Positions 1-64,000 are shown, counted from the stretch's first letter. The stretch: 64,000 nucleotides of DNA from Candidatus Baltobacteraceae bacterium (GCA_036488875.1 DASXGW010000010.1:1-64000), one strand, 5' to 3'. Numbers and translations are program-made. Notes: generated by a model not told the origin, from the letters alone.

Positions 1-3000
1 CGGGTACCTATCCGGGATACGCTTCCGCGACACTCGGCATCGGTACGCCGGTGTTCTATCACCAAGCGCAAGTCGAAGTCGGCGGCGCGACGCCCGATCG
101 TAACTTCAGCTGGTACGCCGGCTTTAGCGGTTACAATCAGGCCTACCGCTTCCTGACCCAAGACAACGGCGCTCCGTTCGAAACTCCCAACAACATCTTC
201 TCGGGCGGCGGCAGCGGCGGCGGCTTGTCTTACGCCGGCTGTTCGACGTTCACGTGTCAAGGCGTCAAGACGAGCTGTCCGGCGAACGCGCCGGCCTTCA
301 ACGCCACGACGCCGCCGCAAGGCTGCTGGGGGTTCTACAGCGGCAACGGCGCCAGCACGTCGATGGTCACCGACCGCGAGGACGTCATCAACCTGCACTT
401 CGGCATTCCAAAGAAGAACGGTATGCGCGACGACATTCAGGTCTTATGGAGCGCATCAGCCCTGGGTAACGACTCCGATAGCTCGTTGGCAAATCTCGGC
501 GGAACGGTCAACCAGTTCTTCTACACCTATGCCGGCGCAAAGTACGCGCCACCCACCTGTGGCCAGACCGTAACGGTTGCCGGATGGGCGGGACTCACCA
601 GCCCCGGGTGCGTGCCGTCAGTACGCCCGGCGCTCGGAGCGTATTTGCCGTACGCAGACCAAGTGGTCTACAACCTGCCGTTCGGTACGCCGATCGCGAG
701 CAGCGCATCGAACTTCATCACGCCGTCGATCTACAAAGCGCCGAGTACTCCGGCGCACGCGTTCGGCGGACCGATCGATCCGTACGACAACTCGCTGCAG
801 ACGTACGAAAACGACACCGGTATCGCAAAACTGCAATACACCTACGCGCTGAGCAACTCGGCATTTCTGCGCGCCTACGGGTACACGTTCTACTCGGATT
901 GGCTCCAGAACGGTCCGATCTTCGGCGCAACCGGTGAATTGACGGCGTCGCTGCCGTCAGCTCAGTACGACCTCATGACCCACAGCGTCGGCGGGGCGCT
1001 CGACTTCAACGATCAGATCAACGACCAAAACCTACTCACGGCCGACTACAACTACACCCAAGCCGGCGTGATCCGCTTCAACAACTCGTCGGCGATCGCC
1101 GGCGCAGGCACGACGCCGATCGGCTACATGGCCGGCGGCAAGTGCTACGACGCGCATAGCGGTAAAGCACAGCCGTGCTTGAGCAGCACGTACTACGACG
1201 TCGCGCTTGGAGCCTCGGTCCATCCGACGCGCGTCTTCACGCCGGGTCAGACCGGCGTCGGGGGGAACGGGTCGACGTGCGACAATCCCGCCGGCGGATT
1301 CCCCGAACCCTGCGGCTGGGTAAGCAATGCCATCGCCGGTCCGACGGGCTTTGCGAACGGCAACGCAACGTGGGACACGCTATGGAATAGCGACGTCACC
1401 GGTTCGCTCAATACCGTCAAGCCGCAGTTCTCAAACGCGTCGCTCAGCGACCAGTTCCGTCCGAACGACAAGATCATGATCAACGCGTCGCTGCGGTACG
1501 ACAACTTCACCTACGGGCTTCCCAATCCCACGGGTGGAGCGGACGCGTTCTACGCCAATATGACCGCGAACTACACGTGCGTGCAGGCTGCGAACAACGC
1601 AGTCTTCACGACACCGTTGCAAGCCGGTCAACCGGTGCCGGCCCCCGCGGAGTATATTCTCGGGGACTGCAACCAGGGCGTTAGCAAACTGACCGGTCTG
1701 CCTGCTAAAGGTTGGGTCCATCCCAACGGTGTGACGCAGGACGGCGTATCCGCGCCGAACTTCACGGCGTCGTCGCCCGGGTCGTACTCACTCGACTACT
1801 GGCAACCGCGCGTTTCCGCAACCTTCACCGAATCCCCGGACACCGTGTGGCGCTTCTCGGCCGGCCGTTACGCCGCGCCGCCGATCTCCGCATCGGTGCA
1901 GTATCTGAGCGCCTCCGGTGACGACCGCTCGGTGTGGAACAACACGATGAACCTGGGCTTCTACTCGCCGTTCCATCCGATCCCGGGTATCACGTCGGCG
2001 CAGTACGACTTGTCGTACGAACGCCACATCACCGGCACCGACATGAGCTTGAAGCTCACGCCCTACTACACGTGGGTGAACGACTGGCAGCAGACGTCGT
2101 TCATCGGGGCGAATTTCGCGAGTCAGGTTCCGGTCGGCGCGAACCGCGACTACGGTGTCGAGTTCCAGTTCACCAAGGGTGATTTCAACCGTCCGGGCCT
2201 TTCGGGCTTGTTCAGCTTCACGTATACGAACTCGAAGGTTATGTTCCAAAACGTGGGTCTGAGCACCGGCGGTACCATTCCGAACCAAACGATCCAGCTC
2301 AACGAGGCGATTGCGCAGTACAACGCACTCACGAAGGCCGGCGGCGGCGCCCCCTGTTATAAGGGAGGCGTTGGGGTGGCTTGCACCGCGCATCCAAATC
2401 ACACGTTCAGCGTGATCAGCAACCCGTACTATAACCAGCCCGAACAAGGTCTGCTCGACCCCAACGGCTGGTATAACCCCTACGTAACGGCGATTGCCCC
2501 GAATCTCAACGGTGCCGTGAACAGCTACATCTCGCCGGCAACGGCTACGCTGCTGCTCAACTACCGTCACAGCAAATGGGCGATCACTCCGAGCGTGCAG
2601 TTCCAGGCCGGTGCTTGGTACGGCAGCCCGTTGGACATCAACGGCTACGACCCGCGTGCTTGCGAGTTCAGTTCGCTTCACGACGGGATCGCAACCGCCA
2701 ATCCGCATCAATGCGATGTGCTCTCCCTGACCGCGGGGAGTCTCGGACCGCTCGGATACCTCTACATCCCCAACCCGCAGACCGGGCACTTCTCGGCCAT
2801 CGGCTCGTATGAAGCACCGGCGATTCTCACCGGAAACCTTCAACTGACCTACGACGTGAGTCCGAAGATCAAGCTGACGGCGACCGGAACGAATCTGTTC
2901 CGTTCGTGCTTCGGTGGAACGCCGGAGCCGTGGACGGCGGCTTATCAGCCCTCGCCGTGGACGTGCGGTTACACGCCGGCCGGCGGTCTCCTCAATACCA

Positions 3001-3173
3001 CCACCTATCCGGCCAACTTCTACAACGGTAAGGGCATCACGGATGCCAAAGCCAACGGCGGAGTCGTTACTCCCTGGACGCAAAGCTACACGCCGAGCAC
3101 AGGGAACAACGGCGCCATCGGCGGCCTCGTCACCCCGTGGAACGTCTACGTAAACGCGCAGATCAAGATCTAG
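1..3173 (+). CDS. TonB-dependent outer-membrane receptor, C-terminal part (cut by window edge)
   Basis: The reading frame is open from base 3 and continues through a GTG at 51 that is not a real start, because the residues before it align with the interior of the paralogue at 3261-6959 (both read T-Y-P-G-Y-A then G-x-G-T-P-x-F-Y-H). What remains is the end of the plug region and the beta-barrel of a transporter that takes substrate across the outer membrane using TonB energy. The chain is rich in Tyr, Asn, Gly and aromatic strands. It ends in a barrel-closing strand N-V-Y-V-N-A-Q-I-K-I, finishing in Ile rather than the common Phe. Predicted loops carry many cysteines, often in close pairs, which is unusual for this family. 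The signal peptide, any regulatory-like domain and most of the plug lie outside the window. The substrate is unknown. Confidence 0.9.
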   Translation, partial: GTYPGYASATLGIGTPVFYHQAQVEVGGATPDRNFSWYAGFSGYNQAYRFLTQDNGAPFETPNNIFSGGGSGGGLSYAGCSTFTCQGVKTSCPANAPAFNATTPPQGCWGFYSGNGASTSMVTDREDVINLHFGIPKKNGMRDDIQVLWSASALGNDSDSSLANLGGTVNQFFYTYAGAKYAPPTCGQTVTVAGWAGLTSPGCVPSVRPALGAYLPYADQVVYNLPFGTPIASSASNFITPSIYKAPSTPAHAFGGPIDPYDNSLQTYENDTGIAKLQYTYALSNSAFLRAYGYTFYSDWLQNGPIFGATGELTASLPSAQYDLMTHSVGGALDFNDQINDQNLLTADYNYTQAGVIRFNNSSAIAGAGTTPIGYMAGGKCYDAHSGKAQPCLSSTYYDVALGASVHPTRVFTPGQTGVGGNGSTCDNPAGGFPEPCGWVSNAIAGPTGFANGNATWDTLWNSDVTGSLNTVKPQFSNASLSDQFRPNDKIMINASLRYDNFTYGLPNPTGGADAFYANMTANYTCVQAANNAVFTTPLQAGQPVPAPAEYILGDCNQGVSKLTGLPAKGWVHPNGVTQDGVSAPNFTASSPGSYSLDYWQPRVSATFTESPDTVWRFSAGRYAAPPISASVQYLSASGDDRSVWNNTMNLGFYSPFHPIPGITSAQYDLSYERHITGTDMSLKLTPYYTWVNDWQQTSFIGANFASQVPVGANRDYGVEFQFTKGDFNRPGLSGLFSFTYTNSKVMFQNVGLSTGGTIPNQTIQLNEAIAQYNALTKAGGGAPCYKGGVGVACTAHPNHTFSVISNPYYNQPEQGLLDPNGWYNPYVTAIAPNLNGAVNSYISPATATLLLNYRHSKWAITPSVQFQAGAWYGSPLDINGYDPRACEFSSLHDGIATANPHQCDVLSLTAGSLGPLGYLYIPNPQTGHFSAIGSYEAPAILTGNLQLTYDVSPKIKLTATGTNLFRSCFGGTPEPWTAAYQPSPWTCGYTPAGGLLNTTTYPANFYNGKGITDAKANGGVVTPWTQSYTPSTGNNGAIGGLVTPWNVYVNAQIKI

Positions 3174-3198
3174 CATCTCGATCGTCGCGTTGAGTAGA

Positions 3199-3226
3199 AA
3201 AGGCCCCCGCGGTTGCGGGGGCCTTT
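3199..3226. terminator. Bidirectional intrinsic terminator between convergent TonB receptors
   Basis: Perfect 12-bp arms AAAGGCCCCCGC and GCGGGGGCCTTT flank a GGTT loop. An A-run begins the left side and a T-rich tract follows the right, so the hairpin can work for both convergent receptor genes (stops at 3173 and 3261). Confidence 0.9.
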
Positions 3227-3260
3227 CCTTTCCCTTATTCGTTAGGGGTTCAGGTCGAGA

Positions 3261-6200
3261 TTAGATCTTGACCGTCGCCGTCACGAAGAAGTTGAACGGG
3301 CTCGACGTCGAGTTGCCCGTCGTCCCGTTACCGTTTTGGTTGTACGAACTGAAGATCGGTCCGTACGGGTACTTCACGAACTGCTGAATCTGCGAGCGAC
3401 CGAAGTGACTCGGGTTGTACACGTTCCCAACAGGGAGAATCTCGCCGGCGAAGCCACCGAGGTTGTACGAGCAGATTGAACCGTTGTTGTAAGTCCAGGG
3501 CTCGACCGATCCGCCCCAGCAGGTGTTAACGATGTTGGCCAGCACACCGGTTAGATTGATGCGCGGGCTAACGTCATAGCTCAGCTGGAGGTTCAGGGCG
3601 ATGTTGTTGGGTTGAATGAACGATCCCAACGCGTCGAACTGATTCGTGTACGTGTCGGGAATCGCGCCCAACTGGCCGCATCCGGCTGCGTCGTAACGAC
3701 CGCCTCCGTTTGCACCGCTGACACCCGCAAGGGTGTGCCAGCAGCCGGCCGGGTCGATACCCGGGTTGACCAGCGGAGCACCATACCGCATTCCGCCTTC
3801 AAACTGCAAGGACGGAGTAACGGCGAACTTGTCGTGCTTATAGTTCAGCAGCATCGTCGCTACGTATGGAGCGCCAAAGGCCGCGTTCGCGGACTGCATT
3901 GCGCCTGGGAAGAGGCTGTAGGTCGGATAGTTGGCATCCAACGACCACAGCGTCTGCGGATTGGTCCAGTACGGGTTTCCAACGTCACCGGGGGTACATT
4001 TGTACACCGCGGCGCCGCCGGTTCCGGTTGCCCGGTTGAACGGCGTGTAGCACGGAGCCGCAGCGGCACCCGAGCTCGTCACACCGCAGAACGGGACGTG
4101 GTTGGGACCCAGCTTGCCGACGAACTTCCCGCCAGGCGCGCACGCCGCCGTATAGGCGTTGTACGACGAGATGGCTTGGTTGATCGTCGTCAACACGCTC
4201 GTACCGTACAAGCCGGACGCAAGCGTACCGTACTTGATGTACGAGTTGGTGTAGGCGAAGGAGAGCTGTCCCGAAAGGCCGTTACGCGAGAAATCGCCCT
4301 TCGAAATTTGGAACTCCACGCCTTGGCTGCGCTGGCCGCCGACGTCGAGACCGGAAACGAACCCGGTCTTCTGATCCAGGAAGAACTCCTGGTTCTGATC
4401 CTGCGTTTGACGCAAGAACGGCGTCAGCTTGAACGACCAGTCCGTGCCCTTGAGGTGGCTCTCCCACGAGAAGTCGTAGTTGAGCGAGTTCGCGGGCAGA
4501 ATCGAACCGATCGGTGCGAAGCGACCGAACTTACAGAACGTGTTGCAGTCGTAGGACGCAACGTTGTCCTGCGCGCGGTTGTACTGTTGGAACGCCGTCA
4601 CGGGACCTTGCGTGTACCGCCCCATCGAGAAGCGCAGAACGTTGTCCGGATTGATGGTGTAGGTGCCGCTCACGCGCGGCTGCCAGATCGGAAACGTGAA
4701 CGCGCCCTGCGAGTTGGAGAAGTACGACGGAATGCCCGGGTTCGTCGTATTGGGTTGGTCTCCGCACGGTGCGCCCGGAGTGGTTCGTTGATACGGTGTG
4801 CCGGTGACCGTGTTGAAGCAGGTGTTCAGGTTGTAGGAGTTCACCCAGAACTGACGAGCATTCGGGCCTTCGCCGGCGTACAAGCCGGTATCGGTGTTCT
4901 GGCCGATGTAGGTGAAGTCGTCGAGACGAAGCCCGAGGTTGAGCAACCAACGGTCGCTCGGACGGAATTCGTCGGTCAACGACGACGAGAAGAACCGCGG
5001 CGTCACTGCGTTGTACGTGCGGCTCAGACCGTTTTCGGCCATGAGGTACGTACACTTCGTCGACGCCACATTCGGATCGACGCAACTGCCCGGGAGTGCC
5101 GGAGCTGCGCCGCTCTGAATGGTGCCGAACGAGACCGTGTTCTGGTAGTTCCCGTTCGGACCGGTGCAGGCCACCGGCTTTTGCTTGCCGGTGGAACCCG
5201 GCGTGAAGCAGTAGCCGTCGAGCGGATCTGCCGCATTGACGACCACGGCCGCGCCGCTGCCGACGCCGTAGAACGCGTTGTTGTCACGAACCGTACTCGA
5301 CGTCGTGAACGATGCCTCGAAGCCAAGCAAGTTCTGTGTGTTGAACTGGTTCTGGTACTGCAAGCTGATGCCGCGCGTGTGTGAGGTCAGCTGGTAGTTC
5401 GGCGAACAGCAGGCGACGAAGTCGGCATACGTCGACTGCGGAGCGTTTTGGAGCCAGTCGCTGTAGTACGTGTAGCCGTACAGCCGCAGAAACGACGTCG
5501 AACCGATGTTCTTCGTGTACTGCAGCTTGACGATCTCTTGATCGTTCCAGATCGAGTCGCTTGCCGTATCCGGGATCGGTTGACCCGGCGCGGTGCGATT
5601 CGTGCTGCTCGGGAAGTAGTAGGTCTTGACGTCCCCAGCAAGCGAGTTGAGACCGGATGCACTGAACGTCGAGCCGATGTTCGACGCCGGGCCCGTGTAG
5701 TGCAGGGCATCGGTGTATAGCGGCGGGGTAGCTTGGCCTTCGATTTGGATTTGCTCGGCGCAAGCCGCGCCGCCAACCGGACACGCTCCCGAAACGATGT
5801 CGTTGGTCGTGCTGTAGAACAAGTTGTGAATCGTTTCACTGTCCCACAGAAGTTGGACGTCGTCGCGACCCGCATCGTTGTGATGCGGGATCCCGATGTG
5901 CACGTTTGCGACCGTATCGCGAACCTGTAAGTTCGACAAATCGGCGTAGTTGAACGCTCCCAACGGGTAGTAAGCGCCACCGGCATAGCCAGGGTTCCCA
6001 ATGACCGACATTGGCTCGCCGGCAAAGTTGTCGACGCTCTGGTTGTTGTCTTGGGTCACGTAGTTGAAGTCTTGGTTGTAACCGGCAACGCCGACGTACC
6101 AAGACAGATTACGGTCGGGGGTCGCTCCACCAGTCTCGATTTGAGCCTTGTGGTAGAACGTGGGCGTGCCGACACCGAGCTCACCGTCGGCATAGCCCGG

Positions 6201-6959
6201 ATACGTTCCGGACTTGATGACCTGGTTGATGTAGCCGGCGAGACCTTGGCTCTCGGCGTTGGCCGATGCGGAGCCGGTGTAGACCTGAACCTCGGCGTTA
6301 CCGAGAGACGAGGCCGAGCTCGACGGATAGTTGTCGAACGAGCGGTTGATGGGAACGCCGTCAAACTCGTAGCCAACCTGGTCGTAGTCACCACCGCGAA
6401 TCACGACGGTCTGGTAGTATCCCATTTGGTTCGACGGTACGTACGCACCGGGAACCGACGCGATCGCCGAGTACGCCGAGTTGAGGCTTCCACCGCCGCC
6501 CAGCCCTTGCGAAGCGTTAATAGCTGCGGAGTTAACCGAGTATACGTCGTTCGTAGTACCGGATTTGACGAGCGCGCCTGCGCCCGTCGAGGTCACGTGA
6601 GCGATGGTCTTGAGCGTTTTTGCCAGGCGCACCGTAACCGTCTGCACCGTGTCGGCGAAAACGATTTGGCCTGGAGCGCTGACGGTTGCGTAACCGCCTT
6701 TGGAAACGGTCACCGTATACGTATCCGGCGATAACGTCAGAAACGAGAAGTGGCCGGAGGCATCCGACGTTACAGTTGCGCTTTGGGACGGCGAGTTCGC
6801 CGTCACCGTCGCGCCTGCAACGGGTGCCGAATTGTCGGCATCGACTGCCACACCAGTGAGACCACCCGTCACGCCTGCCAGTGCCCATGTTCCCTGGCTA
6901 AGCATTGCGACGAGAAGCACCACTGCGGTGACGCCGTGCCTGAAGGATCTTCGGATCAT
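3261..6959 (-). CDS. TonB-dependent receptor with N-terminal carboxypeptidase-regulatory-like domain
   Basis: Complete 1232-residue outer-membrane receptor. Residues 1-29 form a signal peptide. About residues 31-118 form a carboxypeptidase-regulatory-like Ig fold (G-x-V-x-D-A-D-x-x-x-P-V-A-G-A-T-V pattern). A plug follows, with V-I-R-G-G-D and E-F-D-G-V-P-I-N-R motifs around residues 195-210, then a long barrel ending N-F-F-V-T-A-T-V-K-I. I see no TonB box I trust. The ATG at 6959 has an excellent ribosome site (GGAGG at 6966-6970, 6-base spacing). Barrel loops contain many cysteines, as in the convergent paralogue at 1-3173. The long leader carries inverted repeats (see 6999-7046). The family imports siderophores, glycans or peptides, and nothing here fixes the substrate. 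Confidence 0.93.
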   Translation of the reverse strand: MIRRSFRHGVTAVVLLVAMLSQGTWALAGVTGGLTGVAVDADNSAPVAGATVTANSPSQSATVTSDASGHFSFLTLSPDTYTVTVSKGGYATVSAPGQIVFADTVQTVTVRLAKTLKTIAHVTSTGAGALVKSGTTNDVYSVNSAAINASQGLGGGGSLNSAYSAIASVPGAYVPSNQMGYYQTVVIRGGDYDQVGYEFDGVPINRSFDNYPSSSASSLGNAEVQVYTGSASANAESQGLAGYINQVIKSGTYPGYADGELGVGTPTFYHKAQIETGGATPDRNLSWYVGVAGYNQDFNYVTQDNNQSVDNFAGEPMSVIGNPGYAGGAYYPLGAFNYADLSNLQVRDTVANVHIGIPHHNDAGRDDVQLLWDSETIHNLFYSTTNDIVSGACPVGGAACAEQIQIEGQATPPLYTDALHYTGPASNIGSTFSASGLNSLAGDVKTYYFPSSTNRTAPGQPIPDTASDSIWNDQEIVKLQYTKNIGSTSFLRLYGYTYYSDWLQNAPQSTYADFVACCSPNYQLTSHTRGISLQYQNQFNTQNLLGFEASFTTSSTVRDNNAFYGVGSGAAVVVNAADPLDGYCFTPGSTGKQKPVACTGPNGNYQNTVSFGTIQSGAAPALPGSCVDPNVASTKCTYLMAENGLSRTYNAVTPRFFSSSLTDEFRPSDRWLLNLGLRLDDFTYIGQNTDTGLYAGEGPNARQFWVNSYNLNTCFNTVTGTPYQRTTPGAPCGDQPNTTNPGIPSYFSNSQGAFTFPIWQPRVSGTYTINPDNVLRFSMGRYTQGPVTAFQQYNRAQDNVASYDCNTFCKFGRFAPIGSILPANSLNYDFSWESHLKGTDWSFKLTPFLRQTQDQNQEFFLDQKTGFVSGLDVGGQRSQGVEFQISKGDFSRNGLSGQLSFAYTNSYIKYGTLASGLYGTSVLTTINQAISSYNAYTAACAPGGKFVGKLGPNHVPFCGVTSSGAAAAPCYTPFNRATGTGGAAVYKCTPGDVGNPYWTNPQTLWSLDANYPTYSLFPGAMQSANAAFGAPYVATMLLNYKHDKFAVTPSLQFEGGMRYGAPLVNPGIDPAGCWHTLAGVSGANGGGRYDAAGCGQLGAIPDTYTNQFDALGSFIQPNNIALNLQLSYDVSPRINLTGVLANIVNTCWGGSVEPWTYNNGSICSYNLGGFAGEILPVGNVYNPSHFGRSQIQQFVKYPYGPIFSSYNQNGNGTTGNSTSSPFNFFVTATVKI

Positions 6960-6998
6960 TCATTACCTCCTGAGGTAGTGATTGCTGAAGGCACAGCT

Positions 6999-7018
6999 GC
7001 GAACGATACACCGTTCGC
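6999..7018. promoter_or_regulatory. Perfect inverted repeat in the receptor leader/promoter
   Basis: GCGAACG and CGTTCGC are perfect 7-base arms separated by six bases, 39-59 bases upstream of the receptor start at 6959. It could be an operator or a 5'-UTR hairpin. It is not a LexA-type site, since the GAAC and GTTC cores are 8 rather than 4 bases apart. Confidence 0.45.
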
Positions 7019-7034
7019 AACGGCAAGTCGTTAA

Positions 7035-7046
7035 ACGAGCGCTCGT
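7035..7046. promoter_or_regulatory. 12-bp perfect palindrome upstream of receptor gene
   Basis: ACGAGCGCTCGT reads identically on both strands. It lies between the leader hairpin at 6999-7018 and the end of the HxlR gene, where the receptor promoter should be. Possible regulator site; no known consensus recognised. Confidence 0.35.
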
Positions 7047-7078
7047 GCCGAACCCTGCAATAAATAAACGTTAAATAG

Positions 7079-7094
7079 CACGTACGAATACGTG
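7079..7094 (-). terminator. Hairpin with TTCG loop downstream of HxlR gene
   Basis: On the minus strand the sequence reads CACGTA-TTCG-TACGTG, a perfect 6-bp stem closed by a TTCG tetraloop, followed by an AT-rich stretch. It starts 33 bases after the HxlR stop. A weak terminator is the simplest reading, as the T-run is short. Confidence 0.4.
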
Positions 7095-7126
7095 TATTTA
7101 TGAATCGTTTATCTTTGTATTGTTGG

Positions 7127-7765
7127 CTAGATGCGGAAGAGTTCGACGAACCGATCGAGGTGCGCGCGGTTGCCGCGAATCCTCACGAAGCCTTTCCTCA
7201 CAGCTTCGTGGGGCAAGAGCTCTCCGGCCAACAAGTCGCGCAGCGCCGGTCCAATCTCCATCGTCAGATCCGCATCGGCGAGCGTTCCGGGTTCTACGAC
7301 CAGCCGGCCGCGCACGATACGTGCGTGCAAGACGGCCTCGCCGACGCGCAATTCGTAGGCGACGGTTATCCCTTTTGCGGCCTTTGCTTGAAACGTCGAT
7401 CGAAGCGCAATGACGAGAGCATCGACCGTGATGATCTCGCCGCTTTTTGGGTGCCCGAGGAGCTTAGCTCCCCAACGGCCTAGCTCCACGACGGCAGGTT
7501 CTAGTGCGGCGCCCGTTTTCGTCAACTCATACACGACGCCGGTGGGCCGCACAAGAGCGCGCCGTTGCACGATCCCCTCGGCCTCTAGCTCCTTCAATCG
7601 TTTCGTGAGGATGTTTGAGGGAATCCCCGGCAGCCCGCGCTGAAGGTCGCTAAAGCGCTTCGGCGAGACGAACAGGTCGCGCAGCACCATAAGCGTCCAC
7701 CGCTCGCCTACCAGCTCGACCGCACGCGCGAAACCGCAATACTGGCCGTATACTCGGCTTCCCAA
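7127..7765 (-). CDS. HxlR-family transcriptional regulator with C-terminal SCP2-like domain
   Basis: A winged-helix HxlR domain spans roughly the first 90 residues: Y-C-G-F-A-R-A-V-E-L-V-G-E-R-W-T-L-M, with Cys at the usual N-terminal place, then R-F-S-D-L and G-I-P-S-N-I-L-T-K-R-L. The rest resembles a sterol-carrier-type (SCP2) ligand pocket, ending in a typical D-L-T-M-E-I and G-N-R-A-H-L-D-R-F pattern. Family members are one-component repressors or activators. The open frame extends to an ATG at 7834, but that would add an atypical tail overlapping the upstream gene. A TTG at 7765 preceded by AGGGG (7770-7774) gives the normal HxlR length, and I chose it. It is co-oriented with and just downstream of the regulator ending at 7774. 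Confidence 0.85.
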   Translation of the reverse strand: MGSRVYGQYCGFARAVELVGERWTLMVLRDLFVSPKRFSDLQRGLPGIPSNILTKRLKELEAEGIVQRRALVRPTGVVYELTKTGAALEPAVVELGRWGAKLLGHPKSGEIITVDALVIALRSTFQAKAAKGITVAYELRVGEAVLHARIVRGRLVVEPGTLADADLTMEIGPALRDLLAGELLPHEAVRKGFVRIRGNRAHLDRFVELFRI

Positions 7766-7773
7766 TTCGCCCC

Positions 7774-9183
7774 TTATTCGATATCCGTCAAAAGGGACTT
7801 GTAGAGATCGGATTGCCGTATCTTCGCGAGCCAAGGAGAGAATCGAAGAAGGGGCAAGGACGGTTCGCGCCGCTTTAATGCCTTCTCGAAGTGCTCGAGA
7901 GCCTGGCCGCGTTGGTCGATGGCGAGCGCGACCGGGACCAGATTGCCGGAGGAAACGTAGTCGGTTTTCTTCATGGAAACTAAGACGCCGTAGATTTCTT
8001 GCGCTTTTTCTACGTCGCCGTTCTTGGCGTGAGCGACGGCTAACAACGGCAGTCGAAACGCAAGGTCCTCGGCTCTGTCGTCCGGGAGAAGCGACAGGTC
8101 GAGAATGGCGTCGGTCGGCCGGCCAAGCAGAAGCAGCGCTTCTGCACGGTAACGCCGCGCCATCGATGCGTGATCGGGGTGCGTTTCGATCAGATCGGAG
8201 AGATGGTCGATCGCACCCTGGTAGTCCTCGCCGTCGATCAGCGTCTTGCCGAGCAGCAACTGGAGCCGCGGCGACAACGGTTCGACCATCACGGCTCGTT
8301 CGATCTCAGCCTGCGCTCGCCGGTGCTGACCGATCCACGCAAAGAGCCACACGGCACTGGACCGCACCATTGCGTGCTTCGGGTCGAGCTGCACCGCGAT
8401 GTCGAGCTCGCGTTTTGCGTCTCGCCAGTTCCAGTCGCAAAACAGGATGATGTTCGAAAGGACGGCATGCGCGGCGGCGCATCTTGGATCGAGCTGGAGG
8501 GCTTTAACGATGGCATCCTTTGCCTTCGGAAACTCGTTTTGTCCGGCTGAGTAGCCATACTGAGCAAGTAGTAAGTGGGCTTGAGCCAAGCCTACGAAAC
8601 TAAGAACGTGGTTGGGGTCCCTTCGTACCGCCGATTCAAAATACTGGGTCGCCACGCTTAGATGGCTCGCCGTGGCGTATTCCAGCGAACGAACGGCGCG
8701 GCTGTAATCGTGGATTACGGATAAGCTGGGAGTGACTGCATCTTCGGGCGGCTCGTTTCGTTCGGAAACCGCACCCGCGGTCTGCACCGCATCTTCGATG
8801 CGGACAGGCGCTACGAATCGAAAACCGCGGTCGTGGACCGTCGCGATATAGAGACGATCGCTGGCCCGCTCACACAGCGCCCGGCGAAGCAGATAGATGT
8901 GCTGCGAAAGGTTACTATCTGCGACGCCGCCTTCGGGCCAAATGAGAGCATAGAGCGCCTCACGCGATACGATACATCCATTTGCCCGAACGAGCGCGAG
9001 CAGCAGCTCGAACAGACGCGACGGCAGCGGTACGACCTCGGTCCCATATGCGAGGATGCCGCGCGACGGATCGAGTCTAAACGGCCCGAACGCATAGACC
9101 CAAGCCGGTTGAACCGTTGCCGCAGTCACAGGTATGGTACCCCGAGCGCTAGGTCCTCGAAATGCTGGAACTTCAATGGACAC
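7774..9183 (-). CDS. OmpR/CadC-type winged-helix regulator with TPR repeats
   Basis: 469 residues. An N-terminal Trans_reg_C winged helix (about residues 30-125) shows F-x-L-D-P-x-x-x-x-L, R-L-F-E-L-L-L-A-L-V, W-P-E-G-x-V-x-D-S-N-L-S-Q-H-I-x-x-L-R-R-A-L and the terminal V-x-x-R-G-F-R-F. TPR-like helical repeats follow to the end, without a clear transmembrane helix, so this looks like a soluble cousin of CadC-type regulators that senses a partner through its TPRs. The start is uncertain: the GTG at 9183 directly abuts the GGAGG, whereas the ATT at 9177 would sit at ideal spacing. It shares a 129-base divergent promoter region with the MocR-like gene and reads into the HxlR gene. Confidence 0.82.
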   Translation of the reverse strand: MSIEVPAFRGPSARGTIPVTAATVQPAWVYAFGPFRLDPSRGILAYGTEVVPLPSRLFELLLALVRANGCIVSREALYALIWPEGGVADSNLSQHIYLLRRALCERASDRLYIATVHDRGFRFVAPVRIEDAVQTAGAVSERNEPPEDAVTPSLSVIHDYSRAVRSLEYATASHLSVATQYFESAVRRDPNHVLSFVGLAQAHLLLAQYGYSAGQNEFPKAKDAIVKALQLDPRCAAAHAVLSNIILFCDWNWRDAKRELDIAVQLDPKHAMVRSSAVWLFAWIGQHRRAQAEIERAVMVEPLSPRLQLLLGKTLIDGEDYQGAIDHLSDLIETHPDHASMARRYRAEALLLLGRPTDAILDLSLLPDDRAEDLAFRLPLLAVAHAKNGDVEKAQEIYGVLVSMKKTDYVSSGNLVPVALAIDQRGQALEHFEKALKRREPSLPLLRFSPWLAKIRQSDLYKSLLTDIE

Positions 9184-9312
9184 CCTCCAATCGACGCGTT
9201 TGAACTTATTTTACGAACGCAAGGTGACATTCGGAAAGAACCAGTTATGGATGAATATTGTGACGTTCACTTCATAAAAACAAGCAGAATTTAAAAGCTT
9301 ATAAAAACTTGA

Positions 9313-10647
9313 ATGGTTAAAAGCTACAGAGGCATCGTTCTGGATCTCAAGTCCGAGACTCCACTGCATCGACAGCTGACGTCGGCCTTTCGCGATGCCA
9401 TTCTCTCTGGAAAACTCCAGCCGGGCGAACGCATCTCTTCTAGTCGCGAGCTTCAGGCGTGCTACGGCATTTCGCGCAACACGGCTTTGAATGCTTTGAG
9501 TCAACTGCAAGCCGAAGGGCACGTCGTAACCGTGCGCGGTTCCGGAACGTTCGTCGCCGGCGAGCCCGACGCGGTTCCGGAGAGCGGCGCCGTTCCATTC
9601 CGCCCAGGCATTCCCGACCTCGATCTCTTTCCGGTTGACCTGGTCAGGCGTAGCCTCAGTACGCTCGAGTGGTCTGAGGATCTACGCGACGATCCACGTA
9701 CCTGGGCCAACGATGGATTGAGGACCGCCATCGTGCAGCGCCTGCGGCAAACGCGTGGAATCGACTGTTCGCCCGATCAGGTGCTGATCGTTCCGAGCAC
9801 TGAATATGCGATTTCACTCATCGGACGCGCGCTGTTGCAGCCACATGACAGCGTCGTAATCGAGGATCCAGGACATCCGAAACTTCGCTGCGCGCTCCTG
9901 GGCGCCGGCGCGCAAATCGTGCCCGCGCTCGTCGACGAGGAGGGCATCGACGTCGCATCTTTTGCGCGGCGGCGGGCGGCCCTGGCCTACGTAACGCCGT
10001 CGCATCAGTATCCAACCGGTGCCGCATTATCGCTGGAGCGACGATTTGCGTTGCTCGACTGGGCCGCAGAGTTTGGCGCGTGGATCGTCGAAGACGATTA
10101 CGACAACGAATTTGACTACCGATGCCGGCCGCAGCCCACGCTTCAAAGCCTCGATGAAGGTCGCCGCGTGCTGTATGTAGGGACGTTCAGCAACGTGCTT
10201 TCACCATCGATTCGCATCGCCTACCTCATCGCTCCCCGTCGTCTGTGCGCGACTCTCGAGGCTGCGCATCAAGCTAGGGCGGGATACGTAAGCCCTTTTT
10301 TGCAGGCCGCTCTTGCGGCTTTCATGGAACGCGGTCATTTCGCTCGCCACGTCGCGAGAATGCGAAAGATTTATGACGAGCGCCGGCGCTTTCTCAGCTT
10401 CGCCTTAGGGAGCACGGGGTTACGGGTACACGACTGCGGAGCGGGCCTGCACTTCATCGCCGACGTTCCGGAGCATCTGTCTGACCGCGACGTATCGGCC
10501 CGAGCGCTGGAGCGGGGAGTCGTCGTACCACCGCTATCGAGTTATTCGCACGGCCTTTCGGCGTTCAACGGACTCATGTTTGGATTTGCTGCGACTTCCA
10601 TGCCGGTCGCAAGAACCGCAGTCAAAGCGCTGTTGAAGGCGCTGTAG
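9313..10647 (+). CDS. MocR-like GntR/aminotransferase regulator lacking the PLP lysine
   Basis: 444 residues. An N-terminal GntR winged helix (about 14-80: P-L-H-R-Q-L, G-x-L-x-P-G-E-R-I-S-S-S-R-E-L) is fused to a fold-type-I aminotransferase-like domain as in MocR/PdxR regulators. Family landmarks include T-P-S-H-Q-Y-P-T-G (228-236) and E-D-D-Y-D-N-E-F (260-267). The residue that normally forms the Schiff base with pyridoxal phosphate, in the usual G-T-F-S-K-x-L-S-P context, is Asn294 here (codon AAC at 10192-10194). The glycine-rich phosphate-binding stretch before it is also atypical. DNA binding looks intact while covalent PLP binding does not. No Shine-Dalgarno is visible before the ATG and the upstream DNA is AT-rich, so the mRNA may be leaderless. 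A secreted-protein gene starts 45 bases after the stop. Confidence 0.88.
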   Translation: MVKSYRGIVLDLKSETPLHRQLTSAFRDAILSGKLQPGERISSSRELQACYGISRNTALNALSQLQAEGHVVTVRGSGTFVAGEPDAVPESGAVPFRPGIPDLDLFPVDLVRRSLSTLEWSEDLRDDPRTWANDGLRTAIVQRLRQTRGIDCSPDQVLIVPSTEYAISLIGRALLQPHDSVVIEDPGHPKLRCALLGAGAQIVPALVDEEGIDVASFARRRAALAYVTPSHQYPTGAALSLERRFALLDWAAEFGAWIVEDDYDNEFDYRCRPQPTLQSLDEGRRVLYVGTFSNVLSPSIRIAYLIAPRRLCATLEAAHQARAGYVSPFLQAALAAFMERGHFARHVARMRKIYDERRRFLSFALGSTGLRVHDCGAGLHFIADVPEHLSDRDVSARALERGVVVPPLSSYSHGLSAFNGLMFGFAATSMPVARTAVKALLKAL

Positions 10648-10692
10648 GGCGTGAATCACACTACATCCCGGACGACCGCTTGGAGGTACCGC

Positions 10693-11403
10693 ATGAGCTG
10701 CAAACCCCGTTTTTATGCCTGCTTGTTCACGCTGCTGGCGGCACTGCTGGTGCCGATTGTCGCGAGTCCCGCAGCCGCTCCTTACCCGGCAATGGCGCCG
10801 CTCGCGCGGTACATGATGGATAGGAACGCGGAGATCCGTTTGGCGCGCAGTGCGGCTCCGCCCTCGATCGCGCGCGACGCGAGCGTCGTGGTGCTCACCG
10901 CGCGCGGATACGAGATGGCGGTTAAAGGGAGCAATGGATTCACGTGCATCGTGGAGCGTGGGTGGACGCCGCCGTTCGATCAGAAGGATTTCTGGAATCC
11001 GCGGCTCCGCGCGCCGATCTGCTATAACGCGGCGGCGTCGCGGACGGTCCTTCAGTACACGTTCATTAAGACAAAGCTGGCATTGGGGGGCCTAAGCCGC
11101 GCCCAGATGCTCGCTCGAGTTAAGGCGATGACGCTGCCCACCCCTGAGCCCGGATCGATGTCGTACATGCTTTCAAAACAGCAATATCTCGGCGACGGCG
11201 TCGGTTCGTGGTATCCGCACATTATGTTCCACGTACCTAAGGCCGACAGTGCCGACGATGGCGCTAGTTGGGGAGCGGATCTTCCAGGATCACCCGTCGT
11301 GTTTGACTCGGGACATCACCTCGTGCCCGAACCGCAGACGATTTTCATGATACAGGTGGGGAGTTGGTCGGATGGATCGCCCGGACCAACCGTGCGGTAC
11401 TGA
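10693..11403 (+). CDS. Secreted protein of unknown function
   Basis: 236 residues beginning with a Sec signal peptide (basic start, then a leucine/alanine-rich core ending near P-A-A-A-P-Y-P-A). GGAGGT at 10682-10687 fixes the ATG at 10693; an upstream GTG at 10651 is in frame but unsupported. The mature part has a conserved-looking core: V-V-V-L-T-A-R-G-Y-E-M-A-V-K-G-S-N-G-F-T-C, W-N-P-R-L-R-A-P-I-C-Y-N and, later, W-Y-P-H-I-M-F-H-V. Two cysteines could form a disulfide. Same-strand neighbour of the MocR-like regulator, so possibly controlled by it. No family recognised. Confidence 0.75.
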   Translation: MSCKPRFYACLFTLLAALLVPIVASPAAAPYPAMAPLARYMMDRNAEIRLARSAAPPSIARDASVVVLTARGYEMAVKGSNGFTCIVERGWTPPFDQKDFWNPRLRAPICYNAAASRTVLQYTFIKTKLALGGLSRAQMLARVKAMTLPTPEPGSMSYMLSKQQYLGDGVGSWYPHIMFHVPKADSADDGASWGADLPGSPVVFDSGHHLVPEPQTIFMIQVGSWSDGSPGPTVRY

Positions 11404-11412
11404 CGAACGTTT

Positions 11413-12966
11413 TCACGGTGACAGCGTGACGTCGTCGACGTATTGGCCGACGTGGCGGCCGCGAGCGTCCGCTCTTTCTTCGATGCCGAAGGCGAGATAG
11501 TATCGGCCGTTGGCGAAGGCGGCGAGATCGAAGTTGCGCTCGTGCCACTGCTGCTCGTCGTCGTCGGCTCGGAACAGCGTCTTTACGACCGTGTCAGAAG
11601 CGTTATACAGCCGCACGAACTGGAAGACGCCGTTGCGATGGTCGTCGGTGACGCCGCGCATCCAAACCGTCAAGTGGGCGGCGGCCGGGATCGTGACGAG
11701 CTGGCAAATCGCGGTCATGCCGTCGGGTTCCGAGCGATCGGGAACCGTGCCGGCATACGCGTCGTAACTTCCGCTGTGCGGACGCTGGGTCGTTACCGCC
11801 GCGTCAGGCATCCGTGCGTTCGAGCGGCACGTGCGCCACGGCCGCAGCCGGCCGCTGTCGAAGTTCGCGTTGCGCAAAACATTCGAGCGAAGCGGTGTCG
11901 GGCTGGCACTGGGACTGGGACTAACGACCGGCGTCGCCGATGCGACCGGCGTCGGCGATGCCACCGGTGTCGGTGAGACGGCGGGCGAGGGCGACGGCGC
12001 AGCGTAGCTCTGCACGCAACTCGACGACGCGTTGCTCCAAAGCGGCTGCGTCGGATACGAGCGGCTTTTGGCAAAGCGCGTATTCTGCAAATCCGTCCAC
12101 TGGCATTTATCGGCGATTTCATTACCGTTCTCGTCGAGCCACCCGGTGCCGACGACCGGATCGGTTTGGGTTTCCGCCACTTCGTGGCCGCCGACGATCG
12201 TTACGCCGTCGAGCGTTCCAGGGACGTCGACCGAACCTTCCCCGCAGCTATATTGCGCATCCGGCATGTACGGCAGCACGGTATACGATAGCGGCCCGCT
12301 GTCGGTAGTCACCGAGCTATGATATCCGCAGAAGTTCGTACCGAAGCCGTCAATCGTGTACGTATGCGGCGTAACCACGATGTAGTTCGCGTTGGCATTA
12401 TAGCCGACGCTCTGCGCAATCTTGACCGCTTCTTGCGCCGCTTGCGCGTCGGTAAAGGTTTTAGCTGCGGGCGGAACGGGATCGTACGTGGCGCCCCCAA
12501 AGAGCGAAGTGCCGTTTGGAATGTAGACGTTCGCGCCGGCGGCGGTTTGGTAATACTGCGTGACGGTTTCGAGCCAACTGCTGGCGGGGATCGACTGCAC
12601 GTAGCCGGTGAGATACGATGCTAGACCGTACGGGTCGTGTGTCGTGTCGGTCGCGCCGTCAAACCCCCAAAAAATGAGATATGCAACCGGCGCCGTCTGC
12701 ACCGCGCCGCCGTTGTAGAATAGTGGGCTTTGGGAAGTCGGGGCGCCATGCAGCGATCGGTGCTTGCGACCGATTCGCGGACGAAACACATGACGTCGTC
12801 CGATTGCCGACACGTGTAAACGCCGCTGCGGTCCAAGGACGCCGTTGGGCGCGGGAACGCTCGGCGGTATCGCGTTCAACGACGACTGCGTTGCGCCGGC
12901 GCAGGCCGCTAACAGCGCAAGCGCGAGGATACACGACCAACGCACGGTTTTCCGGGTGCCTACCAC
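11413..12966 (-). CDS. EXORDIUM/phi-1-like secreted lipoprotein with C-terminal binding module
   Basis: Up to 517 residues. A lipoprotein signal ends L-L-A-A-C. A GTG at 12945 giving M-R-W-S-C-I-L-A is also possible. The main domain shows, in order, Y-N-G-G-A-V-Q-T then Y-L-I-F-W-G, S-S-W-L-E-T-V-T-Q-Y-Y, Y-I-V-V-T-P-H, F-C-G-Y-H-S, a Tyr/Pro/Cys segment, and G-G-H-E-V-A-E-T-x-T-D-P with G-W-L-D-E-N-G-N-E-I-A-D-K-C. I recall the same motif order in the plant EXORDIUM/phosphate-induced protein 1 family. The H-E-x-x-E part could bind metal, but no enzymatic role is shown. A Pro/Ser/Thr linker (about 11900-12010) leads to a jelly-roll-like module of about 135 residues ending D-D-V-T-L-S-P. Tandem paralogue of 13047-14543. 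Confidence 0.72.
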   Translation of the reverse strand: MVGTRKTVRWSCILALALLAACAGATQSSLNAIPPSVPAPNGVLGPQRRLHVSAIGRRHVFRPRIGRKHRSLHGAPTSQSPLFYNGGAVQTAPVAYLIFWGFDGATDTTHDPYGLASYLTGYVQSIPASSWLETVTQYYQTAAGANVYIPNGTSLFGGATYDPVPPAAKTFTDAQAAQEAVKIAQSVGYNANANYIVVTPHTYTIDGFGTNFCGYHSSVTTDSGPLSYTVLPYMPDAQYSCGEGSVDVPGTLDGVTIVGGHEVAETQTDPVVGTGWLDENGNEIADKCQWTDLQNTRFAKSRSYPTQPLWSNASSSCVQSYAAPSPSPAVSPTPVASPTPVASATPVVSPSPSASPTPLRSNVLRNANFDSGRLRPWRTCRSNARMPDAAVTTQRPHSGSYDAYAGTVPDRSEPDGMTAICQLVTIPAAAHLTVWMRGVTDDHRNGVFQFVRLYNASDTVVKTLFRADDDEQQWHERNFDLAAFANGRYYLAFGIEERADARGRHVGQYVDDVTLSP

Positions 12967-12985
12967 GCGTCGTTAGTTTCACGTC

Positions 12986-13003
12986 GCCGGAGTACGCTCC
13001 GGC
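12986..13003 (-). terminator. Hairpin between the two EXORDIUM-like genes
   Basis: GCCGGAG and CTCCGGC form a perfect 7-bp stem around a 4-base loop in the 80-base gap. No T-run follows on the minus strand, so it could attenuate, or stabilise mRNA ends, rather than stop transcription. Confidence 0.4.
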
Positions 13004-13046
13004 CGCAAGAGGGACGGGCTACTCGCTTACGGCGATTCGACGAGAA

Positions 13047-14543
13047 TTAGGGAGCGAGCGTTACGTCGTCGACGAAGAGACCGATAACGCGGCCGTGCGC
13101 GTTCTTCTTTCCTTGGATGCCGAACGCTAGGTAATATTGACGGCCCGCATAAGCAGAGAGATCGACTGTTTGCTCGAACCACGTCTTATTGTTCGCATTG
13201 AACGTAAAGAGCGTCTTAGCGAGGCCTCCGGACGAAGTGTACAAGCGAACGAACTGAAAGACGCCGTTGCGCTTGTCATCGGAAATGCCGCGCAACCATA
13301 CGGTGAGCCGACCGCCGGCCGGTATCGTTACCCGCTGGCAAACGGCCGTTAAACCCGCAGGTTCCTTTTGATTAGCGACCGTGCCCGCGTACGCATCGTA
13401 GCTGCCGGTATGCGGCTTTTGGGTGGTCGTGAATGCGAGCGGCATTTTCCCCGCCGAGCGGCAAGTGCTCCACGGCTTGAGGTGACTCGTTTCGAAGCCG
13501 GGATTGGCGATAGCGTTCGTCGAGGGCGGCGGACTAGGCGTCGGGGTCGGCGACGAACCGCCGTAGCTCTGGACGCACCCTGACGCAGACGCGGCGGCAT
13601 TGCTCCATAGCGGCTGCGTCGGGAACATGCTCGTGCCGAGCGTCGTTCCACCAAAGCTCGTGTTCTGTAGATGGTACCACGCGCACTTGTCCCCGATCTC
13701 TTGACCGTTGGAATCGAGCCAGCCGGTCGCTGCGTCGGGATCGGTGATCGTTTCGGCTTCTTCGTGGCCACCGACGATGCTGACACCGTCGAGGATACCG
13801 GCGTTGCTGGAATGCGAGTTTACCGAACCTGCCCCACAGTAATAGCCGGCGTCGGGAATGTACGGAAAAACGGTAAACGACAACTGGCCATGCGTCGTGC
13901 TCACCGCGCTGTGGTACGCGCAGAAGCCGCTGGAACTATTGAACCCGCTGATCGAGTGACCGTGGGGCGTGACGACGATGTAGTTGACGTTAGCGTTATA
14001 GCCGACCGTGCCGGCGAACTTTATCGCTTCGTTATATACGTCGGCCTCGGTGTACGTGCTTGGCACGGTGCTGGGATCGTAGGTCGCACCGGCGTACTGT
14101 CCAGCCGGGTTGGTAATGTATTCGAGCGAGCCTAAATCCTGGGAGTACTGGGTGGTCGTAGCGAGCCAGCTGCTTGCTGGAATCGCTTTGAAAAAGCTGA
14201 CCATGTACGGCGCCAGATAGTCGGGATCGGCGGTCGCGTCGGTCGAGCCGCTCCAGCCCCAAAAGATGAGGTACGACTCGGGAACGGTTTGCACGGCACC
14301 GCCGCCGTAGAGCAGCGGACCGGCGTAGGGTGCGGAATCTGGATGCGCGCGGTTAATCGCCGCAAACAGCGAGCGGTTGTAAAAGTAGTGCGGCCGGCCG
14401 CGATGGGTGACGCTTAACTTGAGACGCGGCCCGAGCGCGCCCATCGGTGCGCCGGCTACCGGAGCGTTGGGAAGTGCAGAATGCAAGCCGCTCGAACACG
14501 CCGCCAGCAAGGCGAGCGGCAAAAGGAAAAACCAGCGCCTCAT
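13047..14543 (-). CDS. EXORDIUM/phi-1-like secreted lipoprotein, second paralogue
   Basis: 498 residues from the ATG at 14543 (M-R-R-W-F-F-L-L-P-L-A-L-L-A-A-C, a clean lipobox). The frame stays open upstream to 14774, but that part is in the neighbour's shadow and lacks a signal. It has the same motif series as its neighbour: L-L-Y-G-G-G-A-V-Q-T, Y-L-I-F-W-G-W, S-S-W-L-A-T-T-T-Q-Y, Y-I-V-V-T-P-H-G-H, F-C-A-Y-H, G-G-H-E-E-A-E-T-I-T-D-P and G-W-L-D-S-N-G-Q-E-I-G-D-K-C-A-W. The linker is shorter and the C-terminal module (N-P-G-F-E to D-D-V-T-L-A-P) is close to that of the neighbour. Probably a cell-surface protein arising by tandem duplication. Substrate and function unknown. Confidence 0.75.
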   Translation of the reverse strand: MRRWFFLLPLALLAACSSGLHSALPNAPVAGAPMGALGPRLKLSVTHRGRPHYFYNRSLFAAINRAHPDSAPYAGPLLYGGGAVQTVPESYLIFWGWSGSTDATADPDYLAPYMVSFFKAIPASSWLATTTQYSQDLGSLEYITNPAGQYAGATYDPSTVPSTYTEADVYNEAIKFAGTVGYNANVNYIVVTPHGHSISGFNSSSGFCAYHSAVSTTHGQLSFTVFPYIPDAGYYCGAGSVNSHSSNAGILDGVSIVGGHEEAETITDPDAATGWLDSNGQEIGDKCAWYHLQNTSFGGTTLGTSMFPTQPLWSNAAASASGCVQSYGGSSPTPTPSPPPSTNAIANPGFETSHLKPWSTCRSAGKMPLAFTTTQKPHTGSYDAYAGTVANQKEPAGLTAVCQRVTIPAGGRLTVWLRGISDDKRNGVFQFVRLYTSSGGLAKTLFTFNANNKTWFEQTVDLSAYAGRQYYLAFGIQGKKNAHGRVIGLFVDDVTLAP

Positions 14544-14604
14544 AGCCGGCCTATTTCGCCGCCGATCCGAGCTTATCTTCGGTGGGCCCCATAGACCCCG
14601 ATGC

Positions 14605-15495
14605 CTACCGCTGGAGAAGCATTCGAGCGATTTTATCGAGCTTTCGGCCACGCCAGCGCAGTTCGTAGTTAGCCTGGCGAACGACGTTGCGCGCTTTGAC
14701 GCGCGCCGATTGGGCGCGGACGATGCGTGCCGTGAGGTCGTGATATTCGCGCAGCTGGGGCCCGAGCGCCGCAATCGTCGCGCGCGCGGCGGACGGATGC
14801 TGCGCGCGGAACTCGAGCAAACGCGGATACTCCGGCGCGAAGTACTCCGCCACGTCGAAATCGTCGAGCTGGTCTTCGCGCAGGACGCCGCCGGGCGCGC
14901 CGAGCGACGAATAATGGCGTCCTTTTTCGGCGTGACGGCGCGGCTGCAACGTGTGTCCGTAATGCGCGTAAACGTAGGGAAGCGCGATGCGTTTTCCGTG
15001 CAAGCCGAGCAGCCGCTCGTGGACGGCGCCTTCCCAACTAATGCCGGGTTTGTAGCGAAAGAACATCATCCGGCGCTCGATCGACGTGTAGTAGTCGAAC
15101 GACTGAAAGAAATGCCACGTGTAGCCGTCCACGAAGTCGTAAGCCGGCGGAACGCGGTGGAGGTTTCCCGCGACCTGCCGTACGGCGCTGCCGTGCACTT
15201 CGTCGGCATCGATAAACGCAATCCAATCGCCGGCGTCGCGCTCCGCGTGGATACGCATGCAGGCGTTGCGCGCGCCGGCGAAGCCGTTAAACGGCGTGCG
15301 ATCGACGACCAGCCGGTTCTCCCGTCCAAAAGCGCTGTTCGCGAGCGCGGCGGCGTGCGGCGACGGGTCGCCGCCGTTGTCGTTGACGATCAATAGCGTC
15401 GCGGCGCCTTCGATAGAGGCGAGCATTGGGGCCAAAAACGGCTCTTCGCGCGGGCCCAGAATGAGGTGCGCCGCGACGCCGTTTACGTTGGACAT
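14605..15495 (-). CDS. Family 2-type glycosyltransferase
   Basis: 296 residues. The N-terminal half is a GT-A fold: a first strand and L-A-S-I-E-G, V-N-D-N-G-G-D, N-G-F-A-G-A-R-N-A and the metal-binding F-I-D-A-D-E-V (DxD-like). A conserved W-E-G-A-V-H-E-R-L segment follows, found in SunT/TPR-type GT2 enzymes. The C-terminal 90 residues are charged and helical. It would transfer a sugar from a nucleotide donor to a glycan, lipid or protein. It diverges from the GT4 gene at 15554 with 58 bases between starts, so the three glycosyltransferases probably serve one surface-glycan pathway. Confidence 0.85.
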   Translation of the reverse strand: MSNVNGVAAHLILGPREEPFLAPMLASIEGAATLLIVNDNGGDPSPHAAALANSAFGRENRLVVDRTPFNGFAGARNACMRIHAERDAGDWIAFIDADEVHGSAVRQVAGNLHRVPPAYDFVDGYTWHFFQSFDYYTSIERRMMFFRYKPGISWEGAVHERLLGLHGKRIALPYVYAHYGHTLQPRRHAEKGRHYSSLGAPGGVLREDQLDDFDVAEYFAPEYPRLLEFRAQHPSAARATIAALGPQLREYHDLTARIVRAQSARVKARNVVRQANYELRWRGRKLDKIARMLLQR

Positions 15496-15553
15496 CGGGT
15501 CGCGGTTCGGGGCGCGGGGCGGACTTTCCGCCGCCTACGCGAACTCCGCCGCG

Positions 15554-16606
15554 ATGTTACGGCTCGCTGTGGACGCGCGCGTCGTCGCCGACGACACGCG
15601 CGGCATCGGGCGTTACGCGCGCGCGATTCTCCGGCGCCTCGTGGCGCGCGACGACGTGGCGCTGACACTGCTGGTGCAGGGACCGTTTGCGTTCCGCCGG
15701 CGCCGAGCGCTCGCGACCGCGCTGGGATCGAAGGACTTTCGGGTTTCGTCGCGCGCGAGCCGACGCGACGACGTGATCTGGCACCCCGCCAACGGCACCT
15801 TCTTCCGCTCGAATCTTCCCAGCGTCGCGACGATCCACGACGCGGTTCCGTTCCGATACCCTGCCGACGACGCGCGCAAGCGCGCGAACGATCAGGATCC
15901 GTTTTTGCGTTCGGCGCGGACGGCGACGCAGTTCGTTGCGGTGTCGGAGTTCGGACGCGGCGAAATTTCTTCCGTCTTCAACTTGTCGCCGGAGCGCATC
16001 GCCGTGATTTACCACGGGGTGGAGAGTTCGTTTGCGCCCGGGGTTGCCGATCCGCTGCCGCGGGGACTCGAGACCGGACGCTACCTGTTGTTCGTCGGCG
16101 ATCCGATCGGCGAGCCGAGGAAAAACTTCTTCCTTCTTTACGAGGCGTATCGTCGCGCGTTTCCTTCCCAAGATGCCGCGCCGCCGCTGGCGATTGCCGG
16201 ATCGCAAGCGCCGCAGCTTCCCGGCATCGTTGGAGTCGGAAACGTCGGCGACGACCTCTCCGCGCGCGACGACCGGCGGCTGCGTGCGTTGTATCGCGGG
16301 GCGATCGTGCTCGCGCTCCCGTCGTATCACGAAACGTTCGGCATGCCGATGATCGAGGCGATGGCGTGCGGGACGCCGGTGATCGCATCGCAATCGAGTT
16401 GCCTGCCCGAGATCGGCGCAGAGGCGCCGCTCTATGCCGCACCCGACGATGCGGCGGCGTGGTCGATGGCGCTTCGGCGCATCGTCGACGACGCCGCGCT
16501 GAGGGATCGCTTGCGCATAGCGGGGCTCGATCGCGCGACTAATTTCTCATGGGACGAAAGCGCGCGCGCGCATCTCGAGCTCTTCCGGGCGGTGGCGCAA
16601 GCGTGA
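15554..16606 (+). CDS. Family 4 glycosyltransferase
   Basis: 350 residues from the ATG at 15554; the frame is open to 15257 but only antisense to the GT2 gene. N-terminal Rossmann half: V-D-A-R-V-V-A-D-D-T-R-G-I-G-R-Y. The middle has S-V-A-T-I-H-D-A-V-P-F, V-S-E-F-G-R-G-E-I and V-I-Y-H-G-V-E. The C-terminal GT-B half carries F-V-G-D-P-I-G-E-P-R-K-N-F and the signature S-Y-H-E-T-F-G-M-P-M-I-E-A-M-A-C-G-T-P-V-I-A-S with E-I-G-A-E-A-P-L-Y. This retaining GT4 pattern is typical of mannosyl- or rhamnosyl-transferases in surface polysaccharide synthesis. Its TGA overlaps the next gene's GTG, implying coupled translation. Confidence 0.88.
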   Translation: MLRLAVDARVVADDTRGIGRYARAILRRLVARDDVALTLLVQGPFAFRRRRALATALGSKDFRVSSRASRRDDVIWHPANGTFFRSNLPSVATIHDAVPFRYPADDARKRANDQDPFLRSARTATQFVAVSEFGRGEISSVFNLSPERIAVIYHGVESSFAPGVADPLPRGLETGRYLLFVGDPIGEPRKNFFLLYEAYRRAFPSQDAAPPLAIAGSQAPQLPGIVGVGNVGDDLSARDDRRLRALYRGAIVLALPSYHETFGMPMIEAMACGTPVIASQSSCLPEIGAEAPLYAAPDDAAAWSMALRRIVDDAALRDRLRIAGLDRATNFSWDESARAHLELFRAVAQA

Positions 16607-17772
16607 GGATTCTCGTGCTCTGCGAGCGTGTCGACAACGAAGGAGGAACAGAGAGCTACTTACGAGCGACGCTGCCGGCGCTAGCCGCCGCGGGCGATTC
16701 GATCCGCGTCGTCGCGCGCAGCGCCGCGCAACCCCATGCGTACGGCGTCGAAGCAGTCGCCGTTGCGTGGAGCGACGAACACGATCAGCCGTCAGCCGCC
16801 GCGGCAGAGCAAGTCGCGTCGATCGCGCGCGACTTCGCCCCCGACGTCACGGTCGCGCACAACGTTCTCGATGCGGACGTGCTGCGCGCGGCGCGAGCGC
16901 GGCGGAGCATCTATCATCTGCACGATCATCGGCCCTTCTGTCCTAACGGCGACCGGCTGTATCCGCAGGGCGGCGGCGTCTGCAACGTCGCGATGAGCGC
17001 GTACGCGTGCGGGCTTCATTCGCTGATCCACGGGTGTGCGTACGGTCCGCGACCGCGTACGCTCGCATTGACCGGCATTCGCGAAGGTATTGCGTCGTGG
17101 GTTCGCGCGGCCGATACGACCATCGTGTTCTCCGAATACATGGGAGCGATTGCGTGCCGCAACGGCGTACCGGTCGACCGTGTGTCCTCGATCGCTCCGC
17201 CGCTTGAAGACACCGCTTATGCCGCAGCACCGGCACCGCGCCCCAGCGCCGACGTCGTGTTGTTCGCCGGAAGAGTCATGCCGTCAAAGGGCGCGCGTTC
17301 GTTGGTACGCGCGGTCGCCGCTATCGATGCGGCCAAGCGTCCGCGCGTCGCGATCGCGGGCGAAGGTCCCGATCTGGCGGCAACGCTCGACGAAGCGCGC
17401 GCGCTCGGCGTTGCGTTGGACGCGCTGGGTAGACTCGACGCGGCCGCCCTGCGGGCTGCATACGATAACGCGACCATGGTCGCGATGCCGTCGACGTGGG
17501 GCGAACCCTTTGGTCTCGTCGGCATCGAGGCATTTGCGCGCGGGCGTCCGGTGGTCGCCTATGATAGCGGCGGCATCGACCAATGGCTCGATGCCAAAAC
17601 CGGCGTTTTGGTTCCGCGCGGCGACGAGGACGGCCTCGCGTGCGCGATCGTCGAGATGCTCGACGAAACACGATGGCGCGCCGCGTCGGCCGGCGCGTTC
17701 GAGGCAGCCCGCAGGTATCGCCTACTCGATCACGTCGCGCGATTGCGGGCGATCTACGGCGGTGCGGCGTGA
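16603..17772 (+). CDS. Family 4 glycosyltransferase with Cys-containing GT4 subset motif
   Basis: 389 residues. The GTG at 16603 overlaps the previous stop (GTGA) and gives the normal first strand R-I-L-V-L-C-E-R-V-D-N-E-G-G-T-E-S-Y. Around residue 105 is H-D-H-R-P-F-C-P-N-G followed by C-N-V-A-M, A-C-G-L-H and H-G-C, a cysteine-bearing segment seen in a GT4 subset. C-terminal half: F-A-G-R-V-M-P-S-K-G-A, I-A-G-E-G-P-D, then S-T-W-G-E-P-F-G-L-V-G-I-E-A-F-A-R-G-R-P-V-V-A-Y. Likely the next step of the same glycan pathway. Donor and acceptor cannot be read from sequence. Confidence 0.87.
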   Translation: MRILVLCERVDNEGGTESYLRATLPALAAAGDSIRVVARSAAQPHAYGVEAVAVAWSDEHDQPSAAAAEQVASIARDFAPDVTVAHNVLDADVLRAARARRSIYHLHDHRPFCPNGDRLYPQGGGVCNVAMSAYACGLHSLIHGCAYGPRPRTLALTGIREGIASWVRAADTTIVFSEYMGAIACRNGVPVDRVSSIAPPLEDTAYAAAPAPRPSADVVLFAGRVMPSKGARSLVRAVAAIDAAKRPRVAIAGEGPDLAATLDEARALGVALDALGRLDAAALRAAYDNATMVAMPSTWGEPFGLVGIEAFARGRPVVAYDSGGIDQWLDAKTGVLVPRGDEDGLACAIVEMLDETRWRAASAGAFEAARRYRLLDHVARLRAIYGGAA

Positions 17773-18251
17773 AGCACGTTCACCTTGCGACGGCGCTGTG
17801 CGTTCGAAACGAATGCGTGCTGTTGGTCGCGTCACAGTACGCAAACCATCCCCAACCGCTGTGGAACCTTCCCGGCGGACGGCAACAAGAAGGTGAGTTG
17901 CTCCCCGAAACGGCGATCCGCGAATGTTTCGAAGAGACGGGCTATCGTGCGACGATTCGAGAGCTCGCGTACGTGAGCGAAAGCTACGACCGTTCCGACG
18001 GCGTGCACTTCGTCAACGCGGCGTTCGTCGTTGAGTTGGACGGCGCCGATGCGCTCCCGTTGCGCGGCGCCGTGCCGGACGACCACGTCGTGGGGGTAGC
18101 GTGGGTTTCGCTCGAAGAGGTCGCGTCGCGTATCGTGATTCCGGTGGTTCGCGAACCCTTGCTTGCCTATCTGCGCGAACGGCTGCCGCAGCGATACGCG
18201 GGATTTGCCGACGCCGGCGTTACGATCCGGTGGCCGAGCGGTTCGACGTAG
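17769..18251 (+). CDS. Nudix hydrolase
   Basis: 160 residues. The GTG at 17769 overlaps the upstream TGA (GTGA), continuing the coupled arrangement. A complete Nudix box lies at residues 37-58: G-x5-E-x7-R-E-x-x-E-E-x-G, with Glu52, Glu55 and Glu56 as metal ligands. Family members cleave nucleoside diphosphates linked to another moiety. Next to glycosyltransferases a nucleotide-sugar or housekeeping substrate is possible, but specificity cannot be told. The 3' end overlaps the convergent GNAT gene by 32 bases. Confidence 0.9.
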   Translation: MKHVHLATALCVRNECVLLVASQYANHPQPLWNLPGGRQQEGELLPETAIRECFEETGYRATIRELAYVSESYDRSDGVHFVNAAFVVELDGADALPLRGAVPDDHVVGVAWVSLEEVASRIVIPVVREPLLAYLRERLPQRYAGFADAGVTIRWPSGST

Positions 18252-18792
18252 CGCGCGCCTCCCAGCGCGCGCGCTCGAGCGTGAAGGCAATAACGTCGAC
18301 CGGCTGTCCGGCCAAGGTCGCGCCGTGCGGCAAAACGCCGTCGTCCTCGAAGCCGTTGTTGGCCAACACCCGGCGCGACGACAGATTGTCGGGAACGCAG
18401 TACGCCCGAACCCGTTGCAAACCGACGCTTCGAAAACCCTCATCGATGAGCACCGACACGGCTTCGGTAGCCAGTCCGCGCCCGCGATAATCGCGAACGA
18501 TGCTGTAACCGATCTCGGCCGTCGAGCGCGTCCGCTCGGCGATGCGAAGGGATATCCAGCCGATTGCCCCGTTGCCTCCGGTGCCGTAGACGAGCCATTC
18601 GAAGCGGCCGGTCGCTCCGGGAGAGAGCGACTGCGGGCGTTCGGAAACTGCGGCCACGAACTGCTCGAGCGACAGGTCCGGCAGGTCCTGGTATTCCCGC
18701 AGATGCGGGGCCTGGAGCACGTTCCAGAGCGCCTCGGCATTCGATGACGTGACGGGCTCGAGGAGAAGGCGCTCCGTTCTCAGGGCTCTCAT
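18220..18792 (-). CDS. GNAT acetyltransferase, RimJ/RimL-like
   Basis: 190 residues from the ATG at 18792 (M-R-A-L-R-T-E-R-L-L-L-E-P-V). The longer open frame to 19158 is only shadow. Typical RimJ/RimL layout: R-L-L-L-E-P, a Trp-containing strand G-A-I-G-W-I-S-L, the acetyl-CoA site I-V-R-D-Y-R-G-R-G-L-A-T-E-A, and the final N-L-S-S-R-R-V-L-A-N-N-G-F motif. Transfers acetyl to an amine on a protein N-terminus or small molecule; the target is unknown. It overlaps the Nudix gene tail to tail and diverges from the DUF3465 gene. Confidence 0.87.
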   Translation of the reverse strand: MRALRTERLLLEPVTSSNAEALWNVLQAPHLREYQDLPDLSLEQFVAAVSERPQSLSPGATGRFEWLVYGTGGNGAIGWISLRIAERTRSTAEIGYSIVRDYRGRGLATEAVSVLIDEGFRSVGLQRVRAYCVPDNLSSRRVLANNGFEDDGVLPHGATLAGQPVDVIAFTLERARWEARATSNRSATGS

Positions 18793-18867
18793 GCGACGCC
18801 GCTCACTTCGCGCAATCCCGTCTAGCCTCTTGTCGGCGGCATTCGAACGCGTGATAGACCGCCCAGT

Positions 18868-19200
18868 ATGAACGACTTGACCGCAGCATACCGTTCGACT
18901 GCTCCCGCGCGGGTCGATTTTCAAGCAACTGTCGCTTCGACGCCGCGCTTCTTCTACGGCGCGCGGTCGCGTTCTACGCACGAAGCGTTCGAAGCTTCCA
19001 CGGCCGCCGGCCCCGTTGAGGTCGTCGATAACGTCGACATCGCGCCGCGCTGCCCCGTTCGCGTGGGCGACCGTGTCGAAGTGTGCGGCGAGATGGTGCA
19101 CGACCGCGGCAAACCACCGGTCGTGCATTGGACGCACCACGATCCCGCCGGACGTCATCCCGGCGGGTTTATTCGCTTACGCGACCGCTTGTACGCGTAG
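18868..19200 (+). CDS. DUF3465 family protein
   Basis: 110 residues. The C-terminal half matches the DUF3465 pattern: V-D-N-V-D-I-A-P-R, V-G-D-R-V-E-V-C-G-E-M, then V-H-W-T-H-H-D-P-A-G-R-H-P-G-G-F-I. Members are usually small exported OB-like proteins of unknown role, with the W-T-H-H-D-P segment nearly invariant. This copy shows no obvious signal peptide, which is odd unless the start is misplaced; no Shine-Dalgarno is visible at the ATG. The 3' end overlaps the convergent deacetylase gene by 32 bases. Confidence 0.78.
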   Translation: MNDLTAAYRSTAPARVDFQATVASTPRFFYGARSRSTHEAFEASTAAGPVEVVDNVDIAPRCPVRVGDRVEVCGEMVHDRGKPPVVHWTHHDPAGRHPGGFIRLRDRLYA

Positions 19201-19963
19201 CTTCGGCGCTTCCGCGCTCGAGAAGTTCGGGGATGGTTACGAAGCGATAGCCTTCGCGTTTGAGCGATTCGACGATGAGGAGGGTCGCCTCAACGTCCGC
19301 GCTGCGATCGCACGTGTGCGCGGGTTGGTGCGAGCGCGCGCAAACGATGCCGCGATTTCCGTCGTGGAGCACGATGATCGAACCGTCGCTAACGTAGCGG
19401 AGAACGCGCTGAGCGATGACGCTCGCGGGCGGGTACTCCCAGTCTTTGGCCAGCGGAACCGACCACATCACCGGCGTGTAGCCGAGCTTGCGCACTTCGC
19501 CGAGCACGAGCCAGTCGCGTCCACCGTAGGGCGGTCGCATGATTTTCGTGTGCGTTCCCGTCGCTCCAAAAATCGCGCGATCCGTCTTCTCCAGCGTTTC
19601 GCTCAAGGAGGCGGAATCGTCGAGCACCAGGTGCTCGTGCGCCCACGTGTGATTTCCGATGGCATTACCGTCGCGCACCTCACGACGAACGACGGCTGGA
19701 TACGCCTGCACCGCCTGACCGACCACGAAGAACGTCGCGCGCACGTGTTCCCGGTGCAAGACGTCGACGATGGCGTTTGTGTACGGAGGATTCGGTCCGT
19801 CGTCGTACGTCAGCGCGACGACCCGTTCGTCGCGAGGGCCGCTCACCAGCGTTTTGCCGAAGATTTGGCTGCCGGGGCTCTCCGCAGCTTCGTACGCAGC
19901 AAACGCAATGAATGCCGCGATCGTCAGACAAAACGTCGCGGCCGTCGCGACCCTCATCGTCAT
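19169..19963 (-). CDS. Polysaccharide deacetylase (NodB/CE4)
   Basis: 264 residues from the ATG at 19963, one base after the upstream stop (19965). An N-terminal hydrophobic stretch acts as signal anchor or signal peptide. All NodB motifs are present: T-Y-D-D-G-P (base and metal Asp), N-H-T-W-A-H (H-x3-H metal site), R-P-P-Y-G-G, D-W-E-Y and I-V-L-H-D-G-N. It should remove N-acetyl groups from peptidoglycan or an exported polysaccharide outside the cytoplasmic membrane. It forms a minus-strand run with the membrane protein and RNase HI genes. Confidence 0.92.
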   Translation of the reverse strand: MTMRVATAATFCLTIAAFIAFAAYEAAESPGSQIFGKTLVSGPRDERVVALTYDDGPNPPYTNAIVDVLHREHVRATFFVVGQAVQAYPAVVRREVRDGNAIGNHTWAHEHLVLDDSASLSETLEKTDRAIFGATGTHTKIMRPPYGGRDWLVLGEVRKLGYTPVMWSVPLAKDWEYPPASVIAQRVLRYVSDGSIIVLHDGNRGIVCARSHQPAHTCDRSADVEATLLIVESLKREGYRFVTIPELLERGSAEATRTSGRVSE

Positions 19964-19964
19964 C

Positions 19965-20618
19965 CTACGACGGACACTTTGCCGTACGCGCGCGAGTCTG
20001 AGCGGCTGCAACGTTCGAGCGAAACTCGTCCGGTCCGAACTGACGAAAGTCCGCGACGATCTGCTCGTAACGCGGGTCGGCGAGCGCGGTGCTCTGCATC
20101 TTCAGCAGGTCGCTCGGATTTTGCTTCGAGAGATCGAGATGGAACTGGCGTCCGGCCGTCGTCGCCCAATAATGCGGATCCGTGAACGTTACGGTGCGCT
20201 CGCCCTGCTTGTAGTCGGCGAGCTGCTTGACGTTCACCGTATAGGTTGCTGGCGCGTTCGGAAGCGGCGCTTTATTGGTGAGCTGCCAAATGCCGTCCTG
20301 ATCGAGCTTCCCGAAGAAAAAGCTGACGTCGGTGACTTTAGAGGCCGGCGCTTTAATCGTGATTTCGCGGCAGTTGTAGCTGCGAATCCGGTATTGGAAG
20401 CTCGAGACGCCCTCAATATCTTTCATGTCGTACGATTCTTCGTAAATCGGCGGCTTTGCGTACTGAATCGTCAAGTGGGCGTACAGCTCGCTCGGCGCGG
20501 CCTTCGCGTGAGTTCCATATTGCAGATGGTAGCGGTAGCTGTCGACCTGCCAGCCGATTATGGCGACGACTATGACGAAGATAACGACGACGATCTCGAC
20601 GATCGGCAGGCGGCGCAC
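19965..20618 (-). CDS. Single-span membrane protein of unknown function
   Basis: About 217 residues from a GTG at 20618, five bases after the RNase HI stop; the frame is open far upstream but only as RNase HI shadow. R-R-L-P then a strong transmembrane helix I-V-E-I-V-V-V-I-F-V-I-V-V-A-I-I-G-W lies at the N-terminus. The remainder (about 185 residues) is soluble, probably periplasmic, with Y-R-I-R-S-Y-N-C-R-E-I and an Ig-like alternating pattern through Y-T-V-N-V-K-Q-L-A-D-Y. It ends shortly before the deacetylase start, so the two are probably co-translated. No known family recognised. Confidence 0.7.
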   Translation of the reverse strand: MRRLPIVEIVVVIFVIVVAIIGWQVDSYRYHLQYGTHAKAAPSELYAHLTIQYAKPPIYEESYDMKDIEGVSSFQYRIRSYNCREITIKAPASKVTDVSFFFGKLDQDGIWQLTNKAPLPNAPATYTVNVKQLADYKQGERTVTFTDPHYWATTAGRQFHLDLSKQNPSDLLKMQSTALADPRYEQIVADFRQFGPDEFRSNVAAAQTRARTAKCPS

Positions 20619-20623
20619 GAACG

Positions 20624-21067
20624 TTATTTCGCCGGCGACGGGGCTTGAGCGTCGAGCACGCGGTTGACGAGCTTGTCGGCCGCGGCGTTTTGCTTGCGCG
20701 GCACGTGGCGCACGTCGACGTGCTCGAACCGCCGGAGCAGTGCAAGGGCGCGACGATGCAGCGGTTGCAGGTCGGCGTGTTTCACGCGATACTCGCCCAG
20801 CATTTGACGCACGACCAGTTCGGAATCGAGGCGCACGGCCAGGCGGCGAATGCCGCGGTTCGCGGCCGCTTGGAGCCCCAAGAGAAGCGCCGTCCACTCC
20901 GCGACGTTGTTGGTGGCAATACCGAGGTACTCGCCGACTTCTTCCAGGAGAGCGCCGCCGGCATCGAGGAGCACGGCCCCGCTTGCTGCGGGACCGGGAT
21001 TCCCTCGCGACCCGCCGTCAGCGAAGAGCGTCGCTTCGGGTGGAATGGCGTCAAAAAGCGTCTCCAT
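20624..21067 (-). CDS. Ribonuclease HI-type protein
   Basis: 147 residues from the ATG at 21067 (an upstream start at 21154 would invade the divergent gene). The RNase H fold carries all four acidic active-site residues: Asp17 in A-D-G-G-S-R-G-N-P-G, Glu57 in N-N-V-A-E-W-T-A-L, Asp81 in R-L-D-S-E-L-V-V, and Asp131 in A-A-A-D-K-L-V-N. It lacks the basic protrusion of E. coli RNase HI and looks like the RnhA form found in Gram-positives and archaea. It cleaves RNA in RNA-DNA hybrids. Heads a short minus-strand operon. Confidence 0.9.
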   Translation of the reverse strand: METLFDAIPPEATLFADGGSRGNPGPAASGAVLLDAGGALLEEVGEYLGIATNNVAEWTALLLGLQAAANRGIRRLAVRLDSELVVRQMLGEYRVKHADLQPLHRRALALLRRFEHVDVRHVPRKQNAAADKLVNRVLDAQAPSPAK

Positions 21068-21129
21068 GAGGGCGGCTCTTTCGGCGCTACCGACGCATGG
21101 CCCGCCCGCTCCCGGGGTAAAACGGCGCC

Positions 21130-21477
21130 ATGAAAGCGTTCTTTCCGAAGACACTCCTAGCCGTGCTGGCGGCCGCCGTAATGGTTCTAACCCCGCAACT
21201 GGTGTTGGCGGCCAATACGTTCTACGGCATCACGGTCCACGTTTCCAGCAGCAATATCAAGGTGCAGGATCCGAAGACGAAGCAGACGCTAAGTTTCGAA
21301 ATCCTTCCGAAGTTCGACCAAGTCTTCTCGGCGAACGGTAAGACGACGTATCAAATGAAGGACGTCAAGGCCGGACAGTACGTCGGAGTCATCTACGACC
21401 AGAAGGCACTGGGGATGCGCCACGCCGACAAGATTTACTTACTCAACAACGCCAACGAAAAAATAAGCACCCAATAA
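21130..21477 (+). CDS. Small secreted protein of unknown function
   Basis: 115 residues with a clear Sec signal peptide (M-K-A-F-F-P-K, hydrophobic core, cleavage after V-L-A-A). The mature 88 residues alternate as short strands: T-F-Y-G-I-T-V-H-V, V-Q-D-P-K-T-K-Q-T-L-S-F-E-I, then V-K-A-G-Q-Y-V-G-V-I-Y-D. This looks like a small OB-type or DUF5666-like barrel. No cysteines. It diverges from RNase HI. Function not recognised. Confidence 0.72.
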   Translation: MKAFFPKTLLAVLAAAVMVLTPQLVLAANTFYGITVHVSSSNIKVQDPKTKQTLSFEILPKFDQVFSANGKTTYQMKDVKAGQYVGVIYDQKALGMRHADKIYLLNNANEKISTQ

Positions 21478-21524
21478 GGCGCCGTCCCCGTTTTCTTCCA
21501 TCGTTTCGTCCAGCGCCGCATGAG

Positions 21525-21610
21525 CCGATTTTTTCTCTGGCTAGGAGCGGGGGATCGAAGTGTACTACGGTACACGAGATCCCACGCGACGACGCCAGAG
21601 GAAAAATCGG
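21525..21610. repeat. Long nested inverted repeat abutting tRNA-Pro
   Basis: Outer arms CCGATTTTTTCTCTGGC (21525-21541) and its complement (21594-21610) match at 16 of 17 positions, the exception being a G-U-compatible pair. Inside, GGGATC (21551-21556) pairs with GATCCC (21578-21583) and GTGTAC (21560-21565) with GTACAC (21570-21575), leaving a TACG loop. The right arm overlaps the last bases of the tRNA gene. In the tRNA transcript this would be a long downstream hairpin. Confidence 0.75.
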
Positions 21611-21681
21611 GCCGACTGGATTCGAACCAGCGATCTCTAGTCCCCCAGACTAGCGCGATAACCAAGCTTCGCTACGGCCCG
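21607..21681 (-). tRNA. tRNA-Pro (anticodon GGG)
   Basis: Folds as a full cloverleaf on the minus strand: acceptor CGGGCCG pairing with CGGCCCG (21608-21614) and discriminator A at 21607; a D-stem; anticodon stem CTAGT/ACTAG with loop CTGGGGG, giving anticodon GGG; T-loop TTCGAAT between GCTGG and CCAGT. CCA is not encoded, since ATTTTT follows. It lies 7 bases downstream of the HU gene and may be cotranscribed with it. Confidence 0.93.
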
Positions 21682-21688
21682 CTGCGTC

Positions 21689-21979
21689 TTACTTGCGCGC
21701 GCCTTTCTTTGCGACGGCCTCCTTCAGAGACCTGCCTGCGACAAAGGCCGGGACGGTGCGGGCGGGAATTTCGAGCTTCTCTCCTGTCTTTGGGTTGCGT
21801 CCTTCGCGCGCACTGCGCGAGCGTACGACGAAGCTGCCGAACGGCGTCAACGCGACGCGGTCACCGTTTTGCAGTGCCTTCTTGATCTCGTCCAGGACGA
21901 GCTCGACGACGTGCGTCGCTTGTCGTTTGGAGAGTTCCGCCCCACCCGCAACGGCGTCGATGAGATCCGCCTTTGTCAA
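21689..21979 (-). CDS. hup: HU family DNA-binding protein
   Basis: 96 residues, the normal HU length. M-T-K-A-D-L-I-D-A-V, G-D-R-V-A-L-T-P-F-G-S-F, and the DNA-arm signature G-R-N-P-K-T-G-E-K-L-E-I-P-A with Pro at the intercalating tip are all present, followed by the basic tail K-E-A-V-A-K-K-G-A-R-K. It bends and compacts chromosomal DNA. The tRNA-Pro gene lies immediately downstream on the same strand. Confidence 0.96.
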   Translation of the reverse strand: MTKADLIDAVAGGAELSKRQATHVVELVLDEIKKALQNGDRVALTPFGSFVVRSRSAREGRNPKTGEKLEIPARTVPAFVAGRSLKEAVAKKGARK

Positions 21980-22036
21980 GGTACACGTCCCCTGGCGGCA
22001 GTTTGAACCGCCTGGGTGGGGATATCCGAGAAATCG

Positions 22037-22471
22037 CTACTTTTCCTGCAGTTCCACAAGAGCGCGCAGCGCCAGCACGTAGGAAAGGGCCCCCAGCCCA
22101 CTTATGACGCCGCGGCAAGCGACCGCGGTGACGGACTTTCGGCGAAACTCTTCACGTCCGGCGACGTTCGAAAGATGAACCTCGATAACGGGAATGCGTA
22201 TTGCTGCGATAGCGTCGGCGATCGCATACGAGTAATGCGCGTATGCGCCGGGATTGATGACGACGGCATCGTAACCAGTTCGCGCGCCGTGAAGGGCGTC
22301 GACGATCTGCCCTTCGCCGTTGTACTGCTCGCACACGACGTGAACCGCGAGTTCGGCGGCGCCGGCCGCGATCGTGTCGTTCACGTCGCCGAGCGTTTGC
22401 GATCCGTAAAGCTCGGGTTCGCGTGTGCCCAGCAAATTCAGATTTGGGCCGTGCAATACCAGTACGCGCAT
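22037..22471 (-). CDS. aroQ: Type II 3-dehydroquinate dehydratase
   Basis: 144 residues. It catalyses 3-dehydroquinate to 3-dehydroshikimate in the shikimate pathway as a dodecamer. The signature G-P-N-L-N-L-L-G-x-R-E-P-x-x-Y-G (residues 8-23) contains the catalytic Tyr22 and the flexible-loop Arg17. N-P-G-A-Y-A-H-Y-S-Y-A-I-A-D-A-I and E-V-H-L-S-N supply the conserved His residues. Full length with no anomaly. It diverges from hslO with 37 bases between starts. Confidence 0.96.
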   Translation of the reverse strand: MRVLVLHGPNLNLLGTREPELYGSQTLGDVNDTIAAGAAELAVHVVCEQYNGEGQIVDALHGARTGYDAVVINPGAYAHYSYAIADAIAAIRIPVIEVHLSNVAGREEFRRKSVTAVACRGVISGLGALSYVLALRALVELQEK

Positions 22472-22508
22472 GCAAGCGACTTTTGGACCCAGGGCGAATT
22501 GTCATCCC

Positions 22509-23390
22509 ATGCCAGACCTTTTGCTTAGCGCCACCGCGCAGGATACCGGCATCTCAATCGTTGCAACGATTACGACCGGCCTCGTTCGTGAGATCCAGGC
22601 ACGTCACGGCCTCTGGCCGACAGCCGCGGCTGCCGTTGGACGGCTGGCGACCGGCGCGGTGCTCTTCGGTGCCGCTCTCAAAGGGCGGGAGCGCATATCG
22701 CTGCAGATCACCGGCGACGGTCCGCTGGAGTCGCTGACCGCCGACGCGTGGCTCCTCGACGAAAACACTGTGGGAGCTCGCGCCTACACCCGCCGCCCCC
22801 ACGTCGACCTGCCGATCGACGCCCGGGGAAAGTTCGACGTGGGCGGAGCCGTCGGACGGGGCTCGCTGCAGGTCGCGCGCTCCTTCGAAGTCGGCCACCC
22901 CTACGTGGGGGTCGTGCCGCTCGAGACGGGCGAAGTTGCCGAAGATCTCGCGGTGTATCTCGCGCAGTCGCAGCAGATTCCCAGCGTTGTGGCGCTCGGC
23001 GTGCTTGCGAATCCCGGCGGCGTCATCGCGGCGGGCGGAGTTCTCGCACAAGTGCTCCCCGGCGCCGACGAACGCGCCGTGAAGGCACTCGAGGAGCGCG
23101 CACTCGCTATGCCGCCGCTGACCAAGCTCATTGCCGAAGGCGCGGATGCGGCGGAGCTGCTCCACTCGCTCGGAGGCGACGTTGACTTACGGGCTCAGCG
23201 CGAGGTCGACGTACGCTTCGCGTGTCTGTGCACGTCGCAAAAGGTGGAGTCGATGCTGTTGGGACTTGGCGCCCACGAGCTTCGCGAGATGGCGTCCGCG
23301 CGCGATGAAACCGAAGCCGTCTGCGAGTTCTGCAAAAAGCCGTACACGTTCACACGCGAAGAAATACTCGCATTGGCAGGACGGCTCTAG
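22509..23390 (+). CDS. hslO: Hsp33 redox-regulated chaperone
   Basis: 293 residues from the ATG at 22509 (M-P-D-L-L-L-S-A-T-A). Holdase chaperone activated by oxidation of its C-terminal zinc centre. The four zinc cysteines are present in the standard C-x-C ... C-x-x-C form: F-A-C-L-C-T-S and V-C-E-F-C-K-K-P-Y. N-terminal core motifs include G-P-L-E-S-L-T-A-D and G-x-L-x-V-x-R. Single plus-strand gene whose stop overlaps the convergent zinc-ribbon gene by four bases. Confidence 0.95.
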   Translation: MPDLLLSATAQDTGISIVATITTGLVREIQARHGLWPTAAAAVGRLATGAVLFGAALKGRERISLQITGDGPLESLTADAWLLDENTVGARAYTRRPHVDLPIDARGKFDVGGAVGRGSLQVARSFEVGHPYVGVVPLETGEVAEDLAVYLAQSQQIPSVVALGVLANPGGVIAAGGVLAQVLPGADERAVKALEERALAMPPLTKLIAEGADAAELLHSLGGDVDLRAQREVDVRFACLCTSQKVESMLLGLGAHELREMASARDETEAVCEFCKKPYTFTREEILALAGRL

Positions 23391-23620
23391 CGGAAGATCT
23401 TTTCTACGTTCTCAGGTTCGCGGTAAGGCTCGATTCGCTGCCAATAGCTCTCGCGAATCCGGCCCCCTTCGTTGAGATACCACCAACCGCACTCGCAACG
23501 AATCGGCCGTTCGCCGGGCGCGGGATAGTTGTACTCGCGCCGGCAGCGTTTACACACGAACGCTTTGCCTTCTATCGGCTTTGTGGACGAGGTGTACGTT
23601 ATCGCGGACGATTGCGCCAT
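23387..23620 (-). CDS. Small zinc-ribbon protein
   Basis: 77 residues from the ATG at 23620, two bases after the tyrS stop (the frame is open further upstream only as tyrS shadow). Core F-V-C-K-R-C-R-R-E-Y-N-Y-P and I-R-C-E-C-G-W-W-Y-L-N: two Cys pairs (C-x-x-C and C-x-C) that should bind one zinc, rubredoxin/zinc-ribbon style. The C-terminus is charged (R-I-E-P-Y-R-E-P-E-N-V). Last gene of the long minus-strand run; role unknown. Confidence 0.72.
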   Translation of the reverse strand: MAQSSAITYTSSTKPIEGKAFVCKRCRREYNYPAPGERPIRCECGWWYLNEGGRIRESYWQRIEPYREPENVEKIFR

Positions 23621-23622
23621 CG

Positions 23623-24816
23623 TTAGTCTTTCTCCCGACGAATGCGGACGAACTTGCGCGAGCCCACCGAAAGCACGGCCGGCTCGGAGGCGGTCCAGAC
23701 CGCCTTGGGGTCGTTCACGACTATACCATCGACCTTGACGCCGTTCCCCGAGATTAGTCGCTCGGCGGCGCGACGGCTTTCGGCGAAACCGGCTTGGACG
23801 AGCAGATCGACGATGCGAACGGCGTCGCCGGCCGCCAACTCCCGAAGCTCGCCCGAGGGCAGCTCTTTGCGCTGAACGGTGCGCTCGAAATGCTCGCACG
23901 CCTCGCGCGCGGCTTGCGCACCATGGTAGCGCGCGACGATGTCGGAGGCCACGTCCTTCTTGGCATCCATCGCTTTGACGTCGCCCGATTGCAACGCGGC
24001 CGCAAGACGATCGCACTCGGCCTTGGATCGAAACGCGGCTAGCCGAGCGTACGTCGGAATCAGCTCGTCGCCGATCTTCATCAGCTTGCCGAACTGCTCG
24101 GTAGCCGGCTCGGTGATGCCGACGTAGTTGCCCAGCGACTTGCTCATCTTCTTCTGACCGTCGAGCCCGACGAGCAGCGGGACCGTCGCACAGATTTGCG
24201 GCATTTGTCCCGACTCGCGCTGATAGTGCCGGCCGAGTAAGAGATTGAAAAGCTGGTCGCTGCCGCCGAGCTCGACGTCGGCCTCGATCGCGATCGAGTC
24301 GTACGCCTGCGCGACGGGATACAGAAATTCGTGCAGCGCGATCGGCGTGCCGGCCGAGTAGCGGTTGTGGAAGTCGTTGCGCTCGAGCATCTGCGCGACG
24401 GTCGTCTTCGACAGCAGCTTGATGAGATCGCCCAGCGACAGGCGGTCGAGCCACTCGGAGTTGTAGCGAATCGAGATGCGTTCGAGATCGAGCACCTTGC
24501 CCGCTTGCGCCCGGTACGTCTCCATGTTTGCTTCGATTTCTTCGGCGGAAAGCTGCGGACGCGTAACGTTCTTCCCGCTTGGATCGCCGATACGAGCGGT
24601 CCCATCGCCGATAATGAGCGTCACCTGGTGACCGGCCTCGGCGAAGCGCTGCAGCTTGTGCAGCACGACCATGAAACCCAGATGGAGGTCGGGGCTCGTC
24701 GGATCGATGCCGAGCTTGACACGCAATGGGCGTCCGAGCGCGAGTCGCGCGCGGAAATCTTCCACCGTTTCGACGTGTTCGAAACCGTCGAGCAGCTCCT
24801 CAGGCGTTGCGGTCAT
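23623..24816 (-). CDS. tyrS: Tyrosyl-tRNA synthetase
   Basis: 397 residues, class I enzyme. It charges tRNA-Tyr. H-L-G-F serves as the HIGH motif (P-T-S-P-D-L-H-L-G-F), K-M-S-K-S is intact, and the C-terminal S4 RNA-binding domain (A-A-E-R-L-I-S-G-N-G-V-K-V-D-G) is complete. The overall pattern is closer to the TyrZ-like branch (G-D-G-T-A-R-I-G-D-P-S-G) than to E. coli TyrS. The start overlaps the GH63 gene by 17 bases, suggesting translational coupling. Confidence 0.95.
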   Translation of the reverse strand: MTATPEELLDGFEHVETVEDFRARLALGRPLRVKLGIDPTSPDLHLGFMVVLHKLQRFAEAGHQVTLIIGDGTARIGDPSGKNVTRPQLSAEEIEANMETYRAQAGKVLDLERISIRYNSEWLDRLSLGDLIKLLSKTTVAQMLERNDFHNRYSAGTPIALHEFLYPVAQAYDSIAIEADVELGGSDQLFNLLLGRHYQRESGQMPQICATVPLLVGLDGQKKMSKSLGNYVGITEPATEQFGKLMKIGDELIPTYARLAAFRSKAECDRLAAALQSGDVKAMDAKKDVASDIVARYHGAQAAREACEHFERTVQRKELPSGELRELAAGDAVRIVDLLVQAGFAESRRAAERLISGNGVKVDGIVVNDPKAVWTASEPAVLSVGSRKFVRIRREKD

Positions 24817-27496
24817 GAGCGAGAGGATGCGGCGGCGCTTTCAGTTCCGGAGACTCCATTTCCGCGATGAGATTGGCAACGAGACCGGTCCATCCGGTCT
24901 GGTGCGACGCGCCTAATCCGGCGCCCGTGTCGCCGTTGAAATACTCGTAGAAGAGTGCATACTCCCGCCAATGCGGATCCTCTTGCAGCTTTCGGTGGGC
25001 ACCCGCGAAGGGACGCCGGCCGCCGGCATCCTTCGTAAAAATAGAGACCAAGCGCCGTCTCAGCTCGTCGGCTACTTCGTCCAGCGATATCCGCCGGCCC
25101 GAACGAGTCGGGAACTCGACGGTGAACTCCTTGCCCAGATACTGGTGATACATTCGCAACGAACGGATGATCAGGAAGTTGATGGGAAACCAAATCGGAC
25201 CGCGCCAGTTGGAGTTGCTTCCAAACAGTTCCGTTTCCGATTCGGCGGGCTCGTAACCCACGCGAAACGCCATACCGTCGGCCGAAAGCCCGAAGGGCTG
25301 CTCGCGATGAATCTTGGAGAGCGCGCGGATGCCGTAGGGGCTCAGAAACTCGTCCTCGTCGAGCAGCCGCGCGAGGATGCTTTCTAAACGCTTGGAGTCG
25401 ACGACGGCCGCCATCTGCCGGTTCTGCGGTCCAACGACTTCGAACGTCTTCGCGAAGTCGGCTAAGTCGGGACGCCGGTCGAGCGTCCAAATCAAACGGT
25501 CCCTCACGCGAAGCAGCGGTCCGGTACCATCGCGTTCGCCGACGATAATCGCAAAGAGCGGGATCAACCCCACGACCGACCGGATCCGCATCGGCTCGCG
25601 TTCGCCGTTCGGGAACTGCATGTAATCGTAGTAGAACCCGTCTTCTTCGCACCACAGGCCGCCCCCGTACGAATGGATCGCCGAGTAAATGTAGATGAAG
25701 TGCGTCAAGAACTTCGCGAACATGTCCAGATACGTCGCGTCTTGCTCGGCGAGCTCGCCGGCCATTTCCATCATGGAGGCGCAGAACATCGCCATCCAGC
25801 TCGTTCCGTCGGATTGGTCGAGGCGATAGCCGGGCGGCAACGCTCCGCGATCGACCGCCCCGATGTTGTCGAGTCCCAGGAATCCGCCTTGGAATACGTT
25901 GTTGCCTTCGGCGTCCTTACGATTGACCCACCACGTAAAGTTCAACGCGAGCTTCTTGAACATGCGTTTGAGAAAGTCGCGGTCGCCCGCTCCGTAGAGA
26001 CGCCGCTCGACGTTATAGACGCGCAGCGCCGCCATCGCCAGCACCGGCGGATTGACGTCGCTAAAGGCCCACTCGTAAGCCGGAATCTGCCCGTTGGGAT
26101 GCATGTACCATTCCATGGTCAGCAGCTCGAGCTGATTTTTGGCAAAGTCGGGATCGATTAATGCCAGAGTTATCGCGTGAAAGCCGAGATCCCACGACGC
26201 GTACCACGGGTACTCCCACTTGTCGGGCATCGAGATCACGTCGTGGTTGTAGAGATGAATCCATTCGTGATTGCGGCCGTGCCAGCGCGAATCCGGCGGT
26301 GCGGGGCCGGCCGGATCGCCGCTGAGCCACTCGAAGACCGAGTAGCGGTAGAGTTGTTTCGACCATAGCATTCCGGCAAACGCTTGACGCTGCACCGCGA
26401 GCAGTTCGCGCGACGTCGACGGCGTTCCGAGTCCCGCGTAAAAGCGATCGGCTTCGGCAACGCGCTCGTCAAAGACGCCGTCGAACCCAGCACCGAGCGG
26501 ATCGGCGTCAACGGCATTGCACATGCGCATACGCAGCACGCGCTTTTCGCCGGGCCCGAGCACGAGACGATAATATGCCGCAGCCTTCGTCCCCGTTCGC
26601 TCCGGATTGACTGCCCCCTGATCGCCGTGAACGACGTAAGCGTCGAACCCGTCTTTTGTGAACGGCGTTGCGTTCGGCACGCCCCAAAGGGCCTCGAAGT
26701 TGGTATCGTTCTCCGTAAACAGCGGCGTGGCGCCGGCTTCGCAGTAGAGGTACCGGTTACCGAGCTTCTTATCGAGGGCGCGAAAGACCAGCATTTCGTC
26801 GCGCCCGTCGTCCAGTAAAATCGAAGGCTTCTTCGGATGGCTCCCGCCGACCCAGGCCCACATATTTCTAAACCACCACGTCGGCAACGCGTGCAGCTCC
26901 GCCGGCGCCGATCCCCGGTTGACCACCGTCAAACGGATGAGCATGTCGTCGGGCGCCGCCTTCGCGTATTCCATGAAGATGTCGAAATATTCGTCGCGAT
27001 CGAAAATGCCGGTGTCGATCAACTCGAACTCGGGCTCCTTGCGGGTCCGGCGCGCGTTTTCGGCGCGCAGGCGCGCGTAGGGGAACTCCGCTTGCGGATA
27101 TTTGTAGAGCGCCTTCATGTAGGCGTGCGTCGGCAAATTGTCGAGGTAGAAGTAGTATTCCTTGACGTCTTCGCCGTGATTGCCCTCGGCGTTCGTGAGG
27201 CCGAAATAGCGCTCTTTCAAAAACGGATCGGCGCCGTTCCAAAACGCAAACGCAAAGCAGAGATACTGGCGGTCGTCGGAGACTCCGGCGATGCCGTCTT
27301 CGCCCCATCGATACGCGCGCAAGCGCGCTTGATCGAACGGAAAGGATTCCCAGGCGGTCTGTCCGGCGCTGTAATCTTCGCGCACCGTGCCCCATTGGCG
27401 GTCGCTGAGATACGGTCCCCAGAAGCGCCAATCTGCAATGCCGGTCCGCGCTTGGTATAAGCGTTCGCGTTCCGGATTGCCCTCGATGACTTTCAC
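24800..27496 (-). CDS. GH63-type glucosidase (MGH1-like)
   Basis: 898 residues starting at a GTG (27496). The N-terminal part is a beta-rich domain (W-G-P-Y-L-S-D-R-Q-W-G-T-V-R-E-D-Y). From about residue 420 comes an (alpha/alpha)6 barrel with W-E-Y-P-W-Y-A-S-W-D-L-G-F-H and S-Y-G-G-G-L-W-C-E-E-D-G-F-Y-Y-D, and later F-G-S-N-S-N-W-R-G-P-I-W-F-P-I-N. This matches the MGH1/GH63 glucosidase family, which includes glucosylglycerate and mannosylglycerate hydrolases. No signal peptide, so cytoplasmic. Substrate not determinable, but a compatible-solute or alpha-glucoside substrate is plausible. Embedded in a translation/repair operon. Confidence 0.85.
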   Translation of the reverse strand: MKVIEGNPERERLYQARTGIADWRFWGPYLSDRQWGTVREDYSAGQTAWESFPFDQARLRAYRWGEDGIAGVSDDRQYLCFAFAFWNGADPFLKERYFGLTNAEGNHGEDVKEYYFYLDNLPTHAYMKALYKYPQAEFPYARLRAENARRTRKEPEFELIDTGIFDRDEYFDIFMEYAKAAPDDMLIRLTVVNRGSAPAELHALPTWWFRNMWAWVGGSHPKKPSILLDDGRDEMLVFRALDKKLGNRYLYCEAGATPLFTENDTNFEALWGVPNATPFTKDGFDAYVVHGDQGAVNPERTGTKAAAYYRLVLGPGEKRVLRMRMCNAVDADPLGAGFDGVFDERVAEADRFYAGLGTPSTSRELLAVQRQAFAGMLWSKQLYRYSVFEWLSGDPAGPAPPDSRWHGRNHEWIHLYNHDVISMPDKWEYPWYASWDLGFHAITLALIDPDFAKNQLELLTMEWYMHPNGQIPAYEWAFSDVNPPVLAMAALRVYNVERRLYGAGDRDFLKRMFKKLALNFTWWVNRKDAEGNNVFQGGFLGLDNIGAVDRGALPPGYRLDQSDGTSWMAMFCASMMEMAGELAEQDATYLDMFAKFLTHFIYIYSAIHSYGGGLWCEEDGFYYDYMQFPNGEREPMRIRSVVGLIPLFAIIVGERDGTGPLLRVRDRLIWTLDRRPDLADFAKTFEVVGPQNRQMAAVVDSKRLESILARLLDEDEFLSPYGIRALSKIHREQPFGLSADGMAFRVGYEPAESETELFGSNSNWRGPIWFPINFLIIRSLRMYHQYLGKEFTVEFPTRSGRRISLDEVADELRRRLVSIFTKDAGGRRPFAGAHRKLQEDPHWREYALFYEYFNGDTGAGLGASHQTGWTGLVANLIAEMESPELKAPPHPLAHDRNA

Positions 27497-27505
27497 GTAA
27501 GGAGC

Positions 27506-29866
27506 TTACGAAAGGTCGACGATCGTGACTCCATGGGATCCCTCGTTTTCGTTACCGTAACGAACGCTCTTTACCGACGGATGCGCGCGCAAATACTCCT
27601 GCAAGCCTCGCCCGAGCATCCCGGTTCCCTTTCCATGGATCAATCGCAGCGGCGAGTTCCCGGCCAACACGGCTTCGTCGATCCACCGCTCCACGAGAGG
27701 CTCGGCCTCCACGAAGCGTTTTCCACGCACGTCTAATTCGGCGAGCGCTCGACTTGCCGCTTCCATGCGGGCCGCCTGTGCCCCCGCCGCTCGCTCGGGT
27801 TTCGGCCGAGCTCCTCCTCCTTCGCGTCTTACGTCGCTCTTTTTGACGACCGTTTTCATCGGCCCAATCGCCACCAGCAGCGTGTCGCCGTAATCCTCGG
27901 CGACGCTGCCGCTTTGGCCCAACGAGCCGACCCGCACGCGGTCACCGGGTGCAAAGCTTCCGGCGTCGCCCTCGGGGCCGGCTTCCGGCTCGATACCGAG
28001 ATCGCGATGGATCGCATCGAGCGTCTGTGCGAGCAGGGTCGACTGCGACGGGGTCACCTTCGCGCGTCCGCGCCCGCCCGATTCCTCGGCGCGACGCTCG
28101 AGCTCGCGCACAAACTCCCGTAATGCCTGCGCAACGCGCTCGTCGGCCTTCTCCGCGAAGGCGCGGCGCTGCACGTCGAACTCCTCGCGATCGCGCCGCA
28201 ACCGTTCGCGCTCCCGCCGCTCGGCTTCGCGCTCGCTCTCCAGCCGCTCGCGCTCCGCTTGCAGCGCCGCGTTTTGCGTCGATAGCTCGGCCAGCGCGGA
28301 TTCGTAGTCGCGCTCGCGCGTATCGAGTAAGCGCTGCGCGCGTTCGACGATCGCGTCGCCGATACCCAATGCGCTCGCTAAGGGAAACGCCAGCGATTGA
28401 CCCGGCGCGCCCACGTCGAGATGGAACGTCGGACGAAACGATTGCGGATCGAACCGCACGCTCGCATTGGCGACACCCGGCGTCGCGTGCGCGAACAACT
28501 TGAGCTCCGTTGCGTGCGTGGTCACGATTCCGCGCGCGCCGCGTTCCAGCAGCCGCTCGAGCATCGCGACCGCGAGCGCGGCTCCGGCGGTCGGCTCCGT
28601 TCCTCCGCCGATTTCGTCGATCATTACGAGCGTGCGTCCGCCGGCGCGCTCGAGCATTTCACGCATTCGCTGCAGATGGGCCGAGAACGTCGAGGCGTTG
28701 GCCGCGATCGACTGCTCGTCGCCGATATCGGCGATCAGGCACTCGAACCGCCCGATCTCGCTGCCCTGCGAGGCCGGCACCTGCATGCCGCAATACGTCA
28801 TGATGACCAGCAGTCCGACCATCTTGAGCGCGACGCTCTTGCCGCCCATGTTGGGTCCGCTGATGACCAGCAGCCGCGTCGATCCGTCGAGCGAGAGCGA
28901 TTGCGGTACGGCTCGGTCGCCCAAGAGCGGATGTCTTCCTCGCACGACGACGATCGTGGGATCGTCGCTGAGCACCGGGGCCGACGCATCCATCGATTGC
29001 GCGACGCGCGCCTTGGCAACGAGCAAATCGACGGCGGCGAGCATCTCGACGTTCGTCTCGATCGCGCCCGACGCCGCGCCGGTACGGTTCGAAAGATCTT
29101 CGAGGATCCGTTGAACTTCGCGTTCTTCTTCGATGCGCAGGGTTCGCACGCGATTGTTCGTCTCGAGCGCGGCCAGCGGCTCGACGAACAGCGTCTGACC
29201 GCTCGAACTCGTGTCGTGCACGATACCGGGCAGCATGCCGGAAAACTCCGCCTTGACCGGAACGACGAAGCGGCCTTCGCGAATCGTCACGACGCTGTCT
29301 TGAATGGCCTTGGCGTACTTCGCGGATTTGAGAATCGCGCCGACGCGTTCGCGCGCTTCGTTTTGCGCCTGCACGATGGACTTGCGAATGCGCGCGAGCG
29401 CCGGCGAGGCACGGTCGAGGATCGCACCGCGTTCGTCGATCGCGTCGAGAATCGCGCGCTGCAGATCGCGAAGCGGCGCGTACCCCGCCACGACGGCGGC
29501 GAGTTCGGTGCTTTCGCGCACGGCTACATGCGCGGCGGCAGCCGCGGCGATCGCATCGCCGATGCCGCGAAGATCGCTCGGCGCCAACGTACGTCCGAGG
29601 GCGGCGCCTTGCGTGAGTTCGGCCGTATCGATCGCCGGCATGACGTGCAGATCGGCACCGGCGACGAGCTCGCGCGTCGCGGCGGTTTGCGCTTGCGCCT
29701 CGCGTACCGCTTGGAAACTCTCGAACGGCGCGAGCGCCTCGGCAAACCCGCGCCCTCGCTGGGTTCGCGTCGCGGCGACGACCCGCTCGCGCACGCTCGC
29801 AAAATCGAGCGCGTCGAGGGTACGCCGGTCGGTTAAACTACCCGAGCTTTCTTCGTAAGAGCTCAT
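27506..29866 (-). CDS. mutS2: MutS2 family ATPase/endonuclease with Smr domain
   Basis: 786 residues. Core ATPase with Walker A G-P-N-M-G-G-K-S, the S-T-F-S-A-H signature and Walker B L-V-M-I-D-E-I-G-G-G-T-E-P; a long Arg/Glu-rich coiled coil (about residues 510-600); a C-terminal Smr domain with L-D-V-R-G and H-G-K-G-T-G-M-L. MutS2 acts on recombination intermediates and, in some bacteria (as RqcU), on collided ribosomes, not in mismatch repair. It lacks the mismatch-reading N-terminal domain. The start overlaps gatB by 29 bases. Confidence 0.95.
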   Translation of the reverse strand: MSSYEESSGSLTDRRTLDALDFASVRERVVAATRTQRGRGFAEALAPFESFQAVREAQAQTAATRELVAGADLHVMPAIDTAELTQGAALGRTLAPSDLRGIGDAIAAAAAAHVAVRESTELAAVVAGYAPLRDLQRAILDAIDERGAILDRASPALARIRKSIVQAQNEARERVGAILKSAKYAKAIQDSVVTIREGRFVVPVKAEFSGMLPGIVHDTSSSGQTLFVEPLAALETNNRVRTLRIEEEREVQRILEDLSNRTGAASGAIETNVEMLAAVDLLVAKARVAQSMDASAPVLSDDPTIVVVRGRHPLLGDRAVPQSLSLDGSTRLLVISGPNMGGKSVALKMVGLLVIMTYCGMQVPASQGSEIGRFECLIADIGDEQSIAANASTFSAHLQRMREMLERAGGRTLVMIDEIGGGTEPTAGAALAVAMLERLLERGARGIVTTHATELKLFAHATPGVANASVRFDPQSFRPTFHLDVGAPGQSLAFPLASALGIGDAIVERAQRLLDTRERDYESALAELSTQNAALQAERERLESEREAERRERERLRRDREEFDVQRRAFAEKADERVAQALREFVRELERRAEESGGRGRAKVTPSQSTLLAQTLDAIHRDLGIEPEAGPEGDAGSFAPGDRVRVGSLGQSGSVAEDYGDTLLVAIGPMKTVVKKSDVRREGGGARPKPERAAGAQAARMEAASRALAELDVRGKRFVEAEPLVERWIDEAVLAGNSPLRLIHGKGTGMLGRGLQEYLRAHPSVKSVRYGNENEGSHGVTIVDLS

Positions 29867-31310
29867 TGACGAGCGCCGGATCGGCTTTACCGCGCGACGC
29901 TTTCATCACTTGGCCGACGAGGAATCCGCCGACGTTGGTCTTGCCCGCTTTATAATCGGCCACGACTTTTTCGTTTGCCGCGATCACGTCGTCAACGAAT
30001 TTCTCGATGGCCGCCGGATCGCTGGTCTGCGCGAGCCCTTCCGCCTGGACGATCGACTTCGGCGAGCCGGCGCCTTCCCACATGCGCGCGAGCAGCTCTT
30101 TGGCGATCTTCGAATTAATCGACTTCCCTTCGACGAGCACGATGAGCTCGGCGAGGTGTTCGGGCGATACTTTCGACTCGGCGACCGGCGTTTGCGTTTC
30201 GTTCGCCAAACGCGAGAGCTCGCCGAGAACGAAGTTCTTGGCCTGCTGAGGATGATTGCTCGCGGTGACGACGCGCTCGAAGTACTCCGCAAGCGGCACG
30301 TTGTCGATGAGCTGCGTCGCCTGCTTGGGTTCGAGTCCGTACTCCGCGGTGTAACGCTCGAAACGTTTCCAGGGCAGTTCCGGGAGTGACGCGCGAATCT
30401 TCTCCACCGTCTCGGGGACGATTTCCATCGGTACCAGGTCGGGATCGGGAAAGTACCGATAATCGTGCGCGAGCTCTTTGCTGCGCATAGAATGGGTTAC
30501 GCCGTTGACTTCGTCCCAGCCGCGCGTCTCCTGAACGATGCGGCCGCCCGATTCGACGATCTCGATCTGACGCGCGATCTCGCTTTCGATCGCGCGATGA
30601 ACCGAGCGAAACGAGTTCATGTTCTTGATCTCGGTCTTGGTGCCGAGCTCGCTCGATCCGACGGGACGAATCGATACGTTGGCATCGCAGCGCAGCGAGC
30701 CTTCTTCCATTTTGACGTCGCTTACGCCCAGTGCGAGCAGCGTGCGGCGCAGCGCTTCGAGATACGCGACCGCGTCTTGCGCGCCGTAAATCTCGGGCTC
30801 CGAAACGCACTCCATGAGGGGCACGCCCGCACGGTTGAAATCGACGAGCGAATACGCACTGCCGGCGATGCGGCCGTCGCCCGAACCGGCATGCGTCGAT
30901 TTTCCGGTATCCTCTTCGAGGTGAATGCGCACGAGACGGCAAGCGTTCATCGTGCCGTCCTCGCGCCAGAACTTCACCTCGCCGCCCAACGTCAGCGGCA
31001 TGTCGTACTGGGAAATCTGATAGTCTTTGGGCATGTCCGGATAGAAGTAGTTCTTCCGGTCGAACTTCGAGAAGGCGGGAATCTGCGCGCCGAATGCCAG
31101 CCCCGAGCGAATGACGTGCTCGATCGCAACGCCGTTAGCGACGGGAAGCGAACCCGGCATCCCGAGACAGACCGGGCAAACCTTCGTGTTCGGCTCCCCG
31201 CCGAACTCGTTGGCGCAGCCGCAGAACATCTTCGTCGCCGTCTTGAGCTCGACGTGACACTCGATCCCAATAACGGCCTGGTATTTGCGCTCTAGCAACG
31301 TCTGACTCAC
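29838..31310 (-). CDS. gatB: Asp-tRNA(Asn)/Glu-tRNA(Gln) amidotransferase subunit B
   Basis: 490 residues. Kinase/transamidase subunit that phosphorylates and amidates misacylated Glu-tRNA(Gln) or Asp-tRNA(Asn). Signature Y-x-A-V-I-G-I-E-C-H-V-E-L, the zinc site C-G-C ... C-P-V-C-L-G-M-P-G-S-L-P-V, R-K-N-Y-F-Y-P-D-M-P-K and a C-terminal GatB/Yqey tail domain ending L-V-N-E-L-L-R-R-K-L. Follows gatA with a four-base gap. Confidence 0.97.
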   Translation of the reverse strand: MSQTLLERKYQAVIGIECHVELKTATKMFCGCANEFGGEPNTKVCPVCLGMPGSLPVANGVAIEHVIRSGLAFGAQIPAFSKFDRKNYFYPDMPKDYQISQYDMPLTLGGEVKFWREDGTMNACRLVRIHLEEDTGKSTHAGSGDGRIAGSAYSLVDFNRAGVPLMECVSEPEIYGAQDAVAYLEALRRTLLALGVSDVKMEEGSLRCDANVSIRPVGSSELGTKTEIKNMNSFRSVHRAIESEIARQIEIVESGGRIVQETRGWDEVNGVTHSMRSKELAHDYRYFPDPDLVPMEIVPETVEKIRASLPELPWKRFERYTAEYGLEPKQATQLIDNVPLAEYFERVVTASNHPQQAKNFVLGELSRLANETQTPVAESKVSPEHLAELIVLVEGKSINSKIAKELLARMWEGAGSPKSIVQAEGLAQTSDPAAIEKFVDDVIAANEKVVADYKAGKTNVGGFLVGQVMKASRGKADPALVNELLRRKLG

Positions 31311-31314
31311 GCCT

Positions 31315-32799
31315 TTACACCTCGCTTACCTGCGGTTTGTGCTTGAGCGCGTGCTGCGTCGCCCGCTCGTAGGCGTGCGCGGCACCGAGCAGCAGCTTCT
31401 CGCTAAAAATCGGCGCGCACAACTGCAAACCCATCGGCAACGGACGCGTTCCGCCGGGCGGCGTCACCCATCCGCACGGAACCGAAAGCGCCGGGAGACC
31501 GGCGAGCGACATCGGGATCGTGTAGTAGTCCATCATGTACATGCTGTACGGATCGCTCTTGGCGTTGAACGCGAACGCCGGCGAGCTGGCCGCGGGACAC
31601 GCGATGAGGTCGACGTCTTCGAACGCCTTTTCGAAGTCGCGGGCGACGAGCGTACGTGCCTTCTGCGCCCTGACGTAATACGCGTCGTAGTAGCCGCTCG
31701 ACAGCGCGTACGTACCGATCAAGATCCGGCGCTTGACTTCCGGACCGAACCCGGCCGCTCGCGTCTGCTCGTACATCGCCTGCACGTCCTGGGCCTCGAC
31801 GCGCAGCCCGTAACGCACGCCGTCGAAGCGCGCTAGATTCGACGAGCACTCCGCCGGCGCAATCAGATAGTACGTCGCCAAGCCGTAGTCGGCGGTCGGC
31901 AGCGAGACGTCGTGCAGCTCGGCGCCGAGCGCTTCCAGGTCGTGATACGCGCGGTCGTAGACTTCGTCGATATCGTCGCCGAGCTCGCGCGTGTCGAACT
32001 GCCGCACGATGCCGATCTTCAGACCGCTCAACGATTCGAGCAAGCCGTTGGCCGTTGGCTCCACCGGGCGATCGATCGACGTGGAATCCATGGGATCGTG
32101 ACCGGCTATGGCGTCGTAGACGAGCGCCGCGTCTTCCACGGTACGCGTAAGCGGGCCGATCTGATCCAGACTCGAGGCAAAGGCGATGAGACCGTACCGC
32201 GACACGCGGCCGTACGTCGGCTTGAATCCGATCAGGTTACAGAACGCACCCGGCTCGCGAATCGATCCGCCGGTGTCGCTGCCGAGTGCGATGGCCGCTT
32301 CGTATGCCCCTACCGCGGCAGCCGAACCGCCGCTCGATCCGCCCGGAACGCGGTCGAGATCGTACGGGTTGCGCGTGACGCCGAGCGCGGAGTTCTCGCA
32401 CGAACTGCCCATCGCGAACTCGTCCATATTAGCCTTGCCGACGACGATCGCGCCGGCATTGACGAGCCGCTGCACCGCCGTCGCGGTGTACGGAGCGATC
32501 CATCGTTCGAGAATCTTGCTGCCGCACGTCGTGCGCGTACCGGTCAAGCACATGTTGTCCTTGACGGCGAGACTGACGCCGGCCAGCGGCAGACGTTCGC
32601 CGGCGCGCACGCGCGCGTCGACGAGATCGGCCTGCGCGCGAGCGTCGCCGTGCAGCGGCGTCAGGAACGCGCCGACACGGCTCTCGACGCGATCGATCTG
32701 TGCCAACGCGGCGCCGGCTGCTTCGCGCGCGGAGAGCGAACCCCCGTTGACCTCGCGCGCGATCTGCGCGGCGGAACGCTCGACGATCTCGGTCGACAT
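31315..32799 (-). CDS. gatA: Asp-tRNA(Asn)/Glu-tRNA(Gln) amidotransferase subunit A
   Basis: 494 residues from the ATG at 32799 (M-S-T-E-I-V-E-R-S), two bases after the gatC stop. Amidase-signature enzyme releasing ammonia from glutamine. The Ser-cisSer-Lys triad is readable: Lys in L-A-V-K-D-N, the cis-Ser in P-G-G-S-S-G-G-S and the nucleophile in G-S-D-T-G-G-S-I-R-E-P. Makes the GatCAB complex with its neighbours. Confidence 0.97.
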   Translation of the reverse strand: MSTEIVERSAAQIAREVNGGSLSAREAAGAALAQIDRVESRVGAFLTPLHGDARAQADLVDARVRAGERLPLAGVSLAVKDNMCLTGTRTTCGSKILERWIAPYTATAVQRLVNAGAIVVGKANMDEFAMGSSCENSALGVTRNPYDLDRVPGGSSGGSAAAVGAYEAAIALGSDTGGSIREPGAFCNLIGFKPTYGRVSRYGLIAFASSLDQIGPLTRTVEDAALVYDAIAGHDPMDSTSIDRPVEPTANGLLESLSGLKIGIVRQFDTRELGDDIDEVYDRAYHDLEALGAELHDVSLPTADYGLATYYLIAPAECSSNLARFDGVRYGLRVEAQDVQAMYEQTRAAGFGPEVKRRILIGTYALSSGYYDAYYVRAQKARTLVARDFEKAFEDVDLIACPAASSPAFAFNAKSDPYSMYMMDYYTIPMSLAGLPALSVPCGWVTPPGGTRPLPMGLQLCAPIFSEKLLLGAAHAYERATQHALKHKPQVSEV

Positions 32800-32801
32800 C
32801 G

Positions 32802-33095
32802 TCACTGCTCCGCGATGATCCGCGGCACGCGGAAGAACGCGCCTTGGCGTTGCGGCGCACCTGCGAGTACCGTCTCGCGGTCGAGACACGGCTGCACGGT
32901 GTCCTCGCGCTCGACGTTACGCGACTCCACGACTTGAGCGGTTGCCGGCACGGCGTTCGTGTCGAGTTCGCCGAGCCGGTTGACGTGCTCGAGCAAATCG
33001 GCGAGCTGCGCGCCGAACCGGTCGACCTCTTCGTCGGTCAACGCGATGCGCGCGAGTTTTGCAACGTAGCGGACGTCAATCTTTTCGGATGACAA
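32802..33095 (-). CDS. gatC: Asp-tRNA(Asn)/Glu-tRNA(Gln) amidotransferase subunit C
   Basis: 97 residues. Small wrap-around subunit of GatCAB: V-R-Y-V-A-K-L-A-R-I-A-L-T-D-E-E, then the belt loop and C-terminal segment V-L-A-G-A-P-Q-R-Q-G-A-F-F-R-V-P-R-I-I. The start lies inside the last 20 bases of the upstream methyltransferase gene. Confidence 0.95.
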   Translation of the reverse strand: MSSEKIDVRYVAKLARIALTDEEVDRFGAQLADLLEHVNRLGELDTNAVPATAQVVESRNVEREDTVQPCLDRETVLAGAPQRQGAFFRVPRIIAEQ

Positions 33096-34578
33096 AATCA
33101 GGATACTCCGGGCGGTCGTATGCGAATCGGTCGTCGGCAGGCCACGCTGCCGGCGGAGGAGCCCCTTCGAAAGCGTCCTCGACGGTTATCCGCGCCGCCC
33201 CGGCCTCGTTGTAGAGCGTGACCAGGGTCTCGACGTGCCCCGTCTGCGGGAACATGTCGAACGGCTGCACGACGCCGAAGCGATACCCTTTGGCCGTTAG
33301 GAACTTTAAATCCCGGGCCAAGGTCGCCGGATCGCACGACAGGTACCAGATGTTTGGAACGCCCGCTGCAGCAACCGCACCGAGCGTCGCCTCGTCCGAG
33401 CCTTTGCGCGGCGGGTCCAAGAAGACGATTTGCGCGCGGCGCATCACGTCACGCCCTTCGGAGCGGCGGAGAACCTCCTCGACGCGTCCGCTACAGACTC
33501 GCACGCGGTCCTGCAGCCCGTTGAGCTCGGCATTCTCGACGGCCTCCGCGACGGCGCTCGCATTCTCCTCGACGCCGAAAACGTCGCAGCCGTGTTTGGC
33601 AAAAAAGAGCGCGAACGTGCCGGCTCCGCAATAGAGATCGACCACACGGCGAGGTACAGTCAAACCTGGTTTCATGAACTCGAAGATGCGGCCGACGATC
33701 TCCACGTTGACTTGAAAGAACGACGCGGCGGAAACACGGTAACGGATTCCGTGGATCGTCTCTTCGATCTCGGGCGTTCCGGCCAATACCCGCTGCCGGC
33801 GCCCCAGGATGGCGTTCTCGCTGGTGAGGTCGTACGAGTTGGTGACGCCGACGACACCGGGGAGACGCGCTTGCAGCGCCGTGGCGCCGCGTTCGACGGC
33901 GTCGGATGCGCGATCGGTCGTGACGGTAAACACGGCTTGTCCGGTCGCGCGCGCGGCACGCGCTACGACGTGACGCGCGGGTTCGAGCGCGCCTGCGATT
34001 TCTTCGTCCAGACGGCCGGCGTTGAGACGACCGACGTAGTCGCTGAGCTGCGGCATCACGATCGGGCACGCGTCGATCGGAACGACCTCGTGCGAGCGCT
34101 GCTTGTAAAAGCCGATCGACGGAAGCTGCGAGCGGTGCTCGACGACCAGCGACATCTTGTTGCGATAGTTGCGCGGCGCGTTCATGCCGATCGTGTCCCG
34201 CACCGCGACGTCTGCGAATCCGCCGATGCGCTGGAGCGCGTTTTGTACGACGTCGCGTTTCCACGCCAACTGTGCGGGGTAGCTGAGGTGCTGCACTTGG
34301 CAGCCACCGCACACGCCGAACACCGAACAAAACGGCTGCACGCGGTACGGCGAGCCCGAAATCAACCGGATGAGATCGGCGACGGCATACTTTTGTTTCA
34401 CCGTCGCGATCGCGACGCGTGCGGTCTCGCGCGGAAGCGGACCGAAACAGAAAACGGCCATCCCGCCGGCGCGACCGACGGCTTGCCCGTTTGAAAGCAG
34501 ATCGGTGAAGGTAACCTCGAGCTCCGCTCCGGGGCGAAGCGAAGAGGTTCGTTTAGGCGCTGTGTCTCTGCTCGTCAA
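33076..34578 (-). CDS. RlmD/RumA-type 23S rRNA (uracil-5-)-methyltransferase
   Basis: 500 residues. The N-terminal TRAM-like domain (residues 15-75) is followed by an iron-sulfur motif: F-C-S-V-F-G-V-C-G-G-C-Q with the fourth cysteine in D-A-C-P-I. The SAM-binding half shows V-D-L-Y-C-G-A-G-T-F-A-L and V-F-L-D-P-P-R-K-G. The catalytic cysteine is in Y-L-S-C-D-P-A-T-L-A-R-D-L, and a terminal Q-P-F-D-M-F-P-Q-T-G-H-V-E-T follows. It methylates C5 of a uridine, most likely in 23S rRNA; the exact position cannot be told. Starts 26 bases inside the upstream small gene. Confidence 0.92.
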   Translation of the reverse strand: MTSRDTAPKRTSSLRPGAELEVTFTDLLSNGQAVGRAGGMAVFCFGPLPRETARVAIATVKQKYAVADLIRLISGSPYRVQPFCSVFGVCGGCQVQHLSYPAQLAWKRDVVQNALQRIGGFADVAVRDTIGMNAPRNYRNKMSLVVEHRSQLPSIGFYKQRSHEVVPIDACPIVMPQLSDYVGRLNAGRLDEEIAGALEPARHVVARAARATGQAVFTVTTDRASDAVERGATALQARLPGVVGVTNSYDLTSENAILGRRQRVLAGTPEIEETIHGIRYRVSAASFFQVNVEIVGRIFEFMKPGLTVPRRVVDLYCGAGTFALFFAKHGCDVFGVEENASAVAEAVENAELNGLQDRVRVCSGRVEEVLRRSEGRDVMRRAQIVFLDPPRKGSDEATLGAVAAAGVPNIWYLSCDPATLARDLKFLTAKGYRFGVVQPFDMFPQTGHVETLVTLYNEAGAARITVEDAFEGAPPPAAWPADDRFAYDRPEYPDFVIRKD

Positions 34579-34810
34579 GCGTCTTGAGCAGCGAATTCGC
34601 TTCGTCGATTAGCTGCTGAATGCGCTGGCTCGTCGGATCGTCCGGCGGACGATTCGCACGAGCTACAGCTTGCACGATCGCGTAAGCGACCGCGGCACCG
34701 ACGGCAACGGTGCCGATCCCGATACCGATCCACAAAAAGGCTCGGGCGACCCGGCGATCTTCGCGATCGCCGCGTTCAGCGTGATTGACGTTGTGGTCGG
34801 ACGGTTGCAC
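34553..34810 (-). CDS. Small membrane protein with coiled-coil tail
   Basis: 85 residues. The GTG at 34810 is well supported by AGGAGG six bases upstream. A charged N-terminus, one transmembrane helix (A-F-L-W-I-G-I-G-I-G-T-V-A-V-G-A-A-V-A-Y) and a short amphipathic helix I-Q-Q-L-I-D-E-A-N-S-L-L-K-T-L. Resembles YtxH-like small membrane proteins in layout only. First gene of the run ending at 23387; function unknown. Confidence 0.72.
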   Translation of the reverse strand: MQPSDHNVNHAERGDREDRRVARAFLWIGIGIGTVAVGAAVAYAIVQAVARANRPPDDPTSQRIQQLIDEANSLLKTLDEQRHSA

Positions 34811-34894
34811 CTGGTTCCTCCTCGAGGCGATAGACGTGCTTTCTCGGACGGGTCTAGCTTTACCCGGCGATGTAGAATACCCACGGTAGTTATT

Positions 34895-35713
34895 ATGATC
34901 TCAGAGGAGCGCGACAAAGAGCGCGGTGCTAGGAATCTGCTGTGGGCCTTTCTCGCATCGATCCTCATCCACGCGCTCCTGATCCCCGTGGCCTTTTCTT
35001 CATGGGCCCACAGCGTGCGGCTCTCGCAGCAGCCGCCGAAGCGCGAATGGGTGATCAGCTCGACGGCGGTTCGGATCGAGCATCGTACCGTGCCCCAGCG
35101 GCGCAGCATGCCCACCCGGCCGCAGCCGCAACCGATGCCGCCCCAACCGCGGCCGGTTCCGCCGCGGCCCCAGGTTCGGCCGCAGCCGGTTCGACCGGCG
35201 GCTCCGCGCCGAGAGATCGCTCGAGCCGCCCCAACGGCACCGCCCCAGCCCGAGAAGCGTCCGGAGAAAACCGCGGAGCCCTCACTCGAAAGCCGGCTCC
35301 AGCGCCAGCAGCAGGCCTTCTCTCAGGAAGTAGCCCGGCTTCACGAGCAAAACAACCCGCTGAGCATCGCGGCACCGCACGAGCCGCCGGCTTCAACGTA
35401 TCGGCGAACGTACTTCGACGTGCCCGGGCACAGCCACCGGGAACAGGTAGAGGCGCTGCTTCTTCCGCTGCGTCACTGGCGCCGGAGCGATATGAGCTGC
35501 TACTACGTGCGGTATATCGCCCAGTTCACCTCGGGCGGCAGCGAGGACGGCGTCATACCCTGGCCGGTCTGCTATCCCGCAAGCAACGACGCGATGGCCT
35601 ACCCGCCGTATCCGCACGATCTGCCGATTCCGCTGCCGCAGCGCGATTACGTCTTGCCGGCGGGAACCTATCTCACGCCACTCTTAAAGTCGATCTACGA
35701 TCGGAGGTCGTAA
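34895..35713 (+). CDS. TonB-like proline-rich membrane-anchored protein
   Basis: 272 residues from the ATG at 34895. A short basic cytoplasmic start, one transmembrane anchor (L-L-W-A-F-L-A-S-I-L-I-H-A-L-L-I-P), then about 80 residues rich in Pro/Arg/Gln (P-Q-P-R-P-V-P-P-R-P-type repeats) that would span the periplasm. A 120-residue C-terminal domain with two cysteines follows. The N-terminal half is laid out like TonB, but the C-terminal domain lacks the TonB motif I recognise. Overlaps the peptidase start by one base (TAATG). A weak -10-like TAGAAT sits at 34873-34878. Confidence 0.7.
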   Translation: MISEERDKERGARNLLWAFLASILIHALLIPVAFSSWAHSVRLSQQPPKREWVISSTAVRIEHRTVPQRRSMPTRPQPQPMPPQPRPVPPRPQVRPQPVRPAAPRREIARAAPTAPPQPEKRPEKTAEPSLESRLQRQQQAFSQEVARLHEQNNPLSIAAPHEPPASTYRRTYFDVPGHSHREQVEALLLPLRHWRRSDMSCYYVRYIAQFTSGGSEDGVIPWPVCYPASNDAMAYPPYPHDLPIPLPQRDYVLPAGTYLTPLLKSIYDRRS

Positions 35714-36669
35714 TGCTCGTTTGGGACACGCACGCCGGTTTTTCTCCCGATCCCGCGGCGGATCTGTCGAACCTGCAACAGTGGCGCGATGCGGGCGTCG
35801 ACTATCTCTCCATCAACGTCGGCTTCGACGCGCTGCCGTGGCACAACGCCATGAAGACGATCGCCGCCTTTCGGCGGTGGATATTATCGCATCCCGGCGA
35901 CTACGCGCTCGCCGCGTCAGCCGACGACGTACGGCGCGCGAAAGCCGAGAATAAACTGGCCGTGGCCTTCGACTTAGAAGGCACCAACGCGCTCGACGGC
36001 CGCATCGACATGGTGGAAGTCTACTACCTGCTCGGGGTTCGGCAAATGCTATTCGCCTATAACCGGAACAACGCGGCGGGGGGCGGATGCCACGACGACG
36101 ATTCGGGACTAACGGATTTCGGGCGCGGTATCATCGACGAGATGAACCGGCTGGGAATGTTCGTCGACGTCAGCCACTGCAGCTATCGCACCAGCATGGA
36201 AGCGATCGAGTACTCCAAACAACCCGTGATCTTCTCTCACTCGAACGCTCGCGCATTATGCGATCACGAACGCAACATCCGCGACGAACAGATCGTGGCC
36301 TGCGCTCGTAACGGCGGCGTGATCGGGATCAACGGGATCAGCCTCTTCCTCGGCGATCCGGCCGCGTCGTCGAGCAGCTTCGCCGATCACGTCGAGTACA
36401 CGATCGCATTGGCCGGCCCGCAGCACGTCGGTATCGGACTCGATTACGTGTTTCCGGTTGGGAGCGAAGACGTCGATGCGGTGGTTCGCGCCAATCCGCA
36501 CTTCTGGCCGCCCGAGCGCGGCTACGCCGTCGACGGCGTGACCTGTGCCCGCCCTTGGCAACTGCGCGAAGTGGCCGAACTACTTTCGCAACGCGGCCAT
36601 AGCGACGACACCGTCCGCTGCGTCTTAGGAGAAAACTTCCTGCGCCTGGCTGAGAAAGTCTGGAAATAA
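35713..36669 (+). CDS. Membrane dipeptidase family M19 (renal dipeptidase-like)
   Basis: 318 residues; GGAGGT at 35703-35708 supports the ATG at 35713. Family landmarks: V-A-F-D-L-E-G-T-N-A-L (bridging Glu), G-L-T-D-F-G-R-G-I-I-D-E-M-N-R-L-G-M-F-V-D-V-S-H, Q-P-V-I-F-S-H-S-N-A-R-A-L-C-D-H-E-R-N-I-R-D-E-Q and a final V-L-G-E-N-F-L-R. These hydrolyse dipeptides, often with a D-residue, using two zinc ions. The N-terminal H-x-D zinc motif reads His-Ala-Gly here, so one ligand is missing or replaced. No signal peptide. Confidence 0.88.
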   Translation: MLVWDTHAGFSPDPAADLSNLQQWRDAGVDYLSINVGFDALPWHNAMKTIAAFRRWILSHPGDYALAASADDVRRAKAENKLAVAFDLEGTNALDGRIDMVEVYYLLGVRQMLFAYNRNNAAGGGCHDDDSGLTDFGRGIIDEMNRLGMFVDVSHCSYRTSMEAIEYSKQPVIFSHSNARALCDHERNIRDEQIVACARNGGVIGINGISLFLGDPAASSSSFADHVEYTIALAGPQHVGIGLDYVFPVGSEDVDAVVRANPHFWPPERGYAVDGVTCARPWQLREVAELLSQRGHSDDTVRCVLGENFLRLAEKVWK

Positions 36670-36670
36670 A

Positions 36671-36708
36671 CACATCACCCCCGCTTGCACCCAAGCGAGG
36701 GTGATGTG
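36671..36708. terminator. Long hairpin between convergent genes
   Basis: Arms at 36671-36687 and 36692-36708 pair at 16 of 17 positions around a CACC loop. It lies between the convergent M19 and S53 genes. No T-run flanks it, so efficiency is uncertain. Confidence 0.6.
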
Positions 36709-36742
36709 AGTGCTCTGATTACGAGTCCGAAGACTCAGCGCA

Positions 36743-39196
36743 TCAGAGTGCCTGAGCGAGTGCCCAACCAAGTGGCGAGCCGATGCCCGCAGCCTGGTTG
36801 TAGTGACTCGACGTGCACGAGTACGCTCCGTTGCTGCCCGACGTGCACGGGATGAAGTACGTCCCGTAGCCGTGCGCAGTGAACAGACTGTAGATCGTCG
36901 AGTTGAGGAAGCCGAGCTTGGCTCCGTGATACTGATCGGCCTCGAGTACGAGCGCTACTGAAGCGGGCGACGACCACGACGTTCCGAGATACTCGCCCCA
37001 CGATCCGCCCGTGTAGACCGCAACCGGGTCGAACGGAAGCGAGATGTCGGGTTGATTGCGGCCCGTCGTGATCATGCCCGTGACACCGCTCTGGTAGCTC
37101 GGCTCGGCGAACACGGTCGAGACGCCGCCGCCGCCCGAGTCACCCGACGCGCTGCCCATCGTTACCGAGGTTAGCGGCGTCGATTGTTCGGTGAAGTTCA
37201 CGCCGCCGACCGACAGGAAGTACGGACCGCCGGCCGGAGCGCTGACGCCCTTGCTGCTTCCGCACTCGTTGCTGCCGGTGTCGCCCGACGACGCCGAGAA
37301 TTCGACGCCTTCGGCAGCACCTTGCTGCGCGATCGAGTTGGTCGAATCGGCAAACGGCGTATCTTGCGATTCGCAGCCGCCGAACGACGAGTTCACGGCA
37401 GCCGCTTTACCGTCGCTCAGGACTTGGTTATACGTATCTTCGATCGCTTGATCCGTAAGCGAACCCATGTCGTAGACGATGATGTTCGCCGCCGGCGCCA
37501 AACCTGCGATCGTTTGCACGTCGAGGTCGACCTCGGCCTCGTCGCCGCTGCCGCCGCCGTCAACGGCCTCATTGGTGATCGTGCCGGTGTGCGTGACGCC
37601 GGCAGCCGAGAGATAGGCGTTGGTGTAGCTGGACGTCACCGGATCGTCGATGGCGATCGCAGCGGTGTAACCCGAACCGTTGCACCCGTGCTGTACCGGG
37701 AAGTCGAACGGATCGGCGACGCCCGTCGCGAGCGTTCCGGACGAGTTGGTCAACGGGCCGCTGAGTTTGGTGCCGCTACAGGCGCCGCTCGGCGTCGGCG
37801 TAGCGGTCGGAACCGCGGTCGGCGTTGCCGTCGGCGACGGAGTCGGCGAATGCGTCGGCGAGCCGGTCGGAGTTGCCGTCGGCGACGGCGTCGGCGAATG
37901 CGTCGGCGACGCAGTCGGCGTTGCCGTCGGCGCCGGTGTCGGCGTGGGCGGCGGTGTCGGCGTGCTGGTGCCGCCGCTGAGCGTTAGTGCGGTCGAATCG
38001 ATGAAGAAGTCGGTCGCACGCGTTCCGGTTTGGTTCGACGTCCACTTGATGGCCGCGCTGCCGCCGGCGTACGAAGACAGATTGACGGTTTCTTTGACGT
38101 AGCCGCCGCCCGTGTTCGTGCGGTTGCTGAACGACTGCAAGGTCGCTCCGTTGACCGTAAGATTAAGCGTGTCTTTCGTGGTGGTCGTGCCGTCACCGGT
38201 GTACACCCACAGGTAGTACGTCAAGGTGGCGGTGCAGCCGGCCGGAATCGACGCGGTCTGCGCGAGCGTGTCGGTTTCCGGCGAGCTGTAGCCGTCCAGC
38301 CACGCTTCCCAGTTACCTTGATACGACAGGTAGTAGTCGTTGGTGATCACGCCGGAGCTCGCCGTCCAGTTGACGTTGCCCGATTCAAAACCGGGGTTGA
38401 GCAGCAGCTGACCGGTGCAGCCGGCCATCGGATGCAGCATCGCAAACGGCGACTCTTGGCTCGCCGAACCCGCCGGCTTGACCGCCGGGATCTTCGAGGC
38501 ATCCGGGAACGGATGCGTTACGCCGCCGCTTTGTTCGACGCCCGTACGCGCGACGACGACGTTCGACAGCGATACGTCGCGCACGATCGACGCGATCGAG
38601 TTGGGGACGATGCCGGGCCGGACGTTCGTGAAGCGCTCGCCGTACTTACCTTGGCGAACGTTGTGGATTTCGGTATGAAAAAAACGCTCGACGACGGCGG
38701 CCGGAGCCTTCGCATCGACGATGGTACGATTCGAAAAACGATGGGTGATCGTGAAACCGGCGTGACGCAGCTCGCGCACGACGGTTGCTTCTTGTTCGCG
38801 CGTCGGCGCAAAACGCTCGTTGAACTGCGCCGGCGTCAACGCGTGATGCCGTCCTTGTCCGAGCTCCGCGACGAAACGGTCGAGTTCTTGCTGGTGGTTG
38901 TAGCGCAGCGTGAGCACGACGCTCACCGCTGCTTTACCATTGCGGCGACCCGCGTCGGTAAAAGCTAACTTTCCGAAAGTGCGGGGAACCGTCATCATCG
39001 GCGATGCCGACAGATCGGATTTCATGGGGGCCGTCGACAGATCCGATTTCATCGGAACGCTCGACAGCGAACCTTGATCGCCCGCGCCGGATCCCGGCGC
39101 GGGAAGCAGCGAGCCGTTGTTCTGCCCACCGCTACACGCTGAAAGCGTTAACGACAGGCCGAGCAAGGCCGCCGCTACGCGCGATAGTCTTCGCAT
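36743..39196 (-). CDS. S53 (sedolisin/kumamolisin) pro-peptidase with inserted binding module
   Basis: 817 residues from the ATG at 39196, supported by GAGGAG (39201-39206). Lipoprotein signal ending S-L-T-L-S-A-C. Next an activation pro-domain (R-T-F-G-K-L-A, L-x-x-F-N-E-R-F, V-V-E-R-F-F-H-T-E-I), then a jelly-roll-like module (N-P-G-F-E-S-G-N to D-F-F-I-D), a Pro/Thr/Ser linker and finally the catalytic domain. The catalytic Glu and Asp are in E-V-D-L-D (codons 37520-37534), the oxyanion Asp in S-S-G-D-T-G-S and the nucleophile in L-G-T-S-W-S-S-P (codon 36977-36979). Acid-active serine-carboxyl peptidase acting outside the cell. Most S53 proteins have pro-domain and catalytic domain adjacent; here a module and linker intervene. 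Confidence 0.9.
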   Translation of the reverse strand: MRRLSRVAAALLGLSLTLSACSGGQNNGSLLPAPGSGAGDQGSLSSVPMKSDLSTAPMKSDLSASPMMTVPRTFGKLAFTDAGRRNGKAAVSVVLTLRYNHQQELDRFVAELGQGRHHALTPAQFNERFAPTREQEATVVRELRHAGFTITHRFSNRTIVDAKAPAAVVERFFHTEIHNVRQGKYGERFTNVRPGIVPNSIASIVRDVSLSNVVVARTGVEQSGGVTHPFPDASKIPAVKPAGSASQESPFAMLHPMAGCTGQLLLNPGFESGNVNWTASSGVITNDYYLSYQGNWEAWLDGYSSPETDTLAQTASIPAGCTATLTYYLWVYTGDGTTTTKDTLNLTVNGATLQSFSNRTNTGGGYVKETVNLSSYAGGSAAIKWTSNQTGTRATDFFIDSTALTLSGGTSTPTPPPTPTPAPTATPTASPTHSPTPSPTATPTGSPTHSPTPSPTATPTAVPTATPTPSGACSGTKLSGPLTNSSGTLATGVADPFDFPVQHGCNGSGYTAAIAIDDPVTSSYTNAYLSAAGVTHTGTITNEAVDGGGSGDEAEVDLDVQTIAGLAPAANIIVYDMGSLTDQAIEDTYNQVLSDGKAAAVNSSFGGCESQDTPFADSTNSIAQQGAAEGVEFSASSGDTGSNECGSSKGVSAPAGGPYFLSVGGVNFTEQSTPLTSVTMGSASGDSGGGGVSTVFAEPSYQSGVTGMITTGRNQPDISLPFDPVAVYTGGSWGEYLGTSWSSPASVALVLEADQYHGAKLGFLNSTIYSLFTAHGYGTYFIPCTSGSNGAYSCTSSHYNQAAGIGSPLGWALAQAL
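37791..37965. repeat. Tandem repeats coding for Pro/Thr/Ser linker
   Basis: A 48-bp unit (beginning at 37824, 37872 and partly 37920) plus shorter degenerate copies encodes the P-T-x-S-P-T-H-S-P linker of the S53 peptidase. Length variation between strains is likely. Confidence 0.7.
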
Positions 39197-39340
39197 GTGT
39201 CTCCTCAAAGCCAAAGCAACGAATGTATGGGTCTTGGGATCTAGTCAAGACTACGTAAAGAGGAGACCCCCGTCTAGCGCCGTTTGCACCTGTAGTCCAT
39301 TGCCACATAAGTGCGTTTTGCACTCAGTGCCGAGCGTAGC

Positions 39341-39382
39341 GGCTACTTTTTATTGGCTACTATTTATTGGCTACGATTTCGC
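39341..39382. repeat. Three tandem 14-bp units at the end of the HiPIP gene
   Basis: GGCTACTTTTTATT, GGCTACTATTTATT and a diverged third copy GGCTACGATTTCGC follow one another with a period of 14. The last contains the HiPIP stop codon. The AT-rich units stand out from the GC-rich surroundings. Confidence 0.55.
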
Positions 39383-39643
39383 AGAGTACGCGATGCAGTA
39401 GCCGTGCGGAGAGATGTTGCCGTCGACGATCGCACACGAACCGTCGCCGTTGGGGTCGTTGCCTGGCGTGAAGAATTTGCATCCCGAGCACTGCATGCCG
39501 TTGTTGGGCGACGTCTGATAGTGCATGGCATCCTTGGACGATTTCGCGCCTTGCGCTTCGGCCGCGCGATCCAGGACGACCGCGAGGACCGGCAGCAGGG
39601 CCGCTCGTTCCAGGAAGGCCGCTCGCTTGATGAGCTTCTTCAT
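39371..39643 (-). CDS. High-potential iron-sulfur protein (HiPIP)-like
   Basis: 90 residues. Cys52, Cys55, Cys70 and Cys83 are spaced as in HiPIPs: C-x-x-C-K-F-F, G-S-C, and G-Y-C-x-x-Y, with an aromatic residue by the second Cys and the terminal aromatic. This points to a single cubane [4Fe-4S] cluster working at high potential as a periplasmic electron carrier. The N-terminal 30 residues look like an export signal (K-K-L-I-K-R-A-A-F-L, Leu/Ala core). It has Lys-Arg rather than a perfect twin arginine, although HiPIPs are normally Tat substrates. Monocistronic, divergent from 39790. Confidence 0.82.
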   Translation of the reverse strand: MKKLIKRAAFLERAALLPVLAVVLDRAAEAQGAKSSKDAMHYQTSPNNGMQCSGCKFFTPGNDPNGDGSCAIVDGNISPHGYCIAYSAKS

Positions 39644-39789
39644 ACCCCGAAGCTAACGCCGCTGGGTGAAGAAAATCTGAATCGGGACTATCGTACTAGC
39701 CGCCGCCGGCTGTCGCCAGGAAGCAGCCGACCGACGGGAAAAACAGGGGCCGCCATTGGCGCGTTCTTCCCTAACAAGGATTATTGTGG

Positions 39790-41259
39790 ATGCGAACTCC
39801 TGCTGACGGACTTTACTCCGCCTTAGCTCTCGCGTTTTTTCTTTCCGGCTGTTCTCCGTCGAACGGTTTGCCGACGGCGGCACTCGGTTCCGCTCAGGAC
39901 AAAATGCCATTCTCCGAACGCGACTGCTCCAAGCCGGTAACCGGCGGCACTCGCCTTGGTTCGTTCGAGGCGGCGTTTACGGGCAGGTTTATCATCGGCA
40001 ACCCGTCGACTTTTCCGCTCGAGCTCACTTCAGAAGATCGCTCGGGGCGCCGGTTTTCGGGACCCCTCAAAGCGCCGATCCTCGTTACGCTCGAAGATCG
40101 GCTCGGCCACGTCCGTCTGAGCTGTAACGCGATTTGGGACACGACGGTAACGCCCCACGTTTCGTGGGACGGGCACGGCGATAACTTCAAAATACGTATC
40201 CGCTTTAAAAGCCGAATCCAAGTTCTTGCGCTCTGGACGAACTTGCCGAAAGACATTGGATTGAGCACGGCTTCATTGCAAATCGTCCCCGCGTGGCTGC
40301 GCCTCGGGAGTGACGGGAACCTCTGGGGCCCACTCCGTCTTTTTACCGGAGTCGACGTAGCGCGCATCGCGCTCAACGGCGAAACCACAATTTTTAGCGA
40401 TCCGGATCCGACTCGCTCGGCGCCCCTCCTTCAAACGGTGCGTGGGCCCGACGGCAATGTGTGGATACCCTACGCTAGCCAATATGGCCCAGGCGGCATG
40501 GACAGAGTTGCTCCCGACGGCACCTTCACGGCGTTTCCATTCCCGTCGGCCGCTTACGAAGTTAACGCGATGGTTGCGGGCAAAAGCGACGACCTCGTTT
40601 TGGCGCTGACTTGGTATAAGGGCGGAGAGATCGCCAGTTTCGGCATGAACGGCGCCCTCAAAATATTAGCAACCGCGCCCAGCAACATCACCAATCTTAC
40701 TTGGGGCTCCGACGGCAATCTGTGGTTTCTGTTGAAGCCCGTCACGGCACCTTACGGAAGGCACGTTTACGTCGGTACGCTGACCGCTACGGGTTTGAAA
40801 ACGTACGCGCTGTGCTGTTTCAATCAGTACAACGGTTACTTTAGCTTCGCGGTAGGGCCGGATGGAAAATTCTGGGCACCGTATCCTTACGGCAGCAAAA
40901 CGCTGCTGAAGTTCACGACGTCGGGCCAAATCACCGACCGCATCGACATCCCTTACCCTGCAGCCGCGTGGTCGCCCGTGCTCAAGGGTCCCAACATCGT
41001 GGATTATGCCATCGACGGCAAAGGTGAGCTGTACGCCGCCGACGAGGGCGCGGACGGTTCGGAGCATGGCGGCAGCGGGCTCATTGCCTTTACGAAGCGC
41101 GGCACGGTCAACGAATATCCCACGTACGTTTTGGGCATTGACGAGCCGACGAGCGTCGTTTTCGATGCGCTCGCGGATCGTCTTTATCTCGCGAATACCT
41201 ACCGCGCCGCGCATAGGGCCGGCGGAAGCATCATCGCCGTCGATCCGAAGGAGCTCTAA
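39790..41259 (+). CDS. Vgb-like beta-propeller lipoprotein
   Basis: 489 residues from the ATG at 39790 (AAGGA at 39776-39780), lipobox F-L-S-G-C-S. After a 150-residue N-terminal domain, a propeller repeats the streptogramin-lyase signature: G-S-D-G-N-L-W, G-P-D-G-N-V-W-I-P, G-S-D-G-N-L-W-F-L, G-P-D-G-K-F-W-A-P. Virginiamycin B lyase itself opens cyclic streptogramins, but most such lipoproteins are uncharacterised and I would not assign that activity. Four bases before the paralogue at 41263. Confidence 0.8.
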   Translation: MRTPADGLYSALALAFFLSGCSPSNGLPTAALGSAQDKMPFSERDCSKPVTGGTRLGSFEAAFTGRFIIGNPSTFPLELTSEDRSGRRFSGPLKAPILVTLEDRLGHVRLSCNAIWDTTVTPHVSWDGHGDNFKIRIRFKSRIQVLALWTNLPKDIGLSTASLQIVPAWLRLGSDGNLWGPLRLFTGVDVARIALNGETTIFSDPDPTRSAPLLQTVRGPDGNVWIPYASQYGPGGMDRVAPDGTFTAFPFPSAAYEVNAMVAGKSDDLVLALTWYKGGEIASFGMNGALKILATAPSNITNLTWGSDGNLWFLLKPVTAPYGRHVYVGTLTATGLKTYALCCFNQYNGYFSFAVGPDGKFWAPYPYGSKTLLKFTTSGQITDRIDIPYPAAAWSPVLKGPNIVDYAIDGKGELYAADEGADGSEHGGSGLIAFTKRGTVNEYPTYVLGIDEPTSVVFDALADRLYLANTYRAAHRAGGSIIAVDPKEL

Positions 41260-41262
41260 CCT

Positions 41263-42993
41263 ATGTCACGCTCCGTAAAAATGCTTGTCTTCTGTTTCTC
41301 TACCGTTGCAATCTCAACCGGCTGTGGCGGCAGCGGTCCCACGTCATTCGTTCCACGCACGAGCGGAGCCGTTGCAACGAAAACTCCAGATTTAAAGACC
41401 ATGGGCGTCAGCTTTCGCGTGCCGTCCCCGGACCCTAAAATCGTAAAGACGATACGCGTCTCGCTCAAACAAGGCAAACGCGACTATCGATCGATTATCA
41501 AACTGGTGCGGGGAAACAGTACGTGTCACAAGTGGGAACAGGGGCTTCTTTGCGGCTTCTACGTCAAGCTCGCTCGTGACGACGTCACCTACGACATATC
41601 GTTTCTCGATAGTAAAGGACTAGTGACGTTCCGACGCTCGGACACAGTCGGCCCCAACTACGGCAATGGCCTCAAGTTCATTATCGTCAATCAATGGACG
41701 TCGGCAACGGTCAAGTTCAGCAATCCGATCATGGGAGCTCCCCTTCGAATCCCCATCGACGTGACCGCGTATTATCAAGAAAAACGAGGGGCCGAGACCG
41801 AGACCGTCATCGGTCCGCAAGGATTCACGACTCCGATTCCACTCGTGGATACCGATAAAACCGGAGCCACCTCGCTGTCCACGACGAAGGTGACGTCGCC
41901 GGCAACCCAGGTGGTCCTCAACTATGACGGCAAGTCCTTCGTCAATCCGGAAGTCGGGTTGGCGATTCCGCGAGCGCGGCGACAAATGATGCTGCCTTTC
42001 GTGCACGACGAGGAGTACGAGCTGCCTTCGCACGACGGCACCGCGACCAATGCCGGCTTTGGACGCATCATTCCCAACGCCGACGGTTCCATGACGTTTC
42101 TCGAAAATCAAGGCATCGGGCATATTACTGCCGACGGATCGATCTCGGAAACGAAACTGTCTGCGTACCCCTTCGATATTGTAAGAGGCCCGGACGGCAA
42201 CTTTTGGGCGCTCGTCAACGACCAAACTTCCAACAGCAGTCAAGCCCTGGCGCGTATAAATTCGGACGGCAGTCTTACGGAGTATCCGCTTACCGATTGG
42301 AGTTCGGGACCGCTGGTGCTCGGTCCCGACGGCAACTTCTGGATGCCCGCCTCAACGACCACAGGCCTGCTGCGCCGCGTGACGCCGTCCGGTGTAGTCG
42401 CCGATTTTCCCTTGGGGTCGCTTCAGCAAGTCGGCTTAGACGATCTCATCGTGGGGCCGGACGGGAATTTCTGGTTCGACGGATCGGCGGTTCGCTTTCC
42501 CGGCGCTTCGCCGGTTCCGTTCATCGCCAAGATGACGGCGAGTGGCGCCTCCACGATGTTGTGGCTGCCCGGTACGATAAAGCCGTGCTGTGACGCGACG
42601 GTAGCGACGCTCACGTGGGCAGCGGGGGCTTTCTACACGGTAGCTACGAGCACGCTATCCAGCAAGAGGTTTTTCGAGCGTATAACCCCGGCGGGTTTGT
42701 TTCACGAGTTTCCGCCTAATCTCAACATCGCGCTTTCTGACCAGATCCCGCCGTTCAGCCCAACGGTTACGCTTGGTCCCGACGGCGCGCTATGGTATCC
42801 TTCGGCAGGCCTTTTCGACGTTCCATGCGTGCTCGGGCGTTCGACGACTCGCGGAGACGTTGCATTCGTGCAATTTGCCCGGACGTGCGCTGCGCCCAAT
42901 GCTTCGCTCGCTCTGCCCGCTGCGCTGGCGGCCGGACCCGGTAACACGCTATGGTACGCGCGAGGGGATGTCATAGGGAAAGTTTCACTCTGA
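41263..42993 (+). CDS. Vgb-like beta-propeller lipoprotein, second copy
   Basis: 576 residues; AAGGAG at the end of the previous gene serves as ribosome site. Lipobox A-I-S-T-G-C-G. The N-terminal half (about 240 residues) is longer than in the neighbour, with V-S-F-R-V-P-S-P at the start and several beta-strands. The propeller has R-G-P-D-G-N-F-W-A-L, L-G-P-D-G-N-F-W-M-P, V-G-P-D-G-N-F-W-F-D and L-G-P-D-G-A-L-W-Y-P repeats. Co-transcribed with 39790-41259 and tandemly duplicated from it or vice versa. Function unknown. Confidence 0.8.
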   Translation: MSRSVKMLVFCFSTVAISTGCGGSGPTSFVPRTSGAVATKTPDLKTMGVSFRVPSPDPKIVKTIRVSLKQGKRDYRSIIKLVRGNSTCHKWEQGLLCGFYVKLARDDVTYDISFLDSKGLVTFRRSDTVGPNYGNGLKFIIVNQWTSATVKFSNPIMGAPLRIPIDVTAYYQEKRGAETETVIGPQGFTTPIPLVDTDKTGATSLSTTKVTSPATQVVLNYDGKSFVNPEVGLAIPRARRQMMLPFVHDEEYELPSHDGTATNAGFGRIIPNADGSMTFLENQGIGHITADGSISETKLSAYPFDIVRGPDGNFWALVNDQTSNSSQALARINSDGSLTEYPLTDWSSGPLVLGPDGNFWMPASTTTGLLRRVTPSGVVADFPLGSLQQVGLDDLIVGPDGNFWFDGSAVRFPGASPVPFIAKMTASGASTMLWLPGTIKPCCDATVATLTWAAGAFYTVATSTLSSKRFFERITPAGLFHEFPPNLNIALSDQIPPFSPTVTLGPDGALWYPSAGLFDVPCVLGRSTTRGDVAFVQFARTCAAPNASLALPAALAAGPGNTLWYARGDVIGKVSL

Positions 42994-42999
42994 GCTGTC

Positions 43000-45900
43000 T
43001 TAGTGAAAGTTGTGCGAGGCGACGCCGCGAGTGATGCCCTCCGAGTCGAAACTCCAAAAGCGCTGAGCGAGCAGATCGATGCAGCCGCCCTCCTTTTGAA
43101 GCTTCCCTTCGATCACGAGTACCGGCGACGTGCGAATGACGCGGCGATACTTTTCGTAGACGTCGGGACGCACGATCACGTTGACGATACCGGTCTCGTC
43201 CTCGAGCGTTAAAAAGACGAAGCCTTTAGCGGTTCCCGGCCGTTGACGCGTGATCACCATGCCGCCGACGCGGCAGACGAGATTGCGCGGCTGATCGCTC
43301 AACCGCGCGGCCGGAATGACGCGGCGCGCGTCGAGCTGCGCACGAAAGTGCGCGATCGCGTGCTCGTTGGGCGTCACGCCGGTCGACCAAAGATCGAACG
43401 CGGTCGCTTGCTTCGCGGTAACCGGCGCAAATCGCACCGGCGGTTCGTCGACGTCCATTAGTTTGCCGAGTTCGCCGCGGGCCTCACGCTCGTCGAGAGC
43501 ACGCAGCGCCCACATAGCGTCGCGGCGCGACGCAAACCAGGGAACGAACGCACCGGCGACGGCAAGATTCTCGATCGCCTCTTTCTCGAGCTGCGTGCGC
43601 TGCGCGAAGTCGAGAATGTCGCGAAACGCACCGCCGGCAAGCGCCGCCTCCAAACGCGTACGCTGCACGTCTCCTAATCCGCGCACCAGATGGAATCCCA
43701 AACGCAGTGCACCTTCGCCGTCGACGTGCGACCAATACTCGCTGGCATTAACCTCGACCGGCTTGACCGCAACGCCGTGCCGCCGCGCGTCGTTGACGAG
43801 CACTTCGGTCGAATAAAACCCCATCGGCTGCACGTTGAGAATCGCCGCCGCAAAGATTGCCGGATGGTGGCATTTCACGTACGCCGACGCGTACGCCAGC
43901 AGCGCAAAGCTCGCGGCGTGCGATTCGGGGAATCCGTAATCGGCAAATCCTTCGAGCATGTGGAAGAGCTGCTCGGCGGCCGCGCGATCGATGCCGTTAT
44001 TGACCATGCCCTCGACCAGGCGCGGATAGATCTCGTTCATGCGTTCGTGCGAGCGCTTGTGCCCCATCGCGCGGCGCAGCTGGTCGGCCTCTCCCGGCGT
44101 AAAGCCGGCCGCCTCGATCGCCATGCGCATTCCCTGTTCCTGAAAGAGCGGAACGCCCAGCGTTCGTTCCAGCACGTTCTTGAGTTTGGGATGCGGATAC
44201 GTCACCGGTTCGAGCCCGGCCCGGCGCCGCAAGAACGGGTGGATCATCTGGCCCTGAATGGGACCTGGCCGAATGATCGCCACCTGCATCACGATGTCGT
44301 AGAAACATTCCGGTTTCATTCGTGGCAGCATCGATTGCTGCGCGCGCGATTCGATCTGAAAGACGCCGATCGTGTCGGCCTTCTGAATCATCGCGTAAGT
44401 GGGTTTGTCGTCCGGAGGGATCGTGTGCAGGGCTAACGGTTTCTGGTGAACCCGCTCGTGGATGCCGAACGCTTCGCGCAGCAGTGAGAGCATGCCCAGG
44501 CCGAGGAGATCGATCTTGATCAGACCGAGCTCTTGAAGGTCGTCTTTATCCCATTGAACGATCGTGCGGTCGCGCATCGTCGCCCATTCGACCGGAGCGA
44601 CGCGGATCAACGGATCGCGCGTGATCACCATGCCGCCGGAGTGGATGCCCATGTGGCGGGGGAAACCGTCGATACGCTTGCAAAGCCACGCCAGATTCTC
44701 GCCGATGCGCGGCTGCAACGTCGCCGCAGCTTCTTCGAGCGACTCGCGCGCGTCGAGCTCGCGCGCCAGCACGTCGACTTCCTCTACGCTCAAGCCGAGC
44801 GCTTTGGCGACGTCGCGCAGTGCCGAGCGCGTTCGATAAGTGATCACTTCGGCAGCCATTGCCGCGTTGGCGCGGCCGTAGCGCTCGTAAATATACTGAA
44901 TGACCTTTTCGCGGTCCTGATGCGCGAAATCGATATCGATATCGGGAATTTCCTTACGTTCTTCCGACATGAAGCGTTCGAAGAGCAGCTTCATGCCGAT
45001 CGGATCGACGGCGGTAATTCCCAGCGCGTAACAGACCGCCGAGTTTGCCGCCGAGCCGCGGCCCTGGCACAGCACGCCCAGATCCTCAGCTTTACGCACG
45101 ATATCCCAGACGATCAAAAAATATCCGGCGAGATCCATTTTGGCGATGATGCCGAGCTCGTAATCGAGCTGGCGCTCAACGTCGGACGAAAAAGGCGTGG
45201 CGTAGCGTTCGGCAGCGCCGCGATAGACGAGCTCCCGCAGATACGACTGGCGCGTGTAGCCGTCGGGAACGGCGAAGAGCGGAAACTGTCCCACCAAACG
45301 TTCGAGCCTGAAACGACAGCGCTGCGCGATGGCGATCGTTCGTTCGATCGCTTCGGGATACGGCTCGAAAAGGCGCCGCATCGTATCGGGCGACTTCAAA
45401 TGGTATTCGGCATTGGGACGCAGATGGTGGTCGGCGCGGGCGCGCTCGAGCGTCGTGCCGAGTTTCACGCAAGTCAGCACGTCGGCGACGGCGGCGTCGT
45501 CTTTATACGCGTACGCCACACCGTTGGTCGCCACGAGCGGTACGTGCAGCTCGCGCCCAAGACGCACCAGCCGTTCGTTCCGCTGCGCTTCGGCAATCGT
45601 CAGGTGCTGCTGCAGCTCGAGATGGAAACGATCGCCGAAAATCGCGATCGATCGCCGCACTTCTTCTTCATCCACCGTTTGAGAGAGCGCGATCAAACCG
45701 TCGCTTCGTCCGGTCAAGTCGGCGAGTTCCAAGCGTGCGTTGCCCTTGCTGCCGCGAAGCTGGGCGATCGAAACGAGCTCGCAAAGGTTGGCGTAGCCGC
45801 GTTCGTCTTCGACCAGCAGCACGATGCGCGCGCCGCCGGTAACCGTGAGCTCGCTTCCCACGATGGCGCCGATGCCGCGCATGCGCGCGCGCGACGCGAA

Positions 45901-46053
45901 TCGTACGGCACCGTACAAACCGTCGCGATCGGTCAGCGCGACGGCTGCCAAACCTAAAGCGGCGGCACGATCGACGAGTTCTTCGGGGTGCGATCCGCCT
46001 TCTAGGAAGCTAAAGTTGGACCAGCAGTGTAACTCTGCGTAAGCGGGCTCAAT
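43000..46053 (-). CDS. dnaE2: Error-prone DNA polymerase DnaE2
   Basis: About 1017 residues. C-family translesion polymerase of the SOS mutasome. PHP domain at the start (A-E-L-H-C-W-S-N-F-S-F-L-E-G-G-S-H-P-E-E-L), palm aspartates in I-P-D-I-D-I-D-F, C-terminal OB fold G-M-V-I-T-R-Q-R-P-G-T-A-K-G-F-V-F-L-T-L-E-D-E. It lacks the tau- and clamp-binding tail length of DnaE1. No ATG, GTG or TTG stands in frame near the expected N-terminus. The only initiator at the right place is ATT at 46051-46053, overlapping imuB's stop as ATTGA, with GAGG eight bases upstream. The next in-frame ATG upstream would add about 40 residues from the imuB shadow. Confidence 0.92.
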   Translation of the reverse strand: MEPAYAELHCWSNFSFLEGGSHPEELVDRAAALGLAAVALTDRDGLYGAVRFASRARMRGIGAIVGSELTVTGGARIVLLVEDERGYANLCELVSIAQLRGSKGNARLELADLTGRSDGLIALSQTVDEEEVRRSIAIFGDRFHLELQQHLTIAEAQRNERLVRLGRELHVPLVATNGVAYAYKDDAAVADVLTCVKLGTTLERARADHHLRPNAEYHLKSPDTMRRLFEPYPEAIERTIAIAQRCRFRLERLVGQFPLFAVPDGYTRQSYLRELVYRGAAERYATPFSSDVERQLDYELGIIAKMDLAGYFLIVWDIVRKAEDLGVLCQGRGSAANSAVCYALGITAVDPIGMKLLFERFMSEERKEIPDIDIDFAHQDREKVIQYIYERYGRANAAMAAEVITYRTRSALRDVAKALGLSVEEVDVLARELDARESLEEAAATLQPRIGENLAWLCKRIDGFPRHMGIHSGGMVITRDPLIRVAPVEWATMRDRTIVQWDKDDLQELGLIKIDLLGLGMLSLLREAFGIHERVHQKPLALHTIPPDDKPTYAMIQKADTIGVFQIESRAQQSMLPRMKPECFYDIVMQVAIIRPGPIQGQMIHPFLRRRAGLEPVTYPHPKLKNVLERTLGVPLFQEQGMRMAIEAAGFTPGEADQLRRAMGHKRSHERMNEIYPRLVEGMVNNGIDRAAAEQLFHMLEGFADYGFPESHAASFALLAYASAYVKCHHPAIFAAAILNVQPMGFYSTEVLVNDARRHGVAVKPVEVNASEYWSHVDGEGALRLGFHLVRGLGDVQRTRLEAALAGGAFRDILDFAQRTQLEKEAIENLAVAGAFVPWFASRRDAMWALRALDEREARGELGKLMDVDEPPVRFAPVTAKQATAFDLWSTGVTPNEHAIAHFRAQLDARRVIPAARLSDQPRNLVCRVGGMVITRQRPGTAKGFVFLTLEDETGIVNVIVRPDVYEKYRRVIRTSPVLVIEGKLQKEGGCIDLLAQRFWSFDSEGITRGVASHNFH

Positions 46054-47314
46054 CGTAGTTGCCTCGCAGATACCACTGCGTTCCCTGGCGATAAATGCGA
46101 TAGAGTTCGCCGTCGTCCAATAATACGTCGTACTCGTCGCGAACGACGTACGCATCGGAGAACCACCCGATCTCAACCCGCCACGGGCCCGAGCACTCGA
46201 CGACGGCGCGCGGCGGCTTGGCATCCAATCCAACGGCGGCGGGTTCGCCGTTGCGCACGCGAACGTCGATTTCGGTAACGGCTAGTAATCGCAACTGCGG
46301 AACCAGCGTTTCGCACGCAAGCTGCGAACGCTTGTCGTTCATCGGCTCGCGCTTGGGCGCGACGTATGGGTCGTAGGCGAAGCGCTCTTCGAGCACGTGC
46401 GCGCTGCGCGTGCGAGCTCGCCGTACCGGCTCGCCGAGCATCGCTTCCAATCGGGAAATCGCCACGGCGATCGCTTGCGGATCGAAATCGCCGTCGGCGA
46501 AGAGCGCAACCTTCTCGCCGCCTTCTTCGAGCCGCACCGCGCGTAAGCGCAGCCCGACGATGGGCGCCTCGAAACGTACCCCGTCGAGCTTTGCGCGCAC
46601 GACGTCGAGCATGTCGCGTTCTCGAATCGTCGGCGATGCCAGCAGCACGTCGAAGCACCGGGTAGCCGCGTCTTCGAGCTCGACGTCGAGCTGCAGCGAA
46701 CCGGCGCGCTTTCCGCACCGTTCTAAATCCGAGCAAATTCGAGAGAGCAGCACGCGCAGCGCAAAGATCACCTGGGCCTCGTCGTCGGCTCTTCCCTCGC
46801 CGAACATCGTCGCTTCGATCGCAACGGAGTGGGCGCGAGGAACCAATGGTGCCGGATCCCGGCCGCACGCGCAAGCGTGCCATCTCGCCGCTTCCGGTCC
46901 GAAACGGCGAACGAACGGTCCGTGAGGCATTCGCGCGAGATCGCCGATCCGCTCGATTCCCAAAAGACGCAAACGCTGCACTATTTTGGGGTCGATGTCC
47001 AGCAGCTCGAGCGAAAGCGGCGCGAGAAAGCCGCGCTCTTCGCCGGCGGGGCAAATCGTGCCGTTGCCAACGGATGCCGCGGCACGCGCGCACGTTTTAT
47101 TGCTTCCGATTCCCAGCCGTGCGTCGAGAACGAACGGCGCGATCGCTTCGCGCGTACGCCGCATCCATTCGACCGGAGTTCCCGGACTGCCGTGCATATC
47201 GACAAACGCCAACCCGGGGCGCGCGTCGTCGATCAGCGGCGAGACGGCATCGAGCGCGTCGAGCAGCTCTTCCCACGACGGGAGCTCCGCACTGGCGCTA
47301 ACACACAGCAGCAC
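46049..47314 (-). CDS. imuB: ImuB-like Y-family polymerase homologue
   Basis: About 421 residues from a GTG at 47314 (an ATG at 47386 would overlap imuA by 89 bases). Y-family architecture: L-A-F-V-D-M-H-G, L-G-I-G-S-N-K-T-C-A-R-A-A, helix-hairpin L-L-G-I-E-R-I-G-D-L-A, and a little-finger region. The paired catalytic acidic residues at the first strand are absent (V-L-L-C-V-S-A-S replaces the D-x-D-x-F-F-A-S pattern), as in ImuB proteins, which act as clamp-binding adaptors for DnaE2, not as polymerases. Middle gene of the imuA-imuB-dnaE2 cassette. Confidence 0.87.
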   Translation of the reverse strand: MLLCVSASAELPSWEELLDALDAVSPLIDDARPGLAFVDMHGSPGTPVEWMRRTREAIAPFVLDARLGIGSNKTCARAAASVGNGTICPAGEERGFLAPLSLELLDIDPKIVQRLRLLGIERIGDLARMPHGPFVRRFGPEAARWHACACGRDPAPLVPRAHSVAIEATMFGEGRADDEAQVIFALRVLLSRICSDLERCGKRAGSLQLDVELEDAATRCFDVLLASPTIRERDMLDVVRAKLDGVRFEAPIVGLRLRAVRLEEGGEKVALFADGDFDPQAIAVAISRLEAMLGEPVRRARTRSAHVLEERFAYDPYVAPKREPMNDKRSQLACETLVPQLRLLAVTEIDVRVRNGEPAAVGLDAKPPRAVVECSGPWRVEIGWFSDAYVVRDEYDVLLDDGELYRIYRQGTQWYLRGNYD

Positions 47315-47993
47315 GTGCCACCGCCCGCTTTTCGAAAGCCGCGGTTCGATGTTTGCGAACCTCGGCGCAAACGTCGTAGCCGGCAATCGTGCACCACACG
47401 CCGCGCTTTCCTACGATCTCCAGCCGGCCGCGGGTACAGTAGAGCCGCACGGCGGCAGCCGCCGCAAGCGGCGCGAGTCGCGCAGCTGCAGCGTGCGGGG
47501 GCGCAACGGCAACGAGCAAGATGCCGGTGCGATGTGCCAGTCCGGCCAAACGCATCCAAACCGCAGCGCGCAACTCGGGAACGGGCACGAGTACCAAACG
47601 GCACGCCTTGGAGCGAATCAGGACGTCGGCCGCTCGCGCGACGCTCAGCGGCGACTGCGCGGGAACGATGAGGACGCGTTCCAATCGCGCGCCCGAGCGC
47701 GCCAAGTCCGGCGGGTATAACGCGCCGTCGTCGACGATTGCGGCAGCGGACCGGCGGGTCACCGAGGCCACGAGGCTGGCGGCAATGCTCCAACGGCCTG
47801 CCGGCCCTTCGAGCGTGACGAGCGAGCCCCTGGGGAAACCGCCGCCCAAGACCCGGTCGAGGGCCGGAACGGCCGAGGGAATTAACGACTCGACCCGAGG
47901 GCGGGGGGCGGCGAACGCAGCGTTATCGAGGTCCGCTTTTAGGGCGGCAAAGGCGGTATGGCGGGAGGGGGAAAGCTGACTCGGCATCGCCAT
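47298..47993 (-). CDS. imuA: ImuA-like RecA-fold protein
   Basis: 231 residues. RecA/SulA-related first gene of the SOS mutagenesis cassette: S-A-V-P-A-L-D-R-V-L-G-G-G-F-P-R-G-S-L-V-T. The Walker A position reads G-P-A-G-R-W-S, so the nucleotide-binding Lys is lost, a common sign of ImuA/SulA-type non-ATPase RecA homologues. C-terminal part ends R-A-A-V-C. The start is 14 bases from the SOS operator at 48007-48024. Confidence 0.85.
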   Translation of the reverse strand: MAMPSQLSPSRHTAFAALKADLDNAAFAAPRPRVESLIPSAVPALDRVLGGGFPRGSLVTLEGPAGRWSIAASLVASVTRRSAAAIVDDGALYPPDLARSGARLERVLIVPAQSPLSVARAADVLIRSKACRLVLVPVPELRAAVWMRLAGLAHRTGILLVAVAPPHAAAARLAPLAAAAAVRLYCTRGRLEIVGKRGVWCTIAGYDVCAEVRKHRTAAFEKRAVARAAVC

Positions 47994-48006
47994 GGGAAAC
48001 CATGGT

Positions 48007-48024
48007 ATCGAACATATGTTCGAT
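48007..48024. promoter_or_regulatory. LexA operator (SOS box) of the imuA-imuB-dnaE2 operon
   Basis: ATCGAACATATGTTCGAT is a perfect 18-bp palindrome with the GAAC-N4-GTTC core of the LexA box found in Gram-positive and several other phyla. It sits 14-31 bases upstream of the imuA ATG (47993), where repressor would block transcription. It lies in the short gap after the convergently placed end of the 48042-48953 gene. I found no second copy in the window. Confidence 0.88.
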
Positions 48025-48041
48025 AGTCAAGGGCGGCGCCG

Positions 48042-48953
48042 CTAGTTCGTCTTTTTGGTGCTCACCGGCGAGTTGGAGCACAGCGCGGCGCTATCGAGCA
48101 CCGATTTCGCCGCATCGTTTTCGCGCTTTTGCGTCTCGCCGATCGTCCAGTTCAATCCCTCGAGCAGGCGCGTGACCGGATTGTAGCCCAGCGTCAAACC
48201 CGGAACGTTCGCGAGATCGATGCTATAGGGATTTTGCGGAAGTCCGGCTTGATTCGGATTACCGTACAGTGGGTTTGGCGACGGAGTCCCGTACTGGTGC
48301 GAACTCGTGAAATCGCTGTGCTGATTGACCGACTCGATGTACTCTTGGCCCGAGTGCTGGAGATCGGCCATCTGTTGCGTATCGACGAAGCCGCTGATGA
48401 TATCGAGCGAGGCCTGCTGAGTCGCCAGCGCTTTGAGCAGTTTCGCGCGAATGTCGGCAAGATGCGCGTCGTCTTCGGGAGTTCCCGAGCCGTGCGTCAG
48501 CTCCGGAGAATCGAGAATCTTCTCAATGGCGATCGCGTTGTTGGCGATCGGACCGATCAAGTTTTCCATTCCGAGCAACGCCATGTTTTGCGACGGGTTG
48601 AGGAGAGTCTGGGCAGCACCACCGGTCGAGGGAGACCCTGGATTGTAACCGGCGTTCGCGCTCGTGCTGTTGTCGACGCCGTAGAGGCCGGCTTGATTAT
48701 AACGCTTGAAGAGGTCGGGGCTCTTGCCAATGGTGCGATCGCTTTGCAGCATCATGCTCAAGGCCGGGGCTATGTGCTTGTGCAGTTCGCTGCACAACGG
48801 CCGAGTAATGATGTGATAGATCTGCGGAGGAGGCGTCCGCGTAGCAGCGGGCGCGGGAGTGGGAGCCGCCGCCGCGGCCGTCGGGGAAGCGGGAGCGATC
48901 GTGGCGAGCGCTACGATCAGCACCGCGGGGAGAGCCTTGTACATCCCTGCCAT
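48042..48953 (-). CDS. Secreted protein of unknown function
   Basis: 303 residues; GGGGGAG precedes the ATG at 48953. Signal peptide followed by an Ala/Pro/Thr stretch (T-P-A-P-A-A-T-R-T-P-P-P). Mature part helical, with L-C-S-E-L-H-K-H-I-A-P-A-L-S-M-M-L, I-G-P-I-A-N-N-A-I-A-I-E-K-I-L and a Gln/Asn-rich middle. Ends A-L-C-S-N-S-P. Two cysteines, which could pair across the protein. I do not recognise the family. It is the last gene of the same-strand block starting with blaI, 50 bases after the DOMON protein. Confidence 0.7.
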   Translation of the reverse strand: MAGMYKALPAVLIVALATIAPASPTAAAAAPTPAPAATRTPPPQIYHIITRPLCSELHKHIAPALSMMLQSDRTIGKSPDLFKRYNQAGLYGVDNSTSANAGYNPGSPSTGGAAQTLLNPSQNMALLGMENLIGPIANNAIAIEKILDSPELTHGSGTPEDDAHLADIRAKLLKALATQQASLDIISGFVDTQQMADLQHSGQEYIESVNQHSDFTSSHQYGTPSPNPLYGNPNQAGLPQNPYSIDLANVPGLTLGYNPVTRLLEGLNWTIGETQKRENDAAKSVLDSAALCSNSPVSTKKTN

Positions 48954-49003
48954 TCTACTCCCCCAACGGCTGTGGAGGCCTGCTTGTTACGCCTGAGCTT
49001 TGG

Positions 49004-49615
49004 TTAGTTTTTGCCAACCGCGCTGGCGAGCGAGAGCGTGCCGGCCTGAGCCAAGTCGTCGGCCGTCTGGCCGCCGTCGTGCGACCAAAGTTGCAGTTCG
49101 CCGGTCGACGAGAGCCACCGCGAGAACTGTACGCGTGACGACGATCCGAGCACGTCGAGCGGAATCTTCATCGTCACCGTATAGCCGCCGCTGTACGATG
49201 CGGCCGCGGTGTCCCACCCGGCAGTATTGGCGGTGCTGTCGTCGGTGTGTTTGCCGTCGAGACCGACGCCCAGGTGATATCGCTGGCCCGTGCTTCCGCC
49301 GGGCCAAAGGTCGATGGCGACCGAATCGCCGCCGGGCAGACCGACGAGTTGTTCGCTTTGCGGAACGTCGAAGCGCACGTAGAGCGCCGAGTTATCGCGC
49401 ACGACGTGAACGTCAGCGGGCTCGGCGACGCGACCGCCGGACGAGTCGAACGCGAGCGTTGCGCTGCCGGCCTTACCAAATGCCGACGGCGCGTGCGGAT
49501 CGAGCGACGGTGCTGAGGCAACTATTGGAACGTCGAGTGAGGTCGCTGCAAACGCCGGTGCTGCGCTCATCGTTATACTCAATGCGCCGGCAAGAGCGAG
49601 AATGGAACGTTTCAC
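49004..49615 (-). CDS. Secreted single-domain DOMON/CBM9-like protein
   Basis: 203 residues: signal peptide (M-K-R-S-I-L-A-L-A-G-A-L-S) and one beta-sandwich domain. The domain matches the N-terminal domain of the neighbouring DUF5916 protein: L-Y-V-R-F-D-V-P-Q-S-E, V-A-I-D-L-W-P-G-G-S, G-G-Y-T-V-T-M-K-I-P-L, F-S-R-W-L-S-S-T-G-E-L-Q-L-W-S. It looks like a copy of that domain without the barrel. The fold binds carbohydrate or haem in other proteins; no ligand can be assigned. Confidence 0.78.
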   Translation of the reverse strand: MKRSILALAGALSITMSAAPAFAATSLDVPIVASAPSLDPHAPSAFGKAGSATLAFDSSGGRVAEPADVHVVRDNSALYVRFDVPQSEQLVGLPGGDSVAIDLWPGGSTGQRYHLGVGLDGKHTDDSTANTAGWDTAAASYSGGYTVTMKIPLDVLGSSSRVQFSRWLSSTGELQLWSHDGGQTADDLAQAGTLSLASAVGKN

Positions 49616-49743
49616 GATGGTACGATCTCCTTTGTCGATGAGTGTCGTTTAGTTGGCACATGTCTTTCGATCGATCGCGACATGTACGAGGGTTCGATGG
49701 CGGTGTTTCACGATGCCAGCGCGGTGACACAGCGCGACGTCAA

Positions 49744-51870
49744 TCACGTTCCCTTCTCGGCACCGGCGTAGAAGATCACTTTTACGAGAGCTTGGGGGAC
49801 GGTTACGAGCGTATTTGGATTGCCGTACGCGACGTACAGCTCTTCGTTACGCAAACGGAGGTGATAGGCTATCGATACGTTGGAGCAGGTTCCCATGCAG
49901 TTACCGCCGCCGTTGGGATCCGGCGGATAGCCGACGACGCGGCGAACGCCCACGGCGAACGAGGAATCCGACGACACTTGATACGAGTACGAGACGCCCT
50001 CGAACCATTGCCGGTTGTCGCTGCCGTGCGAGAAATACTGAGCGGTATTGTCGAGCGTGAACGTCAGTGCGCCGCGGCTTCCGACCCGAATCGTCGAGTT
50101 GCGGAACCACGTGTCGAGGCGCCCGTTGAGCCCGTAGTTTCCGGTATAGTATTGAATCTGGGTCGGCGTCGCCGACGATCCGTGGGTCGGGAAGTTATTC
50201 ATGTTGTTCTGCATGCCGCTGTGAAAGGTCAGCGAGAATCCCGCATTTTGCGATAGCGGCTCTAAGAGCGTTCCGAATCGCCAGTAGTCCGATCCGGAAA
50301 ATAGCTGCAGATCGATGGTATTTTTCGTCAGGATGTCGATCAGCGCTTGATTGTCGCTCTGCGCGATACCGTACTGCGGACCTTGGTAACGATCCATGAA
50401 TCCCGAAACGCCGACCGACGAGAGAAAGTCTTGGGGTGCTAACGTCCAGACGCGCGCGCTGTACAGCGCGTATCCCGCGATGCCGGGATGCGAGTCGAAG
50501 CCGTCGACGGGATTGAACTGCGAACCGACGCTGCGCATCGATCCAAAGAGCGCGAAGTGCTGATTGCCCCAGCCGGTACCCGCGTCCCACCAGGTCGCCT
50601 GACCCGGATTGGTTACCAAGGTTCCGGTTTCGTTGGCATAGTTTACGTACGCGCTATAGTACTTGCCGTTGAACCAATTCACACCGACTTGGTTGGTGAC
50701 GTCGACGACTCCGGGAACGTCCGCCACGACGTGCTGGAGCGCCCCGTTCCACTGCGTGTTCGGGGACGTATAGTTGAGCGCGCTGGCGGCGTCGGTTCGT
50801 CCGTCGCCGATCGCATCGAAGGCTGCGAGTCCAAACTCGCCCTGACGCCCTTCGAAGGCGTAGCCCTGCGCCGGCGTCGGAATCGCCGGCGTGTACAGCG
50901 TCGTGCGAAAACCGTTGCAGACGTTGCAGTTGAACTGGTTATAGTAGGGTGCCGATTGCGTGAAGAACGGCCGTACTTCGCTAAAGACGCGAGGAAAGAC
51001 GGTCGGAGAAATCGACTGCTGATCGATCTCCACGTCGGAGTAATCCGGGTGGAACGTTCCAAAGAAGGCGGCCGTCTGCGCCACCGGCACCGACCAATCG
51101 GCACCGACGCGCGACGTCGATCCGCCCGCCGACGAACTCGCTATCGAACCCAAGCCGTAGATACCGACGCGAGGCTTGGGAAGCGGCGCGCGCGCGACGA
51201 TGGGCACGTTTACGTAACCCGCGCGCATTGGATCGTCCGGATTGGTCTGAGCCGAATCGTACGACCACACGTTGAGCTCGCCGCTGGACCGAACGTAGCG
51301 CACGAACTGCATCCGCCACGTTCCCACTTTAGCGCCGTGAACGACCCTCATCGGAATCGCCATCGTCACGGTGTAACCGCCGGCCGTGCGCGTGCCGTGC
51401 GTCTCCCACTGCGGCGAAAACGCGGTGTTCTCGCTGGAGTACTCGTTGTGCGCGCCGATCGGGTTCGATTCGAACTGGTACTGAAACCCTGCGGCGCCGG
51501 TCGGCCAGAGGTCGACCCAGACGGCGTCGTCGCTCCAGGCGATGCCGCCGCCGATGTTGGCGCCGCCGGTAACCGTGTCGTTGCTGTGCTGATTGTCGAC
51601 GATCGGCTCGGACTGCTTGGCCTCGAACCGGACGTAGAGAAACTTGCCGTCGGTCGTCACGAGAACGTCGGTGGCGTCTCGCGCCGGCTGCGCGTGCCCG
51701 ACGTCCCACGTCAGCTTGACGTTCGTGGCCTTATCCCACTGCGACGAACCGCCTCCGGCAGTCGCCGGGGCAGCGAGCTCGGTGACGGCGATTTGCGGAT
51801 ACGTGGCCGCCAGCGCGCCGCTTGCCGTATACGCAGCCAGCAGCGCGGCTAGAGCGATCGATCGCTTCAC
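49744..51870 (-). CDS. DUF5916-type outer-membrane protein with N-terminal CBM9-like domain
   Basis: 708 residues from the GTG at 51870, which overlaps the upstream TGA (GTGA). Signal peptide (K-R-S-I-A-L-A-A-L-L-A), then a CBM9/DOMON-like domain (about residues 25-215: L-Y-V-R-F-E-A-K-Q-S-E, A-V-W-V-D-L-W-P). The DUF5916 region follows, with F-H-P-D-Y-S-D-V-E-I-D-Q and F-S-E-V-R-P-F-F-T-Q-S, then Tyr/Asn/Gly-rich alternating strands to the end, consistent with an outer-membrane barrel. A C-x-x-C pair (C-N-V-C) sits in a loop. Members often accompany surface glycan handling; no enzymatic role is known. Confidence 0.83.
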   Translation of the reverse strand: MKRSIALAALLAAYTASGALAATYPQIAVTELAAPATAGGGSSQWDKATNVKLTWDVGHAQPARDATDVLVTTDGKFLYVRFEAKQSEPIVDNQHSNDTVTGGANIGGGIAWSDDAVWVDLWPTGAAGFQYQFESNPIGAHNEYSSENTAFSPQWETHGTRTAGGYTVTMAIPMRVVHGAKVGTWRMQFVRYVRSSGELNVWSYDSAQTNPDDPMRAGYVNVPIVARAPLPKPRVGIYGLGSIASSSAGGSTSRVGADWSVPVAQTAAFFGTFHPDYSDVEIDQQSISPTVFPRVFSEVRPFFTQSAPYYNQFNCNVCNGFRTTLYTPAIPTPAQGYAFEGRQGEFGLAAFDAIGDGRTDAASALNYTSPNTQWNGALQHVVADVPGVVDVTNQVGVNWFNGKYYSAYVNYANETGTLVTNPGQATWWDAGTGWGNQHFALFGSMRSVGSQFNPVDGFDSHPGIAGYALYSARVWTLAPQDFLSSVGVSGFMDRYQGPQYGIAQSDNQALIDILTKNTIDLQLFSGSDYWRFGTLLEPLSQNAGFSLTFHSGMQNNMNNFPTHGSSATPTQIQYYTGNYGLNGRLDTWFRNSTIRVGSRGALTFTLDNTAQYFSHGSDNRQWFEGVSYSYQVSSDSSFAVGVRRVVGYPPDPNGGGNCMGTCSNVSIAYHLRLRNEELYVAYGNPNTLVTVPQALVKVIFYAGAEKGT

Positions 51871-52613
51871 GGAAGAATGGCTCCCGCTAAATCGGAGTGC
51901 GCGTGCGCGCGTAGGGTTGCGGCATCGACCGGCGTGCACTGCTTATGCTCGCAGAGCAGAGCGCCGCGCAGGTCGGCGCCGTGCACGTCGGCACTCTCAA
52001 ACGAAGCGCAACCCACTTGGCGATTTACCGTAACGCCGCCGACGACGTCGGTATTGTAGTTGCACAGCCGCGCGTTGCGCAGGTCGGCATTACGAAGGTC
52101 GGCGCCGCGGAAGTTGACGCCTTCGAGATCGGCGCCTTCCAACCGAGCGCCGCTTGCACGCGCGCCGCGCAGATTGCCGCCGGGGATCCCAATCCCGTCG
52201 AGATTGCGACCGGAAAGATTTGCGTCGCTCATATCGCACCCCGCGCATGCGTGCAGCAGTCCGCGGACGTCTGCGTCGGAGGCGCCGTCGAGAACCTCGC
52301 GTAAGTCGACGCCCGCGAGCTCGGCCGTTTCGAAACGCGCGCCCGCAATGCGCGCGTTACGCAGGCTGATCCCTGCGAGATGCGCGCCGCTAAAGTCCGC
52401 GCCTCGCAGATCGGCGTCGTGGAAGCTCGCGCCGGCCAGATCGGCGTCGCGGAAGCTCGCGTTACGAAGATCGGTATGGGCGAAGCTCGCGCCGACGTAT
52501 TTCGTGTTCGAGAGATCCGCGCCGCGCAGATCGCGGTTCGCAAACGAACATCCCACGCAGTTCGACGGCAAACCCGTAACCAGAGCGAGGACTACGGCGA
52601 GGATGGAGATCAC
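51867..52613 (-). CDS. Secreted pentapeptide-repeat protein
   Basis: 248 residues from the GTG at 52613 (AAAAGGAG, 6-base spacing). Short signal peptide (I-S-I-L-A-V-V-L-A-L-V-T-G), then almost all A(D/N)LxG-type pentapeptide repeats forming a right-handed quadrilateral helix. Cysteine pairs C-V-G-C at the start and C-A-G-C in the middle (after L-L-H-A) are placed like those in the M56 protein's solenoid. Later single cysteines follow, one in a longer non-repeat loop. Function unknown; relation to the sensor upstream is discussed in the findings. Confidence 0.82.
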   Translation of the reverse strand: MISILAVVLALVTGLPSNCVGCSFANRDLRGADLSNTKYVGASFAHTDLRNASFRDADLAGASFHDADLRGADFSGAHLAGISLRNARIAGARFETAELAGVDLREVLDGASDADVRGLLHACAGCDMSDANLSGRNLDGIGIPGGNLRGARASGARLEGADLEGVNFRGADLRNADLRNARLCNYNTDVVGGVTVNRQVGCASFESADVHGADLRGALLCEHKQCTPVDAATLRAHAHSDLAGAILP

Positions 52614-52707
52614 GTTAGGCTCCTTTTGGCGATCGAGAGGGACGCGGGGAACCAAGCCTCTGCGCGAGGCTCCAATTTCAGGCAGTTAAGGTACCGAGTA
52701 GCGGGGT

Positions 52708-54798
52708 CTAAGGTTCCGGGCTTCGGCGAACCGAAAAATCCGTACCGATCATTTTCGTTTTCGAGAGATCGACCCGGCTCAGATCGACGCCGCTGAGGTC
52801 GCAACCGTTGAACGTCGTTCCGTCGAGCCGAGCGCCGTCGAATTTGGCGCCGCTGAAGTCGTCGCCGACGAACTCCGAGCCGCTCAAGTTTGCGCCGCTC
52901 AGGTTCGCACCACTAAAATCGATGCCGCTCGTTCTTACGCCGGAAAGGTCGATGCCGCTTAGGTTGGCCTTGCTGAAGTCGCATCCGGTGCAGGTGTTGA
53001 GGATGGCACGGATTTCCGACGAGGTCATCTGCGCTCCGGTGAACTGGCAACCCGAGAGCTTGGCACCGCTGAAGTCGGTATCGACCAGATTGGCACCGGA
53101 GAAATCGCACCCCACGAGCTGCGCGTCGTGGAACTTGGCACCGCGAAGGTTCGCGTGAGTGAAATCGACGCCGCTGAGGTGACTCGACGAGAAGTCGGCT
53201 CCCTGCAGATTCGAGTTGCTCAAATCGACGCCCGTGAAGTTCCGGTTGCGCACGTCCTTGCCGGCCCAGTTGGCGCCGGAGTAATCGCACCCGCTGCACT
53301 CCCCAAGCGCGCTCTGCGCAACCATGCGATGCAAGGGCATGCCCTTGAGCGTGCTTTTCACGATCGAGTCCACGTCGACGTGCGGAATCGCAAAGTTCAT
53401 CGCCGGTACGTGAACGTTGGCGGCCGGAACGCGAACGTCGATCTCGGGCACGCGAACGTTGGTCTCGGGCACGTGAACGTTAGTCGCGGGAACGTGAACG
53501 TTGGTCGCGGGAACGCGAACGTTGGTCGCGGGAACGCGAACGTTGGTCGCGGGCATGGCCGGCAACGGCGGAGCGCTGCGGAAGACGATGATCTTCTGGA
53601 TCTTCGGAGCCGGCACCGAAACCGCCACGACCGGCGGCGGAATCGATAACGCCTGCAGACACGGTGCTGCAACCGACGGCGCGACCGCCGCGATGGCAAG
53701 CGACAGCGTTGCGACGATCGCGATCGCGATGGCAGCCGGACCGATCGCCAGCGTCGTGGCGATGTTACGGCCCGCGCCGAGGAGGCGCTCGATGCGCAGC
53801 GAGATATGCTTGCGCGTCGCGAAGACGCCGGGCGCCGGAATCGGCTGGCGCGGCCACGCCGACGTTTCGGCCATCTTGGTCAAGCACATCGCGTAGGGAC
53901 GCACCGTTCCGGTCAGCGAGAGCACCCAATCGTCGCACGCTACTTCGCGTTCGAGATCGAGCTGCTGCGAAACGAACAGCGCGGCGGGATTCCAGGCCAG
54001 CAGCGCCAGCGCGATGCGCTGGAAACCGTTCGTCCAGTCGTCGCCGCGGCGCAGATGCGCGAGCTCGTGCAGGCTGATTTGATCGACTTCCGTTGCGGAC
54101 AACAGCTCGAGCAGCGAACGCGGTATCAGGATCATCGCATCGAACAGGCCGACCGCAACCGGAACGTCGGTCTCGTCGCTCACGCACAGGCGCACTTCGC
54201 GCGAGCCTTTATTCGCGCGCGCCCAGCGGTCCATCGCGTCGCGGTACTCTAAGGGAAGCGGTAAGGCGTCGCGTTTGAGTTGCTCGAGCCGCACCAGACC
54301 GATCGCCAGGCGCACCAACGCGACGAGTGCCAGAACGGCCCAGAGCGCGAACACACCGATGGCGAGGGGGAGGGGGAACGTCACGCGGAAACGAGGCGGT
54401 AGCGCGGCCAGCTGCGCGGTGCTTTGCGCCGGCGTTGAAGCGGGCTCCAATCGGGTGGTGAGGGCGTGCGTCACCTTGGGCGCCCTCCCCACCCGCAGCG
54501 CCTTCGCCGTGGTTTTCGGCGAGGACGAGGTAGTCGCCGTCGAGGCGGTTGCCGTCGAGGGCGTGCTCGGGGTCGTAAGCGTGAAGAACGGAAGCGTCGT
54601 GGCGATCGGAACGATCACGACCGCCGCCAATGTGGTGCACCAGATCGCGTAACGCGTCGACGCGTTGATCTGCGGCCACGTGCGAACCAGCAGCCAGACG
54701 GCCACCACCAGCAACGGCCCTTCCCACAAGGCGTTCAGAACGACGGCGGCGATCGGCGAGGCGATCGCGTTGAACGTGTCGACGAGAGCGGCAAGCAT
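52708..54798 (-). CDS. M56 (BlaR1-type) membrane metalloprotease fused to pentapeptide repeats
   Basis: 696 residues. Three N-terminal transmembrane helices (about residues 10-40, 50-75, 145-170) precede a cytoplasmic M56 protease domain with the zinc motif H-E-L-A-H-L-R-R-G-D-D. A fourth transmembrane stretch rich in Ala/Ile (about 340-375) leads to the outside. Next are about eight 7-residue repeats of the T-N-V-(R/H)-V-P type, then a 215-residue pentapeptide solenoid with C-S-G-C and C-T-G-C. BlaR1/MecR1 carry a penicillin-binding sensor here; this one carries a repeat solenoid instead. Its start overlaps the blaI stop (TAATG), so it is co-translated with its presumed substrate repressor. 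Confidence 0.88.
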   Translation of the reverse strand: MLAALVDTFNAIASPIAAVVLNALWEGPLLVVAVWLLVRTWPQINASTRYAIWCTTLAAVVIVPIATTLPFFTLTTPSTPSTATASTATTSSSPKTTAKALRVGRAPKVTHALTTRLEPASTPAQSTAQLAALPPRFRVTFPLPLAIGVFALWAVLALVALVRLAIGLVRLEQLKRDALPLPLEYRDAMDRWARANKGSREVRLCVSDETDVPVAVGLFDAMILIPRSLLELLSATEVDQISLHELAHLRRGDDWTNGFQRIALALLAWNPAALFVSQQLDLEREVACDDWVLSLTGTVRPYAMCLTKMAETSAWPRQPIPAPGVFATRKHISLRIERLLGAGRNIATTLAIGPAAIAIAIVATLSLAIAAVAPSVAAPCLQALSIPPPVVAVSVPAPKIQKIIVFRSAPPLPAMPATNVRVPATNVRVPATNVHVPATNVHVPETNVRVPEIDVRVPAANVHVPAMNFAIPHVDVDSIVKSTLKGMPLHRMVAQSALGECSGCDYSGANWAGKDVRNRNFTGVDLSNSNLQGADFSSSHLSGVDFTHANLRGAKFHDAQLVGCDFSGANLVDTDFSGAKLSGCQFTGAQMTSSEIRAILNTCTGCDFSKANLSGIDLSGVRTSGIDFSGANLSGANLSGSEFVGDDFSGAKFDGARLDGTTFNGCDLSGVDLSRVDLSKTKMIGTDFSVRRSPEP
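53401..53556. repeat. 21-bp tandem repeats in the M56 gene
   Basis: Seven or eight copies of a 21-bp unit built on GCGAACGTTGGTCGCGGGAA encode the T-N-V-(R/H)-V-P spacer between the last membrane helix and the solenoid. Nearly identical central copies suggest recent expansion and possible length variation. Confidence 0.75.
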
Positions 54799-55181
54799 TA
54801 TTGGCCCTCCTCGTACTGCTCGATGAGCGCCTTCAGACGAGTTAGTTCGTCGCGCGAAGGCTTCTCGTTCTCGATCAAGCGTAGCGCGAGCTCGCCCGCG
54901 CTGTTGTCAAAAAACCTTGAAAGGACGTGGCCCACGGCGTTTTGAGCCGCGGCTTCCCGTTCGACTAGCGGACGATAGATGAACGCCCGGCCGGCCTCTT
55001 CGTGCGCGACGTAACCCTTCTGCTCCAGAATGCGCATGGTCGTCAGAACGCTGTTGTAGGCGATCGGCGGGGGCGGCAGCGCGGCCGTCACTTCCGCGAC
55101 CGTCGCTTGCCCTTTTTGCCAGAGCACGTCCATGAGCCGCAGCTCCGCTTCCGTAAGGGTTGTCGATCGTTTCCGAGCCAA
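54798..55181 (-). CDS. BlaI/MecI-family repressor
   Basis: 127 residues: L-T-E-A-E-L-R-L-M-D-V-L-W, A-T-V-A-E-V-T-A-A-L, A-Y-N-S-V-L-T-T-M-R-I-L-E-Q-K-G-Y-V and a C-terminal dimerisation helix with a hydrophobic F-F-D-N-S-A-G-E-L-A. In bla/mec systems the partner M56 protease triggers cleavage of this repressor, releasing its own operon. The pair here is in the same order and translationally coupled. Start ATG at 55181 with AGGAGGT upstream. Confidence 0.92.
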   Translation of the reverse strand: MARKRSTTLTEAELRLMDVLWQKGQATVAEVTAALPPPPIAYNSVLTTMRILEQKGYVAHEEAGRAFIYRPLVEREAAAQNAVGHVLSRFFDNSAGELALRLIENEKPSRDELTRLKALIEQYEEGQ

Positions 55182-55200
55182 AACGGGATACCTCCTAAGA

Positions 55201-55245
55201 AATTAGTTGTATCCTACAGCCTTTAAGCCCGGCTGTCAACTAATT
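55201..55245. promoter_or_regulatory. Candidate BlaI operator region
   Basis: AATTAGTTG (55201-55209) and CAACTAATT (55237-55245) are perfect inverted arms. Between them is TGTA-TCC-TACA (55208-55218), a short inverted element of the TGTA/TACA type BlaI/MecI proteins recognise. All lie 20-64 bases upstream of blaI. Autorepression is the expected mode; the exact half-site arrangement is not proven by sequence. Confidence 0.6.
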
Positions 55246-55347
55246 CCTTAAGGGGCTACCCGGAGCAGCCCAGCTCTTTCGCACGGTCGCTGCACGGCAG
55301 CGGGTTACGCTGCCCCGAGATCACCCGTTTCCGAAGGAGACCCACCC

Positions 55348-55794
55348 ATGATTCTTCGACTGGGAGCCGCGCTGGCCGCGCTTGCGCTTGCATCGGCATG
55401 CGCGCATTCGTCCCCGCCATCGAGTGCGACATCGCAATCGTCCGCGACGTCACCGTCGTCGGGCGCTCTCGATGGGGTCAAGTACCGGGTCCCGCTCTAC
55501 TCGAGCAACGTAACGAGCGCCGCAACGCCGGGATTAGAACCCGGCATATACCAGTTTCAGACGTCCGACTCCGCGCCCGCCGTAGTCGCGTGGTACAAGT
55601 CGCACATCCCGAGCGACATGGGGGGCAACTGGGTCAGCAGCGATCCCAGCGGGCCTGCCGACATAACGGACTGGAGCTACGTTCACCCGCATCTAGCGGC
55701 GGGCGACTTCTCCGTAGATGTCGAGCACGCGCGAGGCAGCGTGTCGATTTATGCAACCGGCACCAAAACCATCGTCGAAGTCGTAGACCGGTGA
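55348..55794 (+). CDS. Small lipoprotein of unknown function
   Basis: 148 residues with lipobox A-L-A-S-A-C, then a Ser/Thr/Ala-rich tether. The folded part resembles a small alpha/beta domain: V-V-A-W-Y-K-S-H-I-P, V-D-V-E-H-A-R-G-S-V-S-I-Y. GGAGA precedes the ATG. The next gene shows the same V-x-x-W-Y-x-x-x-L-P core, so both may be a duplicated W-Y-x-x-x-(I/L)-P type domain. No known family. Confidence 0.68.
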   Translation: MILRLGAALAALALASACAHSSPPSSATSQSSATSPSSGALDGVKYRVPLYSSNVTSAATPGLEPGIYQFQTSDSAPAVVAWYKSHIPSDMGGNWVSSDPSGPADITDWSYVHPHLAAGDFSVDVEHARGSVSIYATGTKTIVEVVDR

Positions 55795-55799
55795 CCGGC

Positions 55800-56120
55800 A
55801 TGAAATATATCGCGCTCGCCGCATTACTTCTGGCCGTCGCGGCCGGCCACGATGGAACTCTGCCGCTCTATCCGCACGGCGCACCGGCGCTCGGGATGGG
55901 CGATATCCCGGCAAACGCATTGGCCCAAGGTGTTCCCTACCAGCAAACGACCAACGATAGCGTGGATGCCGTCGATCGGTGGTATCGAGCAAACCTCCCA
56001 AGATCGTGCAGCCGAATGAGCGCGTCGGGGGCGGTAAAGTATACGTGTCCGGGCGGAGTCATCGTGATCCAGAGTCACGGCGGAACGATCGTTTCGTTCA
56101 TCCCACCGCTTCATCCGTAG
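55800..56120 (+). CDS. Small secreted protein of unknown function
   Basis: 106 residues from the ATG at 55800. A GTG at 55791 overlapping the upstream stop (GTGA) would add three residues and hint at coupling. Signal peptide L-A-A-L-L-L-A-V-A-A. The mature part has V-D-A-V-D-R-W-Y-R-A-N-L-P with two cysteines (S-C-S-R, Y-T-C-P). It resembles the upstream lipoprotein's W-Y-K-S-H-I-P segment. Convergent with cheW, 12 bases away. Confidence 0.65.
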   Translation: MKYIALAALLLAVAAGHDGTLPLYPHGAPALGMGDIPANALAQGVPYQQTTNDSVDAVDRWYRANLPRSCSRMSASGAVKYTCPGGVIVIQSHGGTIVSFIPPLHP

Positions 56121-56132
56121 TTCGACGTTCGT

Positions 56133-56633
56133 TTAGGACGGAGTTCCCTCGACGGTCTCGAGCGCTTGCTTCTCTTCGGTGGAGATGACCATGGTGAGGT
56201 CGAGCATGATGATGAGACGCTCGCCCAGCTTGCCGACCCCTTGGATGTACTCGGTGCCGACGCCGGCCACCATTTCGGGGGCGTCCTCGACGTTTTCGAT
56301 GGGAATATTGAGCACTTCGGAGACGCTGTCGACGACAATGCCGACGCGCTTGTTGCCGATTTCAGTCACCACGATCCGGGTGCTCTTGGTCGGGTTGATC
56401 CGCGACATGCCAAAGCGCGTGCGCAGGTCGATGATCGGAATCAGCTGACCGCGCAGATTGATCACGCCTTCCATGAAACGCGGCGCGCGCGGCACGTGCG
56501 TGATCTCGACCATGCGAATGATTTCTTGTACCTGCGCGATGTCGACGCCGTACTCTTCACCGCCCAGGCGGAACGAGACGACTTGAACGACTTCGCCGGA
56601 TAGTTGCTGGGTTTGCTCTCTGGTGTCGGCCAT
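56133..56633 (-). CDS. cheW: CheW chemotaxis coupling protein
   Basis: 166 residues. Scaffold linking chemoreceptors to CheA: V-V-S-F-R-L-G-G-E-E-Y-G-V-D-I-A-Q-V-Q-E-I-I, F-M-E-G-V-I-N-L-R-G-Q-L-I-P-I-I-D-L-R, V-G-I-V-V-D-S-V-S-E-V-L. Full length for the family. Last gene of the flagellar/chemotaxis run, eight bases after cheA. Confidence 0.95.
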   Translation of the reverse strand: MADTREQTQQLSGEVVQVVSFRLGGEEYGVDIAQVQEIIRMVEITHVPRAPRFMEGVINLRGQLIPIIDLRTRFGMSRINPTKSTRIVVTEIGNKRVGIVVDSVSEVLNIPIENVEDAPEMVAGVGTEYIQGVGKLGERLIIMLDLTMVISTEEKQALETVEGTPS

Positions 56634-56641
56634 GGGTTCGA

Positions 56642-58633
56642 TTATACTCCGGAGAATTCGGCTCGCGCCGCTTTGCCGCTGAGGTGCGCTTCGCTGACGA
56701 GCGAGTGAACGTCGATGATGAGCGAGATCGAGCCGTTACCGAGGATCGTCGCGCCCGAAATGCCGGGAATCCTTCCGACGACGTCGGATAGCGGCTTGAT
56801 CACGATCTCCTGTTCGCCTTCGAACGAATCGACGACGAGGCCCACTTGCTTGCCCTGCAAGCCGACGATAACGATCATGACTTTTTCGGGGTCGCGCTGA
56901 CCGCCTAGCTGGAAGAAGTCCGCAACGCGCACGAGCGGCACGACCTGTCCGCGCAACGTGATGACTTCGTTGCCGTGCACGGTCCGGACGTCGGGCATTT
57001 CGACACGCTGCGATTCGATGACGGAGTCGAGGGGAATCGCGTAGAGCTCGTCAACCACGCGGATGAGCAGCGCTTGGATGATCGCGAGCGTCAACGGAAG
57101 CTTGATCGTGAAGCGCGTTCCTTGGCCGGCAACGCTGTCGACGTCGAAAATTCCCTTGAGGCTCGTGATGTTCTTCTTCACGACGTCCATGCCGACGCCG
57201 CGGCCGCTGACGTCCGAGATGACTTCGGCGGTCGAAAATCCCGGCGTAAAAATGAGCTCGATGAGCTCACGATCGCTCAAACGATCTTCGGAGGAGATCA
57301 AACCTTGCTTGATGCCGCGCGCGCGAACCTTTTCGAGATCGATGCCGCCGCCGTCGTCGGTCACTTCAATGATGATCTGATTGCCTTCGTGATAGGCGTT
57401 GAGCGCGATGGTTCCCGCGCGCTGCTTGCCGCGCTGTTGACGGACGTCGGGCGGTTCGATGCCGTGGTCGACGCTGTTGCGCAGCAAGTGCATGAGCGGC
57501 TCACCGACTTCGTCGACGATCGTCTTGTCCAGATCGGTCTCCGCACCCGAAATTACGAGCTGTACTTCTTTTCCGCGCGCTTTGGCTACGTCGCGCACGA
57601 GGCGCGGGAACCGGTCGAAGACCTGTCCGATCGGCACCATGCGCACCTTCATGATCGATTCTTGAATCTCGTTGGTCGTGCGCGCGAGGAGCGCCGCCGA
57701 ATCGGCGAGATCCTTAGCCAGCGGCGCGATAATGCCGTGCTGCGCGCCCATGGTGCCGCCGGGGCCCGCCGCCGTCGCTTTGTCGTTCATCAGGCGCTCG
57801 AGCGTATTGGCGATGTCTGAAATGCGCGTGCGGTTGATGACGAGCTCGCCGACGAGGTTGAGCAATGCGTCGAGACGTTCGATATCCACGCGAATCGTTT
57901 GGTGGAGCGAGCTGCGCTTGCCGCCGTCGGCCTGCTTTTGCGGCTTTGCGGGCGCTTCGGGTGCGGCAGCCGGGGCCGCGGCAGCAACCGCCTCGGGAGG
58001 CGGTTGCGGTGCCGGCGCGGGGGCGACCGCCGGTGCGGGTGCCGGTTCGACGGCGGCTACGGCTGCCGACGAACGCTGCGCTTCGGCCTCGGCGAGCAGA
58101 CGCGCGACTTCGGCTTCGAACGCGTCCACGTCGGCGGGACTGGCCGCTTTGCTTTCCTCCGAGGCCGCCGCTTCGAACGTCATCTCCGCCCCGATGTTTC
58201 CTTCGATGACCTGCGACGTCTCCTCGTAGATCGCCACGAACTGATCGAGCCGCGACAGATACTCGACGAGCCCGCTGGGCGGCGGTGCGTCGCTGACGGC
58301 CGTTTCGACGAGGTCGGTAAGAAAGTCGCGCCCGTGAAACAGAACGTCGACGGACGTTTCGGAGAGCGGCATGCGATCTTTGCGCAGCAGATCGGCGAGG
58401 TTCTCGAGCTTGTGCGCGACGCCTTGAACCTCGGTGAAGCCCAGCATTCCGCCGCTGCCTTTGATCGTGTGCAGCGCGCGGAACAGTGAGTTCACGATCT
58501 CGGCGTGACCCTCTGCGCTATTGACGCACTCTTCCAGCTTGAGCAGATCGGCGTCGATCTGCTGCAACAACTCTTCCGCTTCGTCGCGAAAGTACGCAAC
58601 GAACTCTTCGCGGTTAAAGAGTTCGTCGCTCAT
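56642..58633 (-). CDS. cheA: CheA chemotaxis histidine kinase
   Basis: 663 residues from the ATG at 58633 (the open frame to 58744 is unsupported). P1 HPt domain with phosphorylated His55 in L-H-T-I-K-G-S-G-G-M. A linker rich in Ala/Pro/Glu (about 195-265) stands where a P2 CheY-docking domain would be, so P2 seems absent. P3 dimerisation follows, then the HATPase with L-R-N-S-V-D-H-G-I-E, D-D-G-G-G-I-D and G-R-G-V-G-M-D-V-V-K, and C-terminal CheW-like P5. It phosphorylates CheY in response to receptor signals. Confidence 0.95.
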   Translation of the reverse strand: MSDELFNREEFVAYFRDEAEELLQQIDADLLKLEECVNSAEGHAEIVNSLFRALHTIKGSGGMLGFTEVQGVAHKLENLADLLRKDRMPLSETSVDVLFHGRDFLTDLVETAVSDAPPPSGLVEYLSRLDQFVAIYEETSQVIEGNIGAEMTFEAAASEESKAASPADVDAFEAEVARLLAEAEAQRSSAAVAAVEPAPAPAVAPAPAPQPPPEAVAAAAPAAAPEAPAKPQKQADGGKRSSLHQTIRVDIERLDALLNLVGELVINRTRISDIANTLERLMNDKATAAGPGGTMGAQHGIIAPLAKDLADSAALLARTTNEIQESIMKVRMVPIGQVFDRFPRLVRDVAKARGKEVQLVISGAETDLDKTIVDEVGEPLMHLLRNSVDHGIEPPDVRQQRGKQRAGTIALNAYHEGNQIIIEVTDDGGGIDLEKVRARGIKQGLISSEDRLSDRELIELIFTPGFSTAEVISDVSGRGVGMDVVKKNITSLKGIFDVDSVAGQGTRFTIKLPLTLAIIQALLIRVVDELYAIPLDSVIESQRVEMPDVRTVHGNEVITLRGQVVPLVRVADFFQLGGQRDPEKVMIVIVGLQGKQVGLVVDSFEGEQEIVIKPLSDVVGRIPGISGATILGNGSISLIIDVHSLVSEAHLSGKAARAEFSGV

Positions 58634-58664
58634 TTGGAAGGCGCTCCGGCTCCGCCTCCGCGCC

Positions 58665-58683
58665 CCCCATGCTGCGCATGGGG
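58665..58683. other. Hairpin in the cheC-cheA gap
   Basis: CCCCATG and CATGGGG form a perfect 7-bp stem around CTGCG, some 32 bases before the cheA start. It could slow transcription from cheC into cheA or shape the cheA ribosome site. The 160-base gap otherwise shows no gene. Confidence 0.4.
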
Positions 58684-58793
58684 CCCCCGGGCCATGGCGC
58701 GCGACACATCTCGGTGGGCTTGAGATTCCCCTAGGGCGCGCCAAACCATCATTATCGCTCTAACCGTGATTCAGCGGGACTTCGTCCTGCAGC

Positions 58794-59408
58794 TCACTCA
58801 ACGCCGAATACCGAGAGCAGCGGGCCGAGCGAGCCGGTTTCCGGTATCAGGATGAACTGGCCGGCGACTTCCTTCTCTTTATCGAGGAAGCTGGATTCGA
58901 TCAAGAACACGTCTTGATCGGGGAGGATCGACATCAGCGTCCGGAACGCGGCCTGCACCGTGCCGTACGAGAGCGTCGGCACCGACGGGAGCAAGTTGCT
59001 GCCGGTCAGCTGAATGATCGCCGTCAGATACGAGCCCGCGATGATATTGCCGAGCTCTTTAAGCGTCGAATCGGCGATGGAATCGAAGATCTGAATGTCG
59101 CCGATGACGCGATGCAGGAACTGGCTGACGAAGTCCAGCGCCTGTTCGCGATCGAAGAGCACGACCATCTGACCCGGCGCCTCGCCGCGCACGTACATGT
59201 GCAGCGCTGCCACCGTGCGGTTCTCGTGACCGACGCGCGACGCCAGATCGCGAAACTTGATGACGTCGATGCGCGGCTCGCTCAGATTAATCTTCGCATT
59301 GAGCAGCTGCGACAACGCGGTCGCCGCGTGTCCCGCGCCGATGTTGCCGACTTCCTTGAGCGCGTCTTTTTGGAGCTCGCTGAGGTTGAGGGATTGACCC
59401 GAGCTCAT
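58794..59408 (-). CDS. cheC: CheC-type CheY-P phosphatase
   Basis: 204 residues with both CheC half-sites: L-K-E-V-G-N-I-G-A-G-H-A-A-T-A-L-S (Glu19, Asn22) and L-K-E-L-G-N-I-I-A-G-S-Y-L-T-A-I. Each E-x-x-N pair removes phosphate from CheY-P, so both sites should be active. CheC is the usual phosphatase where CheZ is missing. Start overlaps the cheY stop by four bases (ATGA). Confidence 0.92.
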   Translation of the reverse strand: MSSGQSLNLSELQKDALKEVGNIGAGHAATALSQLLNAKINLSEPRIDVIKFRDLASRVGHENRTVAALHMYVRGEAPGQMVVLFDREQALDFVSQFLHRVIGDIQIFDSIADSTLKELGNIIAGSYLTAIIQLTGSNLLPSVPTLSYGTVQAAFRTLMSILPDQDVFLIESSFLDKEKEVAGQFILIPETGSLGPLLSVFGVE

Positions 59409-59767
59409 GAGAGCACCTTATTGATCGTTTCGAGAATTTTCGGCGGTTGGAACGGCTTGGTAATGAACGATTTCGCTCCGGCTTGAATGGCCTCGACCAC
59501 GAGCGCCTGCTGACCCATCGACGTGCACATGATGATGCGCGCGTTGGGGTCGTGCGCGATGATCTGTTTGACGGCGGTGATGCCGTCCATCTCGGGCATG
59601 ACCATGTCCATCGTGACGAGATCGGGCGTCAGCTGCTTGTACTTGTCGACCGCCTCGACGCCGTTCTGCGCCTCGCCGACGACTTCGAATCCGTTCTTGG
59701 ACAAAATCCCTTTGATCATCATTCTCATGACGACCGCATCGTCGACGATGAGGACCCTTTTGCTCAT
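59405..59767 (-). CDS. cheY: CheY-type single-domain response regulator
   Basis: 120 residues from the ATG at 59767 (GGAG six bases upstream). Receiver with D9-D10, phosphoacceptor Asp54 in T-M-D-M-V-M-P, Thr in M-C-T-S-M and Lys in F-I-T-K-P-F. No output domain. Phosphorylated by CheA and binds the flagellar switch. Sits between pilZ and cheC. Confidence 0.95.
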   Translation of the reverse strand: MSKRVLIVDDAVVMRMMIKGILSKNGFEVVGEAQNGVEAVDKYKQLTPDLVTMDMVMPEMDGITAVKQIIAHDPNARIIMCTSMGQQALVVEAIQAGAKSFITKPFQPPKILETINKVLS

Positions 59768-59870
59768 CCGTAGCTCCAAAGGCGTAGTTGGCTTAGGAAG
59801 GGACGCATACGCGTCCCCCTCGCGGCGAGCACTTCGACGCCCAGACCAGGCCGCCCCGCCGCTACTCGTA

Positions 59871-60533
59871 TCATGCTAGTCCGCGGCTGCGCAGTTCGGA
59901 TTGCTTGCGATTGATGAACTCGATGATCGCGTTATCCTCTTCGGGCCGAACGCCGCGAAACCGCACGCCGTGGGAATGCTTTCCGGAGGCGCGGATCTCG
60001 TGGTGGCGCATGACCTCCGCGAGCAAGACCAACGGCGGCTTATCCTCGCGCAGGGTCAGCTTGACTTCGAGCGTGGTCCCCGGCCGCAACGGGCGGTCCG
60101 TGGTGAGCGCGCATCCGCCGCGGCTGATGTCCCCGATGGTGGCCCGCACGAACTCCCCCGAGCCCTTACCGTTGATAGCGAAGCGCCACGCGCCGGTGAC
60201 CAGCGCGCCGAGACGCACGCTCGAGCGCTTCTGCGCGGCCTGCGCGGCGCCGACCAAATCGACGCGTTTAGGCGGCTCGAAGTAGGTGTTGCTGCCTTTG
60301 ACGGCCACGATCTTGGTTTGCAGGCGGAAGCGCCCGGCGGGGGTCGTGTAGACGAACACCGCGGGTTCGCCCAGCCGGCCGATCACCTCGCGCGTGACGA
60401 TCCCACGGTCCCCGCACTCGTCAACGGTTACCGTCCGGGACGCCCGTCCGCCGACGACGACGTCGACGGCAGAGTTGCGCTGCGGCAACTTTGCCGGCGG
60501 TATGGCCGATTTTCCTAAGAACGACTTCAGCAT
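59871..60533 (-). CDS. PilZ-domain protein (YcgR-like, c-di-GMP receptor)
   Basis: 220 residues. N-terminal YcgR-N-like beta domain (about 20-95) and C-terminal PilZ with the c-di-GMP motif: R103-S-S-V-R107 and D135-I-S-R-G-G. Both RxxxR and D/NxSxxG are intact, so ligand binding is expected. In flagellated bacteria such proteins act as a brake on the motor when c-di-GMP is high. Located between flhA and cheY. Confidence 0.9.
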   Translation of the reverse strand: MLKSFLGKSAIPPAKLPQRNSAVDVVVGGRASRTVTVDECGDRGIVTREVIGRLGEPAVFVYTTPAGRFRLQTKIVAVKGSNTYFEPPKRVDLVGAAQAAQKRSSVRLGALVTGAWRFAINGKGSGEFVRATIGDISRGGCALTTDRPLRPGTTLEVKLTLREDKPPLVLLAEVMRHHEIRASGKHSHGVRFRGVRPEEDNAIIEFINRKQSELRSRGLA

Positions 60534-60539
60534 GTGCGG

Positions 60540-62654
60540 TTAGCTCGGCGATCCCATGGGCGCGGCGGCATCTTCGGTCGTCGAAATCTGTCCGATCGAC
60601 TCGACGCGCAGACCCGGCGGAATCTCGGAGTACGAGAGGACGACCAGTTGCGGCGCGGCCCGTTCGGTGAGCCGTTTGAGCGCTAGACGCACCGACGGCG
60701 AGCATAGCACGATCGGCTGCAGTCCGGCGTTCTGCGCGGTCGCGATCTGCCGCGTGAGCGACGTGTAGACGCGCGCTACGGTGTTGGGATCGAGCAGCGC
60801 GTACGCGTCTTCGCCGCGGCGCACCGCTTCTGCCAACAACGCTTCCAGGCGCGGGTCCACCGTGATGACCGACAGCAGGCCGTTCTCTGCGTACTCGGCC
60901 GAAATGTGCCGAGCGAGCGCACCGCGGACCTTCTCCGTGAGATAGTCGATGTCTTTGCTGACGCGCGCTGCGTCGGCGAGCGTTTCGAGGATAAGCACGA
61001 GGTTGCGAATCGGAATGCGTTCGCGCAACAAGCTTTGCAGCACCCGCTGCACCTCGCCTACGGTTAGTAAGCTCGGAACGAGCTCCTCGACGACGACCGG
61101 ATAGTGCGACTTGATGTTGTCGAGCAGCGCCGACGTCTCTTGGCGGCCGAGCAGATCGGGCGCATGCGACTTGATGATTTCCGTCAGATGCGTCGCGATG
61201 ACGCTCGTCGGATCGATCACCGTATATCCGGCCATCTCCGCTTCGCTGCGCGCGCCTTCGGAGATCCACAACGCGGGCAGCCCGAAGGCGGGCTCGGTCG
61301 TGGCGATGCCGTCGAGCGGCGCCGTTGCCGTTCCCGGATTCATCGCCATCAGCCGGCTGACCATCACTTCGGCCTGCGCGACTTCGAGGCCGTAGATCTT
61401 GACGACGTAAGCGTTGGGACGCAGCTGCAGGTTGTCGCGAACGCGAATCGGCGGCACGACGATACCGAGATCGCGCGCGGAGTGGCGGCGAATCAACGTG
61501 ATGCGCTCGAGCAGATCGCCGCCCTGGTTCACGTCGACGAGCGGGATGAGGCCGAAGCCGATTTCGAGCTCCATCGGATCGTACGACAGCAGCGGCACGA
61601 CGCTCTCGGCCGGCTTGGGCGCTGCCGTCGCGGCTTTCTGCGCGGCGAGCAGCGCTTCGCTCGGAGCGTTCGCGACCTGCCGGCGGCGGTAGAAATACAA
61701 GACGAACATCAAGGCCGCCAGCGTGAGGAGAATCGGGCGAGCGAGGCCGGCCAGTCCGAAGACGGCCGCCATGATTGCGGCGATGAGCAGTGCGTTGGGC
61801 TGCGCGGTGAGCTGTTTGCTGATGTCGCGCCCGAAATCGGATTCGTTGGCGGCGCGCGTAACGATAATGCCGGTCGCGGTCGAAATCAAGAGCGCCGGGA
61901 CCTGCGTGACGATGCCTTCGCCCACCGTGAGCAAGGTAAAGCGCTGCAGCGATTCCGGTACGGTCAGGCCGAGCTGCGCGACGCCGACGATAAAGCCGCC
62001 GATCGTATTGATCGCCACGATGATGACGGCCGCGATTGCATCGCCGCGAACGAACTTGCTGGCACCGTCCATCGCGCCGTAGAAGTCGGCCGACCGCTGG
62101 ATGTCTCTGCGGCGCTGACGCGCCTCGGCTTCCGTGATGAGGCCCGCGTTGAGATCGCCGTCGATGGCGAGCTGCTTGCCGGGCATAGCGTCCAAGGTAA
62201 AACGTGCCGCGACTTCGGCGACGCGCCCCGCACCGTTGGTAATAACCACGAACTGAATGATGACCAAGATGAGGAAGATCACGAATCCGACGGCGTAGTT
62301 GCCGCCGACGACGATCTGTCCGAAGAAGTTGATGACTTCGCCGGCGTAGCCGTGCAGCAGAATCTGACGGGTCGCGGTGATGTTGAGCGACAGCCGAAAG
62401 AGCGTGATGACCAGCAACAGGGTCGGGAACACCGAGAACTGCAGAGCGTTCTCGGTATAGAGGCTCGTGCCGATGATAACGAGCGCGACGATGATATTGA
62501 TCGACAAAAGAACGTCGAGCAGCAGGGGCGGGATCGGGACGATCATCAGCAAGACGAGCGCGACCGAGCCGGCCGCGACCAGCAGCGGCAGACTCTGCCC
62601 TAAGCGAGCGACGAACGACTCATTGCCGTTAGCCGGCGATTGTGCTGCAGCCAC
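60540..62654 (-). CDS. flhA: Flagellar export apparatus protein FlhA
   Basis: 704 residues. Eight N-terminal transmembrane helices with the FHIPEP signature region (R-V-A-E-V-A-A-R-F-T-L-D-A-M-P-G-K-Q-L-A-I-D-G-D-L-N-A-G, split in the cytoplasmic loop around residue 145-170), then the large cytoplasmic domain that binds chaperone-substrate complexes. Forms the nonameric export gate. Starts at the base before the flhB stop codon. Confidence 0.97.
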   Translation of the reverse strand: MAAAQSPANGNESFVARLGQSLPLLVAAGSVALVLLMIVPIPPLLLDVLLSINIIVALVIIGTSLYTENALQFSVFPTLLLVITLFRLSLNITATRQILLHGYAGEVINFFGQIVVGGNYAVGFVIFLILVIIQFVVITNGAGRVAEVAARFTLDAMPGKQLAIDGDLNAGLITEAEARQRRRDIQRSADFYGAMDGASKFVRGDAIAAVIIVAINTIGGFIVGVAQLGLTVPESLQRFTLLTVGEGIVTQVPALLISTATGIIVTRAANESDFGRDISKQLTAQPNALLIAAIMAAVFGLAGLARPILLTLAALMFVLYFYRRRQVANAPSEALLAAQKAATAAPKPAESVVPLLSYDPMELEIGFGLIPLVDVNQGGDLLERITLIRRHSARDLGIVVPPIRVRDNLQLRPNAYVVKIYGLEVAQAEVMVSRLMAMNPGTATAPLDGIATTEPAFGLPALWISEGARSEAEMAGYTVIDPTSVIATHLTEIIKSHAPDLLGRQETSALLDNIKSHYPVVVEELVPSLLTVGEVQRVLQSLLRERIPIRNLVLILETLADAARVSKDIDYLTEKVRGALARHISAEYAENGLLSVITVDPRLEALLAEAVRRGEDAYALLDPNTVARVYTSLTRQIATAQNAGLQPIVLCSPSVRLALKRLTERAAPQLVVLSYSEIPPGLRVESIGQISTTEDAAAPMGSPS

Positions 62655-63719
62655 CTAAGCTATCGTCTTTCTCTTGAGCTTGAAGACGAACGCGATCACC
62701 TGCGCTACCGCGGCGTAGAGGTTCGGCGGTATCGCCTGATCGAGCTCGACCTTTTCGTACAGCGTGCGCGCCAACGGCGGGTTTTCCATGATCGGCACGC
62801 CGTGTTCTTCGGCGAGCTGACGAATACGCTTGGCCAATAGATCGGCACCTTTTGCGGTGACCACCGGTGCCTCCATCTCCAGCTCGTTCCACTCCAGCGC
62901 CACCGCGAAGTGCGTCGGGTTCGTCACCACCACGGTTGCGCGCGGCACGGACGCCATCATGCGACGGCGCGCGAACTCGCGCTGGCGGCGCTTGAGCGCG
63001 CCCTTGGCTTCGGGATTACCTTCGGATTGGCGCCACTCGTCCTTGACTTCCTGTTTGGTCATCTTCAGGCCGTCTTCGTACTGATAGCGCATCCAGGCGT
63101 GATCCAATAAGCCGACCACCACCAGCAGCAGCGCGAACTTCCACGCGAACGAGAAGATCACGGCGGCCACGCTCGTCAGATACGCTTCGGGATTGGTCTG
63201 CCCGATCTGCGCGAGGAAGCCGAGATTGTGCGAAATGGTTTGAAACAGGATGGCGATAACCGCCGCCAACTTGACCAGCTGCTTACCGAGATTAAAGAGG
63301 ATTTGTTTGGAGAACAGCCGCGTAAATCCGGAGAGCGGATTGATCTTCGAAAAACTCGGCTTGAGCGTCTTGGCCGAAAAGATGAAGCCGAACTGCCCAA
63401 CGTTGGCAAGGAAGCCCAACGTGAACGCGACGCCGAAAATCAGCAGCATGAGCGGCACGTAGGGTTCCGCCGCTCGCATCAGGAGGATCTGCACGGAGTG
63501 GATGTTCGGGTCTTGGACGGTGCCCGCGTGGGTAAAGGCGTTCTCGATCGAGGCTTGCACCGCCATTTGAGCGCGGCTGAATAGGCCGTAAATAAGGAAC
63601 ACGAGCGCAAAGAAAATGACGGCACCCGGCAGCTCTTGGCTGCGGGGGACCTGGCCGCGTTGCCTGGCCTCCTGCCGGCGCTTCGGGGTCGGCTTCTCGG
63701 TTTGCTCCGGTCTGGCCAT
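62655..63719 (-). CDS. flhB: Flagellar export switch protein FlhB
   Basis: 354 residues. Four transmembrane helices, a charged linker, and the autocleavage site Asn267-Pro-Thr-His270 (V-V-V-T-N-P-T-H-F-A-V-A-L), whose cleavage switches export from rod/hook to filament substrates. First gene in the transcribed order flhB-flhA-pilZ-cheY-cheC-cheA-cheW, divergent from the lipoprotein gene at the right edge. Confidence 0.97.
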   Translation of the reverse strand: MARPEQTEKPTPKRRQEARQRGQVPRSQELPGAVIFFALVFLIYGLFSRAQMAVQASIENAFTHAGTVQDPNIHSVQILLMRAAEPYVPLMLLIFGVAFTLGFLANVGQFGFIFSAKTLKPSFSKINPLSGFTRLFSKQILFNLGKQLVKLAAVIAILFQTISHNLGFLAQIGQTNPEAYLTSVAAVIFSFAWKFALLLVVVGLLDHAWMRYQYEDGLKMTKQEVKDEWRQSEGNPEAKGALKRRQREFARRRMMASVPRATVVVTNPTHFAVALEWNELEMEAPVVTAKGADLLAKRIRQLAEEHGVPIMENPPLARTLYEKVELDQAIPPNLYAAVAQVIAFVFKLKRKTIA

Positions 63720-63855
63720 TCTTCCATGTTTTCGGCAGCGCTCTCACGCCCCGTTAAAGTTCGCATGGGGGAAAGCGGCGGCGGCCTGCCAATAAGGAGC
63801 GTGCTCTCCACCCAGGATGACAGAACCCAAACCTTTGCTTAAGGGAGACCCCGCT

Positions 63856-64000
63856 TTGCGACCACTGCTGCGCTCGAGCGTTTTCGGATTACTGGCTGCC
63901 GCCCTTTTGGCCGCTTGCGGCAAGGGCACGCCGTTGACGTCGGGAACCGCGACCCCGGGGCCGCCCTATATGCCCAATGTCAGTGCCGAGTTTAAGGTGC
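63856..64000 (+). CDS. Lipoprotein, N-terminal fragment (cut by window edge)
   Basis: Open frame to the end of the window. A TTG at 63856 with GGGAG eight bases upstream gives the signal L-R-P-L-L-R-S-S-V-F-G-L-L-A-A-A-L-L-A-A-C with a clear lipobox. An ATG at 63817 in the same frame has poor spacing. The mature start is G-K-G-T-P-L-T-S-G, then P-Y-M-P-N-V. Only 48 codons are visible; function unknown. Confidence 0.72.
   Translation, partial: MRPLLRSSVFGLLAAALLAACGKGTPLTSGTATPGPPYMPNVSAEFKV

What the first reader, a model, noticed from the sequence alone, without database searches (positions are those of the whole stretch)
48042..55245. BlaI/M56 signalling pair with a pentapeptide-solenoid sensor and a matching free secreted solenoid
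In BlaR1/MecR1, the outer domain of the M56 protease senses beta-lactam. Here it is replaced by a tandem-repeat stalk and a pentapeptide solenoid with cysteine landmarks C-S-G-C and C-T-G-C, the second inside (A/G)-x-L-x-x-C-x-G-C-D. The next gene downstream encodes a secreted solenoid with the same two landmarks (C-V-G-C; L-L-H-A-C-A-G-C-D). Then come a DUF5916 outer-membrane protein and a free DOMON/CBM9-like domain, all on one strand behind a BlaI-type gene with a candidate operator. Inference: a repressor-protease relay whose sensor and secreted partner are homologous solenoids, perhaps sensing cell-envelope or glycan state through the barrel/CBM9 proteins. The Cys pairs might make it redox- or metal-responsive.
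Basis: partly seen in the sequence, partly recalled or inferred. Interest (0 to 1): 0.78.

Follow-up and report, generated by a model that had tools for sequence, protein, structure and literature searches.

The report
Repressor-protease relay with tethered solenoid sensor
In an under-studied bacterial phylum (Eremiobacterota), a penicillin-resistance-type switch has swapped its antibiotic sensor for a repeat-built rod; it sits in one operon with a secreted copy of that rod and an outer-membrane barrel, and barrel genes elsewhere in these genomes also carry the switch's DNA-binding site, so the sensor and what it may control can be named and tested.

Summary
A six-gene minus-strand operon encodes BlaI, an M56 protease with four membrane helices and a stalk plus pentapeptide solenoid, a secreted solenoid, a CBM9+barrel protein (DUF5916), a free CBM9 domain and a secreted protein of unknown fold. 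The phylum is Candidatus Eremiobacterota. Of 44 relatives with enough flank, 30 carry the free solenoid and 28 DUF5916; of 39 M56 genes without pentapeptides, 0 and 2 do. Sensor and free solenoids are old paralogues with fixed CxGC spacing. In three relatives the sensor ends in the free solenoid's C-terminal half and no separate copy was found. Two operator dyads flank the promoter. The same dyad lies upstream of 20 of 39 DUF5916 genes chosen outside the operon, against 1 of 249 control genes. My reading is a BlaR1-like relay whose sensor is a membrane-tethered paralogue of its secreted effector, controlling an outer-membrane barrel. DUF5916 looks like output, not signal input. Redox or metal sensing is unsupported: CxxC "disulfide brackets" are a known structural feature of lumenal pentapeptide proteins. 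The signal, and BlaI cleavage and binding, are untested. New variant of a known kind.

The parts
55192..55255 (-). Promoter with two BlaI-type operator dyads: O1 CCCCTTAAGGAATTAGTTG (55237-55255) overlapping the -35 TTGACA (55234-55239); -10 TAGGAT (55211-55216); O2 CAACTAATTTCTTAGGAG (55192-55209) just downstream of the -10 and overlapping the BlaI ribosome-binding site
   Evidence: sequence; exact composite unique in genome; same layout in nearly all relatives; genome-wide scan of the composite; promoter scan
54798..55181 (-). BlaI/MecI-family repressor, 127 aa (TTG start); stop overlaps the next start (TAATG)
   Evidence: PF03965 3.5e-32; conserved LALR|LIE stretch at the place of the MecI/BlaI cleavage site (homologous position from general knowledge); BlaI-M56 gap median -4 nt in relatives
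52708..54798 (-). M56 (BlaR1-type) zinc-protease with four membrane helices, HEXXH (H244, E245, H248) and E285, stalk, and a C-terminal periplasmic pentapeptide solenoid (about residues 498-690)
   Evidence: PF05569 2.7e-28, PF00805 3.2e-53; invariant catalytic residues; AF2 model, solenoid pLDDT above 90 in nearly every block; Foldseek to BlaR1 8exr TMt 0.60 and to pentapeptide proteins
53400..53553 (-). Stalk: 21-bp x 7.3 tandem repeat coding VPATNVH-type heptapeptides
   Evidence: TRF; AF2 gives about 5-residue strands every 7 residues
53287..53298 (-). Sensor CxGC no. 1 (CSGC, residues 501-504), at entry to the beta-helix
   Evidence: C501 and C504 invariant in A1
52981..52992 (-). Sensor CxGC no. 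2 (CTGC, residues 603-606), right after helix 593-602 that interrupts the solenoid; spacing to no. 1 fixed at 102-103 residues in relatives
51867..52613 (-). Secreted free solenoid (GTG start with AAGGAG ribosome-binding site, signal peptide, two CxGC, C-terminal cap); its stop overlaps the next start (GTGA)
   Evidence: PF00805 3.3e-34; alignment A2; hydrophobic N-terminus; start region
51870..52064 (-). C-terminal four-cysteine cap of the free solenoid; found fused to M56 in three relatives
   Evidence: invariant C185, C203, C222, C227 in A2; cap HMM 58-71 bits in L054, L055, L056 M56 proteins against at most 16 bits best domain in other M56
49744..51870 (-). DUF5916-type outer-membrane protein: signal peptide, CBM9/DOMON-like N-domain, barrel (strands from about residue 235 to 704)
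   Evidence: 14 of 15 alignment members match PF19313; AF2 model; Foldseek to TonB-dependent receptors, LptD and BACUNI_03838
49004..49615 (-). Free secreted CBM9/DOMON-like domain, homologous to the N-domain of the DUF5916 protein; found separately only in the window and one same-genus relative (L034)
   Evidence: A3 profile matches it at 1.5e-35
48042..48953 (-). Secreted protein of unknown fold, recurrent last gene of the operon (called ORF6 here)
   Evidence: alignment A4, invariant C54 and C292; no Pfam or credible PDB match; present in 17 loci

Best explanation
This is a BlaR1-type proteolytic relay whose sensor domain has been replaced by a periplasmic pentapeptide solenoid that is a membrane-tethered paralogue of the secreted solenoid encoded next door. 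Resting state: BlaI sits on two dyads that flank the -35/-10 of its own operon and, in many relatives, on similar dyads before unlinked DUF5916 genes. Signal: a molecule or envelope surface recognised by the solenoid fold engages the tethered copy, the M56 protease is activated through the membrane, BlaI is cut, and the operon is derepressed. Output: more sensor, more secreted solenoid (which meets the same ligand or surface, and so feeds back) and more DUF5916, a CBM9-bearing outer-membrane barrel that would change uptake or surface properties. The design is the same as BlaR1, whose sensor is a tethered relative of a beta-lactamase. Shown by computation: gene content, intact catalytic residues, paralogy and old pairing of the two solenoids, the fusion in relatives, the operator layout and its occurrence at DUF5916 genes. 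Inferred: topology, BlaI binding and cleavage, shared ligand, feedback, envelope role.
For: Co-occurrence with the free solenoid and DUF5916 against control M56 loci. Sensor and free solenoids form separate clades needing 3 label changes against 17.4 shuffled, so the pair is old. CxGC spacing fixed at 102-103 (sensor) and mostly 103-105 (free). The free solenoid's cap is fused to the sensor in L054/L055/L056, where no separate free solenoid was found. HEXXH...E intact and invariant; BlaR1 8exr match. Two-dyad promoter. 20 of 39 DUF5916 genes chosen outside the operon carry the dyad within 260 nt upstream, against 1 of 249 control genes, Fisher p 4e-19. A genome-wide composite scan gave 22 hits and 0 in the reversed control; by coordinate 12 are at BlaI-M56 pairs and 6 upstream of DUF5916. 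Analogy: BlaR1 sensor related to class D beta-lactamases (PMC9834060, PMC5957439).
Against: No ligand is known and nothing was tested in a cell. Several loci lack the free solenoid (L039, L041, L047, L088, L092, L093) and several lack an adjacent DUF5916 (L042, L051-L053, L057, L058), so neither partner is obligatory. Genomes can have more than one BlaI (the window's has three), so an operator at a distant DUF5916 gene does not say which BlaI binds; the window genome's second DUF5916 (C4) has no such site (L198). The fused variants could be deletion products rather than evidence of contact. Related genomes are not independent samples. The operator pattern was written by eye from BlaI promoters before it was scored on the others.
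Confidence: 0.58

Rival explanations
1. Titration switch: the secreted solenoid is itself the signal. Bound end-to-end to the tethered solenoid it holds the protease off (or on). When envelope damage degrades it or pulls it to the outer membrane, the relay fires and refills it.
For: In L054-L056 the free-type C-terminal half continues the sensor solenoid without a break, as expected if the two can stack. The free solenoid carries a cysteine cap that the unfused sensors lack. Precedent: secreted YjbI in Caulobacter silences two envelope-stress pathways, is removed by proteolysis and is then replenished (PMC12864828).
Against: Sensors without a free solenoid exist. No complex was modelled: the structure tool takes one chain.
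Confidence: 0.22
2. Redox- or metal-responsive switch: the CxGC pairs open and close, or bind a metal, and so report oxidation or metal stress.
For: The first CxGC pair of the sensor is invariant in A1 and the spacing is fixed. YjbI has cysteine pairs and a zinc response (PMC12864828).
Against: A CxxC bracket is a structural feature of Rfr23 (PMC8145042). Cysteines of YjbI were not needed for its zinc-induced turnover. L092, L093 and L100 sensors have no CxGC.
Confidence: 0.07
3. The solenoid is only a spacer or anchor and the free copy a drifting duplicate with no role in the signal; the relay senses something through other parts (EL1 loop, stalk).
For: M56 proteins of the same phylum carry quite different tails (alpha-repeat, HEAT-like, DUF4097) with the same DUF5916 gene next door in two loci, so tail type is interchangeable.
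Against: Fixed solenoid spacing, old paired paralogy and fusion argue for selection on the pair.
Confidence: 0.13

Closest known systems
BlaI-BlaR1 / MecI-MecR1 beta-lactam resistance relay (Staphylococcus)
   Same: BlaI-family repressor and M56 zinc-protease encoded as a pair, four membrane helices, HEXXH...E, C-terminal domain outside (inferred here), self-regulated promoter with dyad operators; sensor homologous to a secreted effector of the same regulon
   Different: No beta-lactam-binding domain; sensor is a pentapeptide beta-helix on a repeat stalk; the linked genes are a secreted solenoid and an outer-membrane barrel, not a beta-lactamase or PBP2a
YjbI-type secreted pentapeptide proteins (Caulobacter; PMC12864828)
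   Same: Signal peptide, quadrilateral beta-helix with conserved Cys pairs, linked to outer-membrane barrel composition
   Different: YjbI acts on two-component systems; here the linked regulator is a BlaI/M56 pair that carries the same fold itself, and the free solenoid has an internal CxGC and a four-Cys C-terminal cap
Rfr23 / Rfr32 lumenal pentapeptide proteins (PMC8145042)
   Same: Secreted pentapeptide beta-helices; disulfide bracket Cys39-Cys42 (a CxxC) in Rfr23; disulfide-stabilised C-terminal cap in Rfr32
   Different: No membrane-tethered paralogue or regulatory gene described there
DUF5916 (PF19313) / CBM9_1 outer-membrane proteins
   Same: N-terminal CBM9-like domain followed by a barrel
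   Different: Members here are in a BlaI/M56 operon or carry BlaI-type operators; no paper in the held library mentions DUF5916

Membership tests
BlaI/MecI/CopY repressors (Penicillinase_R) | PF03965 winged-helix domain over the curated cut-off | tested here: met
   111.6 bits against cut-off 22.6; CopY/TcrY and BlaI_of_BCL equivalog cut-offs not reached
BlaI/MecI/CopY repressors (Penicillinase_R) | Binds dyad operators at its own promoter | not testable with these tools
   Two dyads present and conserved in place; no binding data
M56 (BlaR1-type) membrane metalloproteases | PF05569 over cut-off, HEXXH...E, four membrane helices | tested here: met
   99.4 bits; H244, E245, H248 and E285 invariant; helices 2-40, 46-71, 143-177, 352-372; 8exr TMt 0.60, rmsd 3.1
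BlaR1/MecR1 beta-lactam sensors | C-terminal class D beta-lactamase-like sensor with SXXK | tested here: not met
   No transpeptidase/class D family found; pentapeptide families fill the region; NCBIfam BlaR1/MecR1 models far below cut-off
Pentapeptide repeat proteins | At least eight contiguous pentapeptides in a quadrilateral beta-helix | tested here: met
   PF00805 at 3.2e-53 and 3.3e-34; model shows 3-residue strands every 20 residues; Foldseek to 4yc5, HetL and others. Free copy not folded separately
YjbI-type secreted regulator | Signal peptide, Cys pairs flanking the helix, OM location, control of envelope signalling | tested here: inconclusive
   Signal-peptide-like N-terminus and Cys pairs present; location and effect not testable; orthology not tested
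DUF5916 | PF19313 over cut-off | tested here: inconclusive
   The window protein itself shows no PF19313 hit at E up to 1; 14 of the 15 alignment members do, best 1.7e-6; L092 homologue 35.1 bits over cut-off 22.6

The most novel reading that the evidence does not exclude
BlaI/M56 relays are a general envelope-sensing system in Eremiobacterota in which the sensor tail is repeatedly exchanged (solenoid, alpha-repeats, HEAT-like, DUF4097), often as a tethered copy of a secreted protein it controls, while the conserved output is the DUF5916 barrel. In the solenoid version, sensor and secreted solenoid stack end to end to read outer-membrane state.
Probability: 0.25. Interest if true: 0.8.

Novelty: new variant of a known kind. 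Interest (0 to 1): 0.62.

Why it matters
BlaR1 and MecR1 are known as antibiotic sensors, but many M56 proteins in sequence data have no known signal. Here a sensor type, a homologous secreted partner and a conserved candidate target family are tied together, including by operators at genes outside the operon. That gives DUF5916 barrels, which have no assigned function, a regulator to test, and suggests a design rule (the sensor is a tethered copy of the secreted effector) shared with BlaR1. One relative, inferred to be the cultured Vulcanimicrobium alpinum, carries the sensor with free solenoids, so parts of it can be tested.

Tried and rejected
A regular expression for the C-terminal cap missed real caps and was replaced by a profile HMM. 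The palindromic operator TCAACTAAN0-4TTAGTTGA is absent from the window's own genome, although relatives have it. Profiles of DUF5916 and of the last gene found no credible PDB homologue by sequence. Papers on M56 plus pentapeptide repeats or on DUF5916: none in the held library. I considered that the genes next to the sensor in the lineage without DUF5916 might be partners: the convergent SNF2-type helicase and a ClpB-like gene recur there, but look like neighbours by synteny only. Redox sensing was considered and put low (see rivals). Recent tandem duplication as the origin of the free solenoid was rejected for the window by the tree, though a second duplication is likely in the L051/L053/L057 lineage.

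Full report
WHAT IS THERE. The window is bases 1-64000 of contig 10 of a 3.7 Mb genome. Named relatives of its M56 protein are overwhelmingly Candidatus Eremiobacterota. On the minus strand six genes run in one direction: BlaI (54798-55181), M56-solenoid (52708-54798), secreted solenoid (51867-52613), DUF5916-type barrel protein (49744-51870), free CBM9/DOMON domain (49004-49615) and a secreted protein of unknown fold (48042-48953). BlaI/M56 and solenoid/DUF5916 overlap as TAATG and GTGA, which suggests translational coupling. The next genes (imuA, imuB, dnaE2 by sequence, not profile-tested) have their own LexA-like promoter, so the operon probably ends before them.

THE SENSOR. The M56 part keeps H244, E245, H248 and E285, invariant in 27 sequences; the E lies 41 residues after the first His, as in BlaR1 (His201, Glu242; PMC9834060). 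The model (mean pLDDT 79.8) has four membrane helices, the protease domain, a low-to-medium confidence stalk with about 5-residue strands repeating every 7 residues, and a solenoid with nearly every block above 90. Foldseek finds the BlaR1 membrane-protease core (8exr, TMt 0.60, rmsd 3.1) and pentapeptide proteins. That the solenoid is outside the cytoplasm is inferred from the BlaR1 topology. There is no class D-like sensor.

THE CYSTEINE LANDMARKS. Both solenoids have a CxGC where the beta-helix starts and a second about one hundred residues on. In the sensor model the second follows a helix (593-602) that interrupts the solenoid. Where two are found, the spacing is 102 or 103 residues in all 37 sensors and 101-105 in nearly all free solenoids. 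Several members lack one or both by the strict pattern. The first pair is invariant in alignment A1. Such a pair forms a disulfide bracket (Cys39-Cys42) in Rfr23 (PMC8145042), so a structural role is the simpler reading. The free solenoid has in addition four invariant cysteines near its C-terminus.

RECURRENCE. I fetched neighbourhoods from related genomes (60 searched, the window's own included) and 80 named contigs and removed duplicates, leaving 54 M56-solenoid loci besides the window. Of 44 with at least 2.5 kb downstream, 30 have the free solenoid and 28 a DUF5916 gene (27 downstream, 2 divergent, one locus with both); 2 of these 44, and a third locus with less flank, have the fused form. 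Of 39 M56 proteins without pentapeptides, none has a solenoid neighbour and 2 have DUF5916. These loci are related to each other, so the counts are descriptive.

PAIRED HISTORY. A tree of the shared solenoid segment (57 rows) needs 3 changes between sensor and free labels against 17.4 in shuffles. The window's two solenoids lie in separate clades together with their counterparts from other genera, so the pair is older than the genus. One lineage (L051, L053, L057) probably made its free copy separately. In L054, L055 and L056 the sensor continues without a break into the C-terminal half and cap of the free solenoid (best-domain 58-71 bits against at most 16 in other M56 proteins; sequences), and no separate free solenoid was found there. 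That is fusion evidence for a functional link, not proof of contact.

OPERATORS. The window promoter is TTAG-TTGACA-17-TAGGAT-ACAACTAA, with one dyad over the -35 and one just after the -10. Nearly all relatives have this layout. In L039, L092 and L100 a DUF5916 gene is divergent from BlaI and shares the palindrome between them (TGTCAACTAATATATTAGTTGACA in two, a variant in the third). I then took upstream sequence of 39 DUF5916 genes not recognised as part of an M56-solenoid operon when chosen. Twenty have the dyad CWMYTWANNNNTTARKWG with at most one mismatch in the 260 nt upstream window; 1 of 249 other gene upstreams does, shuffles give 0.26%, and BlaI upstreams as positive control give 73 of 89 (Fisher p 4e-19, which treats related genes as independent). 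Four of the 39 later proved to lie near a solenoid or other M56 gene (L169, L188, L191, L194) and none of these has the dyad, as expected inside operons. No BlaI gene lies in the 0.7 kb windows. The stricter composite pattern searched in 60 genomes gives 22 hits and none for the reversed pattern. By coordinate comparison, twelve are at BlaI-M56 pairs, six upstream of DUF5916 genes (five of them away from the operon) and four upstream of other genes, three of which could be read (a secreted DUF4097 protein, a small secreted gene followed by a FecR/DUF6600 protein, a PDZ-containing protein). Which BlaI acts at which site is not known.

HOW IT MOST LIKELY WORKS. Shown by computation: a BlaI/M56 pair with intact catalytic residues, a solenoid sensor paralogous to a secreted solenoid, a two-dyad promoter, and the same dyads at many DUF5916 genes. 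Inferred: BlaI binding and cleavage, solenoid location, ligand and feedback. I favour a tethered-copy sensor because BlaR1 is built that way (its sensor is related to class D beta-lactamases; PMC9834060, PMC5957439). DUF5916 appears with different sensors and behind BlaI-type operators, which makes it an output. A titration model patterned on YjbI (PMC12864828) is the main rival and shares most of the evidence.

TESTABILITY. Genome G009 is one contig of 3,508,363 bases, the published size of the Vulcanimicrobium alpinum WC8-2 chromosome (PMC9758169), so I infer it is that cultured organism. It has the BlaI-M56-solenoid pair and two adjacent solenoid genes (L052), of which one has a signal-peptide-like start, but no adjacent DUF5916. 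The organism has a gram-negative envelope with an LPS-covered outer membrane.

LIMITS. Gene calls in relatives are open reading frames, not annotations. DUF5916 model confidence is moderate (mean pLDDT 69.6), so the strand count is not given as a result. Family names of some neighbours (imuA/imuB/dnaE2, ClpB, HEAT-like and alpha-repeat tails) are by eye.

Noticed in passing
43000-48030: imuA, imuB and dnaE2-like genes (by sequence) downstream of the operon on the same strand, with a LexA-like box CGAACATATGTTCG at about 48015 inside their own promoter
   Followed up: no
G000:C1:247065 (L202:566-2408): A BlaI-type promoter-operator upstream of a secreted PDZ-containing protein in the window's genome; its second half-site resembles the promoter of the BlaI on contig 13, not the window's
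   Followed up: partly
L068:5733-8480 and L200:665-1441: An M56 protein with a DUF4097 tail in one genome and a secreted DUF4097 protein behind a BlaI-type operator in another: possibly a second tethered-copy sensor
   Followed up: partly
L127:1-1866: M56 protein with a long pentapeptide run and no cysteines in its tail in a Gloeobacterales MAG, without partner genes: pentapeptide tails on M56 are not limited to Eremiobacterota
   Followed up: no
L069:7333-9450, L090:9835-11928: A 700-aa protein between DUF5916 and the last gene of the operon; a secreted prolyl oligopeptidase (S9) in L069
   Followed up: partly
55348-56120: Two small secreted proteins of unknown family divergent from BlaI
   Followed up: no
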